From Thiomicrorhabdus xiamenensis (GTDB lineage Bacteria > Pseudomonadota > Gammaproteobacteria > Thiomicrospirales > Thiomicrospiraceae), in the NCBI RefSeq assembly GCF_013282625.1, contig NZ_CP054020.1, positions 2,480,001 to 2,544,000 on the forward strand: a stretch of 64,000 nucleotides of DNA. Direction: 5' to 3'. The translations under genes were made by a program, and so were the position numbers. The notes under the pieces are model-generated. The model saw only the letters and a program-made list of their open reading frames with translations. It did no database searches and had not been told where the DNA came from. Position 1 is the first letter of the stretch, and every line of letters begins with the position of its first letter. Of the stretch, positions 1-64,000 are shown one piece after another.

Positions 1-537
1 TTTCTAGGTCTCAGCAACCAGGTCCTAGCGATGCGGTGCGACGACCTCCTCAACAGTCTGCTTACGGTCGTTGACTCAATTGTCAGCCCCGTCCTCTGGC
101 TCGTTTTAAAAATCCTCCCACTGGACTTACTACTCAACTGGCTGCTGGAAAATATTCTGGGATTCGGCCCGCTTGGAGACACGCTCATGAACCTGCTGGA
201 CCCGGATGTGGTTGTTCATGATCCAATCTATATCGGCCGCTCCGGCACCTGCATTTACGGTACCGATTCGAGCAACCTTAACCCTCAAAGATGTCTGTAC
301 AACGCTAACGACAGCGCCTACCAAAGCTGTAATTATCTGCTTTCCGCTGAAGATGAAAGCGGCCTGCCCAAAATTGAGGCGCCGAATCTGGTCAACCGGT
401 TAAGTATTTTCCTTTTCGGCCCGGTGAAAGATTTCTCCGCCGGGGTGGAAAGCCTGAACTGCGAAATGCGTTACTTGCGCTATTCACCGACAAACCGCTG
501 GGGGCTTGGCTCAGGCGGCTGGAAAGAGATCAATTAA
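1..537 (+). CDS. C-terminal part of an unidentified protein (truncated by window edge)
   Basis: The reading frame is open from base 1 to the TAA at 535-537, so the true start lies outside the window; the ATG at 31 is only the first internal Met. The visible 178 residues begin with a strongly hydrophobic, leucine-rich stretch (about residues 20-60) that could be membrane-associated. A soluble part follows with several spaced cysteines (GTCIYG, QRCLYN, QSCNYL, LNCEMR), suggesting disulphides and an exported protein. I do not recognise the family. The next gene ends only 4 bases away on the other strand, so there is no room for a terminator between them. Confidence 0.6.
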   Translation, partial: FLGLSNQVLAMRCDDLLNSLLTVVDSIVSPVLWLVLKILPLDLLLNWLLENILGFGPLGDTLMNLLDPDVVVHDPIYIGRSGTCIYGTDSSNLNPQRCLYNANDSAYQSCNYLLSAEDESGLPKIEAPNLVNRLSIFLFGPVKDFSAGVESLNCEMRYLRYSPTNRWGLGSGGWKEIN

Positions 538-541
538 TCGC

Positions 542-961
542 CTACCGGTTCTTTGCCGGAGTCATTCCCGAACGTCTGCAGAAAACCCGCGCGCCGATAA
601 GTGCCGACGGAATGCCAGCAATACTGATCCACAGGATCAGTTCGGGGTGCTCTTTATTGGTACTCAACCAAACCGCCAGCACAAGAATGACTGTCGACAA
701 CCCATAAACTGCTGCGCAATTAAGCCCTCCACGCTTCTTCACGACAAAGTAAAACGGTACACCGATAAGCATCGCAACGACCAACGCCATCACTGAACCG
801 AGAATGGCAACAAGCAGCGAAATCACAAAATATCCAGAAAAATACGTGCTGATATCGGAACCTGCAATCAATAAGACCGTCAGTACTGTAAAAAACAGGG
901 TTACGCCCGCCGCCAGGCTGGCAAGAGCAATATTCGCGACGACTTTCTTAAACTCATCCAT
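542..961 (-). CDS. small integral membrane protein, unknown function
   Basis: 139 residues with four clear hydrophobic segments (about 10-33, 42-72, 80-98, 105-124) and a short basic C-terminus, so it should be a four-helix inner-membrane protein. No catalytic or binding motif is recognisable. The start ATG at 961 is the first in frame. It converges on the gene at the left edge and diverges from the PsiE-like gene, so it is probably monocistronic. I cannot assign a function. Confidence 0.6.
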   Translation of the reverse strand: MDEFKKVVANIALASLAAGVTLFFTVLTVLLIAGSDISTYFSGYFVISLLVAILGSVMALVVAMLIGVPFYFVVKKRGGLNCAAVYGLSTVILVLAVWLSTNKEHPELILWISIAGIPSALIGARVFCRRSGMTPAKNR

Positions 962-1098
962 AAGTTATCCCTCAGGCCTTGTACAACAAGCGTTCCTTTT
1001 GTCGGCAAAACATTATTTTTCGCTTCCCGAGTAAACACGGAGGATGTATTCTAAGTTATTCTTTCATACCCCCACAACTCAACGAGGAACAGACATTA

Positions 1099-1578
1099 AT
1101 GCCCCCGAAACGCTCTTTCAGCAAACTTAATCACTATCTCCAAAATCAAGCGGAAAATACCCTGTCCCAGAGCGTCACGCTCCTCAGGCTGATCTTTATT
1201 ATCTTCATGGTCATCTATCTCGCCGCCTGTCTCGTAAGCATCTCCAGTAAATTATTCGAATTCACCGTAATCCAGGGCATTCTGGATTTTCCTTCGATGA
1301 AGATTTTGCTCACCGACGCGCTGTTCACTCTGATCGTACTCGCTATCGTCAAAGCCCTGTTTATACACAACAGCTTCGACTACGCTCTGACATTTCTTGA
1401 AATCGCTTTCGTGGTCATTATCCGGAAACTGATTCTGCTGGATACCGTTCCCGAAGAAAACTGGACTCTGCTGATTCTCGGCGTGATCTCAACCGCGTTT
1501 TTCGTTTTGATCATCTATATCCATAACCTGAAACGTAAATGGCTGCTCGAAAAGCGCATTGAGGACAAGGACGAATAA
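1099..1578 (+). CDS. PsiE-family (phosphate-starvation-inducible E) membrane protein
   Basis: Four hydrophobic segments and the family-typical stretch VVIIRKLILLD near residue 110 mark the PsiE family, inner-membrane proteins of unknown biochemical role named for phosphate-starvation induction in E. coli. I chose ATG 1099 (159 residues; E. coli PsiE is about 136). A GAGGA sequence sits about 10 bases upstream, whereas the 40 extra residues from the in-frame ATG at 979 look non-coding and lack a ribosome site. It ends in a charged tail (KRIEDKDE). No Pho box was recognised. Confidence 0.75.
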   Translation: MPPKRSFSKLNHYLQNQAENTLSQSVTLLRLIFIIFMVIYLAACLVSISSKLFEFTVIQGILDFPSMKILLTDALFTLIVLAIVKALFIHNSFDYALTFLEIAFVVIIRKLILLDTVPEENWTLLILGVISTAFFVLIIYIHNLKRKWLLEKRIEDKDE

Positions 1579-1660
1579 CCTCCGTCTGTTAGGGCAAGTG
1601 ATGACAAACCGCATGGCTTGCCAAAAAGACTATCGACTCCGAAACAGGGAATTTCGGGCA

Positions 1661-1697
1661 ATAAAAAAGCCCGAGTTGAAAACTTCAACTCGGGCTT
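1661..1697 (-). terminator. intrinsic terminator of the tRNA-Phe/tRNA-Leu unit
   Basis: Perfect 14-bp inverted repeat (arms 1667-1680 and 1684-1697, 3-base loop). On the minus strand it is followed by a run of T (A-run at 1663-1668 on plus). It lies just downstream of the minus-strand tRNA pair. Confidence 0.9.
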
Positions 1698-1704
1698 AAG
1701 AATA

Positions 1705-1788
<84 letters not shown>

Positions 1789-1793
1789 ATTTG

Positions 1794-1869
1794 TGGTGGT
1801 CGCACCTGGAATCGAACCAGGGACACATGGATTTTCAATCCATTGCTCTACCAACTGAGCTATGCGACC
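1794..1869 (-). tRNA. tRNA-Phe (anticodon GAA)
   Basis: 76 bases with an encoded CCA. The minus strand starts GGTCGCATAGCTCAGTTGG, the anticodon loop reads TTGAAAA (GAA), and the T-arm is GGTTCGATTCC. It lies 5 bases upstream of tRNA-Leu in the same transcript, sharing one promoter and terminator. Confidence 0.95.
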
Positions 1870-1886
1870 TGAACTTGATGGCGCGT

Positions 1887-1915
1887 AGTATATAGAGCGC
1901 CCTGATAGCTGTCAA
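1887..1915 (-). promoter_or_regulatory. sigma-70 promoter of the tRNA-Phe/tRNA-Leu unit
   Basis: On the minus strand: TTGACA (1910-1915), exactly 17 bases, then TATACT (1887-1892), followed by a GC-rich discriminator (ACGCGCC). A consensus -35 and GC-rich discriminator are typical of stable-RNA promoters under stringent control. That regulatory reading is inference. Confidence 0.85.
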
Positions 1916-2085
1916 ACAATTTTTAAAAAAAAGTGTAATTTTTTAAACGCGTCGATTGACTGATCCTTAAGAAGGATATTTACCTCAATCACAAATAATT
2001 CATCTACCAACATCTACCAACGCTAAGTGATATGAAAGGAGGCTCTGATCATCTAGTGGCAATACAAATTTTGACTTGAGGCGCG

Positions 2086-2511
2086 TTATCGCATTAATCG
2101 AGATGTATTTTGCATTTTAGATTCAGCAAAGATTTTTTTAATCTTCATCTGCAAAACAGCAGGCTGGAAGGGTTTCACGATGAAATCTGCTGCCCCTTTT
2201 TGAAGAGCCTTATTTAGGCTATCCCGACTTGCATCTGCAGTTATCATGATGACATGAGGCGGAAATAAGATGGGTAATGAGTTGATTTGATCAAGAACAT
2301 CTAAACCATCCATGCCTTCCATATTGATATCCAGCAGGACAAAATCGAAATCTTTTTCTTTAAGTAGCGCCAACGCTTTTTCTCCACTGGTGGAAACAGA
2401 AACATTTTTCCATCCAAAATCATGGAGAATTGAAGAAAATAGTGTACAGATATTAGGCAAATCATCTACCACTAAAAATCTTAATTCAGAAATATTAAAT
2501 CCGGTATTCAT
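2086..2511 (-). CDS. single-domain response regulator (receiver only)
   Basis: 141 residues forming one CheY-like receiver with every key residue: the acidic pair D16-D17, phospho-acceptor D61 (LLDINMEGMDG), T91 and K113 (VKPF). There is no output domain, so it should work by protein-protein contact or as a phosphate shuttle. It is divergent from the Hpt gene at 2.9 kb and near the receiver/degenerate-Hpt gene at 3.6 kb. No histidine kinase is in the window, so the partner kinase is encoded elsewhere. Confidence 0.88.
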   Translation of the reverse strand: MNTGFNISELRFLVVDDLPNICTLFSSILHDFGWKNVSVSTSGEKALALLKEKDFDFVLLDINMEGMDGLDVLDQINSLPILFPPHVIMITADASRDSLNKALQKGAADFIVKPFQPAVLQMKIKKIFAESKMQNTSRLMR

Positions 2512-2903
2512 CGAACTTCCATGCTCAGCTATCCAGAGTAAAAAAAATCACTGAAAAGCACTATAAAACAACAGGTTAGAGCCCTTAAAAAACAAAAACC
2601 CTTCAATTGATACCAGTATAGCAAGCTTTGCATCCATTTCAATCAAGTTAAGTCGTCTTATTTAACAAGATCAGCGAAGCTTATTGTGGCGTACTTACCT
2701 TGCAAAATTAGCCGCTGATACCTGCAAGCGAGCACGGAACACAGTCACGCCAGAGGTTTGAATCATTAGGCGAATTTTAAGCAAGCTTCAGGGTGTTTTT
2801 GCTGCCACCATGCTTTAACCATCATTTCTTTGATATCATTCTGACAAATGTAGAGCTCGTTTTAATCAAGATCCCTTAAGGATCATTAATTGCACAAGCC
2901 AAT
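2512..2903. other. 392-bp divergent intergenic region
   Basis: AT-rich spacer between the receiver gene (minus) and the Hpt gene (plus). It should hold both promoters, but I could not identify a convincing -35/-10 pair. The only structure seen is a small palindrome (GATCC-CTTAA-GGATC) just before the Hpt gene. Confidence 0.5.
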
Positions 2904-3539
2904 ATGGGAAAGCTAAGTATGCCGGACAATGATAAGGCGATTTTTAACAAAGAAGTCGCACTAAAAATGATGGGCGACTCTGAAAAATTACTTGTCGCAA
3001 CATTGGAAAAATTTGTAAAAAAATATGGCAATATTACCGATGAATTAAATGCCCTTTTAGCAGAACAAGATATCGCCGCTTTAACACGATTTGTCCACTC
3101 CTTAAAAGGAATGGGAGCCACTATAGGCGCCGAAAAACTCTCATACCTGGCCGACTCCATTGAGCACTGGTTAACAAAACATCGCGAAACATGGCTGGAG
3201 CATGAGCAGTACGAACTCGAATTAAGACCCCTTTTAAAAAGTCTTGCTGCAAACTATTCACTACTTCATATCGAAATAGATGAATACCTTCGAGTTAAAT
3301 GCGAAAAAAATGAAACGCCACTTAACAGAAAAATCGATAAGGAAGACGTTCTCAAAGAGCTCACTGTTCTGAAACAGATGTTAAAAACGTTTGATGCATT
3401 TACATATCAATACTGGACGGAACGCTCCGCACAATTTCAACATTTACTTGGCACTTCAAATTTTGAGCAATTTGACCAACTCATCGAGTGCTTTGATTTT
3501 GATATCGTTTTAGAACGATTAGAAAGTCTGAACCTGTAA
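2904..3539 (+). CDS. histidine-containing phosphotransfer (Hpt) protein
   Basis: 211 residues. The first ~115 form an Hpt helical bundle with the signature HSLKGMGATIGA, the phospho-acceptor being His65. The C-terminal ~95 residues are helical and charged and I do not recognise them. Hpt proteins relay phosphate between a hybrid kinase and a response regulator. With the two receiver genes beside it this forms phosphorelay parts without a kinase. Start 2904 or the in-frame ATG at 2919 are both possible; neither has a strong ribosome site. Confidence 0.82.
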   Translation: MGKLSMPDNDKAIFNKEVALKMMGDSEKLLVATLEKFVKKYGNITDELNALLAEQDIAALTRFVHSLKGMGATIGAEKLSYLADSIEHWLTKHRETWLEHEQYELELRPLLKSLAANYSLLHIEIDEYLRVKCEKNETPLNRKIDKEDVLKELTVLKQMLKTFDAFTYQYWTERSAQFQHLLGTSNFEQFDQLIECFDFDIVLERLESLNL

Positions 3540-3586
3540 ACCCTCGATTGCGTTTTCCTCTTTTCACCCTCGGTATTCTCTTAAAT

Positions 3587-4453
3587 TTATGCTTCTCGAT
3601 TTTTGAGTAAAACCGCTTGTTCGATATGCGCTCGAGACGCGAGGAAAACCTCGGTTACTTTCTGAAGCAAAGATAAGGTTATTGGTAAATTTTCTCCGGC
3701 CGCTGCGCTTTCTAATTCCTCAAACACGGTTTGCATTTCAACAGCACCAATATTTTTCGCGGTTCTCTTTAAGGTAGCCGCCAGCTTTTGGACGCTCTCT
3801 AACTCCCCTGAATCAACCATATTTTGTAAAAAATTAACCGTATCTCTATCGTAAAGTTTCAGAAATTTCTCCAGAACTTTGATATAGATTAAAAAGTCAT
3901 TATTAAATCGGGAAGTCGCCCCTTTAACATCAAATCCCTGCAAGATATCGATGAGTTCTTCCTGCGAGATTTGGAGTGGTTTAGCGACTTTGCAAAGGGT
4001 TGGAATGTTCTTTTCTGATGATGTTACCCAGCGTGAGAGCGTCGAATAGAGTCTTTTCGGATCAATGGGTTTAGAGACAATATCATTCATTCCTACATTC
4101 AAACATTCCGTATTGTCGCCGTTCATCGCACTTGCCGTTAACGCAATAATAACCATTTTTGAAATGCGAGGGTCACTGCGAATTAATCTGGTGGCTTCAT
4201 AACCATCCATCACTGGCATCTGTACATCCATTAATACCGCATCAAATTTGGTTTCAAGAATTTTGTCAATTGCCTCACGGCCATCATCTGCAACACTGAC
4301 AATTAAGTTGACGTGTTCCAGCAATTCTTTTACAACATCCTGATTAATTTTATTGTCTTCTACTAACAACACATGAATGCCGCGGAATTTCTCTGCATAC
4401 CAGGCTTTATCATAAGATGCACTCTCGGCAACGACGGTCTTTTCTTCTTGCAT
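3587..4453 (-). CDS. response regulator: receiver plus degenerate Hpt domain
   Basis: 288 residues. A complete receiver spans about 26-145 (VLLVEDN, phospho-acceptor D76 in MDVQMPVMDG, T106, K128). The C-terminal ~110 residues look like an Hpt bundle, but its signature reads AATLKRTAKNIGA. The phospho-His is Ala226 and the following Gly is Arg230, so it cannot accept phosphate. The domain pair resembles the tail of a hybrid kinase such as BarA without its kinase. The dead Hpt may serve as a docking or dimerisation module (inference). It converges with the intact Hpt gene. Confidence 0.8.
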   Translation of the reverse strand: MQEEKTVVAESASYDKAWYAEKFRGIHVLLVEDNKINQDVVKELLEHVNLIVSVADDGREAIDKILETKFDAVLMDVQMPVMDGYEATRLIRSDPRISKMVIIALTASAMNGDNTECLNVGMNDIVSKPIDPKRLYSTLSRWVTSSEKNIPTLCKVAKPLQISQEELIDILQGFDVKGATSRFNNDFLIYIKVLEKFLKLYDRDTVNFLQNMVDSGELESVQKLAATLKRTAKNIGAVEMQTVFEELESAAAGENLPITLSLLQKVTEVFLASRAHIEQAVLLKNREA

Positions 4454-4712
4454 AAAACAACAACACTGATGATTTTTTTCATCATACCACCTGAACTAAA
4501 AACCAAAATAATTTCAGTTTTATATCTCGAATTCTACTCGTCTTGATTCTGTCTTTTTAAACATGACCTGCCAATTCCATCACCACAGGACTTTATCCTC
4601 TTAATTCACGTATTAATCCCCGCGGATTTGATTTGAATCTGGCAGCGCCCACGGCAATAGGATAAGATTTGACCTAAATAATTGCTGAAATACAAAAGAT
4701 ACAAGAAACCCT

Positions 4713-5300
4713 ATGGATAAACACACTAACCTGGACGCATTCATTGGCCGCACCATCCATGAATTCCGTAAAAAACAAGGTTTGACGATTGCCGAAGTTT
4801 CCGAACAATCGAATATCAGTCGCGGCATGTTGAGCAAGATTGAGAACGGACAGGTATCTCCGAGTCTGGATTCGCTTTTAAGAATCTCTCAGGCGCTGGG
4901 CATCCCGATTTCGGCATTGTTCAAAGAATTCGATACCGAGGGTGAAACCGCACAACACGTTAAAGCAAACGAACGCCTGGAAGTCGTCAGAAGAGGAACC
5001 AAAGTAGGTCATACCTATCATCTTCTGGCCTATGACTCCGGTCCGAAAAAACTTTTCGAGCCTTTTCTGATCTCTCTGGATAATCAAAGCGAGATTTTTC
5101 CGACCTTCTCACATGAGGGAAAAGTGTTTATGTTCCTGCTTGAAGGAGAACTGATCTACCGACACGGAAAAACCAAATACCATATGAAGCCCGGCGACTC
5201 TCTGACTTACGATGCCAAAGTCTCTCACGGCCCGGAAGAACTCATTAAAGTGCCGATTAAATTCCTCAACGTTGTCATCTATGACAACCCTGTCGCTTAA
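4713..5300 (+). CDS. XRE-family transcriptional regulator with C-terminal cupin domain
   Basis: 195 residues: an N-terminal helix-turn-helix of the XRE/Cro type (about 12-66, with TIAEVSEQSNISRGMLSKIE) and a C-terminal cupin (about 105-190, with the FLLEGEL and KPGDSLTYDA blocks). HTH-cupin regulators usually sense a small metabolite in the cupin barrel. It lies just upstream of glnK-amtB and near the methylamine operon, so a role in controlling those genes is plausible but unproven. Start ATG 4713 is the first Met before the HTH. Confidence 0.85.
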   Translation: MDKHTNLDAFIGRTIHEFRKKQGLTIAEVSEQSNISRGMLSKIENGQVSPSLDSLLRISQALGIPISALFKEFDTEGETAQHVKANERLEVVRRGTKVGHTYHLLAYDSGPKKLFEPFLISLDNQSEIFPTFSHEGKVFMFLLEGELIYRHGKTKYHMKPGDSLTYDAKVSHGPEELIKVPIKFLNVVIYDNPVA

Positions 5301-5370
5301 TCTCCAAAAAACCGTACCTTTCTCCCTATTCAGTACGCACCAAAACAAATAATTTTCCCGCCATTGGTGC

Positions 5371-5402
5371 AATAAAAAGTTTCTTAAAAGGAACTTTTTA
5401 TT
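5371..5402 (+). terminator. inverted repeat, probable terminator after the XRE-cupin gene
   Basis: Arms AATAAAAAGTTT (5371-5382) and GAACTTTTTATT (5391-5402) pair at 11 of 12 positions. The stem is AT-rich and ends in T residues. It lies about 70 bases after the regulator stop codon. Confidence 0.45.
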
Positions 5403-5499
5403 CCTGAAAAATCACAAGTTATTGAAATATAAGAATTTTATTTTACTGGCAAGAAACTATCTAATGGCTAGTCGGTATACTTGTTCCATACCAATGTTT

Positions 5500-5522
5500 A
5501 GAGGGCAATCCATTTGCCCTCT
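5500..5522 (+). promoter_or_regulatory. sigma-54-like promoter embedded in a hairpin before glnK
   Basis: GGGCAA-TCCAT-TTGC has GG at 5504-5505 and GC at 5516-5517, exactly 10 bases apart as sigma-54 requires, with a good TTGC -12 box. The predicted start is near 5529, 34 bases before the glnK ATG. The same bases form a perfect 9-bp stem (5500-5508 / 5514-5522), so an attenuator or terminator hairpin is the alternative reading. A GGTGCA half-site (NtrC-like) lies upstream near 5366. Confidence 0.5.
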
Positions 5523-5562
5523 TCTTTAATGAATTAGACATTTTTCCTCATGGAGGTCGCTT

Positions 5563-5901
5563 ATGAAACAAATCAAAGCGATCATAAACCCTCACAGATT
5601 AACTGATGTACGTGAAGCTCTAACAACGTTAGGAATAAACGGCCTTACAGTGACGGAAGTGAAGGGATATGGTCGTCAGAGAGGGCACAAGGAGATCTAT
5701 CGTGGTACCGAATACGAAGTCACATTTGTCCCTAAAATCATGCTTGAGCTGGTCGTTCTCGATGAGCAATTGGAGGAGATTATCACAACCATTTCTTCCA
5801 GTGCCCATACAGGCAAACTCGGGGACGGAAAACTCTTCGTATCCCCGGTCGAAAACGCGATCAGAATCAGGACCGGTGAGTCTGGCGAAGCCGCTTTATA
5901 A
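5563..5901 (+). CDS. glnK: nitrogen regulatory protein P-II (GlnK)
   Basis: 112 residues, normal for the family. The T-loop carries the uridylylation tyrosine Y51 (YRGTEYEV), and the B- and C-loops (AHTGKLGDGK; IRIRTGE) match P-II. It senses 2-oxoglutarate, ATP/ADP and glutamine status, and as GlnK it blocks the ammonium channel encoded 52 bases downstream. The ribosome site GGAGG is strong. Linkage to amtB identifies it as GlnK rather than GlnB. Confidence 0.95.
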   Translation: MKQIKAIINPHRLTDVREALTTLGINGLTVTEVKGYGRQRGHKEIYRGTEYEVTFVPKIMLELVVLDEQLEEIITTISSSAHTGKLGDGKLFVSPVENAIRIRTGESGEAAL

Positions 5902-5953
5902 CTTCACTTCTAATTTCAATTATGAGGGAACAAATTAATTGAGGTAAAACTTT

Positions 5954-7207
5954 ATGGAAAGCAATTTTTTACAATTATCTTATGCACTGGATACCTTTTA
6001 TTTCTTAGTCAGCGCCGTTCTTGTTATGTGGATGGCGGCCGGCTTTGCAATGCTTGAGGCCGGTCTGGTGCGCAGCAAAAACACCGTTGAAATTCTCACC
6101 AAAAACGCCTTGCTATACAGTGTGGCCTGTACCGTCTATCTATTCGTCGGTTACAACGTCATGTATCCGGGCGACCCGATCAGCGCTTATCTTCCTAACC
6201 TGAGCTTCCTGCTGGGTGCGGATAATACCGTTGAAGCGGTTATTGCCGGTGGGGACGACGCGCCTTACTACTCTGGCATGTCGGACTTCATCTTCCAGGC
6301 CGTATTTGCGGCAGCAACCATGTCCATCGTATCCGGTGCCATTGCCGAACGTATGAAACTGTGGCCATTCCTGGTCTTCGCAGTTGTCATGACGGCGATT
6401 ATCTATCCTATGGAAGGTTACTGGAAATGGGGTGGCGGCTGGCTAGATCAGCTTGGCTTCCAGGATTTCGCCGGTTCCGTCGTGGTTCACATGGCCGGTG
6501 CAGCAGCCGCTTTAGCAGCCGTCATTATGGTTGGTCCTCGTATCGGTCGCTACGGTCCGAACGGTGAAGTCCGTGCGATTCCGGGTGCCAATCTGCCAAT
6601 GGCGACACTGGGTATGTTTATCCTGTGGATGGGCTGGTTCGGTTTCAACGGCGGTTCAGAACTGAAAGTTGCCAACGTTGACGAAGCGAATGCGGTTGCA
6701 AAAATCTTTGTTAACACCAATGCCGCTGCCGCAGCCGGTATGATCGTTGCCGCTCTGCTCAGCAAGTTCAAATTCGGTAAAACGGATCTGACTATGGTCA
6801 TTAATGGTGCTCTGGCCGGTCTGGTGGCGATTACTGCAGAACCGCTTGCTCCGTCTCCGGGTCTAGCAGTATTTGTTGGTGCTGTTGGTGGTGCGATCGT
6901 ATTCTTCTCGGTCATGTTCATGGATAAAATCCGCATTGACGATCCTGTCGGGGCGATTTCGGTTCACGGTACGGTCGGTATCTGGGGGATTTTCGCAGTG
7001 CTGTTCAGTAACGGTGACGCGACTTTCACCGGTCAGCTGATTGGAACTCTAGCCACCTTTGCATGGATGTTCATCGCTTCAATTATTGTCCTGTTTATTA
7101 TCGATAAGGTAATGGGACTTCGCCCTTCAACAGAAGAAGAGTTGGAAGGTATGGACATGAAAGAGTGCGGTATGGAAGCTTATCCTGAGTTTGATCACAA
7201 ACAATAA
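5954..7207 (+). CDS. amtB: ammonium/methylammonium channel AmtB
   Basis: 417 residues with about 11 membrane helices and Amt/Rh family motifs: DFAGSVVVHMAGAAAALA, GANLPMATLG and the pore-lining second His in ISVHGTVGIWG. It conducts ammonium, and methylammonium as an analogue, across the inner membrane and is gated by GlnK. Its position beside a methylamine-assimilation operon is functionally sensible. It starts after a GAGGTAAAA ribosome site and ends at a strong terminator. Confidence 0.95.
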   Translation: MESNFLQLSYALDTFYFLVSAVLVMWMAAGFAMLEAGLVRSKNTVEILTKNALLYSVACTVYLFVGYNVMYPGDPISAYLPNLSFLLGADNTVEAVIAGGDDAPYYSGMSDFIFQAVFAAATMSIVSGAIAERMKLWPFLVFAVVMTAIIYPMEGYWKWGGGWLDQLGFQDFAGSVVVHMAGAAAALAAVIMVGPRIGRYGPNGEVRAIPGANLPMATLGMFILWMGWFGFNGGSELKVANVDEANAVAKIFVNTNAAAAAGMIVAALLSKFKFGKTDLTMVINGALAGLVAITAEPLAPSPGLAVFVGAVGGAIVFFSVMFMDKIRIDDPVGAISVHGTVGIWGIFAVLFSNGDATFTGQLIGTLATFAWMFIASIIVLFIIDKVMGLRPSTEEELEGMDMKECGMEAYPEFDHKQ

Positions 7208-7230
7208 GGTTAAACGTCTATAGCCCACAA

Positions 7231-7261
7231 CAAAAGGCCGCATATGCGGCCTTTTGCTTTT
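7231..7261 (+). terminator. intrinsic terminator of glnK-amtB
   Basis: Near-perfect palindrome CAAAAGGCCGCAT / ATGCGGCCTTTTG (7231-7256) followed by CTTTT. Confidence 0.88.
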
Positions 7262-7311
7262 AAATGCTTTAATCTTGTATAAATATAATTCGCATTGACC
7301 AAGGATAAATC

Positions 7312-7758
7312 ATGAGCATCAGCATTCAACACGCACAGCGGCAAAACATTGCACAAATGACCGAACTGCTGCGCATCCTCTTTTCCATCGAAGCGGACTT
7401 CGAGTTTGCTCCGGAAAAACACCGTTCCGCACTGCAGAAAATTATCGAACAGCCCGACTGCGGCGCTCTAGTCGCATTGGACGGCGATGAATTAATCGGA
7501 ATGTGCACGGCACAATGGGTCTACTCGACAGCGACAGGACAGAAATCCGCATGGATTGAAGATGTTATCGTGCACCCTGAATATCAGGGTAAAGGGATCG
7601 GTACACAGTTAATGAACGCACTGAAAGAATGGTGCCGGGAAAACGGCTGCAATCGAATGCAACTGGTTTATGACCTGGAGAATCGTCCGGCAATCGATTT
7701 TTATCGGAACCAGGGATTTACGAACACTCGACTCGGAGTTTTTTCCAAAGCGATTTAA
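7312..7758 (+). CDS. GNAT-family N-acetyltransferase
   Basis: 148 residues with the acetyl-CoA-binding motif A (VIVHPEYQGKGIGTQLM, about 84-100) and the C-terminal motif (YDLENRPAIDFYRNQGF) of GNAT enzymes. The acceptor substrate cannot be predicted. A perfect TATAAT -10 box (7284-7289) and AAGGA ribosome site (7302-7306) precede it, so it is probably its own transcription unit between amtB and the convergent methylamine gene set. Confidence 0.85.
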   Translation: MSISIQHAQRQNIAQMTELLRILFSIEADFEFAPEKHRSALQKIIEQPDCGALVALDGDELIGMCTAQWVYSTATGQKSAWIEDVIVHPEYQGKGIGTQLMNALKEWCRENGCNRMQLVYDLENRPAIDFYRNQGFTNTRLGVFSKAI

Positions 7759-7831
7759 AACAGACCAAAACCAGGGCGCTCAATCGCCCAGCCAATAACT
7801 CGGCGATGATTACCCCCGACCGAGGACAAAA

Positions 7832-8524
7832 TCAGGCAGGAGCAGTTAAATACGCCAAAAGATCGAACAATACCGGCCTGACGGTAAGCACTTTCCGATC
7901 AGCGTCATCCAGCATTTCCGACGGACTCTGAACATAATCCCCTTCGACCATCTGCCCGCCGATTTCATCCACCCATTGCTGAATTTCTTGAGCGCGAACT
8001 TCCGGATGGCACTGCAAACCGATGATACGCCTGCCGATCTGAAATCCCTGATTCTCACAAACCCGGCTACGCAGCAAACGCACCGCACCTTGCGGCAATT
8101 CAAACGTCTCGCCATGCCAGTTGAAAATCTCCATGCTTGGCGGAAATTGAAAAACGTCTGCGGAATTCGAAGTTCGTTCAACCTGATGCCAGCCGATTTC
8201 CGTTTCAGGATTCAGGGTGACACTGGAACCCAGAGCGGTGGCGATCAACTGCCCGCCGAGGCAGATTCCCAGCAACGGGATATCCGCCGCAACCACTTCG
8301 CGGATATACGCCTTCTCGCTGACCAGCCAAGGGTATTTATCCTCTTCATTAACACTCATGGGGCCGCCGAGCACGATTACCAGATCGGTCTCCTCCAATG
8401 GTGGATAAACGGCGTCCTGCTGATAAAGCAGCACTTCATGAATTACCGCCGAGCGTTGCTCAAGCCATAGGCGGATCTGCCCCAGTCTTTCAAAAGGCGC
8501 ATGGATTAACACCGCAACATTCAT
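7832..8524 (-). CDS. class-I glutamine amidotransferase (GuaA-like GATase domain protein)
   Basis: 230 residues. The nucleophile elbow LLGICLGGQLIA holds the catalytic Cys, and QCHPEVR supplies His and Glu, so it should hydrolyse glutamine or a gamma-glutamyl compound. I chose ATG 8524 over the upstream in-frame 8554 because GGAG lies 10 bases before it. It is the last minus-strand gene of the methylamine region but sits beyond a terminator after folD. It has no synthetase domain. A role in hydrolysing gamma-glutamyl amides such as gamma-glutamylmethylamide is possible but speculative. Confidence 0.85.
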   Translation of the reverse strand: MNVAVLIHAPFERLGQIRLWLEQRSAVIHEVLLYQQDAVYPPLEETDLVIVLGGPMSVNEEDKYPWLVSEKAYIREVVAADIPLLGICLGGQLIATALGSSVTLNPETEIGWHQVERTSNSADVFQFPPSMEIFNWHGETFELPQGAVRLLRSRVCENQGFQIGRRIIGLQCHPEVRAQEIQQWVDEIGGQMVEGDYVQSPSEMLDDADRKVLTVRPVLFDLLAYLTAPA

Positions 8525-8542
8525 AAATTTAAATCTCCAAAG

Positions 8543-8576
8543 CAAAAAAGCCATGTGTCTTAGCGATCAACATGGC
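8543..8576 (-). terminator. intrinsic terminator after folD
   Basis: Arms GCCATGT (8550-8556) and ACATGGC (8570-8576). On the minus strand the stem is followed by six T. It separates the methylamine operon from the glutamine amidotransferase gene. Confidence 0.7.
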
Positions 8577-8609
8577 AAAACGAAGTGAGTGAGTCAACAA
8601 AAATTAGTA

Positions 8610-9479
8610 CTAAGTAGAAAAATACGGACTCTGCTGATGTCTTTCACAGGCAAGCAGCGTATTCTCCAGCAGCGTTGCAATGGTCATAGGACCGACACCA
8701 CCGGGAACCGGCGTGACGAAGTCAGCGATCTTCATCGCTTCCTTATCAACGTCCCCGGTCAAAGAGCCGTCTTCCAAACGGTTGATACCGACATCAAGCA
8801 CGATGCAGCCCGGCTTGAGCCATTGCGCCGGAATGAAATTCGGCTTTCCGACCGCCACTACCAGAATATCGGCCATGGAAACATGCGTTTGCAGATCAGC
8901 GGTAAAACGGTGGCAGACCGTCGTAGTCGCCCCCGCCAGAAGCAATTCCAGCGACATAGGCCGACCGACAATATTCGACGCTCCGACGATCACTGCATGC
9001 TTGCCCTTGGCCGACAAACCGTAATGCTTTAAAAGCGTCATACAACCGTAAGGTGTACAAGGGCGTAAAGTCGGCATCCGTACCGTCAAACGCCCGATAT
9101 TGTATGGGTGAAAACCGTCAACATCCTTATCCGGATGAATCGATTCAATCACCGTTTCGGCTTCGATATGCGCCGGCAGCGGCAGCTGAACCAGAATTCC
9201 GTCAATCGAATGGTCTTCGTTCAGCTCTTTGATCAGGGCCAGCAGTTCTCCCTGCGTCGTGGTCTCCGGCCAGTGCCAAGACTTGGAAACGAACCCGACT
9301 TCCTCGCAGGCGCGTTTCTTGTTATTGACGTACACCGAAGACGCCGGATCGTCGCCGATCAGAATCACCGCCAGACCGGGAGCACGAAGCCCTTGTGACA
9401 AGCGCTCGTCCACCTGGCTTTTGATTTTCTGCCGGACGGCCTTAGAGACCGTCTTACCATCAATGATTTGCGCACTCAT
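8610..9479 (-). CDS. folD: methylenetetrahydrofolate dehydrogenase / methenyltetrahydrofolate cyclohydrolase
   Basis: 289 residues, full length, with FolD signatures: [14 protein letters not shown]-type (here [20 protein letters not shown]), QLPLPAH and the NADP-site block [11 protein letters not shown] plus [10 protein letters not shown] near the C-terminus. It converts 5,10-methylene-THF to 10-formyl-THF. It starts 6 bases after mgsC and is the last gene before a terminator. Here it should take up the methylene-THF made by the N-methylglutamate dehydrogenase and hand formyl-THF to PurU at the head of the operon. Confidence 0.95.
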
Positions 9480-9485
9480 GACGGC

Positions 9486-10805
9486 TTAGAACTCCTTACC
9501 CGGAATCCAATTGGTTCCGGCCAGAGGCACACCTGCCATTGCCGCCGCTTCTACATTCAAAGCAACCAGATCTTCCGGCTCCAGATTATGCAGATGCGAT
9601 TTCCCGCAGGCACGCGCCAGAGTCTGCGCTTCCAGCGTCAACACATTCAGGTAATTGGCCAAACGACGACCTGCATCGACCGGATCCAAACGCGATGCCA
9701 GATCCTGATCCTGAGTGGAGATCCCTGCCGGACACTTGCCTTCGTGGTAATCGTCATAGAACCCGGCGGCCGAACCGATCTTCTGATACTCTTCATCCCA
9801 TTTCGGGTGGTTACAGCCCAGCGCCACCAATGCTGCCGTTCCGATCGCTACCGCATCGGCACCCAGCGCCATACATTTAGCGACATCGGCCCCACTGCGA
9901 ATACCGCCGGAAACAATCAACTGAACCTTGCGGTGCATGCCCATCTCCTGCAGCGCGCGAACCGCCTGCGGAATTGCCGCCATGGTCGGAATTCCGACGT
10001 GTTCGATAAAGACGTCCTGAGTCGCCGCCGTACCGCCCTGCATACCGTCCACGACGATCACATCGGCACCGGCTTTCACCGCCAGTTTGACATCGTAATA
10101 GGTACGCGTCGCACCGACCTTGATATAGATCGGCACTTGCCAATCGGTAATCTCGCGCAGTTCCTGAATTTTGATCGCCAGATCATCCGGGCCGGTCCAG
10201 TCAGGGTGACGACAGGCACTACGCTGGTCAATTCCCTTCGGCAGGGTACGCATCTGGGCTACACGATCGGTGATTTTCTGTCCCAGAAGCATTCCGCCGC
10301 CACCCGGTTTCGCACCTTGCCCCAACACCACTTCGATGGCATCGGCTTTACGCAAATCGTCCGGGTTCATACCGTAACGCGAAGGCAGATACTGGTACAC
10401 CAGCGTTTTCGAGTTCTGGCGCTCTTCCGGCGTCATCCCGCCGTCACCGGTGGTGGTCGAAGTACCGGCAATGTTCGCGCCGCGCCCCAAGGCCTCTTTG
10501 GCATTGGCTGAAAGTGCACCGAAACTCATCCCGGCAATGGTGACTACCGTATCCAGTTTGATCGGCTTTTTCGCGAAGCGGGTTCCCAGCGTCACGTCCG
10601 TCCCGCATTTTTCGCGATACCCTTCCAGCGGATAACGGGACATACTCGCACCTAAGAAAAGCAGGTCGTCAAAATGCGGCACTTTACGCTTGGCACCGAA
10701 ACCGCGGATATCATAAATCCCGGTATCCGCTGCACGTTGAATTTCATGAATCACATCGCGACTAAATGTAGCCGACTCGATTAATCCTGGTTTTTCCATT
10801 GTCAT
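9486..10805 (-). CDS. mgsC: N-methylglutamate synthase subunit C (GltB FMN-domain-like)
   Basis: 439 residues related to the FMN/iron-sulphur domain of the glutamate synthase large subunit (also called GlxD-like). It has PGGGGMLLGQKI and DVIVVDGMQGGTAATQ, with the flavin site GGIRSGADVAK. I chose ATG 10805 because AAGGAG lies 7 bases upstream; the longer frame runs into mgsB on another frame and is spurious. With MgsA and MgsB it makes N-methylglutamate from gamma-glutamylmethylamide (or methylamine) and 2-oxoglutarate. Confidence 0.9.
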   Translation of the reverse strand: MTMEKPGLIESATFSRDVIHEIQRAADTGIYDIRGFGAKRKVPHFDDLLFLGASMSRYPLEGYREKCGTDVTLGTRFAKKPIKLDTVVTIAGMSFGALSANAKEALGRGANIAGTSTTTGDGGMTPEERQNSKTLVYQYLPSRYGMNPDDLRKADAIEVVLGQGAKPGGGGMLLGQKITDRVAQMRTLPKGIDQRSACRHPDWTGPDDLAIKIQELREITDWQVPIYIKVGATRTYYDVKLAVKAGADVIVVDGMQGGTAATQDVFIEHVGIPTMAAIPQAVRALQEMGMHRKVQLIVSGGIRSGADVAKCMALGADAVAIGTAALVALGCNHPKWDEEYQKIGSAAGFYDDYHEGKCPAGISTQDQDLASRLDPVDAGRRLANYLNVLTLEAQTLARACGKSHLHNLEPEDLVALNVEAAAMAGVPLAGTNWIPGKEF

Positions 10806-10836
10806 AACAGACTCCTTAATTCTTGATCGGCTAAAT

Positions 10837-11514
10837 TTAGTAAGCAGAAGTATTGTCGACTTTAAAGTTGTACAGCTGTCTTCCGGAACCGTAACGGGTA
10901 AAGTCTTCAGGGTTATCGTCACAGCCCGCTTCTTTGAGCAAAGCGGACAACTCTTCAAGGTGCTCCGAACGCATCTCTTTCTGGATACAGTCCGCGCCCA
11001 GAGATTCCACCTTGCCTTTGACATACAGGTGAGCTTCATACAGAGAGTCGCCCAGGGCTTCACCGGCATCGCCGCAAACGACCAGACAACCCGACTGGCC
11101 CATAAACGCACTCATGTGACCGACCGAACCTTTAACGACGATATTGACGCCTTTCATCGAGATACCGCAGCGCGCCGCCGCATCGCCGTCCACGACCAGC
11201 AATCCGCCGTGCGCCGTGGCTGCCGCCGACTGGCTGGCATTACCTTTGACATGTACCTTGCCGGACATCATGTTTTCAGCCACCCCTTGACCGGCATTGC
11301 CGTTGACAATGATTTCCGCTTCTTTATTCATTCCTGCGCAGTAATAACCGGCATGACCGTTCAGAGTGATCTTGACCGGATGATCCATCCCGACCGCAAG
11401 GTTGTGGTCACCGCTGATACCGTTAATCTCGACTTCCGCCTGCTTATCCTTAGGCAAATCGTGCAAAGCCTGATTCACCTCACGGACCGTTTGTGTTTTT
11501 AAATCAAATTTCAT
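10837..11514 (-). CDS. mgsB: N-methylglutamate synthase subunit B (GltB C-terminal GXGXG-domain-like)
   Basis: 225 residues made of repeated right-handed beta-helix turns with regularly spaced glycines (NGNAGQGVAEN, KGNASQSAAAT, DGDAAARCG, KGSVGHMSAFMG, CGDAGEALGDS). This is the hallmark of the glutamate synthase alpha-subunit C-terminal domain, here a separate polypeptide as in GlxC/MgsB proteins. It is structural rather than catalytic and joins the amidotransferase and synthase subunits. It lies between mgsA and mgsC with short gaps. Confidence 0.9.
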   Translation of the reverse strand: MKFDLKTQTVREVNQALHDLPKDKQAEVEINGISGDHNLAVGMDHPVKITLNGHAGYYCAGMNKEAEIIVNGNAGQGVAENMMSGKVHVKGNASQSAAATAHGGLLVVDGDAAARCGISMKGVNIVVKGSVGHMSAFMGQSGCLVVCGDAGEALGDSLYEAHLYVKGKVESLGADCIQKEMRSEHLEELSALLKEAGCDDNPEDFTRYGSGRQLYNFKVDNTSAY

Positions 11515-11552
11515 GGCAAATCCTTTCTATTTCGCTGCTCTGTCTTTCACAC

Positions 11553-12452
11553 TTAACCTTTACCCCAGAAATAAACTTTTCCCGGATCCGGTTCCCACAA
11601 CTTGGCATTTTCGATGCCCGGCAGGGTCGACAGTGCGTGGTATTCCGAGGCCATAGCGACATAATCCTCTGTCTCCGCCATAACCGCAGGCTTACAGGCA
11701 ATCGGATCGCGCACGACTGCAAAGCCGTCTTTGGTTCCCACCGTAAAAGTAAAAAAGCCGTCAAGATCTTCAATCGCGCCTTCCAGCGCTTCCTGAACGC
11801 TTGCCCCCTGACGCAGACGCCAGGTCAGGTAACCGGCCGCCACTTCGGAATCGTTTTCCGTTTCGAACTGAATCCCTTCTTTCTGAAGTTCTTCACGCAA
11901 ACGGTTATGGTTAGAAAGCGAACCGTTATGCACCAGACACAGATCCATTCCGGTCGAGAATGGGTGCGACCCTTCCATGGTGACGCCACTTTCGGTCGCC
12001 ATACGGGTGTGACCGACAATATGCGAACCTTTCATGCCGGACAGCGTAAAACGCTCGGCGATCTGTTCGGGCAAACCGACTTCTTTAAGGATTTCGATAG
12101 AACGCCCGACGCTCATAATGCGAATGCTCGGATCAAACTCCGCGATGGTTTCACGAACCGATGTCTCATCCGCTTTGAGTTTCAGTACCGCGGCATTGGC
12201 GTTATGCATGACTGAAACATCCGTCTTGAACTCCTCTTCCAGCTTCTCGGCCAGAATATGCCAGGGATAATGCTCATCTTCATGCTGAAGCGTCAGCTTG
12301 ATCATGTCCTCGGAAACTTCATCGCCGTAAATAGCAAAGCCGGCACTGTCCGGACCGCGTCCGGTCATAGCGATCAGCATCGGCTCGAACAGTTTCCCGA
12401 GCTGGCTCTCCAGTGCGCTATTTTTTAAATACAACCCTACAATTCCACACAT
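11553..12452 (-). CDS. mgsA: N-methylglutamate synthase subunit A (class-II glutamine amidotransferase)
   Basis: 299 residues starting MCGIVGLYLK, with Cys2 as the N-terminal nucleophile of class-II (PurF-type) amidotransferases after Met removal. GHTRMATESGVTMEGSHPF and LVHNGSLSNHN are conserved active-site blocks. In the Mgs complex this subunit is thought to release methylamine from gamma-glutamylmethylamide for the FMN subunit. It follows gmaS by 12 bases. Confidence 0.9.
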   Translation of the reverse strand: MCGIVGLYLKNSALESQLGKLFEPMLIAMTGRGPDSAGFAIYGDEVSEDMIKLTLQHEDEHYPWHILAEKLEEEFKTDVSVMHNANAAVLKLKADETSVRETIAEFDPSIRIMSVGRSIEILKEVGLPEQIAERFTLSGMKGSHIVGHTRMATESGVTMEGSHPFSTGMDLCLVHNGSLSNHNRLREELQKEGIQFETENDSEVAAGYLTWRLRQGASVQEALEGAIEDLDGFFTFTVGTKDGFAVVRDPIACKPAVMAETEDYVAMASEYHALSTLPGIENAKLWEPDPGKVYFWGKG

Positions 12453-12464
12453 GAGCCTTCTCCT

Positions 12465-13799
12465 TTAAAAATACTCTGCATATCGGTTTAACTCCCAATC
12501 AGACACGTGACGCTGGTACTCGACCCACTCCATGCGTTTGATATCGATAAACTCTTTCAAAAAATTACTGCCAAACTGCTCTTCAAACAGCGGATCTTTT
12601 TCCAATTCGTCCAAAGCTTCGGACAGAGACTGCGGCAAGGTATCAATGCCTCGCGCCTTGATCTCTTCAAGCGACAGACCGTAATGGTTGATATTGTGCG
12701 GCTCGCCCGGATCCAGCTTGTTGGCGACACCATCCAGACCGGCGGCGATAATCGCAGCCGTCACCAGATAAGGGTTCGAACCAGTATCGGGCAGACGGAA
12801 TTCCAAACGTCCATAAGGAATGCGGATCATCGCCGAGCGGTTGTTATCTCCATAACTGATAAATGCCGGCGCCCAGGTGGCTCCGGACAGAGAGCGTCCG
12901 ACCACCAGACGCTTGTAAGAATTCACGGTCGGCGCAGCAAAGGCGCACAAGGCTTTGGCATGATGCATCAGGCCGCCGAGGAAGTGATAGGCCAACTCCG
13001 ACAATCCCAGATTGTTGCTATCGGACTCGTCTTTGAACAGGTTATTTCCGGCATCATCGGTAATCGACAAATGGAAGTGAAAGCCGTTTCCGGTACGGTT
13101 GGCGTTCGGCTTCGGCATAAACGAACAGATCATGCCCATCTCGTTGGCAATCTCGCTTCCGGCCATGCGCACGAACGTAATGCGATCTGCCGAAGTCTTG
13201 GCATCCGAATAGGTATAGTTGATTTCAAACTGACCGTTGGCATCTTCATGGTCGATCTGATAGACATCAAAGCCAACCTGCTGTAGAGAATCGACAAACT
13301 TTTCCAAAAACGCTCTGGAGCGCGATAGCCCTTTGTAGTCGTAACATGGCTTGTCCAGAATATCGCTCTCATCATGCGGAACCAGATGGCCTTTTTCATT
13401 GCGACGCAGCAGACTGAACTCCGGTTCGATCCCGGTATTGAGCGTCCAGCCTTTCTCGGATAAGCGCTCGATCTGTTTCAGCATGATATGACGGGTGTCG
13501 TATTCGTAAGGCGCTTCATTGACATAGCCGGTACAAGCGACGCGGGCATAACCGGGTTGCCAGGGAATAATGCTTAAAGTACTCAAATCGGCTTTGGCCA
13601 TATAATCCGCATCATGCGGTTCCATCCCCATGCCCCAGACGGCAAACCCGGCAAATCCGGCACCGTCTTCAACAATGGATTCCAGACAGCTTGCGGGTAC
13701 CGACTTGGTCTTTGCGACCCCGTGAATATCGACAAACTGCGCCAGAATGAATTTGATCTGGTTTTCTTCGAGAAATTTCTTAGCTTCTTCTATCGTCAT
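12465..13799 (-). CDS. gmaS: gamma-glutamylmethylamide synthetase (glutamine-synthetase-like, GlnT type)
   Basis: 444 residues with glutamine-synthetase fold motifs ([52 protein letters not shown]). GmaS ligates methylamine to glutamate with ATP. It resembles GlnA, but its place between mgdD and mgsA makes gamma-glutamylmethylamide synthetase the better call. Its start overlaps the end of mgdD by 20 bases, implying translational coupling. It could not be told from a type-III/GlnT glutamine synthetase on sequence alone. Confidence 0.88.
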
Positions 13800-14286
13800 T
13801 TTCGAGCTCCGTTTTTAGAAAAGGCGACTTTTCTATTTGCTTAATTAAAGTTTCCTGAAAGTAGTGCCCATAGGTCGGGTCACATCCTAAAATGAGCGGT
13901 TTATCGGATTCTGGAATCAGTAACCAGGCCGATATACCGGCAATCGATACCATCAGGAAATCCCCCGGCCGACATTGACGAAAGTCGTAAATACAGACTT
14001 CAGACAGCAACGCTTTCCAGTTTCCCGACAATTCAAACGCAGCATCTCCTCTTGGAAATGCATATTGATTTTTTTCCTCCGCAAGCTCTACGGATGGCTC
14101 TACACTGACATACAGCTCGTCAGCACCCAGCTTGGCGACAAATTGCCCATCGCCCAACTGGCGATACTGGAAAATCTCCAGTGAGTCCGCGCCGAACGAC
14201 GCCAAAATTTCATTCACGCCCTCTCCGCGAAGATGCAGCAAATTCGCCAGGCTCTTCGGTGCCAGTTGTACAACTTGATTCGTCAT
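13780..14286 (-). CDS. mgdD: N-methylglutamate dehydrogenase subunit D (sarcosine oxidase gamma-like)
   Basis: 168 residues, a SoxG/gamma-subunit-like protein of the T-protein-related fold; it ends in a charged tail (ELENDDRRS). Assigned by its position: it overlaps mgdC by 4 bases (ATGA) and gmaS by 20. It has no catalytic motif and probably stabilises the heterotetramer. Sequence similarity in this subunit is low across the family, so the call rests mainly on context. Confidence 0.85.
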
Positions 14287-17168
14287 GCAGCCTCTCCTTC
14301 CTTCGATTCATCCGGCTTCTGCAGCAATCCCTGCGGATCGTAAAACGGGGTCTTGATGACCTTGGCATCAACAAAACGACCGTCGGTCAATTTAATCTTC
14401 AACACCTGATTCTCTTCCGAGAAGGCCGTCTCGACCATTGCTAGACCGATGACCTTGTTCAGGGTTGCACTGCGGCCGATACTAGTGACTCGACCGATCA
14501 TTTCGCCGTTTTCTATCAGCAGATTCGATTCAAGCGGCATATCCTTTTTCGATTGTGAAAGCAGTTCAAAACCGACCAGAGTCCGGCTCTGCAGGGTTTT
14601 CAGCTTCACCAGGCTGGGCTTGCCGAGGAAATACGGTTTTTTGAGATGAACCGACCACGGCATATTCGCTTCGAACGGATTGGTCAGACCGTCGGTATCC
14701 TGTCCGACAATAATGTGCCCCTTCTCCAGACGCAGCAGACGTTGCGCTTCCACGCCGAACGGCTGGATACCGTAATCGCTGCCGATCTCCATAATCGACT
14801 CCCAGATTTTCAGTGCCGACTGCGAATCGGTATGAATTTCATAACCCAACTCGCCGACAAACCCGACACGGATCAAGGTCGCCTCAACGCCGCACACCTG
14901 CGCACGACGCATCGCCAGATACGGAAAGCCTTCGTTCGATAAATCCAGGTCCGTCAGCTGAGACAGAATTTTGCGACTGTTCGGCCCGGCAAGGTTCATG
15001 GCGCCGATTTGCCCGGTACGATTGAGCACGGTCACTTTCAAGCCCCACTCGATAACCTTCTTCTGGATCAGGCGATAGGCCGAATCGGAAGTGGACGTCG
15101 TGGTAGTGACATAGAAATGTTCCTCGGAATAGCGCACCGCAACACCGTCGTCGATCACCACACCGGTCTCGTCGACCATCAATGCATAGCGACTGGCGCC
15201 GACATTCATATTCGACATGCGCATGGTATACAGGCGATCCATCAACTCGCCGGCATCGCGGCCGAAGACTTCGAGCTTGCCGAGCGTAGACACATCGATC
15301 AGCCCGACGGAATTTCTTACTGCCGACACTTCCGCGGCAATCGAAGCTTCCCGCGTCTCTGCCGTCGGATAATATTCCGGTCGCAGCCAGCTTCCGGCTT
15401 CCATGAAACAGGCATTGCGCTGCTGATGAAAAGAGTGCATCGGCGTCAAACGCTCCGGACGAAAACGCATTCCCGCCAGATGCGATACCGGCGTCGGATG
15501 GAACATCGGTCTGGCGGTAGTTGAACCGGTTTGATCAATGGTTTTTCCGGTCATTTTCGCCAGAATACGGATTCCGTTCATATTGCTGTGTTTGCCCTGA
15601 CTCGGCCCCATGCCGATGGTCGAGAAACGCTTCATCAGTTCAATATTGTCAAACCCCTGCGCGATGGCACCTTTCAGATCCTTGACCTGAATATCCTCAT
15701 CGAAGTCGACAAACTCTTTGCCTTTCGGATGCGGCCAGATCGGATAAGGGTTGGAGTGCGCCGACTTGGCGGTATAGTCAACAGGCGCAATCGCCACCTT
15801 GCCCAACACCGTCTGCGCGGCCGCGGTTCCCGCCTGTTCACCGTCTTTGATGCGATCCTCAATCTCGAACACCCCGTTAATGCGTCCGCAGGCAAAAACG
15901 CCCTCTGGCAATTCAACCGGAAGCAGCTGCTCAACCGTATAGTTGTAGCTGAACTTGGCTCCCGCCTGATAAAGCGGCGCTCCGGCAGGTGCCCAACCGA
16001 CACTCATCAGCAAACCGTCACACGGCAGATGATGTTGCACACCACTGACTTCGAAAGTGACGCCTTGCAGCTGCTTGCGCCCTGTCGCTTCAACAATCAC
16101 GGCATTCTCAAACACCGGGATTCCTGCACTCTTAACCTGAGAAACCCATTCGCCGACGGTTTTCCCGGTATCCAGAATCGCTTTCACAACCAGGCCGTTT
16201 TTATGCAGATCCAATGCGGCACGATACCCCTCTGGATTGCTCGTCAGAATGACCGCCTCTTTACAGGGCGCCACCGCATAACGCGCCATTAAACGTTGCG
16301 CCGCCGAAGCGTTCATCACCCCCGGAAGGTCGTTATTACGAAACACCGCTGGCTGCTCGAACACACCGCTGGCGACGACAACCGCTTGTGCCGATAGCTT
16401 AATCAGTCCGTCCGGCGTATTGATCCCCAACCAGTGGTCGCCGTAATAGCCGGCTGCATAGGACGACGTAATAACCTGAATATTCGGCATGGACTCAACG
16501 GTTTCTTTCAAATACTTACGATTGAGTTGCTGGCTGTCGTCATTCACATACTGATAATCCAGTGAACCGCCTATATAGGGGTTCTCGTCAACCAGGCAGA
16601 CATCCACGCCCTGTTTGGCTGCCGCGATCGCCGCCGCCATACCCGAAGGACCGGCACCGATGACCACCACATCGCAATGCAGGTAACGTTTGGGTTTACG
16701 CTCTTCGCTCCAATCGGTATCCACTTTGCCCAGACCGGCCATCTCCCTAATCAGTCGCTCCCATTTCGGGAACAGAAACTTCGGCGAATAAAATGCCCGG
16801 TAATAAAATCCGACCGGCAGGAATTTGCCGATCCACTCGACCAGCGCACCTTTGTCACTTGCCAGAGAGCCGAAGGTATTGACCGCGGTCAGCGACATAC
16901 CATCTTCAGCCGGAACAACATCGGCACGGACATTCGGACGATCATCCGCCTGCAACAGCGCATTGATGTCGTGATTCGCAAAACTCAACAGCCCACGGCG
17001 ACGGTGATATTTAAAACTGCGACCGACGACCTTGCTCCCTTGAGCCCAAAGCGCACTGCTGATGACATCTCCCTTAAAGCCGGAAACCGTTTGACCTTCA
17101 AACGTGAACGAAACGCTGGTTTTTCGATCGATCCATTCCAATGGCTGCGGTGCAAGTCTAAGCTTCAT
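14283..17168 (-). CDS. mgdC: N-methylglutamate dehydrogenase subunit C (sarcosine oxidase alpha-like)
   Basis: 961 residues. The N-terminal ~100 form a ferredoxin-like region with KYHRRRGLLS. An NAD/FAD Rossmann motif follows (VVVIGAGPSGMAAAIAAAKQG, about 170-190). The C-terminal ~380 residues are a GcvT-like folate-binding domain (NSVGLIDVSTLGKLEVFG onward). This subunit transfers the methyl-derived carbon to tetrahydrofolate, giving 5,10-methylene-THF. I chose ATG 17168 because of AGAGGGA just upstream; it overlaps the mgdB stop by 11 bases. Confidence 0.93.
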   Translation of the reverse strand: MKLRLAPQPLEWIDRKTSVSFTFEGQTVSGFKGDVISSALWAQGSKVVGRSFKYHRRRGLLSFANHDINALLQADDRPNVRADVVPAEDGMSLTAVNTFGSLASDKGALVEWIGKFLPVGFYYRAFYSPKFLFPKWERLIREMAGLGKVDTDWSEERKPKRYLHCDVVVIGAGPSGMAAAIAAAKQGVDVCLVDENPYIGGSLDYQYVNDDSQQLNRKYLKETVESMPNIQVITSSYAAGYYGDHWLGINTPDGLIKLSAQAVVVASGVFEQPAVFRNNDLPGVMNASAAQRLMARYAVAPCKEAVILTSNPEGYRAALDLHKNGLVVKAILDTGKTVGEWVSQVKSAGIPVFENAVIVEATGRKQLQGVTFEVSGVQHHLPCDGLLMSVGWAPAGAPLYQAGAKFSYNYTVEQLLPVELPEGVFACGRINGVFEIEDRIKDGEQAGTAAAQTVLGKVAIAPVDYTAKSAHSNPYPIWPHPKGKEFVDFDEDIQVKDLKGAIAQGFDNIELMKRFSTIGMGPSQGKHSNMNGIRILAKMTGKTIDQTGSTTARPMFHPTPVSHLAGMRFRPERLTPMHSFHQQRNACFMEAGSWLRPEYYPTAETREASIAAEVSAVRNSVGLIDVSTLGKLEVFGRDAGELMDRLYTMRMSNMNVGASRYALMVDETGVVIDDGVAVRYSEEHFYVTTTTSTSDSAYRLIQKKVIEWGLKVTVLNRTGQIGAMNLAGPNSRKILSQLTDLDLSNEGFPYLAMRRAQVCGVEATLIRVGFVGELGYEIHTDSQSALKIWESIMEIGSDYGIQPFGVEAQRLLRLEKGHIIVGQDTDGLTNPFEANMPWSVHLKKPYFLGKPSLVKLKTLQSRTLVGFELLSQSKKDMPLESNLLIENGEMIGRVTSIGRSATLNKVIGLAMVETAFSEENQVLKIKLTDGRFVDAKVIKTPFYDPQGLLQKPDESKEGEAA

Positions 17169-17427
17169 TTTCGATCCCTCTATTGGCAAATTCGACCCGG
17201 GTAATGCGGTCGGTCAAAGTGTTACGCTCAAACAAAAACCAGATGCCCGTCGGACGGTGATACCACCACTCTTTCAAAGTTTGCGGCGCGCCATTGCGGT
17301 AAAAAACATAATCCGTCCACGCCTTTTCCGAAACGCTTTCCTGATCCGGCTCTTTTTCCAGTCGGCCGCCGTAAGTGAACTCGCTCAGCGCTCGGCGCCC
17401 CAAACTCGGACAAGTAACAAATTTCAT
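17158..17427 (-). CDS. mgdB: N-methylglutamate dehydrogenase subunit B (sarcosine oxidase delta-like)
   Basis: 89 residues, typical of SoxD. It holds WYHRPTGIWFLFERNT and the RRALSEFTYGG block. In heterotetrameric sarcosine oxidases the delta subunit binds zinc through Cys/His near the N-terminus. Here only one Cys (CPSLGRR) is visible, as expected for the Mgd branch if metal binding is weak or lost. It overlaps mgdC by 11 bases and follows mgdA by 21. Confidence 0.9.
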   Translation of the reverse strand: MKFVTCPSLGRRALSEFTYGGRLEKEPDQESVSEKAWTDYVFYRNGAPQTLKEWWYHRPTGIWFLFERNTLTDRITRVEFANRGIENEA

Positions 17428-17448
17428 AACTCTTCTCCTGCGCTTCGC

Positions 17449-18690
17449 TCAGTGGCCGACCGAAGCCGCGCCTTTTTCGCCGACCAGTTTGAAGTCGGTG
17501 TAGCGCGACAGGCTGAACGGCTTAATGAGTTCGTGCGGCGTGTCGTTCGCCACGGTATACGCCATGGTTTTTCCGCTGATAGGCGTTGCTTTGAAACCCC
17601 AGGTTCCCCAGCCGGCATCAAGATAGAAGCCCTCTACATCGGTTTTACCCATGATCGGCGCAAAATCCGGCGTGATATCGCTCATCCCTGCCCACTGGCG
17701 CATAATTTTGAGACGGCTGGTAAACGGAAACAGGTCCATCATCTGATCGGTCAGACCTTCAACAAAGTCCAGTGTTGAACGTGTCGAGTGCAGCTCTGCC
17801 GGATCGACGGATGCCCCCATGACCAACTCGCCGCGCGAAGACTGGCTGACATAGACATGCAGGCTTCCAGACACCACAATCGTGTCCATAAAAGGCTTCA
17901 CCGGCTCAGTGACACAAGCCTGCAGAGGGAAAATCTCGATTGGCGTCTCAATCTCCAGCATCTCGGTAATTCTCGGCGTCGATCCCGCCACCATGGAAAT
18001 CACCTTCTTGGCTTCGACAAAGCCGCGATCGGTTTCCACCCCGACCACTTTCCCACCTTTGGTTTTAATATCCGTGACCCGGGTTTTCTGATGAATCTCG
18101 ACACCGCGCTGTTGCGCGCCCCGAGCATAGCCCCAAGCCACCGCATCATGACGGGCAACCGAGCCCGGAGCGTGGTACAGCGCGCCCATAACGGGATGCT
18201 GCCCGTTACAGCTCATATCCATATAGGGCACTTCTTTTTGAATGGTTTCGACATCGACCACCTCACTGTCAATTCCGTGATGCTTATTGACCTCGGCACG
18301 CCATCTCATGGTGCGCATCGCACTATCCGTGTGCGCCAAAGTGAAATGACCGCGCGTCGAATAAAAGATGTTTAAATCAAAGTCGTCGCTCAGATCTTCA
18401 AACAGTTTCAGACTCTCGTCGTAGAACTTCACCCCTTCCGACGTCAGGTAATTGGAGCGCACGATCGTCGTATTTCGACCGGTGTTTCCGCCGCCGATAT
18501 AGCCCTGCTCAAGCACCGCAACATTGGTGATACCGTGTTCTTTCGCAAGATAATAAGCACAGGCCATACCGTGGCCTCCGCCTCCGATAATGACCACGTC
18601 ATAGGCTTTTTTCAGCGGCTTTTCATCGGGGAAAAAACGCGGTTCGTCTTCGGATTTTTTCCATGCATATTTAAGTAATCTGAGCGGCAT
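17449..18690 (-). CDS. mgdA: N-methylglutamate dehydrogenase subunit A (sarcosine oxidase beta-like)
   Basis: 413 residues, a DAO/SoxB-type flavoprotein with the FAD motif VVIIGGGGHGMACAYYLA (about 32-49) and GWGTWGFKATPISGKTMA near the C-terminus. It oxidises N-methylglutamate to glutamate and a methylene unit. It follows purU by 9 bases and is the first of the four mgd genes in the order mgdA-B-C-D. A plain sarcosine oxidase is the alternative, but linkage to gmaS and mgsABC argues for Mgd. Confidence 0.93.
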   Translation of the reverse strand: MPLRLLKYAWKKSEDEPRFFPDEKPLKKAYDVVIIGGGGHGMACAYYLAKEHGITNVAVLEQGYIGGGNTGRNTTIVRSNYLTSEGVKFYDESLKLFEDLSDDFDLNIFYSTRGHFTLAHTDSAMRTMRWRAEVNKHHGIDSEVVDVETIQKEVPYMDMSCNGQHPVMGALYHAPGSVARHDAVAWGYARGAQQRGVEIHQKTRVTDIKTKGGKVVGVETDRGFVEAKKVISMVAGSTPRITEMLEIETPIEIFPLQACVTEPVKPFMDTIVVSGSLHVYVSQSSRGELVMGASVDPAELHSTRSTLDFVEGLTDQMMDLFPFTSRLKIMRQWAGMSDITPDFAPIMGKTDVEGFYLDAGWGTWGFKATPISGKTMAYTVANDTPHELIKPFSLSRYTDFKLVGEKGAASVGH

Positions 18691-18699
18691 TCCAGTCTC

Positions 18700-19551
18700 C
18701 TAAGCAAACACGACGGTCTTATTGCCGTGCACTAACACACGATCTTCCAAGTGGTATTTCAAACCTCGTGCCAAGACGTTCTTCTCGACATCTTTTCCGA
18801 GCACCACCATCTGCTCCGCCGATTCGCTATGCGAAACGCGGGTCACGTCCTGTTCGATAATCGGTCCGGCATCCAAATCCTGGGTCACGTAGTGACAGGT
18901 CGCCCCGATCAGCTTGACCCCGCGCACAAATGCCTGATGGTAAGGTTTGGCACCGATGAAAGACGGCAAAAAACTGTGGTGAATATTGATGATCTGACCG
19001 GGGTATTTTTCGCACAGCGCCGGCGGGATAATCTGCATATAGCGCGCCAGCACAATCGTATCCGCTTCGTAGTGTTCGACCCACTTGACCACTTCGGCAA
19101 ATGCCTGCGGCTTGTTATCCGGCGTAACCGGAATATGGATATAAGGAATACCGTGCCATTCGACCAGCGCTTTCATATCCAGATGGTTGGAAATCACACA
19201 TGGAATATCGCAGCCCAATTCGCCGCTGCTCCAGCGATAAAGCAAGTCGGCCAGACAGTGATCCTGTTTACTGACCATCAGTAAAACGCGTTTTTTGACG
19301 CAGGTTGAGTTCAACTGCCACTTCATCTCAAACTCTTCGGCAATTTTCGAGAAACCTTCCCGAAACGCCTCATCCGAGATTTGAATATCGGTAATTTCAT
19401 TGCGCATAAAGAACATGCCGGAATGCGCATCCGCATGATGATTGGCTTCCGAGATCATGCAATTGTTTTCCGCGAGAAACGCCGAAACCTTGGCGACAAT
19501 CCCCACGCGATCCGGGCATGAAATCGTTAGAACATAAGAATTTTTTTCCAT
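18700..19551 (-). CDS. purU: formyltetrahydrofolate deformylase
   Basis: 283 residues: an N-terminal ACT domain (about 5-85) and a formyltransferase fold with the catalytic blocks HHSFLPSFIGAKPYHQA and TQDLDAGPIIEQDV. It hydrolyses 10-formyl-THF to formate and THF. As first gene of the operon it closes the one-carbon branch: methylene-THF from MgdC, formyl-THF by FolD, formate by PurU, with THF recycled. The start follows a GAGAGGA ribosome site. Confidence 0.95.
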   Translation of the reverse strand: MEKNSYVLTISCPDRVGIVAKVSAFLAENNCMISEANHHADAHSGMFFMRNEITDIQISDEAFREGFSKIAEEFEMKWQLNSTCVKKRVLLMVSKQDHCLADLLYRWSSGELGCDIPCVISNHLDMKALVEWHGIPYIHIPVTPDNKPQAFAEVVKWVEHYEADTIVLARYMQIIPPALCEKYPGQIINIHHSFLPSFIGAKPYHQAFVRGVKLIGATCHYVTQDLDAGPIIEQDVTRVSHSESAEQMVVLGKDVEKNVLARGLKYHLEDRVLVHGNKTVVFA

Positions 19552-19584
19552 TTAAAGTTTTCCTCTCAAGAAACTTTGATTCAC

Positions 19585-19613
19585 ATATTAAACAATTCGT
19601 TTTTTCATGACAA
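19585..19613 (-). promoter_or_regulatory. sigma-70 promoter of the methylamine (purU-mgd-gmaS-mgs-folD) operon
   Basis: On the minus strand TTGTCA (19608-19613), 17 bases, TAATAT (19585-19590). The predicted start is near 19578, about 27 bases before the purU ATG. No sigma-54 motif was found here, in contrast with the cyanase and transporter operons nearby. Confidence 0.65.
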
Positions 19614-20019
19614 GAACTTTTTTTTAACTTTAGTAATTATTTTTTAATATCGGGAAACCTTTAGCCTCAGACAACGGTCTGCAGCAAACAAAAATGGCTG
19701 TAACGGAGAATAGAGAGAAGAGGTGCTAAGAAGCGAAAACAGAAGTTCGCTCTGGCGACCAAAATCAGAACAAGAGTTAATTAATATAGAGTGAATCCGA
19801 CTCCCGCCAAGGGAAAACCGCTATGAAGGCAGACTGCAGCGAGCGTTGACGCCTGTATAAATAAAAGGAGCGAGGAAGTGATGCGCGACAATCCGCAGGC
19901 AAGCCTCCCCTTAAAAGAGGGACAGATTTGGTTTTTTGGATTTGACGCCTAAACCTGCAACGGCAAGAAAGCCTTGCAGGAGGGATAAAGCAATAATGTA
20001 TGCAAATCGAATTTTTGTG
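19614..20019. other. non-coding region with hairpins between purU and fbpC
   Basis: About 400 bases without a convincing gene. It contains a stem CCTGCAA / TTGCAGG around 19953-19980, a TTTTTT run at 19932 and GC-rich segments (19800-19920). It does not match 6S RNA, RNase P RNA, SRP RNA, or the glycine and cobalamin riboswitches as I know them. It could hold the fbpC terminator, a small RNA, or decayed sequence. Confidence 0.4.
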
Positions 20020-21075
20020 CTATTCGCCCGAGAGGGCTTTTGGAAAGACCACGGCATGATCCATTTCCAGCTTGATACCGATTTTCGAACCGACCGGATG
20101 GTCGTGATGCGACTGGCTCATACACATTACCTTTTCGCCGCTCGGCAGCTTCAGGGTAAACAGGAAATGCGAACCGCGGAATGCGCGGTTAACCACTTCC
20201 AGTTTCCAGTCACTGCTATCGTCATGAATAATGTCGTCCGGACGAACCAGTACCGAAACTTCCTCACCGGACTCGGTGCCGAAAGGCAGATGGGTTTTTA
20301 AGAGGCCAAGCTCGGTGTGCACCGCGCGGCAATCGCAGACACGACCGCTGATTAACGACCCCTGACCGATAAAATCGGCAATAAACGGATGCAGAGGCTG
20401 ATGATAGAGGTTATAGGGCGTATCCCATTGCAGCAGTCTACCGTCCTTTAAAACCCCCACCGAGTCGGCCATCGCAAAGGCTTCATTCTGGTTATGTGTG
20501 ACCATCAGAGCGCTGATTCCCTCAGATTTCAAAATTCCGCGAACCTCTCTGGCCAGCGATTCGCGCAATTCGACATCCAACCCGGAAAACGGCTCGTCCA
20601 TTAACAGCATCGTCGGGCGCGGAGCCAAAGCTCTGGCCAAAGCAATGCGCTGCTGCTGGCCTCCCGAAAGCTGATGCGGATAACGATCGCCGACCTGCGG
20701 CAAGCCGATCAATTCCAGCAGCTGCTGAATACGCTCGCGCTTCAGCGCCGCCGGAAACTTATCCAAACCGAAAGCGATATTGTCGTACACGGTCATGTGC
20801 GGAAAGAGCGCATAATCCTGAAAAACCATGCCGATTTTGCGCTTCTCGGTCGGCACATTCACCCTGTCCGACGCCATTAACGTCTCGCCGATACGAATTT
20901 CACCACCGCTCGGCGCATGCAACCCGGCAATCGTCCGCAGCAAAGTGGTTTTTCCGCAGCCGCTGGGGCCGAGCAGACAACCGATCTCGCCCTCGCGCAA
21001 TCTGAGGTCGATACGATTCACCACGGTATGCGCCTGATGGCTGGCTTGGACTTGATGGAGATTCAATTCAGGCAT
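20020..21075 (-). CDS. fbpC: ferric iron ABC transporter ATP-binding protein
   Basis: 351 residues: Walker A GPSGCGKTTLL, signature LSGGQQQRIALARAL, Walker B LLMDEPFSGLD, and a C-terminal TOBE-like region as in FbpC/PotA-type ATPases. It energises import through the FbpB permease, whose gene end it overlaps by 8 bases. Specificity for Fe(III) is inferred from the binding protein and the Fur-like site upstream of fbpA. Confidence 0.88.
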   Translation of the reverse strand: MPELNLHQVQASHQAHTVVNRIDLRLREGEIGCLLGPSGCGKTTLLRTIAGLHAPSGGEIRIGETLMASDRVNVPTEKRKIGMVFQDYALFPHMTVYDNIAFGLDKFPAALKRERIQQLLELIGLPQVGDRYPHQLSGGQQQRIALARALAPRPTMLLMDEPFSGLDVELRESLAREVRGILKSEGISALMVTHNQNEAFAMADSVGVLKDGRLLQWDTPYNLYHQPLHPFIADFIGQGSLISGRVCDCRAVHTELGLLKTHLPFGTESGEEVSVLVRPDDIIHDDSSDWKLEVVNRAFRGSHFLFTLKLPSGEKVMCMSQSHHDHPVGSKIGIKLEMDHAVVFPKALSGE

Positions 21076-22693
21076 GAGATTTATCCATTAACTTACTTAA
21101 GATAATAACCGGAATCAGGCCGGTAAGCACAATCAGCAGAGCCGGCAGACCGGCGTCGGCAAGCCGCTCATCCGCCGCCATTTCATAGGCACGGATTGAC
21201 AGAGTATCAAAATTGAACGGTCGCAGGATCAGCGTCGTCGGCAGCTCTTTCAAAACCTCGACAAACACCAGAATCAACGCGGTCAGCAGGCTGGTTTTCA
21301 TTAACGGCAAATGAATGCGTCCGAGAATATTCCACGAAGAGGCGCCCAGCGTACGTGCCGAATCATCCATACTCGGTTTGATGCGCTGCAAACCGGATTC
21401 CACCGACTGCAAGGAGACCGACAGAAAACGCACGCTGTAGGCAAACACCAGCGCAAACAAAGTCCCCGAGAGCAACAGTCCGGTAGAAATCTGATAATTT
21501 TCATAAAAGAAATCATCGATTGTTTTGTCCAGCCACGCCAATGGAATCAGAATAGCGATCGCCAAGACCGTTCCCGGAACCGCGTAACCGAGATGCGCCA
21601 GCTGAACCGTCTGCGAAACGGTTTTATTGGCACTGATCCGTTTGGCGTACGCCAAAATCACCGCCAGAATCACCGCAACGACTGCCGTAATGAAAGCGAG
21701 TGAGAAGCTGTTCCAGGCCAATTCAAAGAACTCATTATTCCAGCCAGTCTCGGCGGTGGTGACCGTCCAATACAGCAGTTGACCGCTCGGCACCAGAAAC
21801 CCGAACAGAATCGGCAGGAAACAGACCGCAAACGCCGCCATTCCTCGACGGCCGGAAAGCACAACCCGTTCAACTGCATCGCCTTTCGCATACCCGCCAA
21901 AATAGCGCTGCTGCTTACGCGACCAGCGCTCAACCAGAATTAGAACACCGACAAATGCCAGCAGCACCAGCGACAACTGTACCGCCGTTGAGGTATCGCC
22001 CAACCCGGACCAGGTTCTGTAGATCCCGGTGGTAAAAGTATCCACCCCAAAATGCTGCACTGCACCGAAATCAGCCAGCGTCTCCATCAGCGCCAAAGTC
22101 ACCCCGGCGATAATCGCCGGCCTGGCCATCGGCAAGGCGATACGCAGGAAACTTTTATAAGGGCCCGCGCCCAAAGTACAACTGACCTCAAGCGCATGCT
22201 GACTGGCCCCGCCGAAAGCACTGCGACTGAGCAGATAAACATAGGGGTATAAGACGAACGAGAACAGCAGAATCGCACCGCCCACCGAGCGGATTTCCGG
22301 GAACCAGAGTGAGACACCGTTGCCGAAAATCTCTCTGAGTGCCGACTGAACCGGCCCTTCGAACTCCAAGAGCCCGGTATAGGTGTAAGAACTGATATAG
22401 GCCGGCATTGCCAAAGGCAGCAGTAGCGCCCAGTGCAGCCAGCGACTGCCGACGAACCGGTAATGGCTGATCAACCAGGCGGCAGGCACCCCCAGAAGCA
22501 GGGTGCCGGAAGCCACCCCGATCATCAGAAGGATCGAGTTCAGGATATAGTCGGGCAGCAACGTATCCATCAGATGCTGCCAGTTATTGCCTCCTGACTC
22601 AAAAACAAAAGAGACCAGCACCCAGATGGGTGTGGTCATCACGAATGCAATCAGAATGGTAATAAAAAGCCAAAGCCTTGGCGATTTTGTCAT
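21068..22693 (-). CDS. fbpB: ferric iron ABC transporter permease (two-module)
   Basis: 541 residues with about 12 hydrophobic segments arranged as two copies of the permease module, typical of FbpB/SfuB. EAA-loop-like blocks are seen in both halves (for example CTLGAGPYKSFLRIALPMARPA and ARTLGASSWNILGRIHLPLMK). It forms the membrane channel for iron released by FbpA. It lies 44 bases after fbpA and overlaps fbpC. Confidence 0.9.
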   Translation of the reverse strand: MTKSPRLWLFITILIAFVMTTPIWVLVSFVFESGGNNWQHLMDTLLPDYILNSILLMIGVASGTLLLGVPAAWLISHYRFVGSRWLHWALLLPLAMPAYISSYTYTGLLEFEGPVQSALREIFGNGVSLWFPEIRSVGGAILLFSFVLYPYVYLLSRSAFGGASQHALEVSCTLGAGPYKSFLRIALPMARPAIIAGVTLALMETLADFGAVQHFGVDTFTTGIYRTWSGLGDTSTAVQLSLVLLAFVGVLILVERWSRKQQRYFGGYAKGDAVERVVLSGRRGMAAFAVCFLPILFGFLVPSGQLLYWTVTTAETGWNNEFFELAWNSFSLAFITAVVAVILAVILAYAKRISANKTVSQTVQLAHLGYAVPGTVLAIAILIPLAWLDKTIDDFFYENYQISTGLLLSGTLFALVFAYSVRFLSVSLQSVESGLQRIKPSMDDSARTLGASSWNILGRIHLPLMKTSLLTALILVFVEVLKELPTTLILRPFNFDTLSIRAYEMAADERLADAGLPALLIVLTGLIPVIILSKLMDKSHA

Positions 22694-22737
22694 AAATTTC
22701 CCATTAAAAACCTATCCTGCAGAGAGCGCCTTTTTCC

Positions 22738-23772
22738 TTAACGCCAGCCTGCGCGATCCATAATCTTGACCGCAGCCGGGTTCAGCTCGCCCAGCTTGGA
22801 AAGATTCAAGCTGTCGCTATGGAAAGTTCCCCAGGATTTCAGGGTATCACTGACCTGCACACCATCAAGAACCGGATATTCATTATTGGTTTCGGCATAC
22901 CACTGCTGCGATTTTTCCGACAACAGGAATTTAATCAGTTTATTGGCGTTGGCGGTATTTTTCGACGATTTGGTAATGGCGATACCGCTGACATTAATAT
23001 GCGTACCGCGATCCTGCTGATTTGGCCAGAAAACCGCGACCTTGTCTGCCGCCTGACGCTGCGCCTGATCCTTGCCGTTTAGCATCTGTCCCAGATAATA
23101 GGTGTTCACGACGGCCAGATCACACTGTCCTGCTGCAACCGCCTTAACCTGATCGCGATCGCCGCCCTTTGGCTTACGCGCCAGATTCTTCACCAATCCC
23201 TCGGCCCATTGCGCCGTCTTTTCCTCGCCTTGATGCGAGATCATCGACGCCACCAGCGACTGGTTATAGATATTGTTAGAAGAGCGGATACAGATCTTAT
23301 TTTTCCATTTAGAATCCGCCAGAGCTTCATAGGTCGAAAGATCCTTTGGATCCACACGATCTTTGGCATACACGACCACGCGAGCGCGAGTGGTCAGTCC
23401 AAGCCAATAGTTATCCTTATCCCGAAGATTCGCCGGAACCTTTTCCAGAAGCTCCCGATCGATTTCGGCCTTCAATACACCGGACTCTTTCGCCCGGTGC
23501 AAACGCCCTGCATCCGTCGTAATCAGAATATCGGCAGGCGAACGACGTCCTTCCGATTCAAGGCGTTTTAAGAGCGCGTCCGCTTTACTGGTAATCAGAT
23601 TAACCGTAATCCCGCTTTCTTTGGAAAACTCGTCCAGCAAAGGCTTTATCAACTGGGCCTTACGGGCAGAATAGACATTAACCACCTCTTCCGCACTGGC
23701 CTGATGCACTGGCATCGCCAGAGTCACCGCCATAAAAAGCGTACTGAATAGTGTAAAGTTAAATCGTTTCAT
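22738..23772 (-). CDS. fbpA: periplasmic ferric iron-binding protein
   Basis: 344 residues. A Sec signal peptide (MKRFNFTLFSTLFMAV...) ends near ASAEEVVNVYSAR, the usual mature start of FbpA/FutA proteins. NTYYLG carries the paired tyrosines that ligand iron in this family. I chose ATG 23772: GGGAG lies about 9 bases upstream, and the other in-frame ATG at 23781 overlaps that site. A Fur-like sequence sits about 75 bases upstream. Confidence 0.88.
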   Translation of the reverse strand: MKRFNFTLFSTLFMAVTLAMPVHQASAEEVVNVYSARKAQLIKPLLDEFSKESGITVNLITSKADALLKRLESEGRRSPADILITTDAGRLHRAKESGVLKAEIDRELLEKVPANLRDKDNYWLGLTTRARVVVYAKDRVDPKDLSTYEALADSKWKNKICIRSSNNIYNQSLVASMISHQGEEKTAQWAEGLVKNLARKPKGGDRDQVKAVAAGQCDLAVVNTYYLGQMLNGKDQAQRQAADKVAVFWPNQQDRGTHINVSGIAITKSSKNTANANKLIKFLLSEKSQQWYAETNNEYPVLDGVQVSDTLKSWGTFHSDSLNLSKLGELNPAAVKIMDRAGWR

Positions 23773-23848
23773 CCGTTTCATCTCCCTGGGTAAAACACCC
23801 TCTGTTTTTGAAGGAAGGACAAATATAAACCGAAACCCAACTGTAAAC

Positions 23849-23867
23849 AATAACAATTCTTATTATC
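23849..23867 (-). promoter_or_regulatory. Fur-box-like operator upstream of fbpABC
   Basis: The 19-mer AATAACAATTCTTATTATC matches the E. coli Fur consensus at 13 of 19 positions by my alignment and lies about 75 bases before the fbpA start, in promoter range. Confidence 0.5.
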
Positions 23868-23975
23868 TTTGAATATTTTTTCGAGCTTAAGATAATTGTA
23901 GGTGGATTATTAACAGAATCTACATACCTTAAGTAAAACAAAGAGTTACCGTTTTAGAGATGCCAATCAACAGGC

Positions 23976-24012
23976 AAAAAAAAACCTTTGAACCACCAAA
24001 TGGTTCAAAGGC
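23976..24012 (-). terminator. intrinsic terminator of cynS
   Basis: Perfect 11-bp stem CCTTTGAACCA (23985-23995) / TGGTTCAAAGG (24001-24011) with a 5-base loop. On the minus strand it is followed by a run of nine T. Confidence 0.92.
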
Positions 24013-24051
24013 TTAAAACAAAAACTAATTAAGGAGTTTTACAACAGTCTG

Positions 24052-24495
24052 TTACCAGGCTTTGTAAGGTAGGAATTTACCGTTCATGGTTACCACAACG
24101 CGGTCACCTAGTGGGTTCTCTTCTTTATCGATATCCATCGAGAAATCGATCGCACTCATAATACCGTCGCCGAATTTTTCGTGAATCAGCTCTTTCATCG
24201 TCGGACCGTAAACACCGACGATTTCGTATAGACGATAGATCAATGGATCTGTCGGAACCGCTTTTTCCCAACTCTTATGCGGGAATGCCTGCAATGCTTC
24301 AGCAACATCGGTTCCCAGACCGAGTAATTCTGCAACTTTGGTTGCTGGCTCTGCGTCCAGGTGGTTCATACCTAAACAAGCAGAGGTGGTATAAACTTCA
24401 CTTAGGCCTGCTGCCGCCGCGATATCAGTCCATCCAAGGCCCTTTTCATTTTTAGCCAATACAATTGCTTCAGTCATTGCTACTTTAGTTAACAT
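24052..24495 (-). CDS. cynS: cyanase (cyanate hydratase)
   Basis: 147 residues. The catalytic triad of the family is present as R88, E91 and S114 (YRLYEIVGVYG; SAIDF), an 8-residue offset from E. coli R96/E99/S122. The N-terminal half is the usual helical domain. It converts cyanate plus bicarbonate to ammonia and CO2. I chose ATG 24495; the 13 residues upstream lack family character and carry the GAGGGA ribosome site. It is divergent from the OsmC-like operon and preceded by a sigma-54 promoter, so nitrogen-limited expression is likely. Confidence 0.96.
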   Translation of the reverse strand: MLTKVAMTEAIVLAKNEKGLGWTDIAAAAGLSEVYTTSACLGMNHLDAEPATKVAELLGLGTDVAEALQAFPHKSWEKAVPTDPLIYRLYEIVGVYGPTMKELIHEKFGDGIMSAIDFSMDIDKEENPLGDRVVVTMNGKFLPYKAW

Positions 24496-24544
24496 AGGTT
24501 TATCTCCCTCTTTGTATAAAATCGTTAAAAGCACTGACCTTAAC

Positions 24545-24559
24545 GCATTTCTCGTGCCA
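24545..24559 (-). promoter_or_regulatory. sigma-54 promoter of cynS
   Basis: On the minus strand TGGCAC-GAGAA-ATGC: a consensus -24 box and GG/GC exactly 10 bases apart. The predicted start is near 24533, 38 bases before the cynS ATG. Confidence 0.78.
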
Positions 24560-24855
24560 ACTCTTTAAGAAGACTTATAACCTACTGTTTTTTATAAAGT
24601 TTATTAATATCCCCTCAATTTCTTTCCCCATTCACTACTTACATTGTCAGACATTGTTAACCATTCAACACTCCAAACCTTACATTTGTATTCAATTGTA
24701 ACTATTTGTAATGCTTCAAAAAAACACAAATTAAATAAGTCGTTGAAAAATAAGTGCTTTTAAATTTTTGGTATTCCGGACGCTATGTGTAAAGCATATT
24801 TCACAGTCGAAATATGACTTTGTAAAACCTTGAAAAATCCAATTAGGAGAAAAAA
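24560..24855. other. divergent cynS / osmC-like control region
   Basis: AT-rich region with repeated TTTGTA/TTGTAA half-sites (about 24680-24715) that resemble the palindrome upstream of the porin gene. These could be activator sites shared by the two directions. A weak sigma-54-like element faces the osmC-like gene. Confidence 0.4.
24769..24783 (+). promoter_or_regulatory. possible sigma-54 promoter of the osmC-like operon
   Basis: TGGTAT-TCCGG-ACGC keeps the invariant GG and GC 10 bases apart but departs from consensus elsewhere. The predicted start is near 24795, 61 bases before the ATG. Confidence 0.35.
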
Positions 24856-25398
24856 ATGTCTGATGCAGCAGTAGTTATTCCATCATGCCTACGTCCAATC
24901 GATACTGACGGTCTAAACAAACTGGGTGAAGCGGGTAAAGCAGATCCAAATGCCGTTAAAACGCTAAAATCAAAAACCGTTCTAGAAGGCCAGTTCAAAA
25001 ACTATAACTACATTCGCGACCTTCCTGCGATTGTTGTTGACGAACCACCTGGACTACTTGGTGAAGATACTGCACCAAACCCTTCTGAAATGGCCCTACT
25101 TTCTCTAGGTTCATGTCTTTCTGTTGGTGTTCAGGCGAACGCTACTAACCAGGGCATCCCTCTAACTAAACTGGAAGTTGCACTTGAAGGTGATATCAAC
25201 ATCACTGCGGTTTGGGGTACTGGTGACCTTGATCCTAACAAACCTCTAGGTGTAACCGAAGTACGCGCTTTCTTCACAATCGAATCTCCTGGTACGCCTA
25301 AAGAGAAGCTTGAAGAGCTTGTCGCACACGCAATGAAATGGTCTCCAGTAGCGAACACCTACATGAACCAAGTCAAAATGTCAGGCGAATTAGTCTAA
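24856..25398 (+). CDS. OsmC-family protein lacking the second active-site cysteine
   Basis: 180 residues. The block EMALLSLGSCLSVG holds the conserved first Cys (C87) of OsmC/Ohr peroxidases, but the position of the second Cys reads KWSPVANTY, with Ser163 instead. A standard two-Cys thiol peroxidase cycle is therefore unlikely. The ribosome site AGGAGA is strong. Leucine codons are biased to CTA (9 of 20, against 2 CTG), unlike neighbouring genes, which suggests very high expression or a different history. It is first of three genes with an ACAD-fold flavoprotein and a rubredoxin-reductase. Confidence 0.85.
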   Translation: MSDAAVVIPSCLRPIDTDGLNKLGEAGKADPNAVKTLKSKTVLEGQFKNYNYIRDLPAIVVDEPPGLLGEDTAPNPSEMALLSLGSCLSVGVQANATNQGIPLTKLEVALEGDINITAVWGTGDLDPNKPLGVTEVRAFFTIESPGTPKEKLEELVAHAMKWSPVANTYMNQVKMSGELV

Positions 25399-25459
25399 AC
25401 ACGATTTAGTTTGTGTACCGGTCTCAGCATCGGTACACAAAATTCACAAGGAGATCATC

Positions 25460-26554
25460 ATGATTCAAGAAGTGGTCCAAAAAACATTAAAACCTCTTAC
25501 AGTCGATATCGACCACGGGAAATACACCACCGAGGTGCTATCCGAGCTGGGTAAAATTGATGCCTACAGCCCGCATATCCCTTCGCAAAACGGTGGCAAG
25601 CTGGATCTGTTCAAAACCATTCACAACATGGCCTTGGTATCCGAAGAGTGTATGTCGACCGGCTTTATGATGTGGGCACACACGGTCTGCGCATGGTATA
25701 TCGAAAACGCGGACAACGAATACCTGAAAACTGAAATCCTGCCGAAAATGATGACAGGTGAACTATTCGGGGCAACTTCACTTTCCAACCCGATGAAATA
25801 CTTTGCCGGTATCGAACCGCTGAAAATCTCCGCGATCGAAACCGAAGACGGCTATATCCTAAACGGCGCTTTGCCATGGGTATCCAATATCTGGCCGGAA
25901 TCCGACAAACATTTCTTCGGCTCGATTTTCCACGTACAGGACGAAGAAGGTAATACGCTTAGAGACGCGATGGCATTGATTCCATGTGATCTTGAAGGCC
26001 TGACACTGCAACAGCAAGTTGAGTTTGTCGGCATGGAAGGGACGGGAACTTTTGCGATGGTCTTTGACAACGCATTCCTTCCGAAAAAATATCTTCTGGC
26101 GGATCCAGTCGGACCTTATCTGCAAAAAATCAAAGCCGGTTTTGTCCTTCTGCAAGCAGGTATGGCCGTTGGCGTTATCCAAGGCTGTATTAACGAAATG
26201 AACCAATCCAACCTGTCACAAAGCGCAATCAACCAGTATCTGGACAATACGCCAGAAGAACTGCAGGAAGAGCTGAATGACGCAGTGGAAATTGTTAAAG
26301 AACTTTGTGAGACACCTTACACACCTGGCGATGAATTTTTCCGCTCCGTTTTGGAAGCCCGCCTGTTGGGTGCAGAGATTTGTAAACGCGCGGCAGACTC
26401 GGTTATGCAGCATGCCGGTGCAAAAGGCTACATCGTTGATGCACCTGCACAGCGCAAATGGCGTGAAGCCTATTTCGTGATTATCGTCACACCATCAATC
26501 AAGCATTTACGTAAAGAAATTCAACGTCTGGAAGTCGGTCTGGAAGCCGCTTAA
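25460..26554 (+). CDS. acyl-CoA-dehydrogenase-superfamily flavoprotein, substrate unknown
   Basis: 364 residues with the ACAD fold: GATSLSNP-type flavin loop, WVSNIWPESD, and FVGMEGTGTFAMVFDNAFLP in the middle beta domain. In classical enzymes the catalytic Glu lies in the YEGT block; the aligned stretch here reads IIVTPSIKH, with Thr at that position. It is also shorter than most and has no acyl-CoA context. This favours a DszC/SfnC- or nitroalkane-oxidase-like activity over beta-oxidation, but that is inference. It precedes a rubredoxin-reductase by 39 bases and follows the OsmC-like gene by 61. Confidence 0.8.
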   Translation: MIQEVVQKTLKPLTVDIDHGKYTTEVLSELGKIDAYSPHIPSQNGGKLDLFKTIHNMALVSEECMSTGFMMWAHTVCAWYIENADNEYLKTEILPKMMTGELFGATSLSNPMKYFAGIEPLKISAIETEDGYILNGALPWVSNIWPESDKHFFGSIFHVQDEEGNTLRDAMALIPCDLEGLTLQQQVEFVGMEGTGTFAMVFDNAFLPKKYLLADPVGPYLQKIKAGFVLLQAGMAVGVIQGCINEMNQSNLSQSAINQYLDNTPEELQEELNDAVEIVKELCETPYTPGDEFFRSVLEARLLGAEICKRAADSVMQHAGAKGYIVDAPAQRKWREAYFVIIVTPSIKHLRKEIQRLEVGLEAA

Positions 26555-26593
26555 AAAGCAGCTGAGGCAAGGGCGTTTCAAAGGAGTAAAGTT

Positions 26594-27970
26594 ATGACCG
26601 AAGAATATCGCAAGTACATCTGTAAAGTATGCGGCTTAATTTACGATGAAGAAGAAGGTGATCCGGATTCAGGGCTTGCTCCTGGAACGCGTTTTGAAGA
26701 CATTCCTGATGATTGGTACTGCCCTCTATGCCTTGTCAGTAAAGCCGACTTTATTCCACTGGATCAATTGCCTAAGGCGGTTGCGGATGGCGATTTACCG
26801 AAACACAAAGTCAGTGATTATGCCGACGTCATGATCATCGGTTCCGGCTATGCCGGCTGGCAGGTTGCCGAATCGATTCGTCGTGAACTGCCTGATGCCG
26901 TTATCACACTGATTACCGCAGATGATGGCGTAGTTTACCCTAAACCGTCTTTGTCTATGGCGCTACGCCAAGACCGTTCTGCCGATGACCTGAAAGAGTA
27001 TAGCGCACAGCAGAAAGCCAGCGAGCTCGACATGGGTGTAAAGACCTTAACTCGTGTTATGTCGGTTAATGAAAAGCGTAAAAAAGTAATCACCACCAAA
27101 GGGAATTTTCATTACGACAAACTGATTATTGCTACGGGTGCCAAAGCGCTGAAGCCTGAAGTAGGCGGTAAAGTTGGTCATGAAATGATTACCCTGAACG
27201 ATCTGCCAAGCTACCGAAAATTCCGTAAGTCCATCACGGAAATCGACCACGTTACCATTATCGGCGGCGGTCTGATCGGAACGGAAATGGCAGAAGATCT
27301 GGCGGAAGCCGGTATGTCGGTCACCATGATGGTTCGTGAAGAGCAATTAATGCCGGGCATGCTACCTGAGACAATCGCCAGTGACCTGGCCGATAAACTG
27401 ACTGCAAAAGGCGTTGATATCCGCTTTGGTCAAATGGTTTCTGAAATGAACGGGACAAGCGGAAGCTATGAATTGAAACTAGATTCTGGCGAGCAGCTCA
27501 ATACCGGCATGGTACTGTCTGCAATTGGTATCGCGCCAAATGTCGGACTGGCCAAAAAACTTAATCTGGAAATCAACCGTGGCATTAAAATTAATGACTA
27601 TTGCCAGACCTCAAATCCGGATGTGTATGCAATTGGTGATTGCGCCGAGTCTGAAGCGGGCGTTCAAGCCTTCTTGGAACCGATTCGACGTCAAGCAACC
27701 GCTATCGCTGCGCATTTAAAAGGTGAGAAGGATCTTCCATTCCACGCGGTTTCCCCATTGATTAAAACCAAAACGTCAACCCTGTCGATTATGCTAAGCC
27801 TGCCACTTGGTGCAAATGACCAGGAAGGCTGGGAAACGGAAACCGACATCGGTGAAAATCATAAGCTGGTGTACAAAGACAACGAAGATCACCTCCTTGG
27901 TTTCGCCTTGAGCGGCGATCTGGTTAATCAGGCCAATACCCTGTACAAACAGATCAATCCAAACAGCTAA
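26594..27970 (+). CDS. rubredoxin fused to FAD-dependent NAD(P)H rubredoxin reductase
   Basis: 458 residues. Residues 1-50 are a full rubredoxin with iron ligands C10, C13, C43 and C46 (CKVCG; CPLC). After a linker, residues ~75-458 are an AlkT-type FAD/NAD(P) reductase with [15 protein letters not shown], the NAD motif [15 protein letters not shown] and the FAD end VYAIGDCAE. It should pass electrons between NAD(P)H and a partner, here most likely the flavoprotein encoded just upstream. It is the last gene of the operon, closed by a strong terminator. Confidence 0.9.
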
Positions 27971-28001
27971 CTCACGTCCGGCACTTAGTACGGACTCCCC
28001 T

Positions 28002-28037
28002 AAACCTCCTCTCTCCCCTACGAGGAGGTTTTTTTAT
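28002..28037 (+). terminator. intrinsic terminator of the osmC-like/flavoprotein/rubredoxin operon
   Basis: Stem AAACCTCCT (28002-28010) / AGGAGGTTT (28023-28031) followed by a T-run. Confidence 0.9.
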
Positions 28038-28821
28038 CTCCGCTTTCAAAATCCCCCCTATTTACTCGCATTCACTGCCAACAGGCTACATCCCCTGCAC
28101 CACCTTAATCCGACAGAGACTTGATCACAGTAAAATTCATTCATGCTTTTTGGCGCAGATATTGAACACTTGTCGAATGCTCAGCTCTCACAAAACTTTG
28201 CAAATCGCATGTAGCGTTGTTGTCGCTAAGTTACAATCTTATTGCTGAACTCAACGCTTCATCAGACCGAGGACAATATTCCTCTTGCCGGGTAACGGAA
28301 TAGGCAAAGCAGCACCAACGCAGCCCTTCTCAGTGGCCGTTGGCCGCTACAGACCATGGCCCTTCTTTCACGCCCTTCTCTTATAAACTTCAAGCCGCCA
28401 GGACCAATCAATTCAGCCTGCAAAGGAGCGGTTTACGGCAGAGAAAAAGATAACGGGGTCGGTACGGGATATGGAAAAGGAAAAACTTCAAGCCGGAAGA
28501 AATGATCCGAATTACAGGCCATGCAGGCGCTGGTTATACAAAGACAAATTGATTAGAGAAGAGACTGAATGACCAGATGCGCATCTCTGCGGAACGATTA
28601 AAATTTAAACGCGAACACCATCAGAAAAAAAGTTTAAATATTTCGGAAAGTTATTAACAGAATAGCTGTTTAACATTCAATTCTTAGAGAAAGAAAAACT
28701 CATAAATAATAAAACCAAACATACTTCATTTTAAAGCGCCTTAAACAATCATTATTTAATACAACATATTCCCCAAAAATTAACTTCGAACGCCATAACA
28801 AATAAACCCTAATCGTTAAAT
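28038..28821. other. non-coding stretch of about 780 bp between convergent genes
   Basis: No reading frame with a plausible start and ribosome site. Short stretches read like eroded coding sequence (for example around 28440-28560), but all frames are interrupted. No terminal inverted repeats or direct repeats of an insertion sequence were seen. Confidence 0.5.
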
Positions 28822-28854
28822 ACAAAAAAACCCGGTTCATAAAAGAACCGGGTT
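28822..28854 (-). terminator. intrinsic terminator of the porin gene
   Basis: Perfect 10-bp stem AACCCGGTTC (28829-28838) / GAACCGGGTT (28845-28854); on the minus strand a T-run follows. Confidence 0.9.
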
Positions 28855-28904
28855 GGCATAAAAACTCTAAAAGAGGAAATTAATCTGCTTAGTTTATTTC
28901 ATCC

Positions 28905-30128
28905 TTAGAATTTAACTTCACCCCAAATCCATAGCTTGTCGGTATCAACCGCATATTCGTCTGCTGAATAAGAAGCATACTTAACACCTACAGTATAGTT
29001 TTTGCTCAGCTTTTTCGCTGCCAAAAGGTCGTATTCCGTACCGTAGTCTGTGTTACCCACATCGGAGCTGAAATCATGATATGCGGCAGCCAGCTTCATA
29101 CCGAATGCTTTACCAGATACTTTCAGGTAGTTGTCAACCAGACCGTCTGCAGGCGTTCCACCAACAGGACCGATAAACATATCCGCCCAACCGTTATACA
29201 AGTGAACTGTACCAAGAGGCGTTTGGAATGCGCTTGTACCGTCACCACCCAGTTTTTCCTGACCGGCTAGAACCGTAATACCTTTCATAGCAAGACCCAA
29301 TTCTGCACGCGTGTAGTCGCCGCCAATATCAAGGTCTTCGCTGTCTTTGTACTCTTGCTGATCAGCATATTCCAAATGGTAAACAAGCTTCATGCTTTCA
29401 CTCAAAGCGGTTTTGCCGGCAAAACGAATACCCATGGTTTTGCTGTCCGCACCGGTTTCATAATCCAGGAAGTAGCCGTATGCACTTAGCTTACCGAATG
29501 GAATGCCTGCAAAATCAATTTTACCCGCATGGCTTTTCATCTCAATATCCGCACCAACCGGATTGAAGACATTATTGATGTAAGCATAGTTCAGGTTGAT
29601 TTTCATCGGTAGAGTCGCATTCAGACTCGCCCCAGTATAAACCTGCTCTTGCTGGCGCCAGCCAACATTACCCAGGAAACGCGTATCCATAATGATTCGC
29701 TGCTTACCGGCTTTGATTTTAAGTCCGTCTGTTTGATAACCGACCCAGTACTGGTTCATAGTCGTCATATCCGGATCAAGAACCACGGCTTTTGTGTTGT
29801 CACCACCCGCTTCTGGACCCGCCGGTACAAAGTAATCACTACGATCATAAGCCGAAGTATTCGACATTTCGACAAAGCCGTTAAAGCCTTGATAGGTACC
29901 GGTCAAATAGCCTAAACGGGTACGCAAAGTCAAAGCACCTGCATCGTCTTTACCATCCTGCTCGACACCTTCATAACGAAGACGTGCATCGATGCTCGGC
30001 GTTCCGCCTGTCAAAGCTTCGGTGAAGCTCTCTGCCGCCGCCATATTCGGCGCCAAAAAAAGTGAAGCACTTAAAGTTGAAAGACCCAAAACAGAGTACA
30101 TGTGTCGGGTAAGAGTGTTTTGTTTCAT
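28905..30128 (-). CDS. outer-membrane porin-like beta-barrel protein
   Basis: 407 residues. A signal peptide with a hydrophobic core ends near MAAAES; alternating beta-strand pattern follows, closing with a terminal aromatic (WGEVKF), the usual outer-membrane assembly signal. It resembles general porins/alginate-export-type barrels; substrate is unknown. Genes around it are an import and catabolic set, so it may admit the substrate of the flavoprotein module. The ribosome site is CAGGAG. A sigma-54-like element and a strong palindrome lie upstream. Confidence 0.82.
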   Translation of the reverse strand: MKQNTLTRHMYSVLGLSTLSASLFLAPNMAAAESFTEALTGGTPSIDARLRYEGVEQDGKDDAGALTLRTRLGYLTGTYQGFNGFVEMSNTSAYDRSDYFVPAGPEAGGDNTKAVVLDPDMTTMNQYWVGYQTDGLKIKAGKQRIIMDTRFLGNVGWRQQEQVYTGASLNATLPMKINLNYAYINNVFNPVGADIEMKSHAGKIDFAGIPFGKLSAYGYFLDYETGADSKTMGIRFAGKTALSESMKLVYHLEYADQQEYKDSEDLDIGGDYTRAELGLAMKGITVLAGQEKLGGDGTSAFQTPLGTVHLYNGWADMFIGPVGGTPADGLVDNYLKVSGKAFGMKLAAAYHDFSSDVGNTDYGTEYDLLAAKKLSKNYTVGVKYASYSADEYAVDTDKLWIWGEVKF

Positions 30129-30162
30129 AGCTGTCTCCTGGTTAAAACTAACTATTTAAATA

Positions 30163-30177
30163 GCCCTTTAGATGCCA
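30163..30177 (-). promoter_or_regulatory. possible sigma-54 promoter of the porin gene
   Basis: Minus strand TGGCAT-CTAAA-GGGC: good -24 box, GG/GC spacing of 10, poor -12 box. The predicted start is near 30151, 23 bases before the ATG. Confidence 0.45.
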
Positions 30178-30276
30178 AAAACAATATTTCCTTATAAATC
30201 AATAAAATAGCTAAATAACAGGAGTTCAATAGGTTTTATATTACAAAAACACGCCTATCTTTGTAGTAATTTGTTA

Positions 30277-30298
30277 TACAAAGTGGGTTCACTTTGTA
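30277..30298. promoter_or_regulatory. operator-like palindrome upstream of the porin gene
   Basis: Perfect inverted repeat TACAAAGTG-GGTT-CACTTTGTA about 125-145 bases upstream of the predicted porin start, where enhancer sites for sigma-54 activators normally sit. A partial second site (TTTGTAGTAATTTG) lies just before it. Confidence 0.55.
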
Positions 30299-30390
30299 CG
30301 CAAATGACTATAAAAATGATGGATTGAATAAAATAAAAATATAAACTCAATACAACTTTAATTAAAACTTAAAACAAGATTTTAAAAATA

Positions 30391-30427
30391 AAAAAGCCCG
30401 GGTAAAAAACACCCGGGCTTTTTTATT
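30391..30427. terminator. bidirectional terminator after the NifA-type activator
   Basis: Perfect stem AAAGCCCGGGT (30393-30403) / ACCCGGGCTTT (30411-30421), with A-run on one side and T-run on the other. On the minus strand it ends the activator gene at 30445. Confidence 0.9.
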
Positions 30428-30444
30428 TAATTTCGGGATTTAGA

Positions 30445-32106
30445 CTAACCCAACCCCAGTTTTTTGAATCGATAATTATACTGCCTCGGCGTCATATTTA
30501 ACATCCTTGCCGCATGACTTTTATTACCGTGTGCTCTCTCCAGAGCCTGCAGCAGAATATCTTTTTCAGATTCACTGACTTTCCAGTAATTGCGCTTGAT
30601 TTCATCGCTGCCGTTTCTGGACATAACCTGCGGAGCAAATGTCGCCTCATATTGTGGCTGCGGTTCCATGCGCGTCGATATCTCGTCGTTCACCGAAATC
30701 GCTTTGACCTCCTCCGGCTGCTCGGTCGCTTCGCCATTAAAGACAATTCCACTCTCCTCGCGGATAATGCGTCGAATCAGTCGGTCGGTAATCATCTGAC
30801 CGTCTTCAGCCAATAACACCGCCCGCTTGATAATATTTTCCAGCTGACGGATATTCCCCGGCCACTCATAAGTTTCCAGGAACGCAATAGCCCCGCGATC
30901 AAAAATCACATTGGTGTGATACTCCTGATTAGCCTGATTTAGGAAATGGCGGGCCAACAAGCGAATATCCCCGTCACGCTCGCGCAGAGGCGGCAACTCG
31001 ATAGGAAAGACATTTAAACGATAGAATAAATCCAGACGGAAGTTGCCCTCGTTCACCGAGGTTTGCAGGTTTTTATGCGAGGCGACGATGATTCGCACAT
31101 CGACCGGTATCGGCTTGTTTGAGCCGACGCGGGTAATAGTTCTGTCTTCAAGTACACGTAGCAGCTTAGCCTGCAAGCCGAAATCCAGATCCCCGATTTC
31201 ATCCAGGAACAAGGTTCCGTGATGCGCCATCTCGATTTTCCCCGGCTTGGTCTGAGTGGCACCGGTGAAGGCACCCTTTTCGTGCCCGAAGAGCTCAGAT
31301 TCCAGCAGTTCCAGCGGAATCGCCGCACAGTTAATCGCGATAAAAGGTCCGTCTTGGCGGTTTGAAGCCATATGCAGCATACGCGAGAACTTCTCTTTAC
31401 CGGTTCCGGATTCACCTTTCAAAAGCACCGTCACTGAAACATTCGCCGCACGCGCCGCCTTGCTTAAGGCGCCCATCACGGCAGGGCTTTCACCGATAAT
31501 ACCGTATTGACTTCCCTGACTGAGCGCCACAGCACGCAGCTGCTCATTCTCTTCTTTGAGAACCTGAGTCTGCTTTTCAAGCATGGCATTGACCGAAAGA
31601 ATCTCACTGATAAAAATGGCAATCAACTTAAGGATGCTCAGATCTTTATCCAGCGCACGAGAGCGGTTTTTCAGACGGTTAACGGCTAAAACCCCGATGG
31701 TTCTCCCTTTACGGAGAATCGGCACGGCGATAAACGCGACCGGTTCCTGCGGCAGCGTCGAACGGTCGACCGTACGGCACAGGTAATCCTCTTCCAGATC
31801 GATATTGGGAATAATAATCGGCATTCCCATTCTCATTACCTTACCGGTAATCCCTTCGTTGTCTGCAAACCGGCTGCGGGCGATTTCCACTTCGGTCAAA
31901 CCAAACGCGTAAGCGGTATAGAGAATCGGTTCACTCTTCTCTCTCAGCAGTACCCTGCCGCGGTTCAATCCCATCTGACGGGAAATCAGACTCAAAATGC
32001 GCACTATCGCCTGTTCCGGTTCATTGGCGCGCTCAATCTGTTCAGCGGCTTCCTTAATCACCACATATTCAGAATGTTCTGCAATATCGAGTGCTTCCAA
32101 TGCCAT
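30445..32106 (-). CDS. sigma-54-dependent activator, NifA-type (GAF-AAA+-Fis HTH)
   Basis: 553 residues: N-terminal GAF domain (about 20-175), a central AAA+ domain with GESGTGKEKFSR, the sigma-54 contact loop GAFTGA, and Walker B LFLDEIGDLD, and a C-terminal Fis-type HTH (GNKSHAARMLNMTPRQYNYR). The start has a strong AGGAGG. It lacks the Cys-rich linker of oxygen-sensitive NifA and no nitrogenase genes are here, so it should control something else. The palindrome by the porin gene and the sigma-54 promoter of cynS are candidate targets (inference). Confidence 0.9.
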   Translation of the reverse strand: MALEALDIAEHSEYVVIKEAAEQIERANEPEQAIVRILSLISRQMGLNRGRVLLREKSEPILYTAYAFGLTEVEIARSRFADNEGITGKVMRMGMPIIIPNIDLEEDYLCRTVDRSTLPQEPVAFIAVPILRKGRTIGVLAVNRLKNRSRALDKDLSILKLIAIFISEILSVNAMLEKQTQVLKEENEQLRAVALSQGSQYGIIGESPAVMGALSKAARAANVSVTVLLKGESGTGKEKFSRMLHMASNRQDGPFIAINCAAIPLELLESELFGHEKGAFTGATQTKPGKIEMAHHGTLFLDEIGDLDFGLQAKLLRVLEDRTITRVGSNKPIPVDVRIIVASHKNLQTSVNEGNFRLDLFYRLNVFPIELPPLRERDGDIRLLARHFLNQANQEYHTNVIFDRGAIAFLETYEWPGNIRQLENIIKRAVLLAEDGQMITDRLIRRIIREESGIVFNGEATEQPEEVKAISVNDEISTRMEPQPQYEATFAPQVMSRNGSDEIKRNYWKVSESEKDILLQALERAHGNKSHAARMLNMTPRQYNYRFKKLGLG

Positions 32107-32185
32107 CTTTGCCTCCTATCCTTTTGTTCTCTGCCTGAGAATTTGTTATATCATTTGTCCGGTTAATTTAACGCAAGGAGCCTTT

Positions 32186-32389
32186 ATGCCTATCGCCTGC
32201 GATCTTTACAGCCAACTGGAACTCGCTGCTATGCGCGGCCAAACCGTTGAACTCTATGCCAACAATGATCTGCGCTATAGAGGACCCATTTCCACGCTTG
32301 CCACTGAAAAGGGCAAGGAGTACCTGGTTACCCCCGAGCAACAGAAAATCCCGCTTGAGGAGATCGACCGAATTGAAACCTTAAATTAA
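32186..32389 (+). CDS. Rof/YaeO-like Rho-binding antiterminator
   Basis: 67 residues, MPIACDLYSQLELAAMRG onward. The opening CDxYxxLELA block, the later KEYLVT and the final EIDRIET match the Rof (YaeO) family. Rof binds Rho and blocks its RNA-binding site, reducing Rho-dependent termination. I chose ATG 32186 because AAGGAG lies about 7 bases before it; the upstream extension to 31997 overlaps the activator gene on the other strand and is spurious. It is shorter than the E. coli protein (about 84). Confidence 0.75.
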   Translation: MPIACDLYSQLELAAMRGQTVELYANNDLRYRGPISTLATEKGKEYLVTPEQQKIPLEEIDRIETLN

Positions 32390-32409
32390 AAAACCGCGAC
32401 TTTTAATAA

Positions 32410-32436
32410 CAAAAAAGGGCCTGCGCAGGCAGGCCC
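32410..32436 (-). terminator. intrinsic terminator of the 32.5-35.5 kb ABC operon
   Basis: Perfect stem GGGCCTGC (32417-32424) / GCAGGCCC (32429-32436) with a 4-base loop; on the minus strand six T follow. Confidence 0.88.
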
Positions 32437-32487
32437 AACCTCAAAAGAGCACAACACGTAAATCGTTAATCATTCTATTTCGACTCA

Positions 32488-33321
32488 TCAGCTTGCATGC
32501 CATGAGTAACGTTTGATCAGGAATACCGCGATCGCATCCAGCAGGTAACCGATCACACCGATTACCACAACCATTGCCGCCAAGGTGTCATATGCCAGAG
32601 TGTCACGCGCATCGTTGATTGCGTAACCCAGACCCGAGGTAACCCCCAGATACTCGGCAGGTACCAGGACAACCCATGCAACACCGACCGCCAGACGAAT
32701 CCCTGCAAACACATCCTGTGCGATTGCCGGCATAATTACTCTGCGCAGCATCTGGAAGCCATCCGCACCCAGGTTACGAGCGACACGGAACCAGTTAGGG
32801 TCGATACGCTGCACACCGTGCGCCGTACCGAATACAATCGGCCAGACCGTCGCCATAACAATCAGGAAGATAATCGCACCGTCCCAAGTATCATACGCCA
32901 GTACCGCGATCGGCATCCACGCCAGTGGGCTGATCATGCGCAGGAACTGGAATGGCATATTAGCAACCTGACGCATCCCGACGAAGTACCCCATCAAAAC
33001 ACCTAGAGGCACCCCGATTACAATCCCCCAGAACAAACCATAGATGATTCGTTCCAGACTGGAAATAATGGTATCGTTCAGAAATTCCGTACCAATCAGC
33101 GCCCAAAGCGCGCTCAGGGCTGGGCCCGGAGCAAAATCCGCAAACGCTTCGGTATCCGGGTTGTTAGCGATCAGAAGCCCGCCGATCCACCACATAAACA
33201 GCAGGATCGACATACCCAGAATGGAATTAATTGTACTTTGCGCCCATACAGGCATCTTTTTAAAATTCACCGATAACTGAGAGAAGAACTCAGCCGGCAT
33301 ACTTATTTGTGCCGTACTCAT
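32488..33321 (-). CDS. ABC transporter permease, nitrate/sulfonate/taurine (NrtB/SsuC) type
   Basis: 277 residues with about six membrane helices and the EAA-loop-like block ARNLGADGFQMLRRVIMPAIAQDVFAG. It is the BPD-permease of a NrtABC/SsuABC-family importer; anions or organic N/S compounds are the usual cargo. It overlaps the binding-protein gene by 4 bases (ATGA) and is the last gene of the operon. Substrate is not predictable from the permease. Confidence 0.88.
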   Translation of the reverse strand: MSTAQISMPAEFFSQLSVNFKKMPVWAQSTINSILGMSILLFMWWIGGLLIANNPDTEAFADFAPGPALSALWALIGTEFLNDTIISSLERIIYGLFWGIVIGVPLGVLMGYFVGMRQVANMPFQFLRMISPLAWMPIAVLAYDTWDGAIIFLIVMATVWPIVFGTAHGVQRIDPNWFRVARNLGADGFQMLRRVIMPAIAQDVFAGIRLAVGVAWVVLVPAEYLGVTSGLGYAINDARDTLAYDTLAAMVVVIGVIGYLLDAIAVFLIKRYSWHAS

Positions 33322-34577
33322 AGTTCAAACACCTCTTGACGGACGGTTGGGTTAGCAGGATCAACGCCCTTAACCTTATCCCAAACACCGAATTTATCCA
33401 TTGCGTTCTTAACATAGTCGTAGTTGACCAGGTCTTTGGTTACAAAATCGGTATCCAGATTCTGCAAGAAAGTGGTGTCACCGGTAACCAACGTCTCTTT
33501 CAGCTGATCGACGATAAACTTGGTCGCTGAAGGATATGGATACGGGTTAAAGTCAATACGACCCACATCCCAATCTTCGTGTTTGATCGCATCAGGATTC
33601 TGGTAAGAAGCCGGGTTGTAGTCCGTCATCGCTTTAATAACCGCTTTAGCCGGCATTGGTAGGTAACGCTTACCTTCACGAGACAGCATCTTGGCAACTT
33701 CTTCTTTATTTTCCTGAGCGTAAACAGAACCACGAACAACCGCATTCATTACTTTCTGCGACCACTCTTGCTGCTGCTGAACATGCTCGTCGTGCATACA
33801 AACAACACAACAAGGATGGTTTTTCCAGATATCGCCGGTAAAGCGCAGCATCTTCGCACCCGCTTTCATTTCACCGAAGGCATTGAACGGCTCGGCTACG
33901 ATATAAGCGTCGATTTTCTTCGCCGCAAGTGCAGGAGGCATATCCGGTGGAGGCATGATCTGCAGGTTAACCTGATTTGGCTTAAGCTTATCAGTCTGAT
34001 CCTGAATCACTGGCTCAAGACCGGCATTTTTCAACGCCATCTGTAGCACGATATTGTGCATTGAATACCAGTAAGGTACCGCAATCTGCTTACCACCAAG
34101 ATCTTCGAATTTATCTACGCCAGTGTGCTTACCGACAACCAGACCGGAACCGTTAGTGTGCGCCCAACCGGTAATGGTGACCGGGAAATTATTGTTATAA
34201 CGCATCCATACAGGAATCGGCTTCAGGAAGTGAACCAGGTTAAATTTGTGTGCCGCAAACCCTTCAATCAACGGCGACCAACCACGAATCAAAGTCGGCT
34301 TCTCAACCTTAAGACCTTCTTCTTCAAAGAAGCCCATACCGTGAGCAACCAATAGCGGGCTGGCATCGGTAATCGGCAGGTAACCGATCTTGACCACTTC
34401 GTCAAAAGGCTTGTCTGCAGCCATCGCCTGGCTCGACATACTCATTCCACCCATCGCGGCGGCTAGACCACCGGCAGCGGCCATAGAGTCTAGAATAAAC
34501 TCACGACGACCCTTCTCAGGGTTAAAAACGTAGTCGTGGTGTGACATAGGGTTATCAGGGCTGCAATATTGACACAT
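33318..34577 (-). CDS. Tat-type ABC substrate-binding protein with N-terminal CxxC, NrtA/SsuA family
   Basis: 419 residues. A short cytoplasmic leader carries C2 and C5 (MCQYCSPDNP) ahead of a twin-arginine signal (GRREFILDSMAAAGG). The mature part is a NrtA/SsuA-like binding protein with IGYLPITDASPLLVAHGMGFF and a conserved HPCC (NHPCCVVCMHDEH). I chose ATG 34577 because of AGGAGA just before it. Tat export implies the protein folds, perhaps with a metal or cofactor, before crossing the membrane. The cargo is unknown; N- or S-containing small molecules are the family norm. Confidence 0.85.
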   Translation of the reverse strand: MCQYCSPDNPMSHHDYVFNPEKGRREFILDSMAAAGGLAAAMGGMSMSSQAMAADKPFDEVVKIGYLPITDASPLLVAHGMGFFEEEGLKVEKPTLIRGWSPLIEGFAAHKFNLVHFLKPIPVWMRYNNNFPVTITGWAHTNGSGLVVGKHTGVDKFEDLGGKQIAVPYWYSMHNIVLQMALKNAGLEPVIQDQTDKLKPNQVNLQIMPPPDMPPALAAKKIDAYIVAEPFNAFGEMKAGAKMLRFTGDIWKNHPCCVVCMHDEHVQQQQEWSQKVMNAVVRGSVYAQENKEEVAKMLSREGKRYLPMPAKAVIKAMTDYNPASYQNPDAIKHEDWDVGRIDFNPYPYPSATKFIVDQLKETLVTGDTTFLQNLDTDFVTKDLVNYDYVKNAMDKFGVWDKVKGVDPANPTVRQEVFEL

Positions 34578-34652
34578 AAAATCTCTCCTAAAGTTTGACG
34601 GCAAATGCTGAAAATCCAGCTGACATAAAATTAAAAAACAGGTAAATAAAAA

Positions 34653-35495
34653 TTAAGACGCTTGCTGTAACGAGTCGTCAACCGGTGGTTTTACTTCGCG
34701 CTTAGGCACTTCCAGACGCTCGAATGGTTTTTTCTGTTTGGCTTGATCGATCTTTTCGAATTCGGCAAACAGCTCGTCTTTAAGGGTGATAAATTCGCCG
34801 CTGTTGCGGTCACGAGGGTAATCAAGCGGAATATGTTTTTCTCCAACGATCTGACCCGGGTTGTGGCTCATGATGACAACCTGATCGGCCATGGCTACCG
34901 CTTCTTCGATATCGTGGGTAACCAATACCATGGTGATATTCTGATCGTGACAGATCTGCGCTACTTCGGTTTGCAGAGCGGTACGGGTAAAGGCATCCAG
35001 GGCAGAGAAAGGTTCGTCAAGCAACAGAACTTCCGGCTCGGTTGCCAGTGAACGCGCCAAAGCAACACGCTGCTGCTGACCACCGGACAGATCCTGAACG
35101 TTTTTATCTTTATGCTCACTTAGACCGACCATATCAAGCAACTCTTCCACTCGATCTTTTTTGTGCTTATAGGTTCCGGCGAAAACCAGACCCAGAGCGG
35201 CATTTTCACGCACTGTCATCCATGGATACAGGGAAGGCTTCTGGAACATCATGTTCCATTTAGCGCTTGGCTTGGTTACAGTATGCGCGCGGATACGCAC
35301 AGCGCCTTCGGTCGGCATTAATAGACCCGCAACCATTTGCAGCAAGGTGGATTTACCACAACCGCTTCGGCCGATAAGAGCAGTCAATTGTCCCTGAGGG
35401 ATCGAAAGGTTGATGTCATCCAGGGTCGGCATTTCCTGTTTGCGGTTGTAATAATGCGTCAGGTCGGAAATCCAGATGGGAGATGCGGTTGACAT
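34653..35495 (-). CDS. ABC transporter ATP-binding protein, NrtD/SsuB type
   Basis: 280 residues: Walker A GRSGCGKSTLL, signature LSGGQQQRVALARSL, Walker B LLLDEPFSALD, and H-loop VTHDIEEAVAMAD. It powers the importer with the two genes downstream. ATG 35495 follows AGGAG. It is first in the operon; the leader region upstream has a TACAA-TT-TTGTA palindrome but no properly spaced sigma-54 motif. Confidence 0.9.
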   Translation of the reverse strand: MSTASPIWISDLTHYYNRKQEMPTLDDINLSIPQGQLTALIGRSGCGKSTLLQMVAGLLMPTEGAVRIRAHTVTKPSAKWNMMFQKPSLYPWMTVRENAALGLVFAGTYKHKKDRVEELLDMVGLSEHKDKNVQDLSGGQQQRVALARSLATEPEVLLLDEPFSALDAFTRTALQTEVAQICHDQNITMVLVTHDIEEAVAMADQVVIMSHNPGQIVGEKHIPLDYPRDRNSGEFITLKDELFAEFEKIDQAKQKKPFERLEVPKREVKPPVDDSLQQAS

Positions 35496-35772
35496 AGAAG
35501 TTCTCCTAAAATTTTCATTCAATAACAGAGAGATACAAACATATGCCTTACCAAATAATTTTTATACCTTTTAAATCAACAACTTAATAATTACAAACCC
35601 CGTTATTTAACAACATTGCCAACAGATATAGTGCAAACATGCACCAATATATACATTTATTTACAATTTTGTATAAATTGAATTGAATTGTTTATCTTTG
35701 AATGTCTTTTCTCTGTGACTCGCCAGAAAGCACGCATTTATGCACCTGAAACAACCTCTGAATAGCCCCAAA

Positions 35773-37662
35773 TCAGGACGCCTTAAAGCCATACTTGTCG
35801 ATATTGAATTTTTTAAGCTTGGAATTCAGGGTCGTTGGATTAATCTGCAGCAATTCCCCGGCGCCGCCTTTACCGAATATTTTGCCTCCGGATTGTTCCA
35901 GAGCCTGAATAAGATTCTCCCGCTCCCGACTGCGTAATTCGTTATAGGTGAGCACCCCCTGAGTCTGATCCGATACGCCATCCCCATCCGATACCTGAGT
36001 GACGGGAGAAAAATCTAAATTAAAAACCAGCTGCCCGTCGTGCGCGAGAATAACCGCCCGTTCAATAACATGAATCAGCTCTCGAATATTGCCGGGCCAG
36101 TGATACGCCTGCAGCTGATAAATATGCTTCACCTTCAACTGCAGACCGACCTTGGCGTATTTCTCGCAGGCCAGTTTAAGAAAGTGCTGAGCAAGTACTG
36201 GAATATCATCTCCTCGCTGTCTGAGGGGAGGGGACTCTATAGGAAAGACATTCAAGCGGAAATACAGATCTTCACGAAAGGCTTTACGTTTGACCTCTTC
36301 CAGCAAATTTCGGTTGGTCGCGGCAATAATGCGCACATTCACCTTACGTGTACGGGAGTCGCCCAAGCGTTCAAACTGCTGCTCCTGCAACACCCGCAAC
36401 AACTTGCTTTGCAGTTCATAAGGAATCTCACCGATCTCATCCAGAAAAATCGTCCCGCCATCGGCCAGTTCAAAGCGCCCGACCCGATCGCCAACCGCTC
36501 CGGTAAAAGCGCCCTTGGCATGCCCGAAAAACTCGCTTTCAAACAGGTCTTTCGGAATAGAGGCGCAATTTACACGAATCAACGGCCGATTCTTGCGCAA
36601 GCTGTTTTCATGGATTGCGCGGGCAATCAATTCTTTACCGGTACCGGATTCACCGGTAATCAGGACATTAGCATCGGTTGGACTGACCAGGCGAATCTGC
36701 TCGACAATTTTCTGCACCGCCTCGCTGGTACCGACAATTTCGTTGAAGTGATAGACCTCTTTATAGGCTTCCTGCAAATAGGCATTCTCCAACTCCAATC
36801 TACGCTTCAGCTCCTCCATCTCTTTGAGCATCTGACCGATTCTCGCTTCAGCTCTTTTGCGCTCGCTCACATCCCTGAAAACAATCACTGCTCCGACGAC
36901 CTGCCCTTCATCCATAATCGGCGTACTGACATATTCGACCGGAAAGGCTTTTCCCTGCTTGTTCCAGAAATACTCGTTTTGCACCTGTTTGGTCCGCCCA
37001 TCCTGAAAGGCCGAATAGATATGACAGGATTCCACATGATAATGCGAGCCGTCATGATGGCTGTGGTGGATCATCCGGTGCATGTTTTTCCCAATCAACT
37101 CATCCGCTTTCCAGCCAAGTATCTCTTCGGCTACCGGGTTCAGAAAAGTCGCATTTCCGTTGATATCGACGCCATACACCCCCTCTCCGACAGCGTTCAG
37201 GATCAGACTATTGGTCAGTTCGAACTCTTCAAAAAATCGCTCAACAGTCTTCCACTCCTGCAACCCTTTACGATGCAGTTCATTTACCGTCAGAAACCGG
37301 TTTTGATTCTGCAGCGCCTGCTTGGACAGCAGACGCAATAGAATATTGCGCTCCCGCCCCTCTATCAGACTTGCCGCAACCAGCAACTCTTGCTCATCTC
37401 CCTTTTCGGTACGAATCGAAAGATCACCCGACCAGGCCGTTTTCTTATGCAGAACCTCCTGAGAGAAAACGATAAATTCCGGCCAACATCCGGAAAAAAT
37501 CCGATCCGCAGAGATACTCCGCGACGCCCCCTGTCGCGCCTCAAAAGCGAGTAAATTGCGCGCTTGAGCATTAATCAACTGCACCTCGTTATCTTCAGGA
37601 TCGATCAATATCAGCGCGTCCGGACTCTGCTCGAAAAGTAAAAGCTCCAGCGAATTTCTCAT
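35773..37662 (-). CDS. sigma-54-dependent activator with two PAS domains (PAS-PAS-AAA+-Fis HTH)
   Basis: 629 residues. Two PAS-like domains (about 5-100 and 155-275, the second followed by a short coiled coil) precede an AAA+ domain with GESGTGKELIARAIHE, GAFTGA and IFLDEIGEIP, then a Fis-type HTH (SGGKIFGKGGAGELLQINPTTL). It has no receiver, so it senses a ligand or redox signal directly. I chose ATG 37662 (GGAG upstream) rather than GTG 37695. It is divergent from the second ABC operon, which has a good sigma-54 promoter and paired upstream sites, so it is its likely activator. Confidence 0.9.
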   Translation of the reverse strand: MRNSLELLLFEQSPDALILIDPEDNEVQLINAQARNLLAFEARQGASRSISADRIFSGCWPEFIVFSQEVLHKKTAWSGDLSIRTEKGDEQELLVAASLIEGRERNILLRLLSKQALQNQNRFLTVNELHRKGLQEWKTVERFFEEFELTNSLILNAVGEGVYGVDINGNATFLNPVAEEILGWKADELIGKNMHRMIHHSHHDGSHYHVESCHIYSAFQDGRTKQVQNEYFWNKQGKAFPVEYVSTPIMDEGQVVGAVIVFRDVSERKRAEARIGQMLKEMEELKRRLELENAYLQEAYKEVYHFNEIVGTSEAVQKIVEQIRLVSPTDANVLITGESGTGKELIARAIHENSLRKNRPLIRVNCASIPKDLFESEFFGHAKGAFTGAVGDRVGRFELADGGTIFLDEIGEIPYELQSKLLRVLQEQQFERLGDSRTRKVNVRIIAATNRNLLEEVKRKAFREDLYFRLNVFPIESPPLRQRGDDIPVLAQHFLKLACEKYAKVGLQLKVKHIYQLQAYHWPGNIRELIHVIERAVILAHDGQLVFNLDFSPVTQVSDGDGVSDQTQGVLTYNELRSRERENLIQALEQSGGKIFGKGGAGELLQINPTTLNSKLKKFNIDKYGFKAS

Positions 37663-37719
37663 TGCGTTATGACTCCGAAATGAATACCGACTCACCTACA
37701 GCAACCAGCAAACCAAAAC

Positions 37720-37773
37720 TACGAAATTTCCGAAATCCGACTATGAAAATTCCCAAAATCATGAAATTTCGTA
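37720..37773. promoter_or_regulatory. paired upstream activator sites before the second ABC operon
   Basis: TACGAAATTTC (37720-37730) and its exact inverse GAAATTTCGTA (37763-37773). Each contains the palindrome GAAATTTC, centres 40 bases apart (about four helical turns). They lie about 100-150 bases upstream of the predicted sigma-54 start. Confidence 0.6.
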
Positions 37774-37842
37774 ATTAGACGAGGACACGACAAAGTGACT
37801 AAAATCCTGTCCTTTCAAACACTTAAAAAAAATTCTATGCAA

Positions 37843-37857
37843 TGGCACACGCACTGC
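37843..37857 (+). promoter_or_regulatory. sigma-54 promoter of the second ABC operon
   Basis: TGGCAC-ACGCA-CTGC: perfect -24 box, GG/GC 10 bases apart. The predicted start is near 37869, with the first gene at 37946. Confidence 0.82.
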
Positions 37858-37945
37858 TCTATAGAGAGCACGCTTTAATGCAAACCTTCGATGTTTGCAC
37901 TGAATTAGTAATAAATGATTTATTTGAGTGCGAGGTTCTAAAACA

Positions 37946-39421
37946 ATGTCTTTCAAAAGCTTGAACAACCCATTTGATGCCAACAAAAGTTTGCTTCATA
38001 CCTCTGACTGCAGCTGCCCTATGTGCCAGGCGGAAAAAGCCGGCCCTGCGATGAGCGAAAAAGAGAAACAGGCGTTTATCGAACAGAAAGCCGATCAGTC
38101 GGTACAGATAAAACAGTCGGCGGACCATAACGCCGTAGACGATTCTATGCCGAGCAATTCGGAAGAGATGATCGATCGCGCAGTGGAAAGCGCCGTCGTT
38201 CGTTCCGTATTCGGTCACAACGATTTCCAACGCCGTTCTTTCCTGAGCATGATCGGAAAAGGAACCGCTGCCGCGGTACTGGGAAGCGTATTCCCGATGG
38301 AGGCCGCCAAAGCCGCAATGAAAGAAACCATGGGACTGGGCAAGCTGGAGAAAAGCAAACTGAATATCGGTTTTGTCCCGATTACCTGCGCAACGCCGAT
38401 CATTATGGCCCACCCGATGGGCTTCTATGAAAAATACGGCCTGGATGTCGATGTCATTAAAACCGCCGGTTGGGCAGTTGCACGCGACAAATCTCTGGCA
38501 AAAGAGTACGACGCCTCACACATGCTGACCCCTATGCCGCTGGCGATGTCGATGGGTGCCGGTTCAACAGCCAAACCGTTCATCATGCCGACGGTCGAAA
38601 ACATCAACGGCCAGGCGATCGTCCTGCATAACGACCACAAAGACAAACGCGATCCGAAACAGTGGAAAGGGTTCAAGTTCGGTGTTCCGTTCGAGTATTC
38701 AATGCACAACTTCCTGCTGCGCTACTATGTCGCCGAACACGGATTGGATCCGGATAAAGATATCCAGATTCGCGTCGTTCCGCCGCCGGAGATGGTCGCT
38801 AACTTGCGTGCCGGTAACCTGGATGGCTACCTGTCACCGGATCCATTCAACCAGCGTGCCGTATGGGAAAAAGTCGGCTTTATCCATACTCTGACCAAAG
38901 ACATCTGGGAAGGCCACCCTTGCTGTGCCTTTGCCTGCTCGAAAGAGTTTGCCGTACAAAACCCGAACACCTACGGCGCACTGCTGCGTTCGATTATCGA
39001 TGCCACCGAGTACTCGGCCAAGCCGGAAAACCGCAAAGAAATTGCCGAAGCGATTTCGCCAAAGAACTATCTCAACCAACCGGTTCCCGTCGTTCAGCAG
39101 GTTCTCACCGGACGCTATGCCGACGGTTTGGGCAGCGTAATGAACATTCCTGACCGCATCGACTTTGATCCGTTCCCATGGCACTCGATGGGCGTCTGGA
39201 TTCTGACGCAAATGAAACGTTGGGGCTACATCAAGGGCGATGTCGATTACCAGAAAATCGCCGAAGAGGTTTATACCGCTGCCGAAACCGGTCGCGTTAT
39301 GAAAGAACTGGGATACGAGCCGCCGGCCAAAACCTATGAGAACTACACCATTATGGGTAAAGAGTTCGATTACACCCAGCCGGAAGCCTATATCGACAGC
39401 TTCAAGATCAAACGCACCTAA
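37946..39421 (+). CDS. Tat-type ABC substrate-binding protein, CmpA/NrtA family, with N-terminal Cys cluster
   Basis: 491 residues. The cytoplasmic leader holds C22, C24 and C27 (DCSCPMC) and a long charged stretch, then a twin-arginine signal (FQRRSFLSMIGKG). The mature part is CmpA/NrtA-like (GFVPITCATPIIMAHPMGFY; GHPCCAFACSKEF). CmpA-NrtA proteins bind bicarbonate, nitrate, nitrite or cyanate. I chose ATG 37946; the in-frame GTG at 37928 adds six residues. The neighbouring cyanase makes cyanate one reasonable candidate, but the ligand cannot be read from sequence. Confidence 0.87.
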   Translation: MSFKSLNNPFDANKSLLHTSDCSCPMCQAEKAGPAMSEKEKQAFIEQKADQSVQIKQSADHNAVDDSMPSNSEEMIDRAVESAVVRSVFGHNDFQRRSFLSMIGKGTAAAVLGSVFPMEAAKAAMKETMGLGKLEKSKLNIGFVPITCATPIIMAHPMGFYEKYGLDVDVIKTAGWAVARDKSLAKEYDASHMLTPMPLAMSMGAGSTAKPFIMPTVENINGQAIVLHNDHKDKRDPKQWKGFKFGVPFEYSMHNFLLRYYVAEHGLDPDKDIQIRVVPPPEMVANLRAGNLDGYLSPDPFNQRAVWEKVGFIHTLTKDIWEGHPCCAFACSKEFAVQNPNTYGALLRSIIDATEYSAKPENRKEIAEAISPKNYLNQPVPVVQQVLTGRYADGLGSVMNIPDRIDFDPFPWHSMGVWILTQMKRWGYIKGDVDYQKIAEEVYTAAETGRVMKELGYEPPAKTYENYTIMGKEFDYTQPEAYIDSFKIKRT

Positions 39422-39440
39422 CCTCTAAAAGGAAAGCATT

Positions 39441-40271
39441 ATGTTGAAATCCCTAAAAGTGAAATCTGCGCTGCTTTCCATCATCTTTCTTGTCATTCTG
39501 CTTGGAATCTGGGAAGGCGCCAACCAGGCGCCGACCGATACCAAGCCGCTAACGGAATATGAGATGTTGATGGGAGGCGCCTCTCAGGAGGCCCGAGTAC
39601 CGCCGCCATCGGAAGTAATCGAACTCGGATTCAAAGAACTCAGCGACCCTTTTTATGATGCGGGTCCGAATGATAAAGGGATCGGCATACAACTGGGCTA
39701 CTCTATCTACCGGGTTATGGTCGGCTTTCTGCTGGCCGCGGCGATCGCCATCCCGATCGGTTTTCTGATCGGCATGTCGCCGCTGATGTATAACGCCTTG
39801 AATCCATTTATTCAGGTGTTACGCCCTATTTCGCCTCTGGCATGGATGCCGCTGGCACTGTTTATCATTAAAGACTCGGAAATCTCGGCGATTTTCGTTA
39901 TTTTCATCTGTTCGATCTGGCCAATGCTGATCAACACCGCCTTCGGTGTAGCGAATGTCCGCAAAGACTGGATCAACGTGGCTCGCACTCATCAGCTCAG
40001 TCCGCTGCAAACGGCTATGCAGGTCATCCTGCCTGCTGCTGCACCGACTATTCTGACCGGGATGCGTATCTCCATCGGGATTGCCTGGCTGGTTATCGTT
40101 GCGGCAGAAATGCTGGTCGGTGGAACCGGTATCGGTTATTACGTTTGGAACGAATGGAACAACCTGGATCTCGCGAGCGTGATTTTCTCGATCTTCATGA
40201 TCGGGGTAATCGGCATGCTACTCGATATGATGCTGGCTTATGCAGCCCGCTGGGTAACTTATCAGGAATAA
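39441..40271 (+). CDS. ABC transporter permease, CmpB/NrtB type
   Basis: 276 residues with about six membrane helices. The N-terminal ~90 residues carry a periplasmic-looking insert (SQEARVPPPSEVIELGFKEL), as in NrtB/CmpB. The EAA-type block is ARTHQLSPLQTAMQVILPAAAPTILTG. It works with the binding protein 19 bases upstream and the ATPase downstream. Confidence 0.9.
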   Translation: MLKSLKVKSALLSIIFLVILLGIWEGANQAPTDTKPLTEYEMLMGGASQEARVPPPSEVIELGFKELSDPFYDAGPNDKGIGIQLGYSIYRVMVGFLLAAAIAIPIGFLIGMSPLMYNALNPFIQVLRPISPLAWMPLALFIIKDSEISAIFVIFICSIWPMLINTAFGVANVRKDWINVARTHQLSPLQTAMQVILPAAAPTILTGMRISIGIAWLVIVAAEMLVGGTGIGYYVWNEWNNLDLASVIFSIFMIGVIGMLLDMMLAYAARWVTYQE

Positions 40272-40292
40272 ACAGGAATAAACAGGAATAAG
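40263..40292 (+). repeat. three tandem 10-bp repeats between permease and ATPase genes
   Basis: CAGGAATAAA, CAGGAATAAA, CAGGAATAAG in a row. The first spans the permease stop codon; each unit holds an AGGA ribosome-site core. Confidence 0.9.
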
Positions 40293-40301
40293 GGAGTATC
40301 C

Positions 40302-41147
40302 ATGAAACACCACTTTTTACAGATCGAGAATCTCAAAAAAAGCTACCCGGGGCCGGATAAAGACAGTGAACTGGTCATTTTCGAAAACGCTAACTTCACC
40401 ATTGATAAAGGTGAATTCGTCTGCGTCATCGGTCACTCAGGTTGCGGTAAATCCACGATTCTCAACATTCTCGCCGGACTTGACGAGGCCAGCGACGGCA
40501 TCGTTATTATGGACGGTAAGGAAATCTCCGGCCCGAGCCTGGAAAGAGGCGTGGTTTTCCAGAACTACAGCCTTCTTCCGTGGCGAACCGCTCTGCAAAA
40601 CGTCACCTTCGGCGTTCAGGCCCGCTGGCCTGAATGGTCCAAAGAGAAAGTACAGGAACACAGTCTGAGATTCCTTGAACTGGTCGGACTGAAAGGTGCC
40701 GAAGATCGCAAGCCATCACAGCTTTCCGGCGGAATGCGTCAACGGGTCAGTATTGCACGCGCCTTTGCGACCCAGCCGCAGCTGTTATTGATGGACGAGC
40801 CTTTCGGTGCACTGGATGCCTTGACGCGCGGTGTCATTCAGGAAGAGTTGATCAAAATCTGGGAGGAGAGCAAACAGACCGTGTTTATGATTACCCACGA
40901 TGTCGATGAAGCGATTCTTCTCGCGGATCGGATTCTATTGATGACCAATGGACCGAAAGCCAGAATTGCCGAATCGGTCAAAGTCAGCATTCCGCGTCCG
41001 AGAAAACGCACCGAGATTATTCACCATCAGGACTATTACAAGATCCGTAACCATCTGGTCGACTTTCTGGTCGATCGCTCCAAGCAGGACATCTCCGTCC
41101 TCAATCCCAAAGACGCCTCTCCTAAAATCATTGATCTGGCCAGTTAA
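40302..41147 (+). CDS. ABC transporter ATP-binding protein, CmpD/NrtD type
   Basis: 281 residues: Walker A GHSGCGKSTIL, signature LSGGMRQRVSIARAF, Walker B LLMDEPFGALD, H-loop ITHDVDEAILLAD. It completes the second importer. It is a single-ATPase NrtD/CmpD subunit without the regulatory NrtC binding-protein fusion. A terminator follows. Confidence 0.92.
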   Translation: MKHHFLQIENLKKSYPGPDKDSELVIFENANFTIDKGEFVCVIGHSGCGKSTILNILAGLDEASDGIVIMDGKEISGPSLERGVVFQNYSLLPWRTALQNVTFGVQARWPEWSKEKVQEHSLRFLELVGLKGAEDRKPSQLSGGMRQRVSIARAFATQPQLLLMDEPFGALDALTRGVIQEELIKIWEESKQTVFMITHDVDEAILLADRILLMTNGPKARIAESVKVSIPRPRKRTEIIHHQDYYKIRNHLVDFLVDRSKQDISVLNPKDASPKIIDLAS

Positions 41148-41156
41148 TCTGGCTGC

Positions 41157-41192
41157 AATAAAAAAGCGCCGAGTTTCCCCCGGCGCCTTTTC
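41157..41192. terminator. intrinsic terminator between convergent ATPase and NifX-like genes
   Basis: Stem GCGCCG (41166-41171) / CGGCGC (41181-41186) with A-run before and CCTTTTCT after; usable in both directions. Confidence 0.8.
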
Positions 41193-41214
41193 TGTTATCC
41201 CTGCCAATTGCAGC

Positions 41215-41544
41215 TCAAGCTTCAGACGCTTGTTTCACCTTGATAATCCGTTGCACAATCTCGTCCGGATTACTCTCTTCAGTCACCAGCACGCGAATCC
41301 CTTCTTGAGCCAGCTTCCGTTGCAGGCCGTCACCCAAAGACTGGGTAATAAAAAGCTGCACCCCATTAAGCGGATGATCTGCAAGCGATCCGGAATAATT
41401 CCTGAAAACCTGTTCTTTGCTCAGTTTGATACGTTCTTTCGAAACGACTTCATCACCTGCAATATCATAGACCAGATAGCCGGGGCACTTCCCGGCATGG
41501 CCGGAAATCGTCTTACCGTTCGGACTGGTAAATGCGACTTTCAT
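41215..41544 (-). CDS. NifX/NafY-type dinitrogenase-cofactor-binding-like protein
   Basis: 109 residues of the NifX/NafY/NifB-C domain fold (MKVAFTSPNGKTISGHAGKCPGYLVYDI). In nitrogen fixers this domain carries or binds the iron-molybdenum cofactor, but many non-fixers have stand-alone copies of unknown role. No nitrogenase genes are present. It is last in a minus-strand trio with a thioesterase and a TDT transporter (gaps of 14 and 8 bases). Confidence 0.82.
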   Translation of the reverse strand: MKVAFTSPNGKTISGHAGKCPGYLVYDIAGDEVVSKERIKLSKEQVFRNYSGSLADHPLNGVQLFITQSLGDGLQRKLAQEGIRVLVTEESNPDEIVQRIIKVKQASEA

Positions 41545-41558
41545 ACAATGAAACTCCT

Positions 41559-41960
41559 TTAATAACTGAAAACGGACAGCGGCGTCCGTTTAATCGGTCG
41601 ATAGCGATGATCCGTGGTAATGACTGTTGTCTTGGCTCGACTCAGCCGCTTACCGGTAGAGGCCTGCAGAATTTCCTGATGGAATTCGTAACGGATCTTG
41701 CTCAGCGGCTCCACCTGTACCGTAATCGCAAAACGGTCATGCGCCTGAATCGGCGCAAAATACTCAATTTCGATCTTCTGCACCATCAGGTTGATTCCCT
41801 CTTTGGCCAGTGCGGCGAAATCAATACCGTTTGCCTTGAGAAAGCTGTGCCTGGCGTGCTCGAAATAATGCTGATAATGGGCATTATTGACCACTCCCTG
41901 AATATCACATTCGTGATCGCGGGCCTCCATATTGACCTGATAAGTCGCGTGATGTTCCAT
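41559..41960 (-). CDS. hotdog-fold acyl-CoA thioesterase (4-HBT/YbgC type)
   Basis: 133 residues with the hotdog-fold start RDHECDIQGVVNNAHYQHYFEHAR, where D of CDIQGVVNNAHY corresponds to the catalytic Asp of 4-hydroxybenzoyl-CoA thioesterases. It should hydrolyse an acyl-CoA or acyl-ACP. It follows the TDT gene by 8 bases in the same operon. Substrate is unknown. Confidence 0.85.
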   Translation of the reverse strand: MEHHATYQVNMEARDHECDIQGVVNNAHYQHYFEHARHSFLKANGIDFAALAKEGINLMVQKIEIEYFAPIQAHDRFAITVQVEPLSKIRYEFHQEILQASTGKRLSRAKTTVITTDHRYRPIKRTPLSVFSY

Positions 41961-41968
41961 TAAGACCT

Positions 41969-42934
41969 CTAGTGATCGACGCAGATTTTTCGGTGTTTGA
42001 CGGCCATCAGCGTCTTATACACCAGATACAGAATCAGAACGGTTAGCAGCGCATGCAAAACATAACCAATGTACTGGTAAGTGCCATGTCCGGTCTGGGC
42101 CGCCATGACATAGCTGGCGATCACGATAGCCGCAACCGGGAAGGTAAATGCCCACCACGACAGCGCAAAAGGCAGCTTGGCAAATTTATGGATCGAAACC
42201 AGCATCAAAGCGGTCATGGCCAGACCGAAGAAGTACAGGATCATGGCAAACTGGTTTAACTGCTGATCGTTCAGCGCCAGATAGGAAATAAAGCCTACCG
42301 CCGGCGGTGCGATAAAAATAAACAGCGTCGGAATCAGTCGTTCCTGCATAGGGGCGTGAAAAATAATACGGTTAACCAGTACCGACTTCACCACAATCCA
42401 GAAAACCAGGCCGACCGAAAAGAAGAACCAGTTCAATTCCAACGGCGCATGATGCACGCCGGCGATCGGCACGATAATATTCCCGACAATCGGAATGAAC
42501 CATGCTGGATTTGAATGTTCCGGCGTGAAGAAATCATGATGAACCCAGTTGTACAACACCCAGTAGGTCAGAGAAATCTGCGACACCGCGCCGATCACCC
42601 ACAGCCATTTGGAAATTCCGCTCAGGCCAAGGGCGTAGAAGGCAATGCTGAGCAGCAACAAGCTGATACTGATTGCGGGAATAAAATTCATCTTGATCGG
42701 ATGCTTCATTTCCGCTTTGACTTCGGGAAAGAAGCGCACGACTTTAAAGAGGTAAGCCAGACCGAGGATAACCATTAAAATGACGGCGATAGCCACATTG
42801 TAGGTCGCTACCGAAGAGAAGGAAGGAACGCTTTTACTGAGATGGAGAAAGGCAATACTCAGGCCGGTCACCCCCATAATCATCCCAAAGAAACTGGCCG
42901 GCAGATAAGCAATACTCTGAATTCTATCATTCAT
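41969..42934 (-). CDS. TDT/SLAC1 (TehA)-family anion channel-like transporter
   Basis: 321 residues with about ten hydrophobic segments and the TehA/SLAC1 pattern (YLPASFFGMIMGVTGLSIAF at the start; GLVFWIVVKSVLV). Members pass anions, malate, sulfite or tellurite-related substrates. First gene of the operon with the thioesterase and NifX-like protein. The transported ion is unknown; near two anion-type importers it may handle a related anion or product. Confidence 0.85.
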   Translation of the reverse strand: MNDRIQSIAYLPASFFGMIMGVTGLSIAFLHLSKSVPSFSSVATYNVAIAVILMVILGLAYLFKVVRFFPEVKAEMKHPIKMNFIPAISISLLLLSIAFYALGLSGISKWLWVIGAVSQISLTYWVLYNWVHHDFFTPEHSNPAWFIPIVGNIIVPIAGVHHAPLELNWFFFSVGLVFWIVVKSVLVNRIIFHAPMQERLIPTLFIFIAPPAVGFISYLALNDQQLNQFAMILYFFGLAMTALMLVSIHKFAKLPFALSWWAFTFPVAAIVIASYVMAAQTGHGTYQYIGYVLHALLTVLILYLVYKTLMAVKHRKICVDH

Positions 42935-43198
42935 ACTTATACCCCTATAAAGTAATTAAATATAGATTATATTCCTAGCAAAATAGTAAGAATATGAAAA
43001 AAGTCTTAAGAAGAAAGAAGCGCGAACTGATCCATCCCCTCTTTTCTCAAGACAGGACATTCAAAAAGACAAAAGGATTCTAAAGCAATTAATTATTGAG
43101 CTCTTAACCAAAAATAAGCTTTATTTAAAAAAGAGAACAGACAACCGCCAGACTTTTCCTCCCGGCGTACTCAGAAAATCCGCACTAATAGGAACTCT

Positions 43199-45067
43199 TC
43201 AGAGCTCATCCCACTTTAGAGGCTTCAAAAGGCTGACTTTTTTATGGGTACGATTCTGCATATTGCTCAGAATATCACTTAAAACCCGCACCGCATCGGT
43301 AATATAAGGACCCTTATTGAGCATAACGCATTCAGCCCGGACGCTGACGGCGGCATCCGTCAATTCGGGGCGCGAAGTAACACCTTTTTTCGCCAGGGTT
43401 TCCAGAACCTGAGTTGCCCAAACTACCGGCACATGGGCCGCTTCACATAACGAGAGTATCTCTTCCTGCATTTCTGCCATGCGCACTGAACCCAGTTCCA
43501 CAGCCAGATCGCCACGAGCAATCATAATTCCCAAAGGGTGGCGCCCGAGCGTCTGCAGCAAAATTTCCGGCAGATTGTGCAATCCCTTCGCCGTCTCAAT
43601 TTTTGCCAGTATCGGAACCTGCTCCCGTCCTCTTACGATCAACTCGTCGATCAGTTCATCCATATCCTGCTGCGTCTGGACAAACGAAAGGCCGATCAAA
43701 TCGGCATTTTCAGCAATCCAATCCAAATTCTGGCGATCATCGTTGCTCAAACCGCTCATACCCAATTCGGTCTGCGGGAAATTAATCCCCTTGTCCGCTT
43801 TGAGCTTCACGCCTCCCTGACCGGCCTCGGTGACTTGCAGAATCACGCCCTCCTCGGTTAGAGCGGCAACCCGGGTTCCGACTTTACCGTCATCAATCCA
43901 GACCGGATCACCCATTTTCAGGTTCTGTAAAGGTTGCGCCACCTGACAGCCGATTCTGGCCATCTGCCGCCACTGACCGTTGAACTTGACCTGTCCCCAA
44001 TCAGCCGGCTCAGCGTCTTTGGTCAGGTAAATATGATCTCCGCAGAAAACCCTGAGCTGAACCTGAGTTCCGCTAAAGTGGGACAGCGTAAAAGACTCCA
44101 GTAACTTATAGCGTTTATGCTTGCTCTTTCTTTTCCACTGCACTTCGGTATCCGGTTGAATGTACGCCGGCTTAAAGCAGATCGCTTTCCAGAAAAAAGG
44201 GCCGTGACCTTCAACCAGCACAATTTCCCGACGCTTGCCGCGACTGTCTTGGAAAGACAATTTATCGCCGGATTTAAAACGCGTCAGTAAACGATCGGGA
44301 ACAGGCAGCAGCTGGTATTCCGCCAATTCTGGAGAGGTCTGCCGTAGAAGGCGGGACTCACCATGCAACAAAACCTTGCCGGGTTCGGTTGTCACGCCGA
44401 GCAGATTGCGTTTTACCTTGATATGCAATGCACTCGGCTCGTAAGCCAACGGTCCGGTGCGCAATTTGGGGCCGGTTAAATCGACCATAATCTTACACGA
44501 CTTATGCTGTACCTTACTCAAGCGACGAACCTGATCCGCCATCGCCTGCCAGATTTCAATATCATCATGCGCGGTATTAATGCGTGCGATATTCATGCCG
44601 TTACTGAGCAATTCCTTAACCAGCTCATCACTCCAGGCCGCTTCGCTGGGCAGCGTCACCATAATACTGGCCTCGCGCTCCCGCGGTGTCGGCCCGAACA
44701 GATTCATACTGCGCTCCCTTAGAATCTTGGAACTGTCGACATCAATCATGCACACTGAATCTTCTCGGCAGGCCGCTTCCGCTTCAATGTTCAGCGCCAA
44801 TCGCAATAAAGCCAGCATGGAATCCAGCGTGTACATCACGCCGGGTTCAAGCCGACTCAGCGAAGCTAAGCCCGCTTTAATCAATCTCGGCTGGAACTCG
44901 CTCAAATCATGGGCACGAAGATGCAGGTAATCAAGAATATTCAAACGGCTCAAGCGAACCTGAGTATCATCCACAGCGGGCAACAGCGCATACCGCTGCC
45001 CGGTCTTTTGCGCGACTGTTTTCTTCAAGTCCAACAACTCGTCATAAAGCGTCTTCAGGTCGTGCAT
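43199..45067 (-). CDS. pyruvate kinase, long atypical form
   Basis: 622 residues (usual length about 470). An N-terminal extension of ~130 residues with no known domain precedes the catalytic barrel (ASIMVTLPSEAAWSDELV). Motifs are AKIETAKGL, MIARGDLAVELG and VWATQVLETL. The KGPEIRTG block reads TGPKLRTG, with Lys at the Glu117 position (rabbit numbering) and Leu at 113: the sequence type of K+-independent enzymes. The B domain is enlarged and the C-terminal allosteric domain is largely absent. It is a likely but not proven phosphoenolpyruvate kinase; some other phosphotransfer role is possible. Confidence 0.8.
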   Translation of the reverse strand: MHDLKTLYDELLDLKKTVAQKTGQRYALLPAVDDTQVRLSRLNILDYLHLRAHDLSEFQPRLIKAGLASLSRLEPGVMYTLDSMLALLRLALNIEAEAACREDSVCMIDVDSSKILRERSMNLFGPTPREREASIMVTLPSEAAWSDELVKELLSNGMNIARINTAHDDIEIWQAMADQVRRLSKVQHKSCKIMVDLTGPKLRTGPLAYEPSALHIKVKRNLLGVTTEPGKVLLHGESRLLRQTSPELAEYQLLPVPDRLLTRFKSGDKLSFQDSRGKRREIVLVEGHGPFFWKAICFKPAYIQPDTEVQWKRKSKHKRYKLLESFTLSHFSGTQVQLRVFCGDHIYLTKDAEPADWGQVKFNGQWRQMARIGCQVAQPLQNLKMGDPVWIDDGKVGTRVAALTEEGVILQVTEAGQGGVKLKADKGINFPQTELGMSGLSNDDRQNLDWIAENADLIGLSFVQTQQDMDELIDELIVRGREQVPILAKIETAKGLHNLPEILLQTLGRHPLGIMIARGDLAVELGSVRMAEMQEEILSLCEAAHVPVVWATQVLETLAKKGVTSRPELTDAAVSVRAECVMLNKGPYITDAVRVLSDILSNMQNRTHKKVSLLKPLKWDEL

Positions 45068-45443
45068 CCTTTTCCCCTTACAGAATCCGACCCGTCTAAT
45101 CTTACGCTTGCCTTATGAACATTAAATGAAGCTTTGCGCAATCCAAGTGCACGTATGAAGCCGCTTCTATCGCTCGCTGTACCGAACAGCAAAACGCCCT
45201 GTAACACCATACGGTAAAGCGCTTTCAGCATGAAAAACCGGAAAGTGACAAAACGTAAAAAGGCATGAAATTGACAAAATTTTTACATATAAAGATATAA
45301 AAATATTACCAATAGATAAACAATTCCTATTATTCATCTGCGATTCCAGCCAGTAATATGTGCAAGCTTTTTTAGAGACCCTGCGTTATCCCGGCCCGAA
45401 ATGCGCCGAGGATCAGAATCAAATAATACAAAGAGGTTAGAAA
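45068..45443. other. 376-bp divergent intergenic region
   Basis: AT-rich spacer between the pyruvate kinase (minus) and the SCP2-like gene (plus), with an A/T-dense tract at about 45270-45345. No promoter could be called with confidence and no gene was seen. Confidence 0.5.
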
Positions 45444-45842
45444 ATGGCAGAACTATTCTCGGAAGAATGGATGAACCAACTGAAAGATGCCTGGAATAAC
45501 GACCCTGAAATAAAGGACAAGCTCGCTGAAATCAAATTTAACTCCGTCATTACCTGCGGTTACCAATCCGAAGAAAAACCGACCAGCGTCTTTGTGGTCA
45601 AAAACGGCGAATGCATTCACGCCGGCAACTGGAAAGACGAAGAGTCTGACTGGGACATGCGCGCCGATCTCAGCAGCTGGAAAAAATGGATGAAAAAACC
45701 GCTTGGCCTGAGCGCCATGGGCATGGCAGTCGCAACCGGAAAGTTGAAATTCAATAAAGGCGACTACGACAATATGATTAAGAATCCTTCCATGGCCGGC
45801 CCCTTTATCAGAAGTTTCTCTCTGATGTCTCAAATCGGCTGA
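45444..45842 (+). CDS. SCP2 sterol-carrier-like protein
   Basis: 132 residues of the SCP2-like fold (lipid-binding), with the late block GLSAMGMAVATGKLKFNKGDY typical of the family. Such proteins bind hydrophobic ligands and are often accessory in lipid or aromatic metabolism. It has its own terminator and is not in an obvious operon. The specific role is unknown. Confidence 0.75.
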   Translation: MAELFSEEWMNQLKDAWNNDPEIKDKLAEIKFNSVITCGYQSEEKPTSVFVVKNGECIHAGNWKDEESDWDMRADLSSWKKWMKKPLGLSAMGMAVATGKLKFNKGDYDNMIKNPSMAGPFIRSFSLMSQIG

Positions 45843-45870
45843 ATGGCTGTCGAAAGCCAACCCGAAACGC

Positions 45871-45901
45871 AAGGCAGGTGAAGATTCCCTGCCTTTTTCT
45901 T
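45871..45901 (+). terminator. intrinsic terminator of the SCP2-like gene
   Basis: Stem AAGGCAGG (45871-45878) / CCTGCCTT (45888-45895) followed by TTTCTTTT. Confidence 0.82.
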
Positions 45902-45985
45902 TTCCCGCCCCATTCTTTGCATCCTCTTTTATAATAGCGACAAAACTGCCACTTCTCGGCATCCCGTTTTACTCAAGGAGTCATT

Positions 45986-47176
45986 ATGTCAACGATTGGA
46001 ACACCTTTTTCAGCAACCGCCGTTCGCGCCCTGCTTTGCGGCTCGGGCGAACTGGGTAAAGAAGTCGCCATTGAACTGCAACGTCTCGGCGTCGAAGTAA
46101 TCGCGGTAGACCGCTACGCCAATGCTCCGGCAATGCAGGTTGCCGACCGCAGCCACGTGATTGACATGCTGGACGGAAACGCTTTAAGAGCTCTAATCGA
46201 GCAGGAAAAACCGGACATGGTGATTCCGGAAATCGAAGCGATTGCCACCGATACTCTGGCAGAGATGGAAAAGGAAGGTCTGCGCGTCATTCCGAACGCC
46301 CGCGCCACTCAGCTGACGATGAACCGGGAAGGCATTCGCCGCTTGGCCGCAGAAGAATTAGGCTTGAGTACCTCCCCTTACGAGTTTGCCGACCAACTTG
46401 ACGACTTTACCGCTGCGATCGAGCGCATAGGCATGCCCTGCGTCGTTAAACCGATTATGAGTTCATCAGGGAAAGGACAAAGTGTTGTTCGTTCAGCCGA
46501 TGATATTCAGAAAGCCTGGGACTATGCTCAGGAAGGCGGCCGCGCCGGTAAAGGACGCGTAATCGTCGAAGGATTTGTCGATTTCGACTACGAAATCACC
46601 CTGCTTACAGTGCGTCACAAGGACGGCATCAGCTTCTGTGAACCGATCGGTCACTATCAGGAAGACGGCGACTACCGCCAGTCATGGCAACCGCATCCGA
46701 TGACGCCAATTGCACTGGAAAAATCGCAAGAGATCGCTTCAAAAGTAACGAACGCATTATGTGGCGAGACCGGAAGAGGGATATTTGGAGTAGAACTGTT
46801 TGTTAAAGGCGATAACGTCTATTTCAGCGAAGTATCGCCGCGGCCGCATGACACCGGACTGGTAACACTGATCTCTCAGGATCTTTCCGAATTTGCCCTG
46901 CACGTTCGCGCCATTCTCAACTTGCCGATTCCGAATATTCAGCAGCACGGTCCGAGCGCCTCTTCGGTAATCCTTCCGACTGGCACTTCGACACAGACGG
47001 CTTTCGGTAATCTGGATCAGGCGCTATCCGAAACCGATACCCAGATTCGTCTGTTCGGTAAACCGGAAATCGCCGGTCGCCGCCGGATGGGTGTCGCTCT
47101 GGCTCGCGACACTGATACCGACAAAGCGATTGAAAAGGCAAAACGCGTCGCCAACGCGGTCGAAGTCAGCTTCTAA
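45986..47176 (+). CDS. purT: formate-dependent phosphoribosylglycinamide formyltransferase
   Basis: 396 residues, an ATP-grasp enzyme with [20 protein letters not shown] at the N-terminus, [16 protein letters not shown] and [18 protein letters not shown]. PurT makes formyl-GAR from formate and ATP in purine synthesis. It could use formate released by PurU at 19 kb, although the genes are unlinked. Full length; start follows CAAGGAG. Confidence 0.96.
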
Positions 47177-47184
47177 TTCTTAAC

Positions 47185-47223
47185 CTTGCCGCTTGGAAAC
47201 CCTCCTTTTTCTCAAGCGGCAAG
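47185..47223 (+). terminator. hairpin after purT
   Basis: Perfect 11-bp arms CTTGCCGCTTG / CAAGCGGCAAG with a 17-base T-rich loop; no T-run follows, so it may be a terminator or an mRNA 3'-end stabiliser. Confidence 0.6.
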
Positions 47224-47414
47224 ATTTGCCAAAACACTGACGTCCCCTCATTCACCCCTCTCCCACACAGACACTTATCCCCTTGAAAAGCCCATAAACA
47301 AAGGCTTTGAAAACAGTGGCACACTTTATGCTTATCTGCAGATAACGCGAAAACTTGAATGCTTTTTACAAGTTTCTGCCACATAAAAACGCTAAACACA
47401 CAGGGGAATGAGTT

Positions 47415-47834
47415 ATGACTGCCAATGATATGTCATTAGAGACGCAAAACTCGCTATTAAACGATTATCCGCGCAACTCGGAGCAGGAAAAACAGCTTTC
47501 GATGAATCCGGAATACGCCATTCTGCTTCTTTTACAGGGTGCCATTGATAAGGGTAACCTGGCCTTGGCTTGCCATCAGAGTCGCTCAATGACGGAAAAA
47601 GGCTTCCATATCGGTCGTATGACCAGCATTGTCGACGCGCTTCGCGACCGCCTGGATTTCAACTACAAGATCGCCTACGATCTGGAAACACTTTACTTCT
47701 ATATTGATAAATGCCTGCAGGAATCGGTATTCGAACAAGGCACCGAAAACCTTGAAGCCGCCTTGCAGATGCTTGAAGAGATCAAAACCGCTTGGCAGAT
47801 CTCTATGGAAAGCGCCGAGGAAATGACCGCCTGA
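47415..47834 (+). CDS. orphan FliS-like (flagellin export chaperone) protein
   Basis: 139 residues. After a ~35-residue polar N-terminus the pattern follows FliS: YAILLLLQGAIDKGNLA, then the LDF-x-Y-x-IAYDLETLYFYIDKCL helix, then LEAALQMLEEIKTAW. FliS binds the C-terminus of flagellin and keeps it soluble before export. No flagellar gene is nearby, so it may be a stray copy or a repurposed chaperone. The call rests on pattern alone. Confidence 0.65.
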   Translation: MTANDMSLETQNSLLNDYPRNSEQEKQLSMNPEYAILLLLQGAIDKGNLALACHQSRSMTEKGFHIGRMTSIVDALRDRLDFNYKIAYDLETLYFYIDKCLQESVFEQGTENLEAALQMLEEIKTAWQISMESAEEMTA

Positions 47835-47864
47835 CCGTATCATCTTTAGCGGCAACTCCCCGAA

Positions 47865-47892
47865 CCGGCAACGCAAAAAAACGCGTTGCCGG
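47865..47892 (+). terminator. hairpin after the FliS-like gene
   Basis: Arms CCGGCAACGC (47865-47874) / GCGTTGCCGG (47883-47892), perfect 10 bp, with an A-rich loop; no T-run. Confidence 0.6.
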
Positions 47893-47928
47893 CAAACTTA
47901 AAAACCCTCTAAGTTAATGTTTTAAAAC

Positions 47929-47953
47929 GATTTGTTAAAAATATTAACAAATC
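47929..47953. promoter_or_regulatory. perfect inverted repeat upstream of rpoH
   Basis: GATTTGTTAA-AAATA-TTAACAAATC, 10-bp arms, ending 11 bases before the -35 box proposed for rpoH. An operator or AT-rich upstream activator site is plausible. Confidence 0.6.
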
Positions 47954-47964
47954 ATTAAATAACA

Positions 47965-47994
47965 TTGGCACTCTCTTGCAAAGACTGCTAAATA
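47965..47994 (+). promoter_or_regulatory. probable sigma-70 promoter of rpoH
   Basis: TTGGCA (47965-47970), 18 bases, TAAATA (47989-47994). The start would be near 48001, about 40 bases before the ATG. Confidence 0.5.
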
Positions 47995-48041
47995 TCAGTA
48001 TATTGTTTGCCATAAAACTGATTATTTGGAGTCCATTAGGT

Positions 48042-48932
48042 ATGTCAGAGAGCTTCTCATTAGCACAAGCTAAAGTCTCTAAAAAACTTCCCGCCGCGCA
48101 AATGTCGGCACTTGATTTAGCCCCAGGACAGAATCTGGAGGCTTATTTGCGCACGATTCAAAGTATTCATCAGTTAAATGCAGACGAAGAGCGTAAATTG
48201 GCCGAGCGTCTGTACTATAAACAAGATTTGGAAGCTGCGCGCCAACTGATTCTTTCATCTTTGCGTTATGTCGTTCCGGTTGCCCGATCTTACAAAGGTT
48301 ACGGTTTGCCTCTGGGCGATATTATTCAGGAAGGCAATATCGGCCTGATGAAAGCGGTTAAACGCTTCAATCCGGAAGAAGGCGTTCGTTTGATGACGTT
48401 TGCCGTGCACTGGATTCGTGCCGAAATCAACGAGTATGTCATCCGTAACTGGCGCATTGTGAAAACCGCCACCACGAAAGCACAGCGTAAGCTGTTCTTT
48501 AAACTGCGTAGCAGCAAGAAATCTTTGGAATGGTTCGGCGACAAAGATGCCGATCGCGTTGCCGAAGAGTTAGGTGTTACCCGTAAAGACGTTCTGGAAA
48601 TGGAAAGTCGTCTATACGGAAAAGACATCTCGGTCGATATGCCTGACGACGACGATAACCAGAACACGACTTTTCCGGTTCTGATCAGCCAGGAAGCCGA
48701 TCCGGCTCAGGCGTTGGAGCAGGAAGACCAGGCGGCCTATGAGATGCAGCGCATGCAGAAAGCCCTTGCAACGCTGGATGACCGTAGTCGCGACATCTTG
48801 CAAAAACGCTGGTTGAGCGAGAAAAAGATCGGTTTGAAAGAGCTTTCGGAAGAGTACGGCGTCTCCATGGAGCGTATCCGTCAGGTCGAAAAACAGGCAT
48901 TGAACAAACTGAAAAACCAGCTTGTAGCGTAA
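48042..48932 (+). CDS. rpoH: heat-shock sigma factor sigma-32
   Basis: 296 residues. Region 2 is seen in QLILSSLRYVVPVARSYKGYGLPLGDIIQEGNIGLMKAV and MTFAVHWIRAEINEYVIRNWRIVKTATTK with the RpoH box (AQRKLFFKLRSS), region 4 in ELSEEYGVSMERIRQVE. It directs polymerase to heat-shock genes. I chose ATG 48042: GGAG is 10 bases upstream; the 22 residues from the upstream ATG at 47976 are hydrophobic and atypical. Confidence 0.96.
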   Translation: MSESFSLAQAKVSKKLPAAQMSALDLAPGQNLEAYLRTIQSIHQLNADEERKLAERLYYKQDLEAARQLILSSLRYVVPVARSYKGYGLPLGDIIQEGNIGLMKAVKRFNPEEGVRLMTFAVHWIRAEINEYVIRNWRIVKTATTKAQRKLFFKLRSSKKSLEWFGDKDADRVAEELGVTRKDVLEMESRLYGKDISVDMPDDDDNQNTTFPVLISQEADPAQALEQEDQAAYEMQRMQKALATLDDRSRDILQKRWLSEKKIGLKELSEEYGVSMERIRQVEKQALNKLKNQLVA

Positions 48933-48960
48933 CGACCCGCCTTAACGCTACAATAATAGA

Positions 48961-48995
48961 AGGCCGTAAGATGTCAGCATTCTTGCGGCCTTTTT
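48961..48995 (+). terminator. intrinsic terminator of rpoH
   Basis: Stem GGCCG-AAGA / TCTT-CGGCC (one unpaired base each side) followed by TTTTT. Confidence 0.88.
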
Positions 48996-49037
48996 CGTTT
49001 CCCTGAATTTTATTACGAGCTTGCACGACGAACTACT

Positions 49038-49751
49038 ATGCCCTATCCAGTACGGGAAAACATCGATACCGAAAACGCCGACGAATTGAAGTTCTCGGTA
49101 CGCAAACTGATGCTGATCGGCATGATCATGGCATCCATGGCAGGCTATATCAACAGCGCCATGCTGATGGAATTCGGCATACCGGTCAGCCAGATGACCG
49201 GCGTTGCTTCACGTCTCAGTGAGGCCATGAGCCATATGAATCTTGATGCGCTGCTAATTCCGCTGTCGATCCTTATCGGCTTTCTGATCGGTGCAATTCT
49301 CTCCGGACTGATTATCGGGCGGGCGCAATACAAGACCAGCGCCAACTACGGACACGCCTTGCTACTAAACGGCGGGCTGCTCGGCTCGGCAACGCTTTTC
49401 AGCTTCTACCACTCGGAAACCTCGCTGTTTTTCAGCGCGGTTGCCTGCGGTCTGCAAAATGCTTTGGTCGCCAGTTACCGCGGCCAACAACTGCGGACCA
49501 CCCACATGACCGGAACCGTCACTGATATCGGGGTGCACATTGCATTAAAACTCAAAACGCGTCAGCCCTGGCCGTGGCAAGCGAATCTCCTGCTGGTTCT
49601 GCTCGGAAGCTTCCTTGTCGGCGGAATTCTCGGTATCTTCGCCTTCCAGAGCATTCCTTACTGGTCGATGATCCTGCCCTGCATCATTAATATCCTTCTG
49701 GGCACACTCTATCTGACAAACTACTATCGACAAGAATCCCTAAATGGTTAA
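49038..49751 (+). CDS. DUF1275 (YoaK) family membrane protein
   Basis: 237 residues with about six membrane helices and DUF1275 motifs: MASMAGYINSAMLMEFGIPVSQMTG near the N-terminus and CGLQNALVASYRGQQLRTTHMTGTVTDIG in the centre. Function of the family is unknown. It lies 36 bases upstream of ovoA on the same strand and may be co-transcribed. The ribosome site is weak, so an internal start is possible. Confidence 0.82.
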   Translation: MPYPVRENIDTENADELKFSVRKLMLIGMIMASMAGYINSAMLMEFGIPVSQMTGVASRLSEAMSHMNLDALLIPLSILIGFLIGAILSGLIIGRAQYKTSANYGHALLLNGGLLGSATLFSFYHSETSLFFSAVACGLQNALVASYRGQQLRTTHMTGTVTDIGVHIALKLKTRQPWPWQANLLLVLLGSFLVGGILGIFAFQSIPYWSMILPCIINILLGTLYLTNYYRQESLNG

Positions 49752-49787
49752 GATGATAGGACAATGCTTTTAACTCAGGAGTAAGTA

Positions 49788-51983
49788 ATGCAACACCCGG
49801 CAACCTCTCGCATGCAGACCGACAGACCATCTATCGCGCAGACAGAGAACCCCTGGGGGTTGAACAGGAAAGATCTGATCAGTCAGACCCCGCTCCTGAC
49901 TCAAGGTTCGGTTGAAGAGAAACGCGCCGAAATCAAACGCTACTTCAATCTCACCTATGACAGCTACGAAGCACTGTTTACCACGCTGAAAGCCGACGAA
50001 GCCTACTACCTTCGCCCATGCTCGCTACGCCATCCTCTGATCTTCTATTTCGGACACACCGCGACTTTTTTCACCAATAAACTGGTTTTGGCCAAACTGC
50101 TGCCACAGCGCATCAACCCGAAAATCGAATCCATGTGCGCTATCGGCGTCGACGAAATGTCATGGGACGACTTGAATGACGCGCATTACGACTGGCCGAG
50201 CGTGCAAGAGGTGCGCGACTATCGCGATCAGGTCCGAGCAGCGGTCAACAAGCTGATCGATGAAGTCGAATTCACTCTGCCGATCGACTGGCAGAGTCCG
50301 CTTTGGCCGGTGATGATGGGCATAGAGCATGAACGCATTCATCTGGAAACCTCCTCGGTTCTGATCCGCCAGCTACCGATAGAAGAGGTGCAGTCCAGCC
50401 CGCTTTTCCCTGTCTGTCCGGACAGCGGCGAGGCGCCAACGAATGAATTGCTGACTGTTTCAGGCGGTGAGATCAGAATCGATCATCAGGATCCCGCCCC
50501 CTACTACGGCTGGGACAACGAATACGGTCAGCATCAGGCCGAGGTCAGTGAATTCAAAGCCGCAAAATACCTGATCAGCAATGCCGAATATCTGCAATTT
50601 GTCGAAGCCGACGGCTATCAAAACGCCGAATACTGGGATGATGAAGGTAACCGTTGGCGTGAGTTTACCCCCGACAAACATCCGACTTTCTGGGTTCAAA
50701 AAACGGATGGCTGGTATCTGCGCTGCATGACCGAAGAGATTCCGATGCCGTGGAACTGGCCGGTGGAAGTAAACTTCCTCGAAGCCAGCGCCTTCTGCCG
50801 CTGGAAAGCCGCACAGACCGGTAAACCGATCCGGTTGCCGAGCGAAGATGAATGGCTGCGTCTGCTCGACCATTCAGAAGCGATGCAACACAGTGAACGA
50901 GCCAACTGGAATCTGCAGCAGTTCGCATCTTCCACGCCGGTCGACCAATTTTCCAGCAACGGATTTTACGATGTCATCGGCAATGTCTGGCAGTGGACGG
51001 TAACGCCAATCTACCCGTACGATGGCTTTAAGGTTCATCCGCTGTACGACGATTTCACCACACCGACCTATGACAACAAGCACAACCTTTTTAAAGGTGG
51101 CAGCTGGATCTCTACCGGCAACGAAATCAACGGCCATTCACGTTATGCTTTCCGCCGTCACTTTTTCCAGCATGCCGGTTTCCGCTATATCGAATCCAAT
51201 GCCGAAGTACAGACCGAGTTTTCAACCTACGAAACCGACAGTCTTGTCGCTCAGTACACAGAGTTCCACTATGGCGACGAATACTTCAAGGTGCCGAACT
51301 TCGCCAAAGCCTATGCGCAATACGCTATAGATGCAATCAGCGCCGATAACGACTTTGCCGGACGCAACGATCTGCGCGTTCTGGAAGTTGGCTGTTCGGT
51401 CGGGCGTGGTGCCTTTGAAATGGCTAAACACTTTAACGAAGTGACGGCTCTGGATTTTTCGGCGCGCTTTATCCGCATCGCCAACCAGCTGCAAACCACC
51501 GGTTCAGTGCGTTACACCATTCCGCAGGAAGGCGAAATTATGGACTTTAAGGAAAAGACGCTTGCGGAACTGGGTCTGCACAACACAGCCGGAAAATGCG
51601 AATTTCTGCAGCAGGATGCCAGTAATATGAAGCCAATCTTTACCGGCTACGACATGATTGTTGCGGTCAACCTTCTGGATCGTCTGTACGAGCCGAAGAA
51701 ATTCCTTCTGGATATCAGTCACCGACTGAATCATGGCGGCCTGTTGTTGCTGGCTTCGCCTTACAGCTGGGATACCGCGCATACCCAGAAAGAACACTGG
51801 CTTGGCGGTTATAAAGACGCTCAAAGCGGCGAGAACGTAACAACACTGGAAACACTGCAACAACTGCTGGCGCAAGAGTTCGAAATGCTGCGCGATCCGG
51901 AAGACATGCCGTTTGTCATTCGCGAAACACAACGCAAATTCCAACATACCCTGTCACAAATGACCCTATGGAAAAAACGCTGA
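49788..51983 (+). CDS. ovoA: 5-histidylcysteine sulfoxide synthase with methyltransferase domain (ovothiol biosynthesis)
   Basis: 731 residues in the OvoA layout: DinB-like helical domain with HPLIFYFGHTATF and the iron-ligand motif HERIHLE (HX3HXE), a central formylglycine-enzyme-like domain (FKGGSWISTGNEIN, HSRYAFRRHFF), and a C-terminal SAM methyltransferase (VLEVGCSVGRGAFEMA). It joins histidine and cysteine sulfoxidatively; the C-terminal part later methylates the imidazole. It overlaps the downstream PLP-enzyme gene by 16 bases. The product ovothiol is a redox-active thiol. Confidence 0.95.
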   Translation: MQHPATSRMQTDRPSIAQTENPWGLNRKDLISQTPLLTQGSVEEKRAEIKRYFNLTYDSYEALFTTLKADEAYYLRPCSLRHPLIFYFGHTATFFTNKLVLAKLLPQRINPKIESMCAIGVDEMSWDDLNDAHYDWPSVQEVRDYRDQVRAAVNKLIDEVEFTLPIDWQSPLWPVMMGIEHERIHLETSSVLIRQLPIEEVQSSPLFPVCPDSGEAPTNELLTVSGGEIRIDHQDPAPYYGWDNEYGQHQAEVSEFKAAKYLISNAEYLQFVEADGYQNAEYWDDEGNRWREFTPDKHPTFWVQKTDGWYLRCMTEEIPMPWNWPVEVNFLEASAFCRWKAAQTGKPIRLPSEDEWLRLLDHSEAMQHSERANWNLQQFASSTPVDQFSSNGFYDVIGNVWQWTVTPIYPYDGFKVHPLYDDFTTPTYDNKHNLFKGGSWISTGNEINGHSRYAFRRHFFQHAGFRYIESNAEVQTEFSTYETDSLVAQYTEFHYGDEYFKVPNFAKAYAQYAIDAISADNDFAGRNDLRVLEVGCSVGRGAFEMAKHFNEVTALDFSARFIRIANQLQTTGSVRYTIPQEGEIMDFKEKTLAELGLHNTAGKCEFLQQDASNMKPIFTGYDMIVAVNLLDRLYEPKKFLLDISHRLNHGGLLLLASPYSWDTAHTQKEHWLGGYKDAQSGENVTTLETLQQLLAQEFEMLRDPEDMPFVIRETQRKFQHTLSQMTLWKKR

Positions 51984-53200
51984 AGCACATAAACACCAAC
52001 CGGCCTGACTTTGATCAGGCTATCAGCCGCGAAAACACGCATGCCGAAAAATACGATCTGCGGCGCAAGCTGTTCGGCACCGACGACGTCCTGCCGATGT
52101 GGGTCGCCGATATGGATCTGCCGACCCCGCCGTTTATAATCGAGGCGCTGCAAAAACGTCTGCAACATCCGATCCTCGGCTATCCGCACACTCCCGACAG
52201 CGTTTATCAGGCAATTATCGACTGGCAGGCGCAGTATGGACTGGAGGTCAAAAAGAGTGAGATCGTGTTTACACATAATGTCGCCAATGGCTTTATGATG
52301 GCGGTCGGCGCCTATACCGCTCCGGGCGATGCGGTTATGCTGATGCCGCCGGTTTATCCACCTTTTTTCGATGCCATCAGCCGCCACCACTGCCAAACAG
52401 TCGAAGCCCCGCTGGTGTTGCAAGATAATCGCTATTCGATTGATTTCGCCGCTCTGGAAGCGAAAATCGAACAGTTTCACGTGAAACTGCTGCTTTTCTG
52501 CCACCCGCAAAATCCTTCCGGGCGGGTGTGGACGACACAGGAACTGACACAGCTGGCCGATATCTGCGTTAAACATCATGTGACGCTCGTCTCAGACGAG
52601 ATTCATGCCGATCTGACCTTTGCACCGAACCGGCATATTCCTCTCGCATCACTGGAACACCCGATCCGCGAGCAGACGATTACCCTTTCCTCTCCGGGTA
52701 AAACCTTTAACCTTGGCGGACTGCAAACCGGCTATGCCCTGATTGCGAACCGCAAACTCAAACAAACCTATCTGGAGTATGCCAAAGCGAACGCCATTTA
52801 CGATTTGAATCTGTTTGGACAGATCGCCTTGGAAGCCGCCTACAGCGAACAGGGCAGACAGTGGCGCGATCAGTTACTACAGCACTTTGCCGAGAATATC
52901 GAACTGCTGGAGAGCTTTTTCAAAACCCATCTGCCCAACGTCAGGCTGATGAAACCTGAAGCCTCATTTCTCGTCTGGCTCGATTTCCGGGAAATTTTCG
53001 ACGACCATCAGGCGTTAAAGAAATGGCTGATTGAAGATGCCAAACTCGGATTCAATGACGGTGAAAGCTTTGCCGGAGCCAGTCAGACCGGAACCGGATT
53101 TATGCGCGTGAATATCGCTGTTTCAAAAGAGACTCTCAATCAGGCGATCATGCAAATTAACAACGCAATCGGTAATTTAGCTCCCAGACAAAATAAATAG
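51968..53200 (+). CDS. ovoB: PLP-dependent C-S lyase, probable OvoB (MalY/PatB family)
   Basis: 410 residues, fold-type I PLP enzyme with PPVYPPFFDAI, CHPQNPSGRVW, VSDEIHADL and the PLP lysine in SSPGKTFNLGG. MalY/PatB enzymes cleave cystathionine-type C-S bonds; in ovothiol synthesis OvoB cleaves the sulfoxide made by OvoA. The 16-bp overlap with ovoA supports that role. The alternative is a general cystathionine beta-lyase. Confidence 0.85.
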   Translation: MEKTLKHINTNRPDFDQAISRENTHAEKYDLRRKLFGTDDVLPMWVADMDLPTPPFIIEALQKRLQHPILGYPHTPDSVYQAIIDWQAQYGLEVKKSEIVFTHNVANGFMMAVGAYTAPGDAVMLMPPVYPPFFDAISRHHCQTVEAPLVLQDNRYSIDFAALEAKIEQFHVKLLLFCHPQNPSGRVWTTQELTQLADICVKHHVTLVSDEIHADLTFAPNRHIPLASLEHPIREQTITLSSPGKTFNLGGLQTGYALIANRKLKQTYLEYAKANAIYDLNLFGQIALEAAYSEQGRQWRDQLLQHFAENIELLESFFKTHLPNVRLMKPEASFLVWLDFREIFDDHQALKKWLIEDAKLGFNDGESFAGASQTGTGFMRVNIAVSKETLNQAIMQINNAIGNLAPRQNK

Positions 53201-53359
53201 CCCCTCTTCTGATCAAGCTTTTGACTCCTTTCCTTAACTAAACTATTAATAAATTTGCAGTAGGTCAACTTCGCTCTCCCTTTAAAGTTGTTTAATAACC
53301 TAGATAAGCGCGATAAACGAATTAATCCAAAACCTAATTTGATCTAAAGGAGCCTGGCG

Positions 53360-54526
53360 ATGCGACAGATAATTTTATTTATCCTATTGATACCAGCGCT
53401 CTTTAGTTGCGCCATACCAACCGTTCATCAGAGTTATTACAAACCGGTCGTACAGGGTGAAGAATTGAAATACTCCGGGAACCTGTGTCACGGCGCAGCC
53501 GGAGCTCCTACAACCATGTTATGGACGCTATCTGACGGTATTAGTTTAGAACTCAAGACTTTTAAAAAAGAGGGAAATGGAAAAGTTGATATTAAACTCA
53601 CTGTTGCCGAAAATACGACAATAGAATGGGAACAAGGTGGAATTCAAATTCTCGCCGATAAAAAATCAATCCAGACTGTGGAACCTCAAGTTGTAACCAG
53701 GGCCTGCAAAGCTTCTCCATCAAATGGCATCATCAACTGGAATAATTTAATCGCTGTGCCAACAGCTTTTGATTCCAATGGCGTGCCCGCCAAACCTTTC
53801 TCAAGCAATTTAAGCTCACCATTTTTTTCGCTTAAAAACTTCACGCCCAAAACGGTCTCCTTACAAATTCCCGATATATCTACGTCCGAGAAAGCCCCAG
53901 CTCATATAGCCATGCATCCGACAAGCCTACTATTACACGAAGTCATAGTTCGATCGCTCCTTTCTTCATCTTCAAGAAACCGTGTCGTCTATATGACCGA
54001 AAATCAATTAGCTCGCTACCATAAAGAAGTTCACCAGTGTCAAAGCAACAGCGAGAAAAGCAAACACTTCTCATGCGAAGAGGCGGCCTATTTTAAATAC
54101 AAAACCTTCAAAGAGCCGCTCGGCGCTTTTCAGGCAAAAGGCCGATTGTGGCGTTTTCAAAGCGACACAGAAATGAACAACCTCAAAGGTTATCTGAATC
54201 TCAACCTGCCTGAAAAACCATTTAATTTTATCTGGTCAGGAAAGGAAATCACACTGCTTGATAAGGCGACCAAAGAGACACGCGGCATTGAACTGAGTAC
54301 TATGTCGGCCTGTTCAACGATCAAAGCTCAATTAGGCGATAAAATCATCGGGATCGGCGATAGAGGAACGACGGTCACGTTTTCGATGAATCTGGGAAGT
54401 ATAAAAGCTCAACGCTATCGGATAATCCTGCCGCCTTTACGTATTAATAACCAGCGCCGGATTCTTAAACCGATAGATTTGGAATTACGCCAATTCGAAC
54501 TGGGGGTTTTACCTATTAACTGCTAA
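53360..54526 (+). CDS. putative lipoprotein, unknown function
   Basis: 388 residues. The N-terminus MRQIILFILLIPALFSC carries a lipobox (LFSC, Cys17), so it is lipid-anchored in the periplasm-facing membrane. The mature part is mostly beta-rich by pattern with scattered cysteines (for example CHGAAG, CQSNSEKSKHFSCEEA) and I recognise no domain. The ribosome site is AAAGGAG. It follows ovoB by 159 bases but need not share its promoter. Base composition is more AT-rich than ovoAB. Confidence 0.7.
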   Translation: MRQIILFILLIPALFSCAIPTVHQSYYKPVVQGEELKYSGNLCHGAAGAPTTMLWTLSDGISLELKTFKKEGNGKVDIKLTVAENTTIEWEQGGIQILADKKSIQTVEPQVVTRACKASPSNGIINWNNLIAVPTAFDSNGVPAKPFSSNLSSPFFSLKNFTPKTVSLQIPDISTSEKAPAHIAMHPTSLLLHEVIVRSLLSSSSRNRVVYMTENQLARYHKEVHQCQSNSEKSKHFSCEEAAYFKYKTFKEPLGAFQAKGRLWRFQSDTEMNNLKGYLNLNLPEKPFNFIWSGKEITLLDKATKETRGIELSTMSACSTIKAQLGDKIIGIGDRGTTVTFSMNLGSIKAQRYRIILPPLRINNQRRILKPIDLELRQFELGVLPINC

Positions 54527-54558
54527 AAATCAAAATCCGACCCTTTAGCATAAAAAAG

Positions 54559-55119
54559 TCAGCTCGGAGTGATAAGGATCTGCTGTTCACCAAGTCCATC
54601 TAACCGTAACAGATTGCATTCCGAATTGTGATCCTGATGACTTAGCAGCCAGATCTGTTCGAAAGGATGGTGGTCAATCTGCTGAATAAGATGGGCATGT
54701 TCAGCAAAAGCTTCCGTCTGCCAATGCGGATTAAGGTTGCGGATAACCAGCCAGACTTTTTTCGAGTCATAGCGCTTCTGAGACTTTTTCAGCAACACCT
54801 CGTTCAGGGCTTCCAGCAGACGGTGCGTTGGCGGCGTCTTTTGTAAATGTCGCAAAGCGGCGCGGGTTTCGTCAGATAATTCCCGCCCGAGAATATGTTT
54901 CGCTTCCACTTCGCTGCCGTAAAGGTGTGCGATCTCCAAATCCAGACGTTCGCCATTCAGATAACAGCTGACATCGGGTTTACGCGGCGTATTGTGCCAG
55001 ATATGCCGCATTGGAATGCCAAACTGTTTTTCATAGCGGCGCATGAACAGTTTGGCCGCTTCATGTTCCAGATGTAACTTTTCGTGATCGCTCACTCTGT
55101 CCGCCTTCACGGCTTGCAA
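54559..55119 (-). CDS. unknown protein with possible PD-(D/E)XK-like core
   Basis: 186 residues. The stretch RKPDVSCYLNGERLDLEIAHLYG has the spacing of a PD...(D/E)-x-K nuclease core, but the final Lys is Ala, so catalysis is doubtful. The rest is helical and charged. It overlaps the mutarotase gene by 13 bases, so the two are co-transcribed. I cannot assign a function. Confidence 0.6.
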   Translation of the reverse strand: MQAVKADRVSDHEKLHLEHEAAKLFMRRYEKQFGIPMRHIWHNTPRKPDVSCYLNGERLDLEIAHLYGSEVEAKHILGRELSDETRAALRHLQKTPPTHRLLEALNEVLLKKSQKRYDSKKVWLVIRNLNPHWQTEAFAEHAHLIQQIDHHPFEQIWLLSHQDHNSECNLLRLDGLGEQQILITPS

Positions 55120-56015
55120 ATGGCAATTTGCATTTTGTGCTTGCTTTCCGCCGGTACGGTAACGAAATTATTCCAGACATTACCGTTTTCAATGCAAACA
55201 AACTCCTTCCAGTGACTGTTTTCGATATCGCTGAAACCTTTCACCGTCTCCGGGCCCGGGTTCCAGACAATACATGAGCGCGCATGAGAACTGTCGATCT
55301 GCAACACAGGTTCGCCCTGCACGCTAGCCTGTAGCGACGGCCCTGCATTCAGATAGACATTATCAATCGGGCTTTGCATAACGACCGGAGTTCCGACCAG
55401 ATTTTGCCGGTTTTGCTGCAAAGTTTCGATCTGTGTGGCGCCCTGCAACCCATCTAGCTGTAAAGTGTCGTCTGGCGGCAATCGGAAATAAGTATGCAGT
55501 GCCTCGGTCAACTGCAGATCGAATGCATTCAGGTTATGGGTTGTCAAAGACAGACTCAAGGTCTCGCCGACCACAACCTGCAGTTGCAGCGCGAAAGCAT
55601 AAGGCCAGATTGCCTGCGTTTCCTTGCTTGAAGAGAGCGAGAACAGAACCGTGGTCACTCCGCTGGGTAACTTTTCGACATTTTCCAAATGCCAGGACAT
55701 CTTGCGCACAAACCCGTGTGCTGGAGGCTGCGCACCTTCCTCCAAAAGTGCATTGAATTCGCTCTGATAACCGCTGAACCATGGCCAGCAGACCGGGATA
55801 CCGCCGCGTATCGCCGCCTTACCGTCAAAAACCGCCTGTTCGCTGACCCAGAGCAGATCTTCCTGCAAATCGCCGTTTTTATCTTTCGGGCAATAACTCA
55901 GCACCGTCGCGCCGTGAGCAGTCATGACCGCCTTTGCATAGTCGTTCTCCACCTCGATAACGCTTACAGCATCGCGCATGGAAAAAGTCACTCCGGGAAT
56001 ATGGGAAAACGGCAT
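55107..56015 (-). CDS. D-hexose-6-phosphate mutarotase (glucose-6-phosphate 1-epimerase)
   Basis: 302 residues of the aldose-epimerase fold, with the substrate blocks AIRGGIPVCWPWFSGY, PAHGFVRKMSW (catalytic His), LTEALHTYFRL and PGPETVKGFSDIENSHWKEFVCIE (catalytic Glu region). It interconverts anomers of hexose-6-phosphates such as glucose-6-phosphate. I chose ATG 56015 because AAGGAG lies 5 bases before it. Confidence 0.88.
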   Translation of the reverse strand: MPFSHIPGVTFSMRDAVSVIEVENDYAKAVMTAHGATVLSYCPKDKNGDLQEDLLWVSEQAVFDGKAAIRGGIPVCWPWFSGYQSEFNALLEEGAQPPAHGFVRKMSWHLENVEKLPSGVTTVLFSLSSSKETQAIWPYAFALQLQVVVGETLSLSLTTHNLNAFDLQLTEALHTYFRLPPDDTLQLDGLQGATQIETLQQNRQNLVGTPVVMQSPIDNVYLNAGPSLQASVQGEPVLQIDSSHARSCIVWNPGPETVKGFSDIENSHWKEFVCIENGNVWNNFVTVPAESKHKMQIAICKP

Positions 56016-56043
56016 TTCAACTCCTTGCTTGGAAAATTGCTTC

Positions 56044-56082
56044 AATAAAAAAAGCGGCAAATTAACACTAATTTACCGCTTT
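56044..56082 (-). terminator. intrinsic terminator of aroK-aroB
   Basis: Arms AGCGGCAAATTA (56053-56064) / TAATTTACCGCT (56069-56080) with one mismatch; on the minus strand a T-run follows. Confidence 0.85.
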
Positions 56083-56109
56083 CCTTTGTCAGGTCAATGA
56101 AGACGTCGA

Positions 56110-57195
56110 TTAAGAACGAAACTCATCCAAAGTCTGTTCCAGCAACTCGTACGGATAGTCGCCGGTGACATAAGCCTGTCCAATAGCTTTTAACAGAACC
56201 AGACGGATGGTTCCAGCCTGAACCTTTTTATCCCCGGCCATCAGATCAAGGAACTTCTGTTTGCTCATCTCTTCGACGGAAGGCGGCATAATCGGCAGAT
56301 TGGCGCGATCAAGGATTTTCGCAATGCGTTTTTCGTCTTCGGAAGTCAGATCGCCCATCAGCATCGACATATAGACCGCCTGCATGGTTCCGGCACTGAC
56401 CGCCTCACCGTGCAACCAGACGCCATAGCCCATGCCTGCTTCAATCGCATGTCCAAAGGTGTGGCCAAGATTAAACAGCGCGCGCAAGCCCGCTTCCTTT
56501 TCATCCTTGGCAACAATATCCGCCTTATTCTGGCAGGAGCGTTCGATCGCTTCGGAAAGCGCCTGAGGATCGCGTGCCAGCAATTTCTCAAGATTTTCTT
56601 CCAACCACTCGAAGAACGGCAAATCAACAATCAGACCGTACTTGATCACTTCCGCCAGACCGGCGGAAAGCTGGCGATCTTCCAGCGTATTCAGAGTATC
56701 CGTATCGATAATGACACATTCCGGTTGATGGAAAGCGCCAATCATATTTTTACCTAAGGGGTGATTGACACCGGTCTTTCCGCCAACCGAAGAGTCCACC
56801 TGCGCCAGCAGTGTGGTCGGAATCTGGATAAAGTTGACCCCGCGCTGATAAGCTGCCGCGGCAAAACCGGTCATATCACCGATAACGCCGCCACCTAAAG
56901 CAACCAACGTACATTTACGGTCAAAACGGTTCCCGATCAAGGCGTCAAACACTTTGTTCAGCTCTTCCAGCGTTTTGTATTGCTCGCCATCCTGCAGCAC
57001 GACCGAATGCGTATCAAAATCAGCAAACGCTTTTTCGCACTGTTGCAAATACAAAGGAGCAACGGTCTCGTTGGTGACAATCAGAACCTGAGTCCCTTGC
57101 ACATACGGCTTCACCAACTCGGCGCTGCCCAGCATGCCCTGACCAATAAAAATCGGGTAACTGCGTTCCCCCAAATCAACGGTTAATGTTTTCAT
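56110..57195 (-). CDS. aroB: 3-dehydroquinate synthase
   Basis: 361 residues. Motifs include [34 protein letters not shown], the metal-site region [17 protein letters not shown] and [13 protein letters not shown] (zinc-ligand His). Second step of the shikimate pathway, converting DAHP to 3-dehydroquinate. It follows aroK in the usual aroKB order with a 43-base gap. Confidence 0.96.
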
Positions 57196-57238
57196 TCTTT
57201 AAAAACCTTAAAGTCTCTTTAAAAGACACAAACTTTAA

Positions 57239-57763
57239 TTAAACGATGCCTTCCTGCTGCAAACGGTCATAAATCTTCTTTACAACTCGATGCACCGGAA
57301 CCTGCTGGGTTTCCACCACCATATCGGCCATTTCCAGATACCACGGCTCGCGGCGCTGCATCAGTTCAGTGAGCACCTGCTCCGGGTTATCGGTCTGCAA
57401 CAAAGGACGGCTGCGGTCATGACGGGTTCGCTGAATCAGCGAGTCTACCGACGACTGCAGGTAAACGACAAAGCCCCGGCTGCGCAAATGTTGACGGTTC
57501 GCTTCACGCTCGACCACTCCGCCGCCTGTCGCCAGAATCACGTCTTTGCGTTGCGACAACTCATCAATGACCAACTCTTCGCGATCCCTGAAACCGGACT
57601 CGCCTTCGATGTCGAAAATCATCGGAATAGTCGCACCTGTTCGCCCTTCGATCTCGTGATCGCTATCGACAAAATCATAGTGCAGCTTTTCGGCCAGCAA
57701 CTTTCCGACGGTGGACTTTCCGGCCCCCATGGGGCCAACTAAAAAAATACTTTCTCTATGCAT
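57239..57763 (-). CDS. aroK: shikimate kinase
   Basis: 174 residues: Walker [18 protein letters not shown], shikimate-binding [11 protein letters not shown] and [11 protein letters not shown], lid [11 protein letters not shown]. It phosphorylates shikimate at the 3-OH. First gene of the aroK-aroB unit on the minus strand. Confidence 0.96.
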
Positions 57764-58006
57764 AGCCGCATTGTAATGGATTTATGCCGGAAGCACTATT
57801 CTATCCCGGTGCTTTTGCGCAACTTAGCGGAATATTTATTCACGCCGACAAGACGCCCGCTTAAGCAAGATTCACTCATTCAGGTGCCATCTCTGGTAAA
57901 CTTATGCGACATTTCCTGACCGCGGCCTTTTTTAAGTCCGTTACCGAACAATCCGCCTAGGTTCGGAGAGAGGTCAGATTCTTAATATTTGCTTTGGAGT
58001 ATTTGA

Positions 58007-58624
<618 letters not shown>

Positions 58625-58842
58625 CCGGCACGACCGTTCGGAAAAGCTTCAATCCGGACGGCAATCCACCAAAATCCAACCGCTGTTTTCGGTTTGCCTG
58701 TAGTCGGAATCGGGTCAACATCGGTTTTTCCGACAAAACCTGACAAAAAACCTAAAAATCCGTAACTTACAGCATTTATTTTTAATCTCTGATTTGATAC
58801 ATTAACTCTTTACTCAAAAATATTTATGGGATCAAAGAAACA

Positions 58843-59067
58843 ATGGCACGCGTCACAGTCGAAGATTGTTTAACACAAGTAGAAAACCGTTTTGAATTAG
58901 TCATTCTGAGCGCTAAGCGCGCACGTCAATTGTCTTACGGCGCAGAAGCGACTCTTGAGTGGGATAACGATAAACCGACCGTAATGGCCCTTCGTGAATT
59001 GGCAGAGAACACCATCGACGGCAAGGTGGTTATGGAAGATCCTGATACTCCTCCATTTTTTAGCTAA
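58843..59067 (+). CDS. rpoZ: RNA polymerase omega subunit
   Basis: 74 residues, [20 protein letters not shown] with the AKRARQL helix of omega. It aids assembly of the beta-prime subunit and takes part in ppGpp binding. It lies between gmk and spoT, 22 bases before spoT. Slightly short compared with E. coli (91). Confidence 0.95.
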
Positions 59068-59089
59068 TCGCTAAGGAGAACCCGCCAGT

Positions 59090-61219
59090 ATGCCAACCCC
59101 CACTTCAATTGACGGATTAATTGAAAAGGCTTCATCCTATCTAAACGAAGAACAAGTTGAACGAATTAGACAGGCATTTGAGTTCGGCGCCCTGGCTCAC
59201 CAGGGACAGAAACGCAAAGCCGGTGGGGATTACATCTGGCATCCGGTGGCCGTCGCCGAAATTCTTGCCGAATACAAACTCGATCATGAAAGCATCATTG
59301 CCGCCATCCTGCATGATGTGGTCGAAGACACACCTTTTGACAAAAACGACATTATCGAACGTTTCGGCGAAAGCGTTGCCGACATGGTTGAAGGTGTCAC
59401 CAAACTAGCCAAAGTTAAATATAAGAGCGCCCAGGAAGCACACGCCGAAAGCTTCCAGAAAATGATGCTGGCGATGTCGCGCGACATCCGTGTCATTCTG
59501 ATCAAACTGGCCGACCGTCTGCACAATATGCGCACCATGGGTGCCATGCGCCGCGATAAACAGTATCGCATTGCCGATGAAACACTCGAAATTTATGCAC
59601 CGATCGCAGCCCGTCTCGGTATTCACGCCATCCGCATCGAACTCGAAGACCTGTGCTTTAAAGCCAAGCATCCGTACCGTTACGAAGTTCTGAAACATCG
59701 CCTGCAACAGGTTCGCGGCGGCCGCAACGAAGCCTTGAAACATATTGCCGACAACTTCCAGCACCGCCTGAATCAGGACGGCATCCCGGCAACCGTCATC
59801 GGTCGTGAAAAGCATCTGTACAGCCTGTACAGTAAGATGCGCAACCACAAATTTTCAGAAATTCTCGACATCTTCGCTTTCCGGGTAATTGTCGATACCA
59901 TCGACAACTGCTACCGAGCACTCGGTTCCGTGCACTCCTTGTACAAACCGCTACCGCTGCGCTTTAAGGACTATATCGCAGTACCGAAGAAAAACGGTTA
60001 TCAGTCGCTGCACACCACCGTAATGGGCCCCTACAATAACGCCCACCTGGAAGTGCAGATTCGTACCGAGCAGATGCATGAAGTCTCCGAACACGGGATC
60101 GCGGCGCACTGGCAGTACAAACAGAAAGGCGACGACGAAAACGAGATTTCCCAAGTCGATACACTGGCTCAGGAATGGGTTAAAAACCTGCTGGAAATTC
60201 AGCAGAGCACTGGTAACTCGCTCGACTTTCTGGAAAACGTCAAAATCGATCTTTTCCCGGAAGTCATCTATGTCTTTACGCCTAAAGGCGATATTATCGA
60301 CCTGCCACGCGGCGCAACCGCTCTCGACTTCGCTTATGCGCTGCATACTGATCTGGGTCACGCCACCAAAGGTTGCCGTGTCGATAAGAAAGCCTGCCCG
60401 TTGAGAACTGTACTGGAAAGCGGACAGAGCATCGAAATCATCAAAGGCAAAGAACCGGCTCCTCAGGCAAGCTGGCTGCAGTTTGTGACCACCGCCAAAG
60501 CGCGAACGCAAATCCGCCACTATATGCGCAATCTGAAAGCGAGCGACGCCATCGACCTCGGCGAACGCCTGCTGAATACCGCTTTACTGGCCAACCACCT
60601 TAGCCTGGGCAGTCTATCCGACGAAACCAAACAGACCGTTCTGGAAGAGTTGAACGTCGAATCCTGGCAGGATCTTCTTGGCGAAATCGGCAGCGGAAAC
60701 CGTATGCCGGCACTGGTGGCCAAACAGATTCAGGAATTTGCCGGCGAACCACTCACCGAGGAACAGAAGCAGGCGGCCAACACCACCCTGCCAATTACCG
60801 GTACCGAAGGGATGGTTATCCACTATGCGCACTGCTGCCACCCGATTCCGGGCGACTCGATTCTTGGCTTTATCAGTAAAGAGAAAGGTCTGGTCATTCA
60901 CCGCGAATGCTGCACCAATGTCAAACATCTGAAAAGTCAGGTGGATAAATGCATCGAGCTGCGCTGGGCCGATAATGTCGAAGGAACGTTCCTCGCGGAA
61001 CTGCAACTTGAAGTGGACAATGTACGTGGAAGTCTGGGAACAATCGCCAGCACCATCGCTTCAACCAATACCGACATCGACCGCGTACACTCGGATGACA
61101 AAGATGAAAGCTACAGCTTGATGAACTTTGTCATCAAAGTTCGTGACCGCATACATCTCGCACAAGTCATGCGCGTATTGAAACGCTTGCCGATTGTGCA
61201 GAAAATTCAACGAAATTAA
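59090..61219 (+). CDS. spoT: bifunctional (p)ppGpp synthetase/hydrolase
   Basis: 709 residues: HD hydrolase domain (HPVAVAEIL; ILHDVVEDT; LIKLADRLHNMRT), synthetase domain (YSLYSKMRNHKFSEILDIFAFRV; GYQSLHTTV), TGS (VYVFTPKGDIIDLPRGATALDFA), and a C-terminal ACT domain. The hydrolase signature HDVVEDT is intact, so it should degrade ppGpp, with the SpoT position next to rpoZ. It controls the stringent response. Confidence 0.95.
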   Translation: MPTPTSIDGLIEKASSYLNEEQVERIRQAFEFGALAHQGQKRKAGGDYIWHPVAVAEILAEYKLDHESIIAAILHDVVEDTPFDKNDIIERFGESVADMVEGVTKLAKVKYKSAQEAHAESFQKMMLAMSRDIRVILIKLADRLHNMRTMGAMRRDKQYRIADETLEIYAPIAARLGIHAIRIELEDLCFKAKHPYRYEVLKHRLQQVRGGRNEALKHIADNFQHRLNQDGIPATVIGREKHLYSLYSKMRNHKFSEILDIFAFRVIVDTIDNCYRALGSVHSLYKPLPLRFKDYIAVPKKNGYQSLHTTVMGPYNNAHLEVQIRTEQMHEVSEHGIAAHWQYKQKGDDENEISQVDTLAQEWVKNLLEIQQSTGNSLDFLENVKIDLFPEVIYVFTPKGDIIDLPRGATALDFAYALHTDLGHATKGCRVDKKACPLRTVLESGQSIEIIKGKEPAPQASWLQFVTTAKARTQIRHYMRNLKASDAIDLGERLLNTALLANHLSLGSLSDETKQTVLEELNVESWQDLLGEIGSGNRMPALVAKQIQEFAGEPLTEEQKQAANTTLPITGTEGMVIHYAHCCHPIPGDSILGFISKEKGLVIHRECCTNVKHLKSQVDKCIELRWADNVEGTFLAELQLEVDNVRGSLGTIASTIASTNTDIDRVHSDDKDESYSLMNFVIKVRDRIHLAQVMRVLKRLPIVQKIQRN

Positions 61220-61243
61220 TATCCATTATTAAGGAACAGAACT

Positions 61244-61630
61244 ATGCGCCAAGTTATCAGTACTGAAAATGCGCCTCAGGCGATTGGAACTTACTCTCAA
61301 GCGGTGCGCTTCGGCAACACCGTCTATCTATCAGGCCAGATCGGTCTGATTCCGGCTACGATGGAACTGGCCGAAGGTGAGATCAGCGAACGTATTCACC
61401 AGGTATTCAAAAACCTGAGTGCCGTCTGTGAAGCAGCGGGCGGAAGCTTGCAGGATATTGTTAAATTAAACATTTTCCTGACCGATATGAGCCACTTCGC
61501 AACCGTTAATGAAATTATGGCGCAATACTTCAAAGAGCCTTACCCTGCTCGTGCAGCCGTCGCGGTTAAAGAACTTCCGAAAAACACCGACGTTGAAATG
61601 GACGGTGTTATGGCTCTGTCGAGTTACTAA
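61244..61630 (+). CDS. ridA: RidA/YjgF-family enamine/imine deaminase
   Basis: 128 residues with the family blocks [27 protein letters not shown], and the conserved Arg in [15 protein letters not shown]. It hydrolyses reactive enamine intermediates from PLP enzymes. It follows spoT by 24 bases, a common arrangement in gammaproteobacteria. The start has AAGGA upstream. Confidence 0.93.
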
Positions 61631-61641
61631 ACCTCTCTTCT

Positions 61642-61668
61642 CTCCGGGCTTGCCCCCTAAGCCCGGAG
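61642..61668 (+). terminator. GC-rich hairpin after ridA
   Basis: Perfect arms CTCCGGGCTT (61642-61651) / AAGCCCGGAG (61659-61668); a C/T-rich tract follows rather than a clean T-run. Confidence 0.65.
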
Positions 61669-61829
61669 CCCCCTCTCTTGTTCCCTTCCCTAAATTTTCC
61701 AAACTCAATTTTGATTTCAGACAAATTCCGAAAATAAATAGTTTTATACAATAAAAGCTCGTTTTTAATTGGCAAAAAAGTACACAACGCTTTGTAATCT
61801 TCTTCTGCCCTCCAAGAACAAGGCACTTC

Positions 61830-62279
61830 ATGACGAGCAAACCATTTTTGTGGACGATCATCCAGATATTGCTGCCTATCGCCTTGTGGCTGACGGGAGC
61901 CGCGTATTACTTTCTGGCTTCGGTTGGTTTAGGGATGGCATTTTCTCTGGAGACTCTTGAATATGACGCCGATTTTTTCAAAATCGTTGCCATAGGACTT
62001 GTTTCGCTATGTGCCATGGGCATAGCCTCTTATTTCAGCAGAGACAGACTTTCACAACTCATCTCATTCGCGCTTATTGCCACGTTTATCTTTTACGGCG
62101 TTTACAACGCTATCGGGCTTATTGAAGACCAGAACTCTACGCTTTCTATATGGCTGTTGTCCGTCGGCAGCCTATTTATTCCTCCTCTGCTTTGGATTCT
62201 CTGGCCTTTTAAACACCTCAGAAAAAGATATTTTGAAAACATAAGACTCGCATCTCATAAACAGCCTGAACAAGAATAA
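61830..62279 (+). CDS. small integral membrane protein, unknown function
   Basis: 149 residues with four hydrophobic segments (about 5-28, 45-65, 72-92, 100-125) and a charged C-terminus (KRYFENIRLASHKQPEQE). No motif recognised. It lies 19 bases upstream of the Sel1-repeat gene and may form a two-gene operon with it. Confidence 0.6.
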   Translation: MTSKPFLWTIIQILLPIALWLTGAAYYFLASVGLGMAFSLETLEYDADFFKIVAIGLVSLCAMGIASYFSRDRLSQLISFALIATFIFYGVYNAIGLIEDQNSTLSIWLLSVGSLFIPPLLWILWPFKHLRKRYFENIRLASHKQPEQE

Positions 62280-62298
62280 AATTTAACAAGAGAAAATC

Positions 62299-64000
62299 AT
62301 GATGAATAAATGGATACTCCCTCTACTGCTTCTGACCTTAAGTATAGATTCATTCGCTCAAGTCGATATTGAACAGGCCCATCAAGCTTATCAAGCCGAA
62401 AATTATCCGAAAGCACTCAAACTTTTTGAAGAAGCCTGCAATGAGAACCAGGCATCAGCCTGCGCAATGCTAGGCTTTATGTATGACCAGGGGGAAGGGG
62501 TTAAACAAGATCAATCCAAAGCGATAACCCTTTATCAACGAGGCTGTGACGGCGGGAATTCTGTAGGCTGTTTCAACATTGGCATCATAAATAATCAAAT
62601 GCAGAACTTTTCAGCTGCCCTCAAATATTTCCAACGTTCATGCGATTTGGGTAATGCTGATGGCTGCACGATTCTTGGCGAAATGTATGACGGAGACAAA
62701 GGAATACCGGAAGACAATATCAAAGCGGTAAATTATTACCGAAAAGGTTGCGAAGGAGGGAGCTCTGTCGCCTGCCTTAACCTCGGCATCATGTATAAAG
62801 AGGGAGAAGGCGTAAAGCAGAACACATCTCAGGCAATGAACTTCCTGACCAAGGCCTGCGAAAATGGAAACGCTGAAATATGCAATCATGTCGGCGTTCA
62901 ATATTATGAAGGCAATGGAGTTGAACAGCATGTCGGAAAAGCGACTCAGTTTTTCCGAAAAGCCTGCAACGGCGGCAATGAAACAGGTTGCAGCAATCTA
63001 GCCAAGATGAATTCGCAAGACAAGGAAGAGTACCAAGATCAAGCCGATGCTGCCTATGATGCTCAAGATTACACCAAGGCCGCTCAACTGTATCAGAAAG
63101 CGTGCGATTCAGGACAAATGCTAGCCTGTAATTCTCTTGGCGTGATGCTTGTTGAAGGACGAGGTGTTACACAAAGTCATTTGCAAGCAGTCAAACTGTT
63201 TAAACACTCCTGTGATGCTGGAAATGCCACCGGTTGTGATTACCTTGGTGGAATGTATTTTAGCGGCAAGGGCGTTGAAAAGGACATTAATAAAGGCATT
63301 GAATTAGCTGACCGCGCCTGTAAAGGCAAAGAAGGTCATGCCTGTCTCATGCTGGGAGGATTTCTATACGATGGTTCCATTATTTCCCGCAACATACCAC
63401 AGGCAATCAAATACTTTTCCCAAGGGTGTGATTTGAATATCGCTGAAGCCTGTCGGCATGCCGGAAATATCTACGGCAATGGTGATGGCATTGAAAAGGA
63501 TGACAAGAAAGCTTTTCTATTCTTTAAGCGCGCCTGTGATTTAGGAGATGGAATGGGGTGTACAAATTACGGCGTTAGCTATGCACTCGGAGAGGAAGCT
63601 CCTCAAGATTATTCCAAAGCCATCAGTCTGTTCTCAAAAGGTTGTGATCTTAAGGATGGTCAAGGCTGTGTCAGTGCCGGATACTATTATGAAATCGGCA
63701 GAGGAGTAGAAAAAAACCTGGCTGAAGCTTCTCGTTTTTACCAAAAAGCCTGTGATTTAGATAATGCTAAAGGGTGCAGATTTCTAAGTGATTTTTATCT
63801 GAACGGAACAGATGGAACTAAAGACCTTCTTCTCGCAGAAAAGCTTTCTCAAAAAGCCTGTGATCTGGGTGATTCCAACGGCTGCACTGTTCTTGCAACG
63901 GTTTTTTATCGCAAAAAAGAGTTTAAAAAAATGGGCGCCTTGCTAAGAAAAGAGTGTGATAGAAATATTGCAGATGCATGCGTCACTCTCGGCTTTGGTC
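62299..64000 (+). CDS. secreted Sel1-repeat protein with paired cysteines (Hcp-like), truncated by window edge
   Basis: The frame from ATG 62299 stays open to the end of the window (567 codons plus one base). A signal peptide (MNKWILPLLLLTLS...FAQ) is followed by at least a dozen Sel1 repeats of about 36 residues. Each has a GxGVxxD-type turn and Cys at repeat ends (ACAMLGFMYDQGEGV; GCFNIGIIN; ACLNLGIMYKEGEGV). The repeat cysteines suggest disulphide-stapled hairpins as in Helicobacter cysteine-rich proteins. Such solenoids usually mediate protein binding in the periplasm. C-terminus not visible. Confidence 0.85.
   Translation, partial: MMNKWILPLLLLTLSIDSFAQVDIEQAHQAYQAENYPKALKLFEEACNENQASACAMLGFMYDQGEGVKQDQSKAITLYQRGCDGGNSVGCFNIGIINNQMQNFSAALKYFQRSCDLGNADGCTILGEMYDGDKGIPEDNIKAVNYYRKGCEGGSSVACLNLGIMYKEGEGVKQNTSQAMNFLTKACENGNAEICNHVGVQYYEGNGVEQHVGKATQFFRKACNGGNETGCSNLAKMNSQDKEEYQDQADAAYDAQDYTKAAQLYQKACDSGQMLACNSLGVMLVEGRGVTQSHLQAVKLFKHSCDAGNATGCDYLGGMYFSGKGVEKDINKGIELADRACKGKEGHACLMLGGFLYDGSIISRNIPQAIKYFSQGCDLNIAEACRHAGNIYGNGDGIEKDDKKAFLFFKRACDLGDGMGCTNYGVSYALGEEAPQDYSKAISLFSKGCDLKDGQGCVSAGYYYEIGRGVEKNLAEASRFYQKACDLDNAKGCRFLSDFYLNGTDGTKDLLLAEKLSQKACDLGDSNGCTVLATVFYRKKEFKKMGALLRKECDRNIADACVTLGFG

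Follow-up and report, generated by a model that had tools for sequence, protein, structure and literature searches.

A conserved array of three predicted CynF sites and a putative sigma-54 promoter upstream of cynABD in Thiomicrorhabdus xiamenensis

In P. pseudoalcaligenes CECT5344, expression of the cynFABDS genes is induced by cyanate and depends on CynF, as described in the accessible portion of PMC6627978. A related arrangement is that of NitA, a Fis-family sigma-54 regulator encoded divergently from nitBCDEFGH, the nit1C cluster of cyanide assimilation (PMC11049912, available excerpts). In the NorR/norVW system of Escherichia coli, the three NorR sites are required and act as a scaffold for an oligomer of higher order, probably a hexamer (PMC2941729 and PMC4987338, available excerpts), and for FhlA of E. 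coli the consensus CATTTCGTACGAAATG has been given (PMC4987338, same excerpts). No published CynF operator was found in the open-licence literature, including the accessible portions of PMC6627978, PMC11049912 and PMC5744179; Figure S1 of PMC6627978, which concerns the promoter region, was outside the scope of this search.

The locus described here is located in a stretch of 64,000 nucleotides of Thiomicrorhabdus xiamenensis DNA, referred to as the window. As in CECT5344 (PMC6627978, accessible portion), a divergent gene for a sigma-54 activator of the Fis type adjoins cynABD, and a putative sigma-54 promoter precedes cynA. In contrast to CECT5344, in which cynS ends the operon, cynS of the window is 13 kb away and has a sigma-54 promoter-like site of its own. 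The activator has a PAS - AAA+ - Fis-type HTH architecture with a GAFTGA motif in the AAA+ domain (Pfam matches: PAS, Sigma54_activat, AAA_lid_14, and HTH_8, the last of which is weak, with a score of 20.2 and a cut-off of 22), and its gene is divergent from the cynABD operon with its sigma-54 promoter. Homology identifies the activator as CynF, which controls cyanate assimilation as a sigma-54 activator, and the operon as cynABD. An earlier note on this DNA had called the operon CmpA-like, which is correct for the transporter family (CmpA/NrtA), but the operon is the one for cyanate, and the array of sites upstream of it also serves cynS and nit1C genes in relatives. The region between cynF and cynA is very probably the control region of cynABD, in which CynF would occupy three sites, form a hexamer, and switch on the sigma-54 promoter in response to cyanate.

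Several other genes surround the locus. Directly downstream of cynF, on the minus strand from 35522 to 32488, is a further ABC operon of the NitT/TauT type, with genes for an ATPase, a binding protein, and a permease. A gene for a GAF-type NifA-like sigma-54 activator (30445-32106) is also located downstream of cynF and is adjoined by a 407-aa ORF without a Pfam match (28905-30128, minus strand). Just past cynD, on the opposite strand, is a gene for a NifX/FeMo-cofactor-domain protein (PF02579; 41215-41544, minus strand).

Predicted operator sites and promoter between cynF and cynA

An 11-mer, TACGAAATTTC, is present at 37720-37730, and its inverted copy, GAAATTTCGTA, at 37763-37773. These paired sites and the TGGCAC-N5-CTGC promoter had been pointed out in the earlier note, and all of them were found in place. 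The distance of 40 bases between centres that it gave applies to the 8-mer GAAATTTC (37723-37730 and 37763-37770), whereas the 11-bp copies have their centres 43 bp apart. The two inverted copies it described are real, but they mark the outer members of a set of three, and the unit is a 14-bp palindrome, TACGA-N4-TCGTA, of which each 11-mer is a part (Table 1). The spacing is 22 bp from site 1 to site 2 and 18 bp from site 2 to site 3, and the start of site 3 is 83 bp from the start of the sigma-54 promoter, which is similarly placed in relatives.

Table 1. Coordinates of predicted regulatory sites and genes in the window
Feature	Position	Strand	Description
Operator site 1 (predicted), nearest cynF	37720-37733	.	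TACGAAATTTCCGA; palindrome, 14 bp
Operator site 2 (predicted), middle	37742-37755	.	TATGAAAATTCCCA; degenerate; missed in the earlier note
Operator site 3 (predicted), nearest promoter	37760-37773	.	CATGAAATTTCGTA; palindrome, 14 bp
Sigma-54 promoter -24/-12 (putative)	37843-37857	+	TGGCACACGCACTGC; TGGCAC-N5-CTGC
cynF orthologue, activator	35773-37695	-	640 aa; PAS, sigma-54 AAA+, Fis-type HTH
cynA, CmpA/NrtA-type substrate-binding protein	37946-39421	+	Pfam NMT1_2, E 5.6e-91; start at ATG 37946 used, GTG 37928 possible
cynB, permease	39441-40271	+	TIGR01183 (nitrate permease family), 230 bits, above cut-off
cynD, ATPase	40302-41147	+	TIGR01184 (nitrate ATPase family), 317 bits, above cut-off
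cynS, cyanase	24052-24534	-	PF02560, PF21291; ATG about 24495
Sigma-54 promoter-like site before cynS, separate	24545-24559	-	TGGCACGAGAAATGC

Taken singly, GAAATTTC is of ordinary frequency in the window (4 occurrences, 3.05 expected). As a pair, GAAATTTC-N26..40-GAAATTTC, it is present only once in the 2.59 Mb genome, and the reversed-pattern control gave 0. The promoter is the sole match to TGGCAC-N5-YTGC in the window (0.22 expected; present in 20 of 100 shuffles). With a matrix trained on alphaproteobacterial loci (see below), sites 3, 1, and 2 rank 1, 2, and 16 among the 63,987 positions of the window, and the scores of sites 1, 2, and 3 with the full matrix are 12.1, 5.9, and 16.3. The score of the triple is 33.3 with the alpha-trained matrix and 34.3 with the full matrix. 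No CynF-type triple was found elsewhere in the window, the best other score being -4.0 (alpha-trained matrix). In the genome, the outer pair with at most two mismatches is found at 4 places, with the triple at the cynA locus only. With at most three mismatches, the outer-pair pattern is not enriched in the genome (33 matches versus 51 in the reversed control), and none of the 4 exact single TAYGA-N4-TCRTA sites in the genome belongs to a triple.

The three-site array is conserved and tied to the regulator, not to the target gene

Relatives were surveyed as the best 80 of 582 loci in the genome collection. These 80 fall in Alpha- and Gammaproteobacteria, and the closest activator among them is that of Thiomicrorhabdus sp. 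6S3-12 (94%). In the best 80 of 582, a cynA relative is the divergent neighbour in 71 loci and cynS in 4, with neither gene in that place in 5; cynS occurs somewhere in 67 loci, and cynA and cynS are both present in 63. Alignment by eye and then by script gave an operator consensus of the 14-bp palindrome in three copies per upstream region. Counted from cynF outward in 88 distinct loci, the spacings are 22/17 (n = 38), 21/17 (n = 24), 22/18 (n = 10), 23/17 (n = 9), 21/18 (n = 5), and two others (n = 1 each). Loci L054 and L058 were left out throughout (contig too short). The copies L081-L083, L085, and L091 were excluded from the 88-locus counts, and L081-L083 were kept among the 62 gammaproteobacterial rows, 3 of which duplicate the window or L001 locus.

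The summed matrix, built from 74 loci after exclusion of those with fewer than 30 of 42 letters, contains 15.8 bits; the cut-off of 30 letters was also applied in training the alphaproteobacterial matrix. All 93 of the 93 long-enough upstream regions outscore each of 1,860 dinucleotide shuffles (top shuffle 4.2), a comparison that is partly circular because the matrix was trained on 74 of those loci. In another test, a matrix trained on 27 alphaproteobacterial loci was scored on the 62 gammaproteobacterial rows. In 58 of the 62, the score was at least 17 (median 39.1; L001, 27.7), and the highest control score, over both strands of 600,462 further bases of the gamma loci, was -2.0. The conservation proposed in the earlier note as a check on the sites is thus present where activator and promoter are. 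In a count made without any matrix, the upstream regions of 78 loci (53,483 bases) contain 145 copies of ACGA-N4-TCGT, as against 4 in the remaining 968,032 bases; with any other spacer length from 0 to 10, no more than 6 copies are present upstream.

Four gamma rows score low with the alpha-trained matrix (L028, -3.7; L027, 4.4; L075, 5.7; L015, 8.1). L015, L027, and L028 have TACGC..GCGTA-type variant arrays at the usual spacing, and in all three activators the recognition helix is followed by an R-W pair (RIKRW or RIRRW), which is possibly another specificity change. L075 is a Pseudomonas gingeri locus with a CynF/NitA-like activator. Upstream of position 5944, it has two good sites that are 41 bp apart; no recognisable middle site and no good sigma-54 match were found, and neither cynA nor cynS is nearby.

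It could be supposed that only the outer two sites act, as a classical enhancer pair, with the middle site as a relic. The degenerate middle site of the window and of L001, as well as the two-site arrangement of L075, would agree with this. However, the middle site equals the others in most relatives, with the core letters ACGA/TCGT each conserved at ∼0.89-0.93 (74 loci), so we regard a two-site enhancer as unlikely and consider all three sites as the operator.

The near-consensus sigma-54 promoter noted earlier downstream of the sites recurs in the relatives. At a threshold of at least 8 of 10 letters, it is present downstream of the array in 84 of the 88 distinct loci, compared with 5% of 880 shuffled stretches; at 9 of 10 letters, the figures are 65 of 88 loci and 0.6%. 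A good match is absent in L021, L059, L069, and L075, in L059 because the contig ends there. Of the 84 loci, 50 have the cynA promoter 79-85 bp from site 3, and 25 have it 70-72 bp away. Helical phasing was considered as an explanation, as the distance classes (61; 70-72; 79-85; 93-96; 113) are approximately one turn apart. The classes follow taxa, and the best period is 11.5-12 rather than 10.5, so no weight was put on it.

Site 1 of the window starts 25 bp upstream of the cynF GTG at 37695, which would suit an array that chiefly represses cynF, with activation of cynA secondary. This is extremely improbable, as the distance between site 3 and the promoter is restricted to a few classes, and CynF is indispensable as an activator in P. 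pseudoalcaligenes (PMC6627978, accessible portion). With site 1 positioned 25-60 bp upstream of the cynF start, some self-regulation of cynF is likely alongside the activation of cynA.

The array goes with the regulator, whatever the target gene. It is retained where the divergent target is cynS alone (L008, L013, L045, and L050; 4 of the best 80 of 582 loci), and it precedes nit1C (nitrilase) genes in L061 (nitrilase, radical SAM, acetyltransferase, AIR synthase; array at 5883-5937) and in L191, L195, and L196, which are Acinetobacter plasmids annotated with the same nit1C gene order as L061 (arrays near 4403-4456). Of 15 plasmid records with a CynF homologue, 6 were analysed, and 5 of these 6 loci have the triple (scores of 37.2 to 47.9), 2 of the 5 being cyn loci (Bosea, Methylobacterium). 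The sixth, L194, has no triple; its regulator, of 522 aa, was aligned only from residue 142, and no nitB/nitC is listed. The array was not found at L126, in which a cynA that is 63% identical to that of the window has a different sigma-54 activator beside it (best score -4.0), or at three nitC clusters around which the examined DNA contains no CynF homologue. In the genus/family set, all 13 of 13 genomes with a full-length cynA (at least 74% identity) also have CynF (at least 55%).

These observations bear on whether the sites might belong to a different regulator of the cyn promoters, such as a nitrogen regulator, with CynF binding elsewhere. Ammonium represses the pathway in P. pseudoalcaligenes (PMC6627978, accessible portion), so a nitrogen regulator may act somewhere. 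However, the array accompanies CynF-like genes across cynA, cynS, and nit1C targets, was not found at those cynA and nitC loci examined that lack a CynF-like neighbour, and depends on which recognition helix the adjacent activator has (see below), and no NtrC-like TGCAC-N5..7-GTGCA was found in the intergenic region. Binding of the array by another regulator is therefore very unlikely. The sites are best assigned to the divergent PAS-type activator, as the earlier note had it, with binding by CynF predicted from the sequence.

The cynS gene of the window is the only cyanase match in the genome, on the same chromosome as cynABD. No CynF-type sites were found upstream of it, and its control by CynF is not supported, the top upstream matrix score being -1.4. 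As cynS has its own promoter-like site and no CynF sites upstream, CynF may not control the whole pathway here, and cynS may be controlled by another activator, for which the GAF-type one at 30445-32106 is a candidate. A sigma-54-like site is located within 90 bp of the start of the cyanase match in 19 of 30 cyanase loci checked. A second motif, TTGT-N12-ACAA, precedes 10 of 20 separate cynS genes (0.55 expected) and is treated as a lead; it was not found in the cynS region of the window or in the 34653-35522 operon.

Recognition helix and the letters of the sites

A held-out set of 47 further rows was obtained from 767 sampled genomes in two overlapping samples, with a triple score of at least 22 taken as positive. 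Where the helix contains PTT, the triple is present in 27 of 29 distinct places (exceptions: L208, 9.6; L234, 4.6), several of which are the same species as training loci, with the pairs L222/L006 and L208/L063 identical in the tree. Rows with other helices have the triple in 0 of 15 cases (highest score -3.5), and no HTH was aligned in row L242. Judged from these sequences, the recognition helix predicts the presence of the array.

The letters of the sites also vary with the helix. In the window clade, residue 619 is Asn (helix INPTTLNSK) instead of Lys, and 12 of 24 half-sites read ATGA, compared with 7 of 504 in other loci, the loci within a clade not being independent in these counts, so that a Fisher value computed from them does not serve as a probability. 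The Acinetobacter NitA proteins also have Asn at the equivalent position, and 4 of their 6 half-sites read ATGA. ATGA half-sites are seen under KPTT helices too, in the 7 of 504 above and in 4 of 162 half-sites of the PTT held-out places. In a tree built without the HTH by a quick method, after near-identical rows had been thinned, the two Asn groups are apart, and at least two changes are forced by well-supported branches; in the grouping, L062 (KSTT) was placed in the ST/NT group by a text rule, and L089 (KPMT) was kept apart. At least two separate changes of residue 619 to Asn appear to have taken place, each accompanied by a shift from ACGA to ATGA in the sites. As there are only two such events, the link between residue 619 and palindrome positions 3/12 is a specific residue-to-base prediction and no proof.

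Sister activators with a KPSTLTYR-type helix are accompanied by CACAA/CTCAA-N4-TTGTG sites in L237, L238, L239, L243, and L215, with spacings of 22 and 17 in L243 and L237, 17 in L238 and L239, and 23 in L215, and the motif occurs as single sites in L240 and L241. Because CACAA-N4-TTGTG was derived from the same loci in which it was then counted, it is a lead only.

A more general scheme, to which we give slightly less than even chances, is that the CynF/NitA family has a fixed three-dimer geometry of ∼22 and then 17-18 bp, and a single recognition helix sets the letters: K/R-PTT would read TACGA..TCGTA, N-PTT would read TAYGA..TCRTA (with two origins), and the KPSTLTYR sister group would read CACAA/CTCAA..TTGTG at 22/17. 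If this is true, then a common enhancer grammar and a simple recognition code would underlie both cyanate and cyanide assimilation, and the fixed geometry would reflect the placing of three dimers to close a hexamer.

Proposed mechanism and comparison with known systems

The loci themselves show a conserved array that goes with the regulator, together with a promoter, and they suggest how the control region may work in this species. Three CynF dimers would bind side by side, one on each of the sites in Table 1, and the three dimers so placed would close into an AAA+ hexamer. The N-terminal PAS part would sense cyanate, directly or via a derived signal, and the hexamer would remodel the sigma-54 RNA polymerase waiting at the promoter, so that the cyanate transporter would be turned on.

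The predicted CynF operator is precise and falsifiable, and it extends to NitA, the regulator of cyanide assimilation, so that further CynF/NitA targets become predictable. NitA-type proteins are inside the CynF family in the tree, next to L061, L206, and L075 (98*), and the nit1C loci L061, L191, L195, and L196 have arrays of the CynF kind, like the cyn loci. The nit1C and cyn loci differ in the target genes and the presumed signal, and the nit1C promoter is 113-115 bp from the start of site 3.

The FhlA consensus contains TTTCGTA/TACGAAA, which it has in common with CynF half-sites, but the FhlA half-sites are arranged the opposite way. When the two E. coli HTHs were compared, that of FhlA was closer to CynF than that of NorR (34% over 44 residues). 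An FhlA-type reading of the sites was rejected, given the reversed half-sites and the absence of any score above -1.9 with the CynF matrix on two E. coli FhlA target regions.

The arrangement resembles that of NorR/norVW (PMC2941729 and PMC4987338, available excerpts), which also combines a divergent activator, three tandem enhancer sites, and one sigma-54 promoter. In the E. coli norVW sequence, the GT-N7-AC sites are 21 and 24 bp apart, and the promoter is 66 bp past the start of the third site. The CynF consensus is TACGA-N4-TCGTA and not GT-N7-AC, with spacings of about 22 and 17-18; the sensor of CynF is a PAS domain, whereas that of NorR is a GAF/NO domain, and the HTH domains barely align. 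As its sites are not of the GT-N7-AC type, the CynF locus is no NorR system, although it would work like one. In summary, the region upstream of cynABD contains a real, conserved regulatory array, and a three-enhancer sigma-54 promoter is of a kind already known. It can be compared with NorR across two classes of bacteria, and CynF probably works as NorR does, with its own letters and spacing.
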